Positions 1-23,980 of a DNA stretch of 23,980 nucleotides are shown in pieces. The DNA lies in IMG/VR virus record IMGVR_UViG_3300031553_000035, positions 1 through 23,980 of that record. One strand, 5' to 3'. Positions within the stretch are counted from its first letter, which is position 1, and every line of letters begins with the position of its first letter. The notes beneath the pieces are model-generated. The model saw nothing but the letters and a program-made list of their open reading frames with translations. It had not been told where the DNA came from and ran no database searches. Source of the DNA: a virus. A program made the translations under genes and the position numbers.

Positions 1-3000
1 AGCGAGCCAAAGTACCCCCATAGCGTGCTGCCATCTGAAGCATATAGTTTGTATGCCTCATATGCAGTAAACGCCACGGAGCCTCCCGTGATAGATATCC
101 CATCTGCATCCAGCTTCACTTTCCCCCCGCCAGCCGTCAGCTTCCCGGTCGCTGCCGCAATTACAACCTGATCGGTTCCTGCGTTCTGCCCCGCTATCTC
201 ATCAGCAGTAATCCGGAAGCCTGTAGCGTCGCCATCCCAGGTGCCGGCATACATTCGAATCTCGCCTGCGGTCAGTACACCCATGTCTGCGTAGATTGCA
301 GACAACGTTGCGCCTGTGATCTCCGTTGCTGTGATCGTACCGGTGTTGATCCAATCTCCGCTGATATACGTTGCGCCGCCGACTACATTGATACTAGCTT
401 TCACAGCGCCGTTCTGTGCCACTGCGACCAGCGTGTGAGTTCCGCCAATGTCATCGGGGTCGGCTGTAAGCTGAAGGGTCGTCGTGCCATTGTAGTAGAT
501 GTACGTCCTGGCTGCCATATTGCCAGTGTTGCCGTTGACGATGGTGATGTCCGTGCCGTCCCCGATGAACAGATGGACGTTAGTCCATGTGATAGTGTTC
601 AGGTCTGTGGGCGTCCACGTACCGGTCACGCCCAGTACCCTGTGGGCGTTTGCAGCAGAGGCATCGGCTAGTGCCTGAGTAGCATCTCCTTGTGCAGCAT
701 TAGCCGCTGTATCATCAGTCCACACAGCATCGTTGTTAAGAGTGCTCGTATCTATGTCGCCAGGATTACCAATCACAATTGTACCACTGATGTTCGCATT
801 GATTGCCGTCAGCAGGCCGGTAGCAGCGTCGATAGTCACCTGTGCGTCACCAGCAGCATCTCTACCGACGATCTGGTCAGCATCTATCTCAAATCGCGCG
901 CCTGTTGTGGAAGAGGCTATCTTTACTCGACCATCCAAGATGTATAAGCCAGGTGCGTCAAGTGATCCCATGTCTGTCAGAGGCTTGGACAGAGCGTACA
1001 TCGCCGCGACTTCTGCCGCTGTCAGCACTCGGTCGAAGACGGCGTACTCGGAGAAGGCAAAGCCAGCCACGCCCCCGCCAGTATTAGTAGTTCCTACATT
1101 CCAGGCAGTCAACGCAGCACTGTCTAGCGCCGTGGTACTTTCATTTTGGTGAACTCCGTTGACGTACAGATTGTATTCGTCACTGGCGTAGTCTAGTGTG
1201 CAAATAATTTGCAACCAGTCACCGGCACTAAATGTCTGGGCACCAGCCCATATAACCGTTGATGCCACGCCGTCGTTTAGATTCAGGTAAAACAGTTGAT
1301 TGGCTTCGTGGTACAATATAGACAATGCCGTGGTTCCTGCTCCTATCAGGTCGAATACCCTAGAGTATCCAGAGGGCCATGTTGCATCATAGTCATAGGG
1401 CATCTGTACCCACGTCACAAATGATACCGTGTCATTCCCACTCACCAGCCCCACACAAGCCTCCAGGTTGACCTCAGTCCTCGTTCTCGTGCTCGTGCTG
1501 TTGTGTGCGACGCCAGTCCAGGCGTAGCCTGTGCCCAGCGTGCCATCGATGTAGGACGTGGCACAGCCTGTTGCCTCGAACTGGATACCATCCGCGAATA
1601 TCTCTGCCTCGGTGGTAGCTGTAATGCCAGCAAAGGTCACATAAACCCGAGCAAAGGCAGCGGTTGCGGGACTCGTGGCTACTTTGATGTATCGCTTCCA
1701 GTCGTGAATACCCGTTGTGAACACAATGGAGGCAGACGAGATATTGCCGTGCGCCGCTGTGAACCAATTGATTTGTAGCCTACCAGTACCGGTAGCTATC
1801 GTCTTTTTGATCCATGCCGACGCGGTATACGCTGTGTCTGCAGCGACGGCGATTTCATCGCACCCGATATTCTCGGCTGCTCCCTCAGCAGCAAGTTCAT
1901 AGAGCCGCATCGAAGCACTTCCGAACCGGCTGTACGTTGTGGATCGTTCCACCGTATCAATACCAACTGGCGCTGCCCAACCGTCTGTGATGTTGACCTC
2001 GAATGACGGATTGACCACTAGATTGGTGCCAGCAGGCTCTACCGCCAGCCCCTTCGTGCCAGCCCACCTGCCTGCTGGTTGCCGGAATGCGCCAGAGAGT
2101 GTTGCCATCTGTTTGCGAAGGCTTGTCCAACTCGTAGGCGTGATCTCGCACCCAGGGCCAAGGAGCAGCAGACCGTCAGCCGCGCTGAAAAAGGCATCCC
2201 CAAACTGGTCGATGATAACCGCGCCAGAGGCGCTCAGCGTGATCTTTGGCGTGGTGTCGTTTCGGAGCTGTACCGCTCCAGCTGTGATGAGTACATTACT
2301 CTGGCCCGCGCCGGTCTGCCCTACCAGGATATTGCCGCTGGTATCCCACTGACCGATGACCGTAGCCAAGCCATCAAAGATCTGAATACCATTTGTGCTA
2401 TCAATTGTGAGGTGCGGCTGGCCGGCTGCGTACTCACCCAAAGCGACGCCCCACGTGGCCGCACCATAGCCATAGATACCGTTGAGTTGCCCGATAGCCC
2501 AATGTTCTGACCAATCGTTGTACGTCGCGCTGTCACGCACATTGCCGACAATCGTAGGCCCATACTCAATGCCGGCCTTGACACCGTGGACGGAGTAGAG
2601 ATCAATGAACCCTTCGCCCACCGCGCCGGTATTGAACACTGCGTCGCCGGCATACCAGGCATTGCGTCCTGACCCATCGAGGTTCCGCGTGACTGCATAG
2701 GTATAAGGTCCCCCGCCACCAGGCGCGCCGTCGATGGACATGAACTCGACTTTGCCGTCGGCCTCCAGATAGACCCGATCACCATTGGCCATTTCATTGT
2801 GCTTGACTGTGATCGTAGTGTCACCAGCGCCATCCCCGAGATCTGACGTCAGAACCGTGGTCGGCCCGACCAGGATGCGCCCCCCAATCGTGGCGATGGT
2901 GTCCTGTGCGACTAACGTCTCCACCCACAACTCGGCGGCGTGCAGCGTGAGATACTTCTTCGCCAGCGCCCCCAGGTTGATGTCATAGTTGGTCCCTGGC

Positions 3001-4136
3001 AATACATCGTTGCCAGTTGGATCGAGTGTCAGATCGCCAGCGGGTGCCAGAGTGACATTGCCAGCAGTGCTCGTGATTGACTGGGGGCCGACAAATACCA
3101 GGTCTCCATCGATTCGGCCCTCTTGTGCTGTTGGCGCCGCGCCAATGCCGAGGCCCTGGATCTGGAGCCTGCCGTTGGCGTCCGTCGCGAGGATAGCAGC
3201 GGCGGCTCCAGGATTACTACTTGTGGTGACTGCGTGGGCATGGTTGCTGCGAGCAAATGAGACTGCGTCGCCCTCAGCGTTAGCGCTGGCCACGCTCATA
3301 TTCACAGTCGGTGCTGCCGCTACAATGGCGTGTTGGTGGTCGCTACGTGCAAACGAGTGCGCGGCCCCTTCGCTTGCTGCATCATCAGGCTCAATTGTCC
3401 CTGCCACTGCGGTGTCGAGCGGATCGGCTCCATCTGCAGGATCGTGACGATCCTTGTGATCCTCGTTGTGATGATCGTTCGCACTTACATTCGTCAATGC
3501 CGTGTCGTGACTGATTTGCCCGCCGTCTCCAGCATCGCCGGTATGGTCGTGGTCATGCAACTTATGCACATGATTAGAGCGTGCAAACGAAGTGGCGTTT
3601 CCCTCCGCATTAGCAGTACTAGTATCAACTGGGGTAGCAGTTACAATCGCGTGTTGGTGGTCGCTCCGCGCGAATGACGCGGCCTCGCCCTCATCGGCAG
3701 CATCATCTGGTTCTATTGTACCCGCTGCCGCCGCCACAATTGCGTGTTGGTGATCGCTCCGCGCGGGGTTTGTGCCTGTGCCGGCATCAGCGGCATCGTC
3801 CGGCTCGATGGTGCCGATCGTTGGAGTGCCCCAGTCCACGGCCAGCGTGTAGTTATTCCCTGGTCCTCCGTCGGTCTGGGCCAATCCGCCGCCAGCAGCA
3901 ATTACCCGCTCATTTTCCAGCCCGTCGTGTGCGCTCAACACCAGGTACTGAGCATCCGCAGGAGCCCCGTCTCCGCCAGCAGCCCCGCCGCCACCAGACT
4001 CTCCGCCGATGTTCAGCGTGCCATCCGCCTGCAGATAAATCTCCGCCTGCAGCGTTCGGGCGTCATCGTAGAATTTGAGGCCCTTCACGCCCGTTCCGAC
4101 TACCCGCAGCCCGAGATCGTCGTATTCGATCGGCAT
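1..4136 (-). CDS. Large tail fibre / receptor-binding protein, 3' end outside window
   Basis: One frame stays open for 1378 codons from ATG at 4136 to the left edge, so the C-terminus is missing. The ATG overlaps the stop of the preceding C1q-like gene as TAATG. Residues about 1-60 hold a short Gly-rich stretch. Residues about 108-305 carry five ARS(D/N)HxH motifs, three of them in near-copies of a unit beginning GTIEPDDAA; such His motifs are common in phage fibre and baseplate proteins and may bind metal. Residues about 705-870 (from NPSFE) look like a CBM4/9-type jelly roll. Residues about 885-1052 look like a LamG/concanavalin A-like fold (NDTVSFVTWVQ, LYVNGV, AEVAAMYAL). Two similar modules around ITADEIAGQNAG and IDADQIVGRDAAG follow. 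The role is probably adsorption at the tail tip, with glycan binding inferred from the folds. The domain calls are by eye. Confidence 0.85.
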   Translation of the reverse strand, partial: MPIEYDDLGLRVVGTGVKGLKFYDDARTLQAEIYLQADGTLNIGGESGGGGAAGGDGAPADAQYLVLSAHDGLENERVIAAGGGLAQTDGGPGNNYTLAVDWGTPTIGTIEPDDAADAGTGTNPARSDHQHAIVAAAAGTIEPDDAADEGEAASFARSDHQHAIVTATPVDTSTANAEGNATSFARSNHVHKLHDHDHTGDAGDGGQISHDTALTNVSANDHHNEDHKDRHDPADGADPLDTAVAGTIEPDDAASEGAAHSFARSDHQHAIVAAAPTVNMSVASANAEGDAVSFARSNHAHAVTTSSNPGAAAAILATDANGRLQIQGLGIGAAPTAQEGRIDGDLVFVGPQSITSTAGNVTLAPAGDLTLDPTGNDVLPGTNYDINLGALAKKYLTLHAAELWVETLVAQDTIATIGGRILVGPTTVLTSDLGDGAGDTTITVKHNEMANGDRVYLEADGKVEFMSIDGAPGGGGPYTYAVTRNLDGSGRNAWYAGDAVFNTGAVGEGFIDLYSVHGVKAGIEYGPTIVGNVRDSATYNDWSEHWAIGQLNGIYGYGAATWGVALGEYAAGQPHLTIDSTNGIQIFDGLATVIGQWDTSGNILVGQTGAGQSNVLITAGAVQLRNDTTPKITLSASGAVIIDQFGDAFFSAADGLLLLGPGCEITPTSWTSLRKQMATLSGAFRQPAGRWAGTKGLAVEPAGTNLVVNPSFEVNITDGWAAPVGIDTVERSTTYSRFGSASMRLYELAAEGAAENIGCDEIAVAADTAYTASAWIKKTIATGTGRLQINWFTAAHGNISSASIVFTTGIHDWKRYIKVATSPATAAFARVYVTFAGITATTEAEIFADGIQFEATGCATSYIDGTLGTGYAWTGVAHNSTSTRTRTEVNLEACVGLVSGNDTVSFVTWVQMPYDYDATWPSGYSRVFDLIGAGTTALSILYHEANQLFYLNLNDGVASTVIWAGAQTFSAGDWLQIICTLDYASDEYNLYVNGVHQNESTTALDSAALTAWNVGTTNTGGGVAGFAFSEYAVFDRVLTAAEVAAMYALSKPLTDMGSLDAPGLYILDGRVKIASSTTGARFEIDADQIVGRDAAGDAQVTIDAATGLLTAINANISGTIVIGNPGDIDTSTLNNDAVWTDDTAANAAQGDATQALADASAANAHRVLGVTGTWTPTDLNTITWTNVHLFIGDGTDITIVNGNTGNMAARTYIYYNGTTTLQLTADPDDIGGTHTLVAVAQNGAVKASINVVGGATYISGDWINTGTITATEITGATLSAIYADMGVLTAGEIRMYAGTWDGDATGFRITADEIAGQNAGTDQVVIAAATGKLTAGGGKVKLDADGISITGGSVAFTAYEAYKLYASDGSTLWGYFGS
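3240..3815 (-). repeat. Tandem His-motif repeats in the fibre gene
   Basis: Five imperfect copies encode ARSDHQH, ARSDHQH, ARSNHVH, ARSDHQH and ARSNHAH. Three are preceded by GTIEPDDAA. The DNA copies on the plus strand are easy to see as GTGTTGGTGGTCGCT and variants near 3330, 3650 and 3742. A very His/Asp-rich spacer lies between copies three and four (about 3430-3560). Confidence 0.8.
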
Positions 4137-4801
4137 TACGGAGCCACCCTCTGCCAAGTCGCCCCAAACTCAGGGCTATAGTTACCCACGTGTATAATGT
4201 CGATTGCTCGTTTCGTCCAAACCTGCAGCACCACATAATCTGTAGCCACCAAGCTGTAGTCTGTGGCAATCCCCAGCCCCATATCGGCATTGGCCCAGCC
4301 CTGTCCCTCCAAATGTTGCTGAATCACAGTCCCACCGTTGAGCAGCAACTGCAGCCCGATTTCGTCATCGTTCCAGACGTTGGTCCCGAATCTGACATTG
4401 GCGAAAATGTGATAGATTCCATCTCCGCCAGCGGGCACCGTGAGACGGTCTGTGTTTGCCAGCGTCGAGTGCATCGCGTCTGTGTCCCAGCGCTCCGTGT
4501 TGAATGTCACCGTGACCCAGGCTAGGGTCCCAGGCGTGCTATCCGCATCGTTGTAGACCCTGACTGCCGGCTGGATCTGCCACGCCAGCCCCGTGGCCTC
4601 GCCAGCGTCAGGCACCAACTTGGAGCCAGCTGCCCCGATCGCCAGCCGCGCCAGCGCCTGGTTACCCGTGGCTGCCGGAATATCTCCCTTTGTGGTCACG
4701 ATCGCCACGCCGGTCGCCTCAAAGTCTGCTTTAGCTGTATTATAGTTAGCCAGCGTGATTGTGTCGGCAGCCGCCTTGACTGGCATCGGTGCGTACGCCA
4801 T
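4136..4801 (-). CDS. C1q-like jelly-roll tail protein
   Basis: 221 residues. Residues about 75-215 show the C1q/TNF-like pattern seen in many phage fibre accessory proteins: WVTVTFNTERWDTDAMH, then RLTVPAGGDGIYHIFANVRF, LLLNGG and LVATDYVVLQVW. Residues 1-70 have the form of a fibre attachment segment (ATGNQALARLAIGAAGSK). Such domains usually trimerise and serve as receptor-binding heads or side fibres; that role is inferred. The ATG at 4801 has a strong GAGGAGG site, part of which lies in the end of the hub gene, and the stop overlaps the fibre start, so it is probably translated with the large fibre and joins the same tail tip. Confidence 0.75.
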   Translation of the reverse strand: MAYAPMPVKAAADTITLANYNTAKADFEATGVAIVTTKGDIPAATGNQALARLAIGAAGSKLVPDAGEATGLAWQIQPAVRVYNDADSTPGTLAWVTVTFNTERWDTDAMHSTLANTDRLTVPAGGDGIYHIFANVRFGTNVWNDDEIGLQLLLNGGTVIQQHLEGQGWANADMGLGIATDYSLVATDYVVLQVWTKRAIDIIHVGNYSPEFGATWQRVAP

Positions 4802-4810
4802 AGTTCCTCC

Positions 4811-6313
4811 TCAGTAGATCAGAATGTGTCCGCTGTTGAGCGCGCTCGTATCCAACCTGAACGGCGTGCCGCCTACGTCGAATCCTGGCATCAAGCCGAT
4901 CGTCAACCGGTGCTCCAACTGCGAGATGCTCTCCCGCAGGCTCGCGACGTATCCTGCCTCTGTGCTCAAACCCGTCTGTTGCTCCGTGATCACGACCCGC
5001 TGGCACAGCTCCAGATCTCGACAGGCCGCCATGAATGTCGAGTTGACGTTGCCCGTGATGCTGATTCCGCCGATCACCGGCCGGGGATCCTTGTAGCGTG
5101 ATATCAGATAGTCAGCCAGCGCCTGAGCATCTGCGACGTTGCTCATTAGGATCGCGTTGATCCGCAGTTTGCGCCGCTGGTATGCTGCGATGCTAGCCGC
5201 GTCCTGCGCTACGACCGTGACCTTTTCGCGCGTCCGGATCCCGTATCCGCGCACCTGTAGCGATTGGAGAAACGCTGGGATCGCGCCTACGTTTGCCAGC
5301 CCGATTTCTGCGTAATCCCCGTAGAATGTGGCAGTGGGATTGATGCTCCCGTTGAGGTTGGTTCCCTCGCCCTCCGGGTCGCTGGTGCAGTCAAAGTCCG
5401 TCCCCGCAACGGGGAGGATGCAATCCCGACCGCCAACCTTAATCTTCGTATTTGAACTGTCCCGGAACTTGACGATCAGCGTCAGAGAGCCGCCCTCTGG
5501 CACGACTGGCACATCATCCTGGCTGATCCGGCCCAGTATCTCGATGCTCGTGCCCACCGTCCGTGGGTGGCAGGTCACCTCAACGTAGTTGTAGACGCTC
5601 GAACTCGCCAGACTATAACTGAGCGTGTGCATCGTGTTGTCCAGCGTCAGCTCGGTCGTGTCATCGAGCGGCATCTGATGTCTGTTGAGATAGGTCGGCG
5701 TCCCATCGTGCGAGATGAAAAAATGTCCCCAATCACCCGTGCAGGCATCCGCCAGCTTCCCGCTCGCCTTGATGTCCTCCACGATCTCGCCGGCGGTCTC
5801 GTATGACCATTGGTCCGCGCTGACCGGAAACAGATTGAGCCCCACCTGGTAATCGGTTGCTGGCGCCGTGTAGACCGCATCCACCACGTCCTCGATCACG
5901 TCATCGGCATAGACGTCCGTCCCCATTGCGATCTCGCCCTCGTAGCTATCCATCAGTGCCATTGCATCTACGCAGTCGATCGTCACACGGCGCGTCTCAT
6001 ACTGGCCGGAATCGGGCGTGATCTTGTCGACGAATCCGCGGAACCGCGTCACTGTGATACCGCCATACGTTACGTCGAATCGTACCTCGCGGCGCGGGAG
6101 CAGATCCGCGTCCAGCTCCGGACTGTACTGCCGGCTTAGATTGAGCAGGTCGAATGTTGCGCGCCCCACCCCGGGCATCCTGGCCATAAGGCCTGAGAAT
6201 CCGCGCGTGATAGTTGTATGCGTCCAATCCGCGGAGACATCCTCGCCTGCATCCAGAAAGTCGCCGTCGCCGTCCCAATCTATGAATAGCTCATACAGCG
6301 CACTCTCTGCCAT
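4811..6313 (-). CDS. Minor tail protein, hub/baseplate-like
   Basis: 500 residues, directly after the tape measure, where siphophages keep distal tail and hub proteins. Residues 12-18 form a DxDxDGD calcium-loop-like pattern (DWDGDGDF) seen at the start of many minor tail proteins. Next come GFSGLMARMPGVGRATFDL and TRFRGFVDKITPD, which resemble the beta-rich start of T4 gp27-type hub domains. The C-terminal half has RKLRINAILMSNVADAQALA and a long beta-rich tail (QLEHRLTIGL). ATG at 6313 with GGAGGGG seven bases upstream. The hub assignment rests on position and general fold pattern; a distal tail protein is the alternative. The gap behind its start holds an AACGTT repeat run. Confidence 0.7.
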   Translation of the reverse strand: MAESALYELFIDWDGDGDFLDAGEDVSADWTHTTITRGFSGLMARMPGVGRATFDLLNLSRQYSPELDADLLPRREVRFDVTYGGITVTRFRGFVDKITPDSGQYETRRVTIDCVDAMALMDSYEGEIAMGTDVYADDVIEDVVDAVYTAPATDYQVGLNLFPVSADQWSYETAGEIVEDIKASGKLADACTGDWGHFFISHDGTPTYLNRHQMPLDDTTELTLDNTMHTLSYSLASSSVYNYVEVTCHPRTVGTSIEILGRISQDDVPVVPEGGSLTLIVKFRDSSNTKIKVGGRDCILPVAGTDFDCTSDPEGEGTNLNGSINPTATFYGDYAEIGLANVGAIPAFLQSLQVRGYGIRTREKVTVVAQDAASIAAYQRRKLRINAILMSNVADAQALADYLISRYKDPRPVIGGISITGNVNSTFMAACRDLELCQRVVITEQQTGLSTEAGYVASLRESISQLEHRLTIGLMPGFDVGGTPFRLDTSALNSGHILIY

Positions 6314-6320
6314 TCCCCTC

Positions 6321-6370
6321 CGTTTTCACGTTTCAACGTTCTAACGTTCCAACGTTCCAACGTTCGCACG
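6321..6370. repeat. AACGTT-core tandem repeat run
   Basis: The whole gap between tape measure and hub genes is a run with an 8-base period, four copies of the palindrome AACGTT separated by CC, CT or TC. It belongs to the same family as the runs near 10560, 11285, 14330, 18400 and 20840. Confidence 0.85.
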
Positions 6371-6373
6371 CTC

Positions 6374-8173
6374 CTATCTCAATGCCGTCTGCGGCATCAT
6401 ACCGCGATCGCGCAATGCCCGAATCACAGCGTCCGCCGTGGCTTGTGGGTCGCTTGCCCCGTTGATGTAGATATCCCCCGACCACGTGCCGCCAGCCGCA
6501 CCGCCCGTGACTGACATCGACAATCCAGCATCGAATCCATTGAGCAGACTAGTTACGCGCGCCACCTGGTCGCCGATCCCAGTCAATCCAATTTCCAGCG
6601 GCGTCGGGGATCCAGGCACCAGCCATGGTGGCAGCTCCAGGTTACGTATTGTCTCCCCCAAATTCTTGAACCAACCCGTGACACCCTCGATCCCAGCCTT
6701 CATCCGCTCCAGTATCTCCAGGATGGGATAGAACAAATGCTCTATCAGGAATTCCAAGGCCGGCTTGACGATCTTCTCGAGCACTGCCGCCAGCCCCTTC
6801 AGCGCCAATCCCAATCCCTCGGCGATGATCACAGCCAGGGCCCCAATGATCGGCAGGATGATCTCCAGTACCGCGATGAAGTTTGGCAGCGTGGCCTCAA
6901 CGTAGGTCACGAACAGATCCATCAGCACAAGCAGCACGTCGATCAGCGGCGGCAGCACGGCCTCGATGATCTGCAAAAACACGGGCATCAGCTCGGCCAT
7001 GAGCATCTCGATCAACGGCATGATCGCAACCAATAGCCTGCCAAATATCTGCGCCAGCCCCTCAATCAGTGGAACCAGCATCGGGACCAGGTTCGTCGCC
7101 AAATCGGCGAGTATCGGCGCCAGCATCGAGATCAGCGCCACCGCGATCGGCAGCACGGCTTCGAGCACCGCCTGAAGCACCGGCGCGAATGCCCCGATCA
7201 ATTCAGCCGCCAGCGGAATCACCGCCTCAAGTATAGCCGACAGCGCTGGAAACAGCATCCCCAGGAGGGTCTGTGCCAGCGGCCCCACTATCTCCATTAG
7301 CGAGGCGAATGCAGGTACCAGCGTTTCAAGCGCGCCACCCAGCACATCCCCCAATATCGCCCCAAGCTGCCCCATCACCTCTGTCAGCATTGGGCCGTAT
7401 GTGGTCATCAGATCCCCAAATACCCCAATGATCTCCGTGAATACGGGCAGCAGTGCTGTTCCCACGGTCGCCTTGAGGTTGGCCATGGTCGCTTCCATCT
7501 GCGCCATTTTCGTGGCCGCGTTGTCCGCGATGTCCGGCATATCAGCGGTGTTCTCGGCCAGCGCCTCCATCACGACCGACATCATCCCAGCCTGGACCTG
7601 TGCTTTGCTCAGCTCCTCCGCCTGAACCCCGAACGTCTCCGAGGCTCGATCTGTTGCCTGCGCCAGCGTCACCTGGATCCCCAGGTTGTCCAGGATGGGC
7701 CCGCTCAGCCGGCCCACCCCTTTGACGAGCGAATCCATCATGTAGGCCATATCCTGGCCCGTAGCCGCGGATACTTTGCCCAGATACCCCATCGCGCTGG
7801 GGAGTTCATCGGCGAACGTTTTCCCCACCAACTGCGCGGCGGAGTTGTAGCTCTCCATCAGGGCCTGATCGGTAGTCATGCCCAGGGAGCCGGTCCGCAG
7901 CGAGGCCAGCATGGCGTCCGCGTCCCCAGTGATGCCGGCGAAGGCGCTCTGTATCCCCTCGAGCGGCGCGGCCTGCGCGGCCAGTGTGCCCAAGGCGCCT
8001 GCTGCAGCTATACCACCGCCAACGATCGCAGCGGTTCCCAGTCCTGCGATCTTGGCGATCCCGCCCAGGGCGCCACTTACCCTGCCGCGCGCCTCGCCCA
8101 GATCACCATCCAGCTTGTCGAGCGTGGCCCGTATTGGAATTATTGCTCTACCGAGTTCAGTTTCCTTTGCCAT
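6374..8173 (-). CDS. Tail tape measure protein
   Basis: 599 residues. It sets tail length and is threaded through the tail tube. Residues 30-75 are Gly/Ala-rich and hydrophobic (GTAAIVGGGIAAAGALGTL). Residues 85-245 match the conserved N-terminal block of tape measures (MESYNSAAQLVGK, SAATGQDMAYMMDSLVKG, TKMAQMEATMANLKATVG). Residues 250-500 are a run of near-repeating hydrophobic helices rich in LLPVF/LVPLI-type segments. The C-terminus contains WLVPGSPTPLEIGL. At the usual rule of about 1.5 angstrom per residue the tail would be near 90 nm (inference). ATG at 8173 lies inside the end of the G-T frame, a 17-nt overlap, as in lambda-type operons. The site upstream, GAGCGAG, is weak, so coupling to G-T translation is likely. 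Confidence 0.92.
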   Translation of the reverse strand: MAKETELGRAIIPIRATLDKLDGDLGEARGRVSGALGGIAKIAGLGTAAIVGGGIAAAGALGTLAAQAAPLEGIQSAFAGITGDADAMLASLRTGSLGMTTDQALMESYNSAAQLVGKTFADELPSAMGYLGKVSAATGQDMAYMMDSLVKGVGRLSGPILDNLGIQVTLAQATDRASETFGVQAEELSKAQVQAGMMSVVMEALAENTADMPDIADNAATKMAQMEATMANLKATVGTALLPVFTEIIGVFGDLMTTYGPMLTEVMGQLGAILGDVLGGALETLVPAFASLMEIVGPLAQTLLGMLFPALSAILEAVIPLAAELIGAFAPVLQAVLEAVLPIAVALISMLAPILADLATNLVPMLVPLIEGLAQIFGRLLVAIMPLIEMLMAELMPVFLQIIEAVLPPLIDVLLVLMDLFVTYVEATLPNFIAVLEIILPIIGALAVIIAEGLGLALKGLAAVLEKIVKPALEFLIEHLFYPILEILERMKAGIEGVTGWFKNLGETIRNLELPPWLVPGSPTPLEIGLTGIGDQVARVTSLLNGFDAGLSMSVTGGAAGGTWSGDIYINGASDPQATADAVIRALRDRGMMPQTALR

Positions 8174-8833
8174 ATCTCGCTCGTTTCACAAGCGCCGCAT
8201 GCTCCCGGCGCCGTGTGTTCAACTCTTCCCCTGTCAGCTTCTTGGTTTTCGCTGGTTGCAGTAGATGCTTCAGGCTGGGTAACCGCTTTTGCCGCTGCAG
8301 AGCCACGATGTGCCAGGCCAGCCGCACCGCCCGTTTCAGGTCCAGATCAGCACGCCAGGCTGCCGCGTCCAAGACCGCTAGCGTCTCCGCCGGCGTCATC
8401 AGCCAGAACTCTGTGACAGTCACGCCCGCCTTGAGTGCATTGGCCAGGAGCGTATCTATGCTCCAGTCTCGCTCCTGGCTGTCGCTGGGGGGCGCGTATC
8501 GGTCTCGCTGCTGTACGACAAGACACTTGATACTGCGGTGAACACGATTTTAGCTGCCGTTGCGAATCCGCATCCATCCATCACGTCGTACGCATCGGCC
8601 ATCGTGTATGTCCGTCGCTGGACCCCAGCGTCACGCCTGCCGTATTCCAGACCGGCGCGCATCAGAGCGGCGATATCCGCCATCCCGATGTCTCCGCTGT
8701 TTGCGTCCTGTGCCAGGCGGATGATCGTCTTGCCTGTGGCCTTTTCCGCCTCGGCAATCGCCCTGTTCGTCAGCAGGACTGGCAACTCCTGTCCTTCGAA
8801 CTCGATCATTCCCTCGCCACGAGCTCCACCCAT
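8157..8833 (-). CDS. Tail assembly chaperone G-T, made by -1 frameshift
   Basis: Joined product of 8833..8486 and 8486..8157, about 225 residues. Ribosomes read the G frame to the slippery heptamer at 8492..8486 (C CCC CCA), slip back one base and continue in the downstream frame through SDSQERDWSIDTLLANALK and the T region (LMTPAETLAVLDAAAW, DLDLKRAVRLAWHIVALQ). In lambda-like phages the G-T protein recruits major tail protein to the tape measure and is absent from the virion. The T frame has no good start of its own: a GTG at 8423 would give only an 88-residue piece lacking the segment just after the shift. The T frame runs open from a stop near 8550, which covers the overlap needed. Order between major tail protein and tape measure fits exactly. 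Confidence 0.85.
8443..8492 (-). promoter_or_regulatory. Programmed -1 frameshift signal
   Basis: The slippery heptamer C CCC CCA lies at 8492..8486 in the right phase (codons CCC CCA in the G frame). Six bases later comes a perfect 10-bp stem, GCCAGGAGCG (8479..8470) pairing with CGCTCCTGGC (8452..8443), with a 17-nt loop that contains the G stop codon. Heptamer, spacer and stem all follow the known design of -1 frameshift sites in tail chaperone genes. Confidence 0.9.
8456..8833 (-). CDS. Tail assembly chaperone G
   Basis: 125 residues, the unshifted product. It begins MGGARGEGMIEFEGQELPV and is mostly helical (NRAIAEAEKATGKTIIRLA, IAALMRAGLEYGRRD), like the N-terminal domain of siphophage tail chaperones. 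ATG at 8833 overlaps the stop of the major tail gene as TAATG, with GAGG ten bases upstream. An inner ATG nine codons in is also possible, but its GAGG lies too close. The frame ends at TAG (8458..8456), which falls in the loop of the frameshift hairpin. G is normally made in large excess over G-T. Confidence 0.82.
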   Translation of the reverse strand: MGGARGEGMIEFEGQELPVLLTNRAIAEAEKATGKTIIRLAQDANSGDIGMADIAALMRAGLEYGRRDAGVQRRTYTMADAYDVMDGCGFATAAKIVFTAVSSVLSYSSETDTRPPATARSETGA

Positions 8834-9240
8834 TAGCTGCCTACCTCAGTCCACGTCCCGTCGATCGTCATTGAGATCGATATGGTCGCCTCGCCCTGGT
8901 CTGGGAGCGCCTCGCTGAGCGACGTGATCAACGCAGTGGCTGTTTCATCGCGTCCGCTGGCTTCGACGCGCTCGATCAGAATTAGATCGCCGTCGCGCTC
9001 AGCGTCTCGCAGCGCCAGATATGCAGCGTCGTCCACGATGTAGAGTGCATCCAGCGATACACTCGCCGAATAGCGCCCCGCTAAGACGCGCTTCGCTCTC
9101 TCGTCCTTATTGCTGACGTCGATCTCATCATTGCTCTCGTCAAATGTCACATCCCTCTGGCTGCCCACCAGCGTGTATACTGGCACCAGCACTGTCCCCG
9201 TGTTGGCGTAGAGCAACACATCCGTCCCGTTTATTGCCAT
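8833..9240 (-). CDS. Major tail protein (tail tube)
   Basis: 135 residues. It polymerises into the tail tube. MAINGTDVLLYANTG at the start, then TFDESNDEIDVSNKDERAKR and GRYSASVSLDALY, are typical of the TP901-1-type major tail family, and the C-terminus ISMTIDGTWTEV closes the fold. The length is usual for the family. It has one of the strongest ribosome sites here, GGAGGAGGAC eight bases before ATG at 9240, as expected for an abundant structural protein. It sits between the tail completion gene and the tail chaperones, the normal place. Confidence 0.88.
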   Translation of the reverse strand: MAINGTDVLLYANTGTVLVPVYTLVGSQRDVTFDESNDEIDVSNKDERAKRVLAGRYSASVSLDALYIVDDAAYLALRDAERDGDLILIERVEASGRDETATALITSLSEALPDQGEATISISMTIDGTWTEVGS

Positions 9241-9242
9241 TG

Positions 9243-9656
9243 CTAGTCCTCCTCCATCATCAATCTGATTGTCACGATCCTGCCGTATGCGTCTTGCTCA
9301 TCGGCCACAATTGGCCCCGTGCATTCCGCCACGATCACACTGTATCCAGCCACGGGCAGTATCTGCCTATGGAGCAGCTCCCGCGCACGTTGCGCCAGCG
9401 CCTCCACCGTCACAGCGCTGCCATCCGCTGCAGTGTAGAACCGCAGATCTCGCCACGTTTCCCGCCCCAGCGTCGTCTTAGTATCCCACGGCGTGACCGC
9501 CACCTGGCCCGCGCTGATCCCGAACGGCATTGTGGCGTCCCCTGGCGGAGGATCCGTCGTGAAGAATGCAGCCCCCCCGCGATACGTCGCCAGCAGGTCG
9601 ACCATCGTTGCATCTCCTGTCACCAGGTCATAGATTGCCTCAGTCAGCGCGCCCAT
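9243..9656 (-). CDS. Tail completion / tail terminator protein (DUF3168-like)
   Basis: 137 residues. It begins MGALTEAIYDLVTGD, followed by PFGISAGQVAVTPWDT, RFYTAADGS and AQRARELLHRQ, the pattern of DUF3168-type proteins (lambda gpU / SPP1 gp17.1-like). These cap the tail end at the neck. ATG at 9656 has AGGGAG just upstream; its stop lies two bases before the major tail start. Position between HK97 gp10-like and major tail genes supports the call. Function comes from family and position, not from a visible active site. Confidence 0.78.
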   Translation of the reverse strand: MGALTEAIYDLVTGDATMVDLLATYRGGAAFFTTDPPPGDATMPFGISAGQVAVTPWDTKTTLGRETWRDLRFYTAADGSAVTVEALAQRARELLHRQILPVAGYSVIVAECTGPIVADEQDAYGRIVTIRLMMEED

Positions 9657-9662
9657 CGCTCC

Positions 9663-9995
9663 CTATTTTCCCCCTGCAAGAAGCTTGACGATCTTCCCCG
9701 CGTTCCCATACACGGCCGGCCGTAGGAACGGTTTGGCGGGCATCCTACTCGTGCCCAGCTCCACAAATGCGGCGTAAAACGCCTTCGAGCTCTTGAACAC
9801 CCCAACGTATCCTGTAATCTCCATCCCATGTGCCAGTACCTGATGCGTGATATCCGATTTCATCAACCCTGTCCGCACCGTCGCCCTGGCTTGTGCCTGG
9901 CCCTCCACAAATTGGCAGACATCCTCCATTCCACTCGCCGCCCACCCCGCCGCTTTCGCGATCACTGCATCCGGCTTCCATTCCGTGATTGGCAC
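9663..9995 (-). CDS. HK97 gp10-like head-tail joining protein
   Basis: 110 residues, typical length. The N-terminal half is a helix (AVIAKAAGWAASGMEDVCQF), then ARATVRTGLMKSDITHQV and a conserved C-terminal part with FYAAFVELGTSRMPAKPFLRPA, which is the signature end of HK97-gp10 proteins. It likely sits at the neck between head completion and tail terminator. GTG at 9995 is preceded by GGAGGT at good spacing. That ribosome site lies at the edge of the CCTTCGACAGG-type repeat, so the repeat is immediately next to the translation signal. Confidence 0.88.
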   Translation of the reverse strand: MPITEWKPDAVIAKAAGWAASGMEDVCQFVEGQAQARATVRTGLMKSDITHQVLAHGMEITGYVGVFKSSKAFYAAFVELGTSRMPAKPFLRPAVYGNAGKIVKLLAGGK

Positions 9996-10009
9996 TCAAA
10001 CCTCCGTAC

Positions 10010-10066
10010 CCTTGCGCGCCCTGAGCCTTGCGCGCCCTGAGCCTGTCGAAGGGTCGAAGGGTCGCA
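10010..10066. repeat. CCTTCGACAGGCTCAGGG-type dispersed repeat
   Basis: The minus strand reads CGACCCTTCGACAGGCTC, then two tandem copies of GGCTCAGGGCGCGCAA. The unit resembles a dispersed repeat that I recall from many environmental bacterial genomes (often mistranslated as FDRLRA). It fills the 78-base gap between the head closure and gp10-like genes and begins right at the head closure stop codon. Confidence 0.75.
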
Positions 10067-10073
10067 GGCGTCC

Positions 10074-10427
10074 CTACGACCCCTCCTCCACTGTCGCCTC
10101 GTGCTGTGTCTCCATACAATCCACCTCATAGTGCACGCCAGCCAGGCTGGGCTCTCGGACCCCCATCACGTCCCACACATCGTCGCCCAGCTCCACCTGG
10201 TCTCCGCGCGCGATATCTGTGCCGGCTAATACATACAGCACGTGGCTGATCTCCCGCTGTTCCTGCATCCCGACCTCACGCTCGCGGCTCGATGCCGGCC
10301 TTATCCGCCCCTCTGCGGTCCCGTTGACCGCGTAACTCACCGACCAGCCACCCTGCCCGTCAGCCGTCCGGTCCCTGCGGTAGAACGTGAATGTGTTATT
10401 GAATTGGTGCTCGATTGCTGGACTCAC
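10074..10427 (-). CDS. Head closure protein (SPP1 gp16-like)
   Basis: 117 residues from GTG at 10427. Features: FNNTFTFYRRDRTADGQGGW, GTAEGRIRPASSREREV, then HVLYVLAGTDIARGDQVEL and VWDVMGVREPS, a beta-barrel pattern of head closure proteins. They plug the portal after packaging and form the tail docking site. I chose the GTG at 10427 because GGGAGGAG lies five bases upstream and because the GTG overlaps the zinc-finger gene stop as GTGA. A longer form from TTG 10454 or ATG 10442 stays in frame but has no ribosome site. The stop lies at the boundary of the dispersed repeat. Confidence 0.8.
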   Translation of the reverse strand: MSPAIEHQFNNTFTFYRRDRTADGQGGWSVSYAVNGTAEGRIRPASSREREVGMQEQREISHVLYVLAGTDIARGDQVELGDDVWDVMGVREPSLAGVHYEVDCMETQHEATVEEGS

Positions 10428-10624
10428 CGGCTCCTCCCGCATCGCCCGCAGCAAAACGCACTATCCGCATTGAATTCACCGCACCACCCGCACACCCATC
10501 CGCGCCGCTCGTGTATAGCCCGTTTTAACGTTTTAACGTTCAAACGTTTCAACCTTCCAACGCCACGCGTTCCAACTTCCCCCGTTCCAGCGTTCCAACG
10601 TTTCAACGTTCCTACGGGTTTCAC
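10424..10624 (-). CDS. Small RanBP2-type zinc-finger protein
   Basis: 66 residues. Its C-terminal half reads GWVCGWCGEFNADSAFCCGR plus CGRSR, an exact match to the RanBP2-type pattern W-x-C-x2-C-x3-N-x6-C-x2-C, so a single zinc-binding knuckle is likely. The N-terminal half is the translation of an AACGTT repeat run (TLKRWNAGT, GRLKRLNVKTLKR) and is basic. The GTG at 10624 overlaps the connector stop as GTGA, and its own TGA overlaps the head closure start as GTGA, so it behaves like a coupled operon gene. No strong ribosome site precedes the GTG. I recognise no known head-completion role; binding of nucleic acid or protein is only a guess. It could instead be a chance open frame. Confidence 0.55.
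   Translation of the reverse strand: MKPVGTLKRWNAGTGEVGTRGVGRLKRLNVKTLKRAIHERRGWVCGWCGEFNADSAFCCGRCGRSR
10431..10438 (-). promoter_or_regulatory. Ribosome binding site that decides the head closure start
   Basis: GGGAGGAG sits five bases before GTG 10427 and lies inside the last codons of the zinc-finger frame. No comparable site precedes the upstream in-frame candidates. Confidence 0.7.
10511..10617. repeat. AACGTT-core repeat run inside the zinc-finger frame
   Basis: Longest run of the family, with five AACGTT cores and degenerate units such as CTTCCAACG between. It stays open in the zinc-finger reading frame and encodes Leu-Lys-Arg-rich sequence. Confidence 0.8.
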
Positions 10625-11238
10625 TGTGCCACATACCTATACCTGCTCAGCGTATCCTTCTCGCTCAGCAGCAGCGTCCGCGATGCACTGGCACCCAGTA
10701 CCCCCTCGCCGATCCCGCCTCCGCCCTCCGCGCTGTACGTGATCGAGTGATCCCCCAGGCTCTCTGCCTGTATCCCTGGCACTGCGTCGACCTCCGCGGC
10801 CCGCAGGCCAGCTTGATACCGTCTGGATGCAGCCCTTGCACACACGCCAACCACGTCGTCTGGAATAGTCGCGTGCCCGTGCGTGTATGTCACCGTGACA
10901 ATCTGAATTCCTGCCGGCCAATTCTGCCCCACCCGGTGCAAAACGCCCCACTGCCCGAGCTGGTAGTCCTCGTCGGATCCCTCGATCAGCAACGTGCCAT
11001 CCTCTACGACCGATGCTACCGATGTCACAGGCAATTGCGGCAGAAATAGCATAGCCGAATGGCCGGAGCAATCGAGCGTCGTCTCATCGTCCTCCGTTTG
11101 CTCGATCTCCTGGTGCGTGTAATTCTGGATCGCAGCCGTAGCTTCCTCGATCGCAGACTCCACAGATGCAATTTTAGCCGCCCCCGTGATTTCGATCTGT
11201 AGAAATTGCTCTACGTCAGCCTGTGTGCAGAATCCCAT
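10621..11238 (-). CDS. Head-tail connector (adaptor) protein, gp6/gp15-like
   Basis: 205 residues, longer than the roughly 100-110 of HK97 gp6 or SPP1 gp15. The start MGFCTQADVEQFLQIEI, followed by ASVESAIEEATAAIQNYTHQ, is the usual helical pattern of connector proteins that sit under the portal ring. The middle (LFLPQLPVTSVASVVEDG, VGQNWPAGIQIVTVTYTHGH) and PDDVVGVCARAASRRYQAG match longer connector-family members. The end (GVLGASASRTLLLSEKD) also fits. ATG at 11238 has AGGAGAG upstream. A repeat run lies behind the start. Confidence 0.82.
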   Translation of the reverse strand: MGFCTQADVEQFLQIEITGAAKIASVESAIEEATAAIQNYTHQEIEQTEDDETTLDCSGHSAMLFLPQLPVTSVASVVEDGTLLIEGSDEDYQLGQWGVLHRVGQNWPAGIQIVTVTYTHGHATIPDDVVGVCARAASRRYQAGLRAAEVDAVPGIQAESLGDHSITYSAEGGGGIGEGVLGASASRTLLLSEKDTLSRYRYVAQ

Positions 11239-11249
11239 CAGTCACTCTC

Positions 11250-11320
11250 CTCGCTTTCACGTTCTAACGTTTTAACGTTCCAACGTTCCCGCGTTCCAAC
11301 GCCCCACGCCCCAACGTTCC
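11250..11320. repeat. AACGTT-core repeat run
   Basis: Fills most of the 88-base gap between the connector start and the next gene's stop. Four AACGTT cores are present plus degraded units (GCGTTCCAACGCCCCACG). I see no convincing promoter or terminator in the gap. Confidence 0.83.
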
Positions 11321-11326
11321 TGCGTT

Positions 11327-11533
11327 TCACTCTTCCGCAGTTCCCTTATTCGCCGCCGGCTTCCTGCTCTTGTTCCGGCGCGGCTTCTTCTCCTTCGTCT
11401 CCACCAGCAGGCCCCGCGCCAGCGCCTCCGCACGCGTCATCTTCACATACACGCCGGGCTTCCCCGGCATAGGCACCCTGATGAGCGTGCCCTTGTCGAA
11501 TTTTTGATCTCGTGGTGCAATCACAATCGCCAT
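11327..11533 (-). CDS. Small basic phage protein, function unknown
   Basis: 68 residues. The N-terminal part (KGTLIRVPMPGKPGVYVKMT) is followed by RAEALARGLL and then a Lys/Arg-rich tail (KEKKPRRNKSRK) that is probably disordered. ATG at 11533 has GGAGGT in ideal position. It lies between the accessory block and the connector, a place where many phages keep small unnamed head proteins. The basic tail could touch DNA, but nothing in the sequence proves this. Confidence 0.7.
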   Translation of the reverse strand: MAIVIAPRDQKFDKGTLIRVPMPGKPGVYVKMTRAEALARGLLVETKEKKPRRNKSRKPAANKGTAEE

Positions 11534-11535
11534 GG

Positions 11536-12216
11536 CTACCTCCGTTTTCTCTCCCGCCTACTCAAATTCTCATGGTACAATCTCTGCGCCTTCTCCACGT
11601 CGGCCGGCGCACAGCGTACGAATCGCCCCGGCGCAACCTCCAGCCTGATCAGGGTGCTGCCCGTCTTGCGCCGCCGCTTGCGGGTATCACCAGCCGCCCC
11701 CGCCAGGCGCTTCTCCTGCTGCACCCATTTCTTCTGGTCCACGCCCAGCCACGACCGAGGCAGCACGTACAGCCTGGGCTTCACAATGTGCTGTGCCCGC
11801 AAAAATGCCAGGCGCTGCTCTGCGTCCACGAATCTATCGATCTCCGCCTGCCAGGTCTGCATCAGCCTCAATCCATCTCCACTGCCGCGCACGAATAGCA
11901 ACTCGGGCGCGCACAGCAGCAACCGCAAATCCAACGCGACCTTCTGCGTCCGTGCTCTCTCTGCCTTGCTCCCCACCTTCTCCGCGACCCCGCCATAGCG
12001 CCACAACGGAACCGCCGCATCCCAGCGCTCCAAAAAGTGGAATCCATATTCCAGTAGGTGCCACGGAATCTTCACGCCGGGCCCCACGAGTACCGCCCGA
12101 TCGAATTCCTCGTCCGGAAAACCGGACGCAGCTACGATCGTCCGCATGCCAGCCTTTTTTGCACGCACGTGGATCCCCTTGTCGGCAGCCCTTATCACCA
12201 TCAAGTCATTTGACAC
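11536..12216 (-). CDS. Unrecognised basic protein in the accessory block
   Basis: 226 residues; I do not recognise the family. The N-terminal third has an alpha/beta look (MVIRAADKGIHVRAKKAGMR, FDRAVLVGPGVKIPWHLLEY). The middle is helical with charged stretches (QTWQAEIDRFVDAEQRLAFL), then VKPRLYVLPRSWLGVDQKKW. The C-terminal 60 residues are strongly basic (RKRRRKTGS, NLSRRERKRR) and could bind nucleic acid. GTG at 12216 with AAGGGG upstream; ATG five codons later is an alternative. It overlaps the methyltransferase gene by 11 nt, so it is part of the same transcription unit and may work with the glycosyl/methyl enzymes. Confidence 0.65.
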   Translation of the reverse strand: MSNDLMVIRAADKGIHVRAKKAGMRTIVAASGFPDEEFDRAVLVGPGVKIPWHLLEYGFHFLERWDAAVPLWRYGGVAEKVGSKAERARTQKVALDLRLLLCAPELLFVRGSGDGLRLMQTWQAEIDRFVDAEQRLAFLRAQHIVKPRLYVLPRSWLGVDQKKWVQQEKRLAGAAGDTRKRRRKTGSTLIRLEVAPGRFVRCAPADVEKAQRLYHENLSRRERKRR

Positions 12217-12670
12217 TATCGAGCCCCTTCACCAGCGTGCAATGGATTGAGCTGTGTGCCCGATTCAGCTTCGGGCCCTTGATGATCTTCCACTTTTTAT
12301 GAGGGTAGAATGCGTAGGCTTTTCCAAAGGCAGTTGTCGGGTCGAAAATCTCAGGCGTGTGCACCGAGAATTGCCAATAGTGCGAGGGATCCGCGAACGA
12401 ATTGTCGTGCCTCCAATACGGGAGCTTGATCACCACCTTGCCACCTGGCCGCAGAATCCTCCAGCATTCGTCCATCGATTGAAACAGCGTGATGTGCAGA
12501 TGCTCTAACACAGCCCGCGCGGCTACCACGTCGAAACTCTCATCTTCCCACGGCCACGGGATCTCATTCAGGTCCCACACCACGTCGATCTCGTTGCGGT
12601 GCTTGACCTGGTCGTGGTTCACGGCGCCTTCGATTAGTTGATTGCCTGCCCCCAAATTCAGGATATCCAT
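12206..12670 (-). CDS. SAM-dependent methyltransferase (Methyltransf_11-like)
   Basis: 154 residues. Class I fold: motif I is ILNLGAGN (residues 3-10), an acidic segment follows (VVWDLNEIPWPWEDESFD), then ARAVLEHLH (51-59) and ILRPGGKVVIKLPYW (72-86), the classic post-motif of small-molecule and sugar methyltransferases. The enzyme would move a methyl group from S-adenosylmethionine to an unknown acceptor. It is short and lacks a visible target-recognition domain, so a DNA methyltransferase is unlikely; no DPPY-type motif is seen. ATG at 12670, GGAGAG upstream, 13-nt overlap with the preceding methyltransferase. The neighbouring glycosyltransferases make a glycan acceptor plausible (inference). 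Confidence 0.8.
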   Translation of the reverse strand: MDILNLGAGNQLIEGAVNHDQVKHRNEIDVVWDLNEIPWPWEDESFDVVAARAVLEHLHITLFQSMDECWRILRPGGKVVIKLPYWRHDNSFADPSHYWQFSVHTPEIFDPTTAFGKAYAFYPHKKWKIIKGPKLNRAHSSIHCTLVKGLDSVK

Positions 12671-13308
12671 TTGCTCTCCAATGCCTCGATGTTCTCCCCA
12701 CGTTCACGGTAGAAGCCAGCCATCCCAATGCCGTCAGTGTCCCTTATTACTATGTCCGGCTCGCGGCTCAGATATTCGGCCATGCCATTGATAGCATCGA
12801 CGACAGGCTGCGAGCCCGCTGGTGTGAAATCGTGGAACAGAATCAGACCGCCTACACGCAGCCAGTTGAACCAAGGCACATCCAGAGCCACCCGCCGATG
12901 ATCGCCGTCCACGAATATCATGCCCAGCTTCCGACCCTGATACAATGCCAGCTCTTCCCACGATACCGCCAAGCGCACATCCACCTGCCAGGAGGCCAGG
13001 TTGTGCCGCGCCGTCTCGATCTGGGCCTCGGCAGAATTGAGCGTGACGATGTGCGCAAGCGGCGCCGCCTGCGCCATGATCGATGCACTATAGCCCGCCA
13101 ATGTTCCGATCTCCAATATAGCCGCGCCGAAGCGATTGTACTGGCTCGCCAACCAAAACAGTGCGGCTGCCTGGTAAGACAACATCATGCACGGGATATC
13201 GGCACTGCGCTGCATTGCCAGCTCGGCGCCCGGCGCCCGCGCCAAATAGGTCGCCAGAAGATCCGCTGGTGAAATTGCGTTAGATTGCGTGCGGTATTTC
13301 TTGCTCAT
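12658..13308 (-). CDS. SAM-dependent methyltransferase (Methyltransf_24-like)
   Basis: 216 residues. Motif I is AILEIGTLAGYSASIMA (63-79). The segment LGMIFVDGDHRRVALDVPWF (128-147) followed by LRVGGLILFHDF (150-161) is the hallmark of the Methyltransf_24 group, related to O-methyltransferases and often found in polysaccharide clusters. The residues VDGDH and HDF probably form the metal or substrate site, as in the family. ATG at 13308 overlaps the stop of the 71-residue gene as ATGA. The region before the start is a near-copy of the one before that gene (see the 21-base repeat). Acceptor unknown. Confidence 0.8.
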   Translation of the reverse strand: MSKKYRTQSNAISPADLLATYLARAPGAELAMQRSADIPCMMLSYQAAALFWLASQYNRFGAAILEIGTLAGYSASIMAQAAPLAHIVTLNSAEAQIETARHNLASWQVDVRLAVSWEELALYQGRKLGMIFVDGDHRRVALDVPWFNWLRVGGLILFHDFTPAGSQPVVDAINGMAEYLSREPDIVIRDTDGIGMAGFYRERGENIEALESKWIS

Positions 13309-13325
13309 TTACGGCCCCCACGCCT
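13305..13325 (-). repeat. 21-base junction repeat, copy 1
   Basis: Matches 13517..13537 at 20 of 21 bases. It covers the end of the 71-residue gene (RRGGRK and stop), the ribosome site and the ATGA start of the Methyltransf_24 gene. Confidence 0.85.
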
Positions 13326-13520
13326 CAACGCACCCAGCACTACATCATAGCGATCTATCCACATTCGATGATGCGTCACGTCACCCGCTGTCTCCACTTC
13401 CGCTTCGAGTGTCTGGCCAGCATCTGGGTCAGATTCCAAATAGTCGGCCCAAGCAACATGTGACTGGCGGGCCTCTTCGATATATGCAATAGCCGTCTGC
13501 ACATCTGGCTTGGTCGTCAT
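13305..13520 (-). CDS. Small acidic protein, function unknown
   Basis: 71 residues: MTTKPDVQTAIAYIEEARQS, HVAWADYLESDPDAGQTLEA, then GDVTHHRMWIDRYDVVLGAL and a basic end RRGGRK. It is mostly helical and acidic. The ATG at 13520 overlaps the glycosyltransferase stop as ATGA; a longer frame upstream would run in the shadow of that gene and is rejected. Its ribosome site is the GGGG-rich stretch of the junction repeat. Its length and helical make-up suggest a small partner protein, but no family is recognised. Both its start and its end lie in the two copies of the 21-base repeat. Confidence 0.65.
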   Translation of the reverse strand: MTTKPDVQTAIAYIEEARQSHVAWADYLESDPDAGQTLEAEVETAGDVTHHRMWIDRYDVVLGALRRGGRK

Positions 13521-13537
13521 TTCCGGCCCCCACGCCT
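13517..13537 (-). repeat. 21-base junction repeat, copy 2
   Basis: Same element as 13305..13325, here joining the end of the glycosyltransferase (RRGGRK and stop) to the start of the 71-residue gene. Confidence 0.85.
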
Positions 13538-15253
13538 GCCACCCTCCAATGCCGCCAGTGCATCCCAGGCTGCGGGGCCATCGATCCGTCCCGTGATCAG
13601 GCCCTTCCACCGCCTGGCCTTGCCTGGGTAATGCATCAGGCCCGCGGTCTTGATCCCCTTCGTATACTTCGGGAATGTGTTCCATTCATTTCCCAGTAGC
13701 AGCACCTTGAGCGGGTCCGTGTACATGGCCCGGATCAATGCCCCTTGATCGCGGCCAGCGTATCGCTCCCACTCCGCCAGCCAGCGTCCAAAAAATGCTT
13801 CCACCCGCTTATTCCGGGCAAATGCCCACACACCGCCGTTGTACTGCAGTGTGTGCAGCGTCCGGACCGCCCGTTTCAGGTCCATCAGCTCCTGCTTGTT
13901 ATTGCGCCGCTCGAATGAGTGCATCGTGTCCATCAAGTGCGGATCTTTGCAGATCACGAACTCCCACCCGGCCTCGATCCACTGAAAATACTGGTAGATC
14001 GGCGCGACCACTACCGTGTCCGCGTCCAGATACAGCACTGATTTCCACTCTGCCGGCGCGAGTTGGTACGCCTTCAGCTTTGCCCTTCGCCCCCCAATAT
14101 CGGAATCCGGCTGTTTGATCAGCACGTCCTCCGGCCCGATCTTGCGGTCGCTGCACAGCGCAATCGGAATGTCAGGCATGTGTTTTTTTGCGCTACTCAT
14201 CATTTTCGAGCACACCGTCCGGGCTGGATCACCGAAGGCTACACAGTAGATCCCCCGCGTCGATCCCGTCTTATGACTCATCGGTTCTCCCGCTCCCACG
14301 TTGACTTGTTCTGCCGTTTCAACGTTCTTGCGTTCCAACGTTTCAGCGTTCCAACTTTCCAGCGCTATGCCCGCGTCCACACCCCCGCTCAGCAGCTCCT
14401 CAAACGCCCGCTCGTGATCTGCAACCCAGGCGTCCACCGAGTACCGCTCCGTAGCCGCCCGCAGCGCCTTGCGATCTACTCGGCCGCGCGCCTCCATCGC
14501 CTTCCCCACTGCCTTCTCCAATGATTCCTCGTCTCCGCAGGTATAGCGATGGATCCCCAGCGTCTGTGGCAATTCATCCAGCAGGCCCACCCCCTCCGGC
14601 ACGACCACCGACACTCCACAGGCCAGCGCCTCGAGCGGCGGCATCGGGATCCCCTCCACGCGCGAGGTGCACACCAAGATATCCAGGCTCTGATAATACC
14701 CAGGCATCCGCGACCAACTGTACCGCGTCGTGGGCACTGGCCATCCACGGCCAGACGCCCGCCAGTCCACGCCCTTGCCCACCTTTGAATCGACCAGTGC
14801 CCGCGCTAGATCCTCGCCCTTTCGATGGTTGCGGTACGTGTAGCCCGAGAACCCTGCCACCAGCCGTTTCCCTGGCCGGCGCTTCGCGATCACAAACCGA
14901 TCCCGCTCCAATGGAGCCGCTACCTGAGCCGTTGGCCCATCTTTGCTGAGCCGTTTGGCGTACAATGCACACGTCGCGATGCGTAGATCAACGTGTGCTG
15001 CAACTTCGTCGAATAGCTTAGCTTTGCCATTTCCAGGAGGCATCTCTTCCCGGTGTGTGAAATAGGCCGCCACTGGTACATCCGGCCACGTTTTGACTTT
15101 CTGAACCTCGAAATAGGCCGACAAATAGATCATGTCGGCGTCCGTCTTCGCATTGGCGCTGAGCGTCCACCCCAGCCGGTCGGCCAGGATCCGCGACATT
15201 CGCGGAATGATACGGTCGCTCGTATGATTGCGGCAAAGTATGTGGACGCGCAT
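13517..15253 (-). CDS. Two-domain glycosyltransferase (GT4-like + GT8-like)
   Basis: 578 residues. Domain 1 (about 1-295) has a GT-B look; the end segment YYQSLDILVCTSRVEGIPMP then PLEALACGVSVVVP carries the E-x7-E pair of GT4 enzymes (E200, E208). Domain 2 (about 325-575) has a GT-A/GT8 look: RGIYCVAFGD, then AKLKAYQLAP, a DxD motif in VLYLDADTVVVAP (D410, D412) that would bind metal and sugar nucleotide, LQYNGGVWAFARNK and HYPGKARRWKG. The linker (298-324) is encoded by an AACGTT repeat run. An in-frame ATG at 14281 with GGGAG nearby could make domain 2 alone (254 residues). ATG at 15253 overlaps the HNH stop as TAATG. Donor and acceptor are unknown. Confidence 0.85.
   Translation of the reverse strand: MRVHILCRNHTSDRIIPRMSRILADRLGWTLSANAKTDADMIYLSAYFEVQKVKTWPDVPVAAYFTHREEMPPGNGKAKLFDEVAAHVDLRIATCALYAKRLSKDGPTAQVAAPLERDRFVIAKRRPGKRLVAGFSGYTYRNHRKGEDLARALVDSKVGKGVDWRASGRGWPVPTTRYSWSRMPGYYQSLDILVCTSRVEGIPMPPLEALACGVSVVVPEGVGLLDELPQTLGIHRYTCGDEESLEKAVGKAMEARGRVDRKALRAATERYSVDAWVADHERAFEELLSGGVDAGIALESWNAETLERKNVETAEQVNVGAGEPMSHKTGSTRGIYCVAFGDPARTVCSKMMSSAKKHMPDIPIALCSDRKIGPEDVLIKQPDSDIGGRRAKLKAYQLAPAEWKSVLYLDADTVVVAPIYQYFQWIEAGWEFVICKDPHLMDTMHSFERRNNKQELMDLKRAVRTLHTLQYNGGVWAFARNKRVEAFFGRWLAEWERYAGRDQGALIRAMYTDPLKVLLLGNEWNTFPKYTKGIKTAGLMHYPGKARRWKGLITGRIDGPAAWDALAALEGGRRGGRK
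14287..14291 (-). promoter_or_regulatory. Possible internal ribosome site for the GT8-like domain
   Basis: GGGAG lies five bases before the in-frame ATG at 14281, exactly where domain 2 begins (MSHKTGSTRGIY). It suggests that domain 2 was, or still is, a separate translation product. Confidence 0.5.
14299..14362. repeat. AACGTT-core repeat run inside the glycosyltransferase gene
   Basis: Two perfect AACGTT cores and several degraded units. The reading frame stays open and encodes the linker ESWNAETLERKNVETAEQVN between the two glycosyltransferase domains. Confidence 0.8.
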
Positions 15254-15855
15254 TAATCTACATTCCTGAAAGATGCAATCCTATCAAACCATTCTACGAA
15301 ATCGGCGTAGTTCATACCGGCCTTAGCACGATTGCAGTTTCCACAGCATGGCAGGCAATTTTCATATGTATACCCTTGGTTATTGTCGGCTCGATCGATT
15401 CCATTGAAGACATAAACGCCGTTGCCTAGACCTTTCGTGCTCGCCCTCGCGATCTGATATGGTTTAACTCCGCAATAGAAACATGCTTTTCCCGTCAGTT
15501 CCCTGAACTGTTCTTGTGACAGATCGAAATTCAATCCTCGTTTCACCGCTTCGTGCTCATATTTGACATACAGCTTGTTGAAGGCTGCCTCTCCTTCTGG
15601 GAGGGTTATTGATTGTCTGTATTCGTCAAACGCCTTTCTCCAGCTGTGTTCCCCAACATCCATCGTACGTTCCAAGTGCCAGCATCCGCATGACTTAGTG
15701 TGTCCTCTTCGAAGGCTATTCCCCGCGGCCGTTGTTCGACCACCGCAATCGCATTGGCATATCCAACGCGCTGCCCCACTCTTGCCATTTGGGGCGCGTT
15801 CAATGACGGTTAATCTGCCATATCGATTCCCAGACTCATCAATGAACGCGCCCAT
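15253..15855 (-). CDS. HNH homing endonuclease
   Basis: 200 residues from ATG 15855. The N-terminal module FIDESGNRYGRLTVIERA, W-x-C-x-C-x-C-G and GHTKSCGCWHLE is the DNA-binding part usual in free-standing phage homing enzymes. The C-terminal part has CFYCG, NGIDRADNNQGYTYENC and CCGNCNRAK, the zinc-ribbon and HNH-like core. I prefer ATG 15855 because family members normally begin M-x-x-FID; its AGGAGG is 12 bases upstream, rather far. A GTG at 15900 that overlaps the capsid stop (TAGTG) would add 15 residues. It likely spreads by cutting related phages lacking it near the capsid gene. Confidence 0.85.
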   Translation of the reverse strand: MGAFIDESGNRYGRLTVIERAPNGKSGAARWICQCDCGGRTTAAGNSLRRGHTKSCGCWHLERTMDVGEHSWRKAFDEYRQSITLPEGEAAFNKLYVKYEHEAVKRGLNFDLSQEQFRELTGKACFYCGVKPYQIARASTKGLGNGVYVFNGIDRADNNQGYTYENCLPCCGNCNRAKAGMNYADFVEWFDRIASFRNVD

Positions 15856-15899
15856 ATCGCTCTCATTCCTCCTATATCTGGGCAATTTGCCCAGATGCA

Positions 15900-17171
15900 C
15901 TAGCTCCCGCTCTCCAGATCCACTTCAACAAATCCTGAGGGCCGAATTAAGCCAAACGCCCCCCGCATCTCCGCCAGGATTGCGATCATGTTCCGGATGA
16001 AGAAGTCCGAGTGGCTGTCGCTGATTCGCAGCGATGCCAGCTCGCGATCCCAGAACACGGCCTTTTTCCAGTCTCCCAGGACTCCACTGCCTTGATCTAC
16101 GGTCTCGCTCTCGACGACCGGCAGCCCCCACAGGGACTTCACGCCCATCCGTGTTGGCCCGCCGAAGTAATAGCGGCCCGTGTCATCTGTCAGCAGATCG
16201 ATTGTCTCCCAATCCTCCGGGTTGAGCAGCCAGGCGGTCGGTTTCACACGGCCGCTTGTTCTGGCTGTAGTGATAGCCTTGCGAGCCGTCACCAGGATAT
16301 CCGTATTCCATGTCTGCGTCAGAATTCCCGATGTGTTCAGCACACCGGTAAAATTCGCGCCGATCCCTGTGCCGTTGATGATCTGATCTTCCCACTCCTC
16401 GTCCAGATCAGCCTGCAGCTCCTCATTGATAATGCCCTCGAGCTGCGCAGCGTCAGCCAACGCCCGACGTGTCGCCGGGATCCAGACTGCAATGGCCTTC
16501 ACGGCGGCAGTCACTTGCTCGAACGTCATCGCGCCTTCTGGTTTCTCGCCACTGATCTCGCCAGTCGCGCCTGCGTAATCCGTGACGTTCGCCTCGGCTA
16601 CCACGGTCGCCTCCGTGATCTTGGCCGTCTGGCGTACGAACTCCACCAGATCGCTGGTTGTGCGCCGGATTGATATCAAGCCCCGCAGCGTCAGCTCCTG
16701 TCGGCCCAGGGCCTCGTAGATCCCCGTGTAGTCCGTCTCGACGAATGCCCCAGCGCTGGTGTCGCTCGCGCCAGTCAGCAGGTCCTTGAACTGCACAGGC
16801 GGCGATTCCACCTTCAGCCCGTCCGGTACATAGCCGCTGGGCGCAATGCCCTTATACCATTCCTGGTATCCTGGGTCGCTCGTGAACTGCTCCCCCAGGC
16901 TCTTTCTTCGGCCCTTGACTACCACACGCTCCGGGCTGCCCACTGGCTCCTGCCCCGTGTCGGCGGCATCGCTCAGCTCCATGATCTCTGCCCTCAACTT
17001 GGTGTCCTTGGCAATCGCGTCAGTGATTGTTCGCGCCTCTGCTCCTAGCTCTCCAACGCGCTTCTGTTCGCTCTCCGTCATCGCTCGATCCTCGCTGTCG
17101 GACAGATGGATGATCGTATCCGCCTCCGCGAGCACCTCGGTCAGACGCTTTTGTGAAATCTGGTCACTCAT
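15900..17171 (-). CDS. Major capsid protein, HK97 fold
   Basis: 423 residues. It builds the icosahedral shell. Residues 1-90 form a charged helical scaffold-like delta region (QKRLTEVLAEADTIIHLSDS, then SEQKRVGELGAEARTI) expected to be removed by the prohead protease. The rest matches HK97-type capsids: TDYTGIYEALGRQELTLRGL, TRRALADAAQLEGIINEELQ, GTGIGANFTGVLNTSG, WLLNPEDWETIDLL, GRYYFGGP, MGVKSLWGLPVVES and REMRGAFGL-like end. ATG 17171 is chosen over the longer frame at 17216 because AGGAGGGG stands nine bases before it and because it begins one base after the protease stop. The gene follows portal and protease in the standard order. Confidence 0.92.
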   Translation of the reverse strand: MSDQISQKRLTEVLAEADTIIHLSDSEDRAMTESEQKRVGELGAEARTITDAIAKDTKLRAEIMELSDAADTGQEPVGSPERVVVKGRRKSLGEQFTSDPGYQEWYKGIAPSGYVPDGLKVESPPVQFKDLLTGASDTSAGAFVETDYTGIYEALGRQELTLRGLISIRRTTSDLVEFVRQTAKITEATVVAEANVTDYAGATGEISGEKPEGAMTFEQVTAAVKAIAVWIPATRRALADAAQLEGIINEELQADLDEEWEDQIINGTGIGANFTGVLNTSGILTQTWNTDILVTARKAITTARTSGRVKPTAWLLNPEDWETIDLLTDDTGRYYFGGPTRMGVKSLWGLPVVESETVDQGSGVLGDWKKAVFWDRELASLRISDSHSDFFIRNMIAILAEMRGAFGLIRPSGFVEVDLESGS

Positions 17172-17172
17172 T

Positions 17173-18369
17173 TTAGTTCCCCTCCTGCATTTCCTCATTC
17201 TCTCGTTGGATGTCATAAATCATAGCCCGAAGGGATCGATCGGTTGCATCCGGATTCCTCGGCGTACCGTCTCCGGCCTTGCCTTGATCCGCTACGTCCC
17301 CCGTCCCCTCGTCCTCATTACGCCCGTCGCCTTTCGCGCCGGACGAATTCAGGTCATCTAATCGTTGCCACTTCGCCAGCTCCTCATCAATGATCTCGCG
17401 GAGCAGCACTGCGTCGCTCTTCGCCCGCTTGACCGGATCCGCCCTTGCGTCACGCGAGGGCTTAGTTGCCTTCTGGCTCTTGATATCTACGGTGTGCGTA
17501 TTGACTCCAGCCCCAAGCATCACCGGCGAGACCTCGACAACGTCCAGCCCCTTCAGGAAAATCACGTCCTGGTCCTCGAATTCGCCTTCTTCCCAATCCG
17601 TCACATCGAATCCGTAGCTCCACTCCTGCAGGTTTCCCAATGCCTTGACAGTCTCGTATGTTTCCCGGCCGCCCTCCGTCTGCAGGAAAAACTTGCCCAG
17701 TATCAGAGCCTCGTCGTCATTCTCGCGAATCGTTCCCCTGCCCACTGGCAGATCCCCCCAGTTGTGGCCCCACGACGACACTCGTACCTCCTGGCCGTCC
17801 TGGAAGGCGCCGGGGACAGTTACCTCTCCGTCGTAATCGATCACATTCAGCGTCGCGAACACGGCCTCGAATTCCCCCGCTTGCCCATTATCAAGCAATT
17901 TGATCCGCCCTCGATAGTCCTTCCGCTTCATGTCCACCTTTTGCCTCCCTTTGCATTTCCAATCCCCAGTGTCGACGTCGGTATCGCGAAACCAATTGTC
18001 GATATAGTCGTGCCATTGCTGTGGGCGACCATCAATCTCGCAGCGCCTGTGCGCCTCCTCAGCGTCGATCTCTAGTAGCATTACGGTCCCACCAATCAGA
18101 TCTCGCAGCCGTGTAACCTCGTCGGCCTTCGGCGTTGCCGTTATGATCCAGGCGTTCTCACTTGGCGATTCCGCCAGCAGATCAAGCACGGCATCACGCG
18201 CTCTAAGCACATATGGCCGTATCTGATCATTATGTTGGTAGAGACCCAGCCCGGATAGCGCCTGATGCAGAGTGTCGTAATCGTACACGAGATCGCCAGG
18301 CAGCATGTGCTCCCGTACGTATGCCGATTTTCCCGCGCAGGGCGCCCCCGCTACGACTATCCGTGCCAC
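17173..18369 (-). CDS. P-loop kinase domain fused to HK97-type prohead protease
   Basis: 398 residues. Residues 1-145 are a small kinase-like P-loop domain: Walker A GAPCAGKS (8-15), GDLVYDYDTLHQAL, AWIITATPKA, VMLLEIDAEEAHRRC and WHDYIDNWF. Residues 147-398 are a U35-type prohead protease: EFEAVFATLNVIDYDGEVTV, VSSWGHNWGDLPVG (His202) and LQEWSYGFDV (Ser251). The protease processes capsid and scaffold during maturation. A lone protease is usually near 200-250 residues; ATG at 17931 (M147) could start one, with GGGAGG 12 bases upstream. GTG at 18369 has strong GGAGGAGGA. The role of the kinase domain is unknown. Two-gene fusion is read directly from one continuous frame. Confidence 0.87.
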   Translation of the reverse strand: MARIVVAGAPCAGKSAYVREHMLPGDLVYDYDTLHQALSGLGLYQHNDQIRPYVLRARDAVLDLLAESPSENAWIITATPKADEVTRLRDLIGGTVMLLEIDAEEAHRRCEIDGRPQQWHDYIDNWFRDTDVDTGDWKCKGRQKVDMKRKDYRGRIKLLDNGQAGEFEAVFATLNVIDYDGEVTVPGAFQDGQEVRVSSWGHNWGDLPVGRGTIRENDDEALILGKFFLQTEGGRETYETVKALGNLQEWSYGFDVTDWEEGEFEDQDVIFLKGLDVVEVSPVMLGAGVNTHTVDIKSQKATKPSRDARADPVKRAKSDAVLLREIIDEELAKWQRLDDLNSSGAKGDGRNEDEGTGDVADQGKAGDGTPRNPDATDRSLRAMIYDIQRENEEMQEGN

Positions 18370-18378
18370 TTGATCCTC

Positions 18379-18417
18379 CTCCAGCGTTTCAACATTCCAA
18401 CGTTATAACGTTCCACC
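18379..18417. repeat. AACGTT-core repeat run
   Basis: Two AACGTT cores and degraded units in the 79-base gap between portal and kinase-protease genes. The rest of the gap is A+T rich (18423-18440). Confidence 0.75.
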
Positions 18418-18448
18418 TTCCGATTATATAAATTATGTCAAGTAGGAT

Positions 18449-20389
18449 TCACCTGCCAAATGTCACGCTGCACGTGCACCCAGCCACCTCATCTACCCCA
18501 CCCGCCGGATCCCCAGGCCATAGCATCCCCAGACTAAAGAGGTCCCCAATCGCCACTGTCTCACCATCTACCGCTGCGTGGCTCGGGCGTGGATTCCCGC
18601 TGTTGACGTGCCAGGTTTTCGTTTTGAGGCCGCTTTGTTTGGCGCCCTCAGTCGCCCCGAAATTTGCAGCGGCTGTCACAGCCGTCGTGGCGATTTGGGC
18701 GGCTCGCACACCGATCGCGATCTCGAATAGGTGCCTCACCGCGTTGCGCGGCTCTTCGTCGGCCAATGCCTCGCCAATCTGCAAACCGGTTGTCCCGTTG
18801 ATGCCCTCCGCCTGGATTCGGGAGTGCTCCTCCAGCCAGGCGCTCATCAGGCTATCATCCAACTCGATCTCTAGCTCACTAGCCACGTATGCGCCCCACA
18901 CAGACGCCGTGGCCGTGTTCAGTTTGAACAGATCATCATGTAGCTCCCGGTTCCAGCGCTCGCTGTCCCATAGCTCCGTTAGGATCACCTGGATCGTGTC
19001 GGCCGGTATCTCCGTTTCGGCTACCTTGCCTGTGATCGCGTCGCGCTGGCGTTCGAATGTCCGCGCCATCACCCGCGCCCATTGCTCCTCGTGCTGTTTC
19101 CGAAGCCCCGGCTGGGTTGGATCTATTCCCGCTGCCTTCAATCCGCGCGGCAACAGCGCCTTCGCATCGTCCAATTCGGCTGGCGGCGCAGTATCCCCTG
19201 ATACTAGGATATTCAGCGGCGTCCCGAGCTGGGCTGCTGTTCCGCCCATGCTGGGTAGATTCATCCGCGCGCGCGCCTCGTCTGGCGACATCCACGGCCG
19301 CCCCACTGAACTCTGCAACGCCGAGCTTTGCTCGTCGAAGGAGCCCTTCATCTTCTCCTCGATGTTGAACTCCACATATACCCCATCTGAGTCCGCGAAA
19401 TCGCTCAGCAATTGCAGCTCGATGTCCTGCTTGAGCATCATCAGCCATGGGCCCAGGCTATCCTGATAAAGATTGCGATGCTGTTCCTTGATGTTGGAAA
19501 ATGTAGCATGTTCGAGGATCCCCACCATCGGCAGCGGGATGTGATACGCCCGCGCGCATTCCTCGCGCGTGAGCTTGCGCCCGCCCAGGTACTCGCTCTC
19601 CTGGGCATTGAACGAGAGCTGTTCCCAGTCCATATCCTCCTCGAGGATAGCCGTCCGGCCGCCGTTCCCGCTCCCCGAATACAGCGCCTCGAATTCTTTC
19701 TTGAACCGCCCCCTGGCCGCCTCACTCCAATCGCCAGCCGCTTTCGGCCGCTTGATGATCCCGCTCATTCTGGCCGCATTCCCCCAGAAATCCTCGCGGT
19801 AATCGCCCATCGAGAACTCCTCCGCCAGTATCCGCCGGAGCGTTTCGAGCGGAGACAACCCAGAAACTGGATTCTGTGGGTTGTAGCCCCGGAAGTGCAC
19901 GATATCCTCCGGCGCGATCACCGTCCGTTTGGCACCCAGGTGGATCGTATACTTCGACGGCACCAGGCCCCCGCTAACTGTCACCATGCTTGGCGGCACA
20001 CGCATCAGAGCGGCAGGCCCGCCCTCTTCTGCTGCCAGTTTGAGCCAGTAGGCGTTGAAATAGATCCCCATATCACCCATCAAGCTCTCTATCAGCCGAT
20101 ACCGCGTCATCTTCATAATCGGGGGCAGCGGTTGGGCTAATAGCCGAGCTAGTGGATGGTCCGTCAGGCGTTGGCGGTCTGTGTCGCTGACCCGCCTGAA
20201 TACGTGCAAGCCCAATTGAGCAATGTTTCGTGCCAGAAAGTCCACGCACGTCCGGACGTTGGGCTGCTGGCGGTAGAGCGTGGCGTACGCATAGCTGTGC
20301 TTATTGTACATCCGGATGCTGCCTAAGCGTCCGGATGAACCCGGCCCAGCATCTAGCGCGGCCAGCGTCCCAAGCGTCTGGACGATCAC
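18449..20389 (-). CDS. Portal protein with C-terminal MuF-like minor head domain
   Basis: 646 residues. Residues about 30-420 are an HK97-type portal: PNVRTCVDFLARNIAQLGLH, DHPLARLLAQPLP, EDIVHFRGYNP, SGLSPLETLR, LTREECARAYHIPLPMVGIL, HATFSNIKEQHRNLYQDSLG and MSPDEARARMNLP. It forms the ring through which DNA is pumped. Residues about 430-646 continue with helices and end in TWHVNSGNPRPSHAAVDGET, LFSLGMLWPGDP and AGCTCSVTF, the conserved tail of Mu gpF/SPP1 gp7-type minor head proteins (R-x-SH...DG...PGDP...C-x-C). Most phages keep these as separate genes. GTG 20389 overlaps the preceding stop as GTGA, with AGGTGG upstream. No toxin domain follows the MuF part. Confidence 0.9.
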   Translation of the reverse strand: MIVQTLGTLAALDAGPGSSGRLGSIRMYNKHSYAYATLYRQQPNVRTCVDFLARNIAQLGLHVFRRVSDTDRQRLTDHPLARLLAQPLPPIMKMTRYRLIESLMGDMGIYFNAYWLKLAAEEGGPAALMRVPPSMVTVSGGLVPSKYTIHLGAKRTVIAPEDIVHFRGYNPQNPVSGLSPLETLRRILAEEFSMGDYREDFWGNAARMSGIIKRPKAAGDWSEAARGRFKKEFEALYSGSGNGGRTAILEEDMDWEQLSFNAQESEYLGGRKLTREECARAYHIPLPMVGILEHATFSNIKEQHRNLYQDSLGPWLMMLKQDIELQLLSDFADSDGVYVEFNIEEKMKGSFDEQSSALQSSVGRPWMSPDEARARMNLPSMGGTAAQLGTPLNILVSGDTAPPAELDDAKALLPRGLKAAGIDPTQPGLRKQHEEQWARVMARTFERQRDAITGKVAETEIPADTIQVILTELWDSERWNRELHDDLFKLNTATASVWGAYVASELEIELDDSLMSAWLEEHSRIQAEGINGTTGLQIGEALADEEPRNAVRHLFEIAIGVRAAQIATTAVTAAANFGATEGAKQSGLKTKTWHVNSGNPRPSHAAVDGETVAIGDLFSLGMLWPGDPAGGVDEVAGCTCSVTFGR

Positions 20390-20601
20390 GCGCTCACCAC
20401 CTGGACGAAATCGACGTTGTCAGCGAATATAATCACCTCACCGTCTATCATCATCGGCTCTTTCCCCTGCCGCAACATCTGGGCCTGTTTCAGCACCAGA
20501 TAGCGGCGTGTCTCTCTATACAGTATACCACGAAATGTGGTTCCTGTCTTGGTATTGATCAGCACCGTCCGCAGCACTGGGTAGCGGTCAAACCAGCTCA
20601 C
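20386..20601 (-). CDS. Small Sm-like barrel protein upstream of portal
   Basis: 71 residues: YPVLRTVLINTKTGTTFRGI, LYRETRRYLVLKQAQMLRQG and DGEVIIFADNVDFVQVV. The order (strand, G-x-x-FRG, strand, DGEV...VDFVQV) is a recurring small protein next to the portal in many siphophages, and it has an Sm/SH3-like barrel look. The role is not known. GTG 20601 overlaps the neighbour's stop as GTGA with AGGGGA upstream, and its own stop overlaps the portal start, so all three are coupled. Confidence 0.65.
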   Translation of the reverse strand: MSWFDRYPVLRTVLINTKTGTTFRGILYRETRRYLVLKQAQMLRQGKEPMMIDGEVIIFADNVDFVQVVSA

Positions 20602-20813
20602 TCTGCTTCCCCTTCGCTTGTACGAATTTCTATTCTAGCGCCTAAGCTCTCATCATAGACAACGTCCAGCAGCCGATCATCACCGATATTCTCGACATAG
20701 ACAATTACTGGCCCCTTCATGTTTGCATCAATAACTACACGGCGTGTTAGATCGGCTTTCTGCAACACGCCCGCCTTTTCAAGCGCCAACAGAAATCTAT
20801 TCCCTGATAGCAT
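20598..20813 (-). CDS. Small phage protein, function unknown
   Basis: 71 residues: MLSGNRFLLALEKAGVLQKA, DLTRRVVIDANMKGPVIVYV and LLDVVYDESLGARIEIRT. One helix followed by beta strands, acidic end. No family recognised. ATG 20813 has GGAGGATC at good spacing; the stop overlaps the next gene as GTGA. Its place between terminase and portal is typical for unnamed accessory head genes. Confidence 0.68.
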   Translation of the reverse strand: MLSGNRFLLALEKAGVLQKADLTRRVVIDANMKGPVIVYVENIGDDRLLDVVYDESLGARIEIRTSEGEAE

Positions 20814-20826
20814 AGCGATCCTCCAA

Positions 20827-20858
20827 TTCTAACGTTCCAACGTTTCAGCGTTCCTTCG
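20827..20858. repeat. AACGTT-core repeat run
   Basis: Two AACGTT cores in the 51-base gap between the terminase stop and the next gene's ribosome site. Confidence 0.75.
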
Positions 20859-20864
20859 CCCCGC

Positions 20865-23636
20865 TCACGCCGTGAACAATCCCCTGTCCTCATACACGGA
20901 TCGCCGTCTCGGCTCATGCCGCAGCGCCCGATCCAGCCCCATGATCAGCGCCACTATCCCGTCGATTTTCTCCCTCGATTTCGCCTTGTCCGGCTTGATG
21001 TTCCCCGCCGGATCTTGCCGCGCCACCAGGTTGTCCGCCATCCACGTCAGCACCGGGTTGTTCCCGTGGGCCAGCCTGTGCCCCAGTACCAGTTTCTCCA
21101 GTTCTTTCATCGGCCCACTCATCGATGAGAAGCCCTGCCCGAATTGCACGAGCCAGTCCTCCCCTCCCAATTCCATCAAGTCTGTCTGGATCTTCGTAGC
21201 GCCCCAGCGATCGAACGCCAGCTCCTGAATATCGTATGCCTGCATATCCTCGTCGATCTGCGCCAGGATGTAGCTGTAATCGATCACGTTCCCGGGCGTG
21301 GCTGTGATGTATCCCTGCCGCACCCATACATCGTATGGGACACGATCGTTGTGGATTCGCTCCTGCATCGATTCCTCGGGGATCCAGAATCGGCACAGAA
21401 TCTGGTACAGATCGTCTGGCGCCTGCGGAGGCATGATCAGCAGCAACGCGCTGATATCGATATTGCTGGATAGATCCAGCCCCGCGTAGCAGATACGGCC
21501 CCGCAATCCAGCCGCGTCTGCCATCGCCCCGCACTGTTTCCAATGCTCCATATTCATCCATTTCGTCTCGCTCTCTGTCCACACATCCAGCTCCAACCGT
21601 AGGAATGCGTTCAGCGCCGAAGGCATCTCTTTCGCGCGCATGGCCTTGCGCCGCATATCGTCCCACTTTTTCGAGACGCCCAGATTCGGATTCGCCTTGA
21701 TCCAGTTCGTCTCGTCTTCCCATTCGTCCTCATCATCCAGACTGTAGATCACCCCGAACCACGAATCGTCCTCGATCACGCCCGTGAGGATTTTCTCCGT
21801 GTAGTCGTGGAGCAGATAACAGATCGACTGGCGATCGAATCCACTCGTGGTGATGGCTGCCATCAACGGCTGTCTGCGCGATCCAGTCGCCGTCTCCAAT
21901 TGGTCCCAGACCTCGCGTGTTTTGTGCGCGTGCAGTTCGTCTACTAGCGCCCCGTGCACGTTCAGCCCGTCGATCGTGTCTGCATCCGCACCCAGCGGCT
22001 CGAATTTCGCCGCCGTGTCTTTGATGTGAATGTTGTCTTTGTAGATCGTGACCAGTCGCCGGATCTGCGGGCTGGATTTTGCCATCCGCGTCGCCTCTCC
22101 GTGCGAGAGCCGTGCCTGGTCCCGTTTGGTGGCAGCACTGTAAATCTCCGCCCCTGGCTCATTGTCTGCCACGAGTAGATAGAGCCCTATACCCGCGACC
22201 ATAGTTGTGTTGTGCGTTGGTATCAACCCCCGCCCCGCCAGATATAGATGCGATGGTGAATCAACTTGAATGCACCGCACTGGAACTGACTCAATTTCTC
22301 TCACGGCGACTATTTGACGATTTAACGCACGTGTCGGCTTGTGTGGTTGCGGTTTTAGGCGTTGTGCCTTTCGCTCAAGCCCAAATATGCCCGAACCAGC
22401 ATAGGCGAAAAATGTGATGCGGTATGCTGCACCACAATCGCGCCCATACAGCTTGGCGCGACGCTCTATAATGGACGCCTTGAACCCCAGGCTCGTGATA
22501 AGTTCGTGCACATCCTCCACCAATAGCGCGCTGACACTCGTATATTCACACTGTCCCGCCTTGGACACATAACCATCTGTGTCCATCAGCCCGCGCAACA
22601 ATGCCTTGCGCTGTTCAATCGCGCCCCGCAAATACAAGCGCGGTATATGCTTATTGCCCAACACCCCAAGCTCGCGCAACTTGGATGCCAGCGAATTATC
22701 ACGCGCCTCTTGAGTGCGATCTCCATCGCTCAATGCATACGTTGCAGTCTTACCATTGCGCCCACCATTGACCTCGCGGACAGGAACCCCAAGTTTCCGA
22801 ATACGTTCCAGAATCCAGTAATCGTCATCATGCGCAGTGATACGTCCACAAGTACTATGGCCATCACCAAGCCACGCACCCAGGATATACGGCGGAATTG
22901 GCAGGTCAATCTCTGGCAACTCGAGCGGCCCAGAAACCGGCACGCGGTGATTCCATTCTACACGCTTACGTTTCAGATTGAACGGGGAGCCCACTGCTAA
23001 CGTGTCGCGTATCTGCTTGGTAGTGCGTATATGCTGATCTTCCCAGGTACTCTTGGGGCCTCTGCCAGTGCGGGGGAGTCCATTCCTTCTCGCGTCAGTG
23101 TACCACAAATGCTCAGCATCTGCGGTTATCGTGCAACCATCAGAGAACTCCATCTCATAGCATGTTCTACCTATTTGCACATCTGTTATAAATGTGATAT
23201 GACACTGCTTGCCCTTTTCGTCGAACAGAACATCGCCAACCCGAACATCGCGAATTGTTGTCCAGCCTTTCGGAGTGGGCAATGGCGTGTCAAGACTCAG
23301 CGCCTTGCCATTCTTCCGTGCCACCTCCATATAGGCCGTACGAAATCGCCGCAGGCCGTCCTCCCGTTTCCACCCAAACAGCGACCCAACCACAAATTGT
23401 TGCCACGGCTCCAGTCGCATCACTTGGCCGGCCCATTCACCTTTCGAGTGTTTCAGCAACCGGAAAAACGCGATCGCAACTCGCGCGGCTGATTCATCGA
23501 ACCACAGGCCCCGCTCAGCGCCTGTGTCCAGATCGCGCCGGTGCCGTTCGCAGGCCAGCCGCACCGCTTTCGAGGCAACCTGTTGCCCGCTCAGCACGTC
23601 GTCGACATACTGGGCGGCGGTAAATTCACTCCGCAC
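20865..23636 (-). CDS. Large terminase subunit interrupted by an intein
   Basis: 923-residue precursor; 558 residues after splicing, normal for the family. It cuts concatemeric DNA and drives packaging through the portal. Exteins: RLEPWQQFVVGSLFGWKR and a Walker A of the form ARKNGK/TT (107-111 and 477-478), Walker B HGALVDELHAH with D566-E567, then TTSGFDRQS as coupling motif. The nuclease part has YAGLDLSSNIDISAL (D721) and LAFDRWGATKIQTDL, ending in REKIDGIVALIMGLDRAL. The intein sits between Lys111 and Thr477, inside the ATP site, so the enzyme should be inactive until splicing. GTG 23636, AGGAGA nine bases upstream, overlaps the small terminase end by 11 nt. Confidence 0.95.
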   Translation of the reverse strand: MRSEFTAAQYVDDVLSGQQVASKAVRLACERHRRDLDTGAERGLWFDESAARVAIAFFRLLKHSKGEWAGQVMRLEPWQQFVVGSLFGWKREDGLRRFRTAYMEVARKNGKALSLDTPLPTPKGWTTIRDVRVGDVLFDEKGKQCHITFITDVQIGRTCYEMEFSDGCTITADAEHLWYTDARRNGLPRTGRGPKSTWEDQHIRTTKQIRDTLAVGSPFNLKRKRVEWNHRVPVSGPLELPEIDLPIPPYILGAWLGDGHSTCGRITAHDDDYWILERIRKLGVPVREVNGGRNGKTATYALSDGDRTQEARDNSLASKLRELGVLGNKHIPRLYLRGAIEQRKALLRGLMDTDGYVSKAGQCEYTSVSALLVEDVHELITSLGFKASIIERRAKLYGRDCGAAYRITFFAYAGSGIFGLERKAQRLKPQPHKPTRALNRQIVAVREIESVPVRCIQVDSPSHLYLAGRGLIPTHNTTMVAGIGLYLLVADNEPGAEIYSAATKRDQARLSHGEATRMAKSSPQIRRLVTIYKDNIHIKDTAAKFEPLGADADTIDGLNVHGALVDELHAHKTREVWDQLETATGSRRQPLMAAITTSGFDRQSICYLLHDYTEKILTGVIEDDSWFGVIYSLDDEDEWEDETNWIKANPNLGVSKKWDDMRRKAMRAKEMPSALNAFLRLELDVWTESETKWMNMEHWKQCGAMADAAGLRGRICYAGLDLSSNIDISALLLIMPPQAPDDLYQILCRFWIPEESMQERIHNDRVPYDVWVRQGYITATPGNVIDYSYILAQIDEDMQAYDIQELAFDRWGATKIQTDLMELGGEDWLVQFGQGFSSMSGPMKELEKLVLGHRLAHGNNPVLTWMADNLVARQDPAGNIKPDKAKSREKIDGIVALIMGLDRALRHEPRRRSVYEDRGLFTA
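22209..23303 (-). other. Class 3-type intein with LAGLIDADG endonuclease
   Basis: 365 residues, precursor 112-476. It starts with Ala instead of Cys/Ser and ends His-Asn before Thr. The three class 3 marker residues are present: Trp67 in block B (ADAEHLWYT), Cys344 in block F (PVRCIQVDSPSHLYL) and Thr363 in block G (LIPTHN). In class 3 inteins the block F Cys is known to start splicing in place of residue 1. Between the splicing blocks lie two LAGLIDADG helices, ILGAWLGDG (140-148) and LLRGLMDTDGYV (235-246), each with its acidic residue, so homing activity is likely intact. The ends were set by the terminase motif and by the block motifs. Confidence 0.9.
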
Positions 23637-23980
23637 CGTCGCTCATCTCCTGCACGCTCTGGAACAGTTGCTCGGCTAGGCTGGGCTCTACATCTCGTGG
23701 CTCGGTCCGCATTCGGCTCCGCGAGCTCGGCGTCATTCCAAACTCCACCAATAGCCGCCGCATCTGATCCTGCGCCTTATTAGCCTCATAGCGCCACGGG
23801 TTCTGGTATACGATCCCCTTCGCAGATGTCAGCATCTCCCCCTCAAGCGTCAAATGCCGTTCTGCCACAAGCCACCGCCCCCATGCCTGGCAATACATCG
23901 CGAGCGCAGCCCGGTCGATAGCCGTATACAACGCCAGCTCCATCAGTATGCCCGTCACTCGATGCCATTCTCGTTTGGCA
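23626..23980 (-). CDS. Small terminase subunit, 5' end outside window (P27-like)
   Basis: At least 118 codons; the frame stays open to the right edge, so the true start lies outside. The visible part (AKREWHRVTGILMELALYTA, then IDRAALAMYCQAWGRWLVAE) matches P27-type small terminases, which bind the packaging site and stimulate the large subunit. A later region GIVYQNPWRYEANKAQDQMR and LLVEFGMTPSSRSRM is typical of the same family. A GTG at 23958 is inside the conserved region and is therefore not the start. It overlaps the large terminase start by 11 nt. Confidence 0.85.
   Translation of the reverse strand, partial: AKREWHRVTGILMELALYTAIDRAALAMYCQAWGRWLVAERHLTLEGEMLTSAKGIVYQNPWRYEANKAQDQMRRLLVEFGMTPSSRSRMRTEPRDVEPSLAEQLFQSVQEMSDGAE

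Follow-up and report, generated by a model that had tools for sequence, protein, structure and literature searches.

Why would a phage place glycosyltransferases and methyltransferases inside its head operon, between the genes for the major capsid protein and the head-tail connector? The question is raised by the window analyzed here, a 23,980-nt stretch of viral DNA (positions 1 to 23,980 of IMG/VR record IMGVR_UViG_3300031553_000035). We propose, with confidence somewhat above even, that these genes form a modular glycan-synthesis cassette, which is expressed alongside the head genes and whose enzymes attach and tailor sugars on virion proteins.

Layout of the block and its borders

The block comprises, on the minus strand, an HNH gene, a fused GT4 and GT-A glycosyltransferase, the small ORF p71, the methyltransferases MT1 and MT2, a 226-aa protein and p68 (Table 1). 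All the elements of the original prediction were recovered in place: two glycosyltransferase domains, which reside in one 578-aa ORF as Glycos_transf_1 and a second, DxD-bearing GT-A domain; two different methyltransferases, Methyltransf_24 and Methyltransf_11, both above their Pfam cut-offs; the 71-residue partner, p71; and a basic protein, the 226-aa ORF, with a net charge of +19. The genes run in one direction and are tightly coupled, with overlaps of 1-13 nt between neighbors, also as predicted. The placement between capsid and connector stands with two corrections, namely that the HNH gene lies between the capsid and glycosyltransferase genes and that p68 also belongs to the block. The accompanying statement that most siphophages have no enzymes at this position is true for the cultured phages inspected, 11 in all and each with a homologous capsid.

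Table 1. Genes of the block and its flanks in the window
Feature	Coordinates	Strand	Basis and remarks
Major capsid protein, HK97 fold	15900..17216	-	PF05065 (Phage_capsid) E=2.7e-43; C-terminus ..DLESGS; proposed substrate
HNH / endonuclease VII-like gene	15253..15900	-	PHROG 374 E=1.2e-21
Bifunctional glycosyltransferase, 578 aa	13517..15253	-	Pfam; 35-sequence alignment; AlphaFold2; Foldseek; VIA
p71, orphan 71-aa ORF	13305..13520	-	No family match; 21-nt direct repeat at borders
MT1, Methyltransf_24-type SAM methyltransferase	12658..13308	-	38.7 bits, cut-off 26.3
MT2, Methyltransf_11-type SAM methyltransferase	12206..12670	-	39.3 bits, cut-off 21.2
226-aa DxD-less GT-A-like protein	11536..12216	-	AlphaFold2; VIA; HMM intermediates; hhalign
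p68, small basic protein	11327..11533	-	Core resembles C-terminus of 226-aa protein
Head-tail connector, downstream cassette border	10621..11238	-	Synteny across loci
Head-completion (stopper-like) protein	10074..10454	-	Assigned by position; C-terminus ..EEGS
Major tail (tail-tube) protein	8833..9240	-	Assigned by position; C-terminus ..TEVGS; second proposed substrate

Two of the genes appear to be local additions. The HNH gene has a low GC3 (0.49) and is absent from the equivalent place in relatives, and from its sequence we take it to be a recent insertion outside the conserved cassette. The repeat copies bordering p71 lie at 13305-13325 and 13517-13537, no relative of this ORF was found at E<0.2 among the fetched loci, and a 70-aa ORF of locus L055, considered as a relative, proved to be unrelated; p71 is, as judged from sequence, an orphan specific to this window.

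The bifunctional glycosyltransferase and its DxD-less relative

The 578-aa enzyme (AlphaFold2 pLDDT 87.7) consists of a GT-B domain of the GT4 type (residues 1-290), a linker and a GT-A domain (330-575). The GT4 domain matches PF00534 (Glycos_transf_1) over residues 180-256 with 34.9 bits (cut-off 26.4), resembles GT4 structures in VIA (Z above 20 across residues 1-291), and carries E200 and E208 in EX7E spacing, both of which are invariant in an alignment of 35 sequences. In the same alignment both aspartates of the D410-A-D412 (DxD) motif of the GT-A domain are invariant, and Foldseek matches for this domain include the GT-A enzymes 4cjc and UGGT. Its scores fall below the curated cut-offs of PF01501 (15.6 vs 24.3 bits) and PF03407 (14.4 vs 22 bits), and it is therefore not filed by name as GT8 or Nucleotid_trans. 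MT2 is a common cassette member (36 of 53 loci) with GxG and other positions invariant across 25 sequences. An anti-phage defense role was considered and rejected, as it rested on a weak match of MT2 to mad2 that is a generic methyltransferase resemblance.

The structure prediction that had been suggested for the 226-aa protein (AlphaFold2 pLDDT 89.6) identified a relative of GT-A enzymes, a kinship that the original prediction had overlooked. Because a sequence search of solved structures with its profile gave no match, fold comparison was needed, and the top VIA rows are all GT-A, the best being the metal-independent GT6 enzyme 4ayj (Z 9.8, 156 residues, rmsd 3.6). The protein also aligns with the GT-A domain of the block itself (hhalign E=4e-4, versus 0.34-0.35 for unrelated profiles), and intermediate homologues that possess a DxD match the HMMs of both, as at locus L061 (E=5e-21 and 1e-17). 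The window protein has no DxD, the DADT of its homologues being replaced by GPGV. The profile and model comparisons thus point to a GT-A-fold glycosyltransferase relative that lost the motif; it is probably a pseudo-glycosyltransferase, and metal-independent catalysis is possible. Its C-terminal mini-domain is common to p68 (hhalign E=8e-10), a homologue of which is retained in the cassette-less relative L122.

Conservation and reshuffling of the cassette

A search for the equivalent gene order beside capsid genes found that, of the 53 distinct environmental loci holding both a capsid and a connector gene, 51 have the cassette between the two, and loci retrieved by capsid or tail-tube queries, which are unselected for the glycosyltransferase, show the same placement. 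The cassette is found next to terminases, portals or capsids of unrelated types as well: between terminase and portal (L076), near a GpA-type terminase and a phrog_21 portal (L048), and near a Phage_cap_E capsid (L021). Rather than occurring singly and unlinked in relatives, the enzymes travel and fuse together, as GT-B with GT-A, GT-B with MT1 (5 ORFs), GT-A with MT1, and MT1 with the 226-aa protein (3 ORFs), which argues that the modules belong to one pathway. Taken with the 51 of 53 loci and the recurrence on unrelated backbones, this domain re-fusion indicates that the cassette is not a chance assembly. The glycosyltransferase, the 226-aa protein and the tail-tube protein have no match in 50,697 cultured phage records. 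Genome matches that might point to a host fall in MAGs of Dehalococcoidia, Anaerolineae, Thermoprotei, Sideroxydans, Zixibacteria and Eisenbacteria; binning errors are likely, because several of these matches lie on contigs of ~41 kb, the size of a phage genome.

In relatives a variable slot of the cassette holds Glycos_transf_2 (GT2), Sulfotransfer_3-like, Sulfotransfer_4, UDPG_MGDP_dh and Epimerase proteins, a hexapeptide-repeat (acetyltransferase-like) protein and extra methyltransferases, a set that reads as a toolkit for a tailored glycan and that the original prediction had not anticipated. GT2, UDP-sugar dehydrogenase and sulfo- and acetyltransferases are also known from surface polysaccharide pathways, and a tyrosine integrase in 7 of 14 near-full-length phage contigs implies that many of these phages are temperate. 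The cassette might accordingly remodel host surface glycans in late infection or lysogeny, leading to receptor masking, superinfection exclusion or serotype conversion. We regard this as unlikely, given that several phage backbones carry the cassette inside their head operon, that the window enzymes contain no membrane segment (the block maximum of 19-residue hydropathy is 1.67), that neither a Gtr-type flippase nor a lipid-linked-sugar transferase was recognized in the block, and that late lytic expression would come too late for lysogenic conversion. Likewise, no family of serotype-converting gtr-type membrane flippases or glycosyltransferases is among the window matches. The original prediction had offered both this reading and late-expressed glycosylation and methylation of capsid or tail proteins, and it is the latter that the evidence supports best.

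The adjacency of the cassette to the terminase at L076 would suit hypermodification of phage DNA by the glycosyltransferases at packaging, and phage glycosyltransferases that act on DNA are on record (Pyle et al. 2024, as cited in PMC12619734). We consider this improbable, since, of 14 long phage contigs, 1 has a thymidylate-synthase family member and 3 have a C5-methylase, and since sulfation, UDP-sugar oxidation and hexapeptide acetyltransferases would be unusual for DNA. Tet/JBP matches were found in 0 of 18 records, in a search where the positive control was also silent.

Candidate acceptors, proposed pathway and known systems

Virion glycosylation calls for acceptors, and a candidate signal is in the tail tube, whose C-terminal residue is Ser or Thr in 74 of 76 distinct homologues (97%) compared with 8.5% for the other window genes, and is encoded by AGY, TCN and ACN codons. 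The cassette-less relative L122 has a tail tube that ends in A and a capsid that ends in V, this single genome being the whole cassette-less tail-tube control. The capsid ends in Ser or Thr in 75 of 101 distinct homologues, another residue stands there in 18 of 90 distinct cassette-bearing capsids, and the capsid of the cassette-less L189 ends in Thr. A terminal Ser on the capsid was rejected as specific proof of glycosylation, as HK022 and Xeno, with no enzymes beside the capsid gene, also end in ..SGS. The HK022 capsid likewise keeps the tail-tube terminus from being decisive, and we treat the latter as a suggestive sign, read from sequence. The enzymes could also act as one complex on the head-completion protein, tail tip, fibers or a soluble molecule instead of capsid and tail tube. 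The mini-domain common to the 226-aa protein and p68 would suit such a complex, as would the Ser/Thr end of the head-completion protein (63 of 81 distinct homologues); however, in that gene an ATGA/GTGA overlap with the following start partly fixes the last codon, which partly explains the terminal Ser and weakens it as a sign of glycosylation, and enzymes of the type found in cluster O mycobacteriophages, the closest precedent, have the capsid and the tail tube as their targets (PMC11600133, PMC12363180). We therefore give this alternative little credence. Mycobacteriophage glycans have been reported on capsid and tail-tube C-termini (PMC12619734).

For glycosylation of capsid and tail tube, we infer the following substrate, order of steps, sugars and tethering. 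Either the GT4 or the DxD-bearing GT-A domain of the 578-aa enzyme would transfer a first sugar onto Ser/Thr hydroxyls of the capsid and tail-tube proteins, possibly at their C-termini, and the other domain would extend the glycan, together with GT2s in relatives. MT1 and MT2 would then O-methylate the sugars, which relatives may sulfate, acetylate or oxidize instead of or besides methylation. The 226-aa protein would be a non-catalytic or metal-independent partner that may use its p68-like tail to hold the enzymes on head proteins. More speculatively, we can picture a horizontally mobile, combinatorial cassette, widespread in uncultured siphophages, that would furnish capsid and tail tube with methylated, sulfated, uronic-acid or acetylated glycans and rapidly diversify virion surface chemistry, its organizer being a pseudo-glycosyltransferase without DxD whose head-protein-like tail brings the enzymes to the particle.

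The demonstrated cases of phage virion glycosylation that we found in the literature come from a few mycobacteriophages only. That a separate uncultured lineage conserves and reshuffles a glycan cassette suggests that phages use particle glycosylation more widely. The cassette leads us to expect virion glycans that carry sulfate and other tailoring, and the gene sets, predicted acceptor residues and pseudo-enzyme are open to co-expression and mass spectrometry.

Among known systems, the PBCV-1 chlorovirus also encodes a GT-A enzyme for its capsid glycan (2p72), which matches the 226-aa protein in fold (Z 9.3), but this is a eukaryotic giant virus with an unrelated capsid and the sequence identity is only 6%. 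Che8 gp110 and the Myrna glycosyltransferases are likewise cases of phage-encoded virion-protein glycosylation (Freeman et al. 2023, cited in PMC12363180); as described there, they are set apart, in that we found no account of a linked multi-enzyme cassette beside the capsid gene. Our limited literature search returned no paper that brings together a phage-encoded sulfotransferase, a glycosyltransferase and the virion. The original prediction saw in the block its strongest candidate for an undescribed modification system. The system is not wholly undescribed, since cluster O mycobacteriophages have a comparable head-operon block, in which an O-methyltransferase, two glycosyltransferases and a GlcNAc-transferase lie between portal and protease (PMC4351075); this report and locus L081 served as comparisons for the co-location of glycosyltransferases and methyltransferases with head genes. 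In Corndog the block consists of the O-methyltransferase gp35, the glycosyltransferases gp36 and gp37 and the N-acetylglucosaminyltransferase gp38. The counterparts in Firecracker, gp33-gp36, have no meaningful BLAST match to the window enzymes, and both the capsid and the tail tube of that phage end in Ser. The window shares with Corndog and cluster O soluble glycosyltransferases and a methyltransferase inside the head operon. It differs in position, capsid-connector rather than portal-protease, and in architecture, with its GT4 and GT-A fusion and DxD-less GT-A, and its relatives, unlike Corndog, add sulfotransferase, UDP-sugar dehydrogenase, epimerase and acetyltransferase-like modules.

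The head-and-tail operon and the cassette

All recognized minus-strand genes of the window, a virus record of 23,980 bases, form a single head-and-tail operon, running from small and large terminase through portal, protease, major capsid protein, the cassette, connector, head-completion genes, tail-tube protein and tail assembly genes to the tape measure. The cassette itself reads HNH, the 578-aa glycosyltransferase (GT), p71 (a 71-aa ORF), the methyltransferases MT1 and MT2, the 226-aa protein and p68 (a small basic protein), and adjacent genes overlap by 1-13 nt except at the 226-aa gene/p68 junction (2-nt gap) and the p68/connector junction (88-nt gap). GC3 is at the operon level (~0.70-0.76) in GT, MT1, MT2 and the 226-aa gene and ~0.5 in HNH and p71, from which the latter two look like recent arrivals in the window. 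The direct repeat flanking p71 (see table) makes it appear as if this gene had arisen by duplication or recombination at a gene junction.

The large terminase carries an insert that is missing in relatives, as located by tblastn break points, and is by its look an intein. A stretch matching it at 34-38% identity breaks the portal gene near residue 298 in four of the environmental relatives (L036, L043, L055, and L056), which points to related inteins in the terminase and portal genes. The protease fusion is retained in L027 and L063, and in L039 and L077 the match to its P-loop part lies at another place in the genome.

Coordinates of features in the window and in environmental relative loci (L-numbers)
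Locus	Positions	Feature	Details
Window	13305-13325 and 13517-13537	Direct repeat, 21 nt, 95%	At both gene ends flanking p71
Window	17173-18369	Prohead protease	N-terminal P-loop domain fused on (weak AAA_33/AAA_18; PHROG 4581, E=3e-30)
Window	20865-23636	Large terminase	Insert at ~residues 112-475
L053	6796-8043	Large ORF without assigned function	Between p68 and connector
L055	12573-13592	Large ORF without assigned function	Between p68 and connector
L085	4598-6304	Large ORF without assigned function	Between p68 and connector
L061	10485-11372	Full-length relative of the 226-aa protein	Nucleotid_trans member, above cut-off
L122	681-4622	Cassette-less region	Short capsid-connector gap (527 nt) in which the sole protein is p68-like and carries a fused helix-hairpin-helix domain
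L173	4227-4913	Radical SAM protein with SPASM domain	Between capsid and GT

Linkage and variable content of the cassette

The GT search gave 51 IMG/VR loci and seven loci in MAGs, and no match among 50,697 cultured phages. GT or 226-aa modules lie between capsid and connector in 51 of the 53 distinct loci holding both genes, L122 and L189 being the only exceptions. Among these 53, MT2 is found in 36, MT1 in 16, GT-B in 42 and GT-A in 51, the last count being affected by cross-matching of the GT-A and 226-aa HMMs. Fusions, counted by ORF and including overlapping fetches of the same contigs, join GT-B to GT-A (102), GT-A to MT1 (11, the MT1 part weak), GT-B to MT1 (five), and MT1 to the 226-aa protein (three; L048, L049, and L080). 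The cassette also occurs on other backbones: in L076 it lies between a terminase and a portal both unlike those of the window, in L048 it follows a terminase and portal that likewise differ, and in L021 it is near a Phage_cap_E capsid. This linkage, the variable fusions and the other phage backbones show the cassette behaving as a single unit that is both functional and mobile.

In relatives, the position between GT and the 226-aa gene is a variable slot containing GT2 enzymes, Sulfotransfer_3-like proteins (the majority below the Pfam cut-off, that of L008 above it), Sulfotransfer_4 proteins (strong matches in L052 and L140), UDP-glucose/GDP-mannose dehydrogenases, NAD-dependent epimerases, one hexapeptide-repeat (acetyltransferase-like) protein, and extra methyltransferases. 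Such a predicted repertoire would indicate a tailored glycan rather than a single methylation. The radical SAM protein of L173 is a possible further modification enzyme.

The glycosyltransferases and their partners

In the 578-aa protein, a disordered linker connects a GT4/GT-B domain with a GT-A domain (AlphaFold2 pLDDT 87.7, falling below 50 solely at residues 291-320 and the final three residues). Its EX7E and DxD catalytic signatures are invariant in a 35-sequence alignment in which the remaining sequences share 50-69% identity with the window protein. Both MT1 and MT2 exceed the Pfam cut-offs and are of the ordinary class I methyltransferase type, and MT2 retains GxG and many other positions across 25 sequences.

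The 226-aa protein has no match in sequence libraries. GT-A glycosyltransferases fill the structural match list of its model (pLDDT 89.6), including the metal-independent GT6 enzyme 4ayj (Z 9.8, rmsd 3.6, 156 residues) and the PBCV-1 capsid glycosyltransferase 2p72 (Z 9.3), but these Z values barely exceed the level of chance arrangements, so the sequence evidence weighs more. In profile comparison, the 226-aa profile aligns in register with the operon's own GT-A domain at E=4e-4, versus 0.34-0.35 for unrelated profiles. Full-length relatives such as that in L061, which matches both the 226-aa HMM (5e-21) and the GT-A HMM (1e-17), still contain a DADT motif, and the corresponding position in the window protein is GPGV. 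These bridging relatives, together with the GPGV substitution, argue that the 226-aa protein is a shortened, DxD-less GT-A relative. A C-terminal mini-domain is common to it and p68 (hhalign E=8e-10; column-shuffled controls ≥0.15), and p68-like sequence is still found in cassette-less L122, which makes the mini-domain an element of the head region that does not depend on the enzymes.

The virion as proposed target, and comparison with cluster O mycobacteriophages

We propose that the glycan is placed on the virus particle, from the head-operon position on several backbones, the cluster O precedent and the C-terminal residues of the structural proteins. A terminal Ser/Thr is present on the tail-tube protein in 74 of 76 distinct sequences (AGY, TCN and ACN codons), the exceptions being L122 and an apparently mis-read frame in L184; the figure for other window genes is 8.5%. 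The capsid ends in Ser/Thr in 75 of 101. The sequences are related, hence Fisher values for these residues are not independent-sample probabilities. In L122, whose tail tube is 64% identical to that of the window, both terminal Ser/Thr are gone (..LSV and ..PSA). However, ..SGS also ends the homologous capsids of the cultured phages HK022 and Xeno, which have no adjoining enzymes, L189 ends in Thr though cassette-less, and the capsids of one group of cassette-bearing phages end in Ala. As a pointer to virion modification the tail-tube pattern is thus suggestive and the capsid pattern weak.

Modification of DNA is not supported by the searches for precursor enzymes, although the Tet/JBP search had no positive control. 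Modification of the host surface is less likely, as the block has no membrane components and its location among late head genes fits this reading poorly, though the integrase present in half of the long relatives speaks for it.

Virion glycosylation encoded by phage genes adjoining the head genes is of a kind already known. Cluster O mycobacteriophages carry an O-methyltransferase and three glycosyltransferases (PMC4351075) that modify capsid and tail tube (PMC11600133; PMC12363180), with the glycans placed at C-termini (PMC12619734). In the cluster O phage Firecracker these two proteins end ..LVGS and ..KGDS. Their enzyme genes lie between portal and protease, whereas the block described here lies between capsid and connector. 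What is new in this putative case is the different set of enzymes, the DxD-less GT-A partner, the broad tailoring slot, and the separate lineage of uncultured phages.
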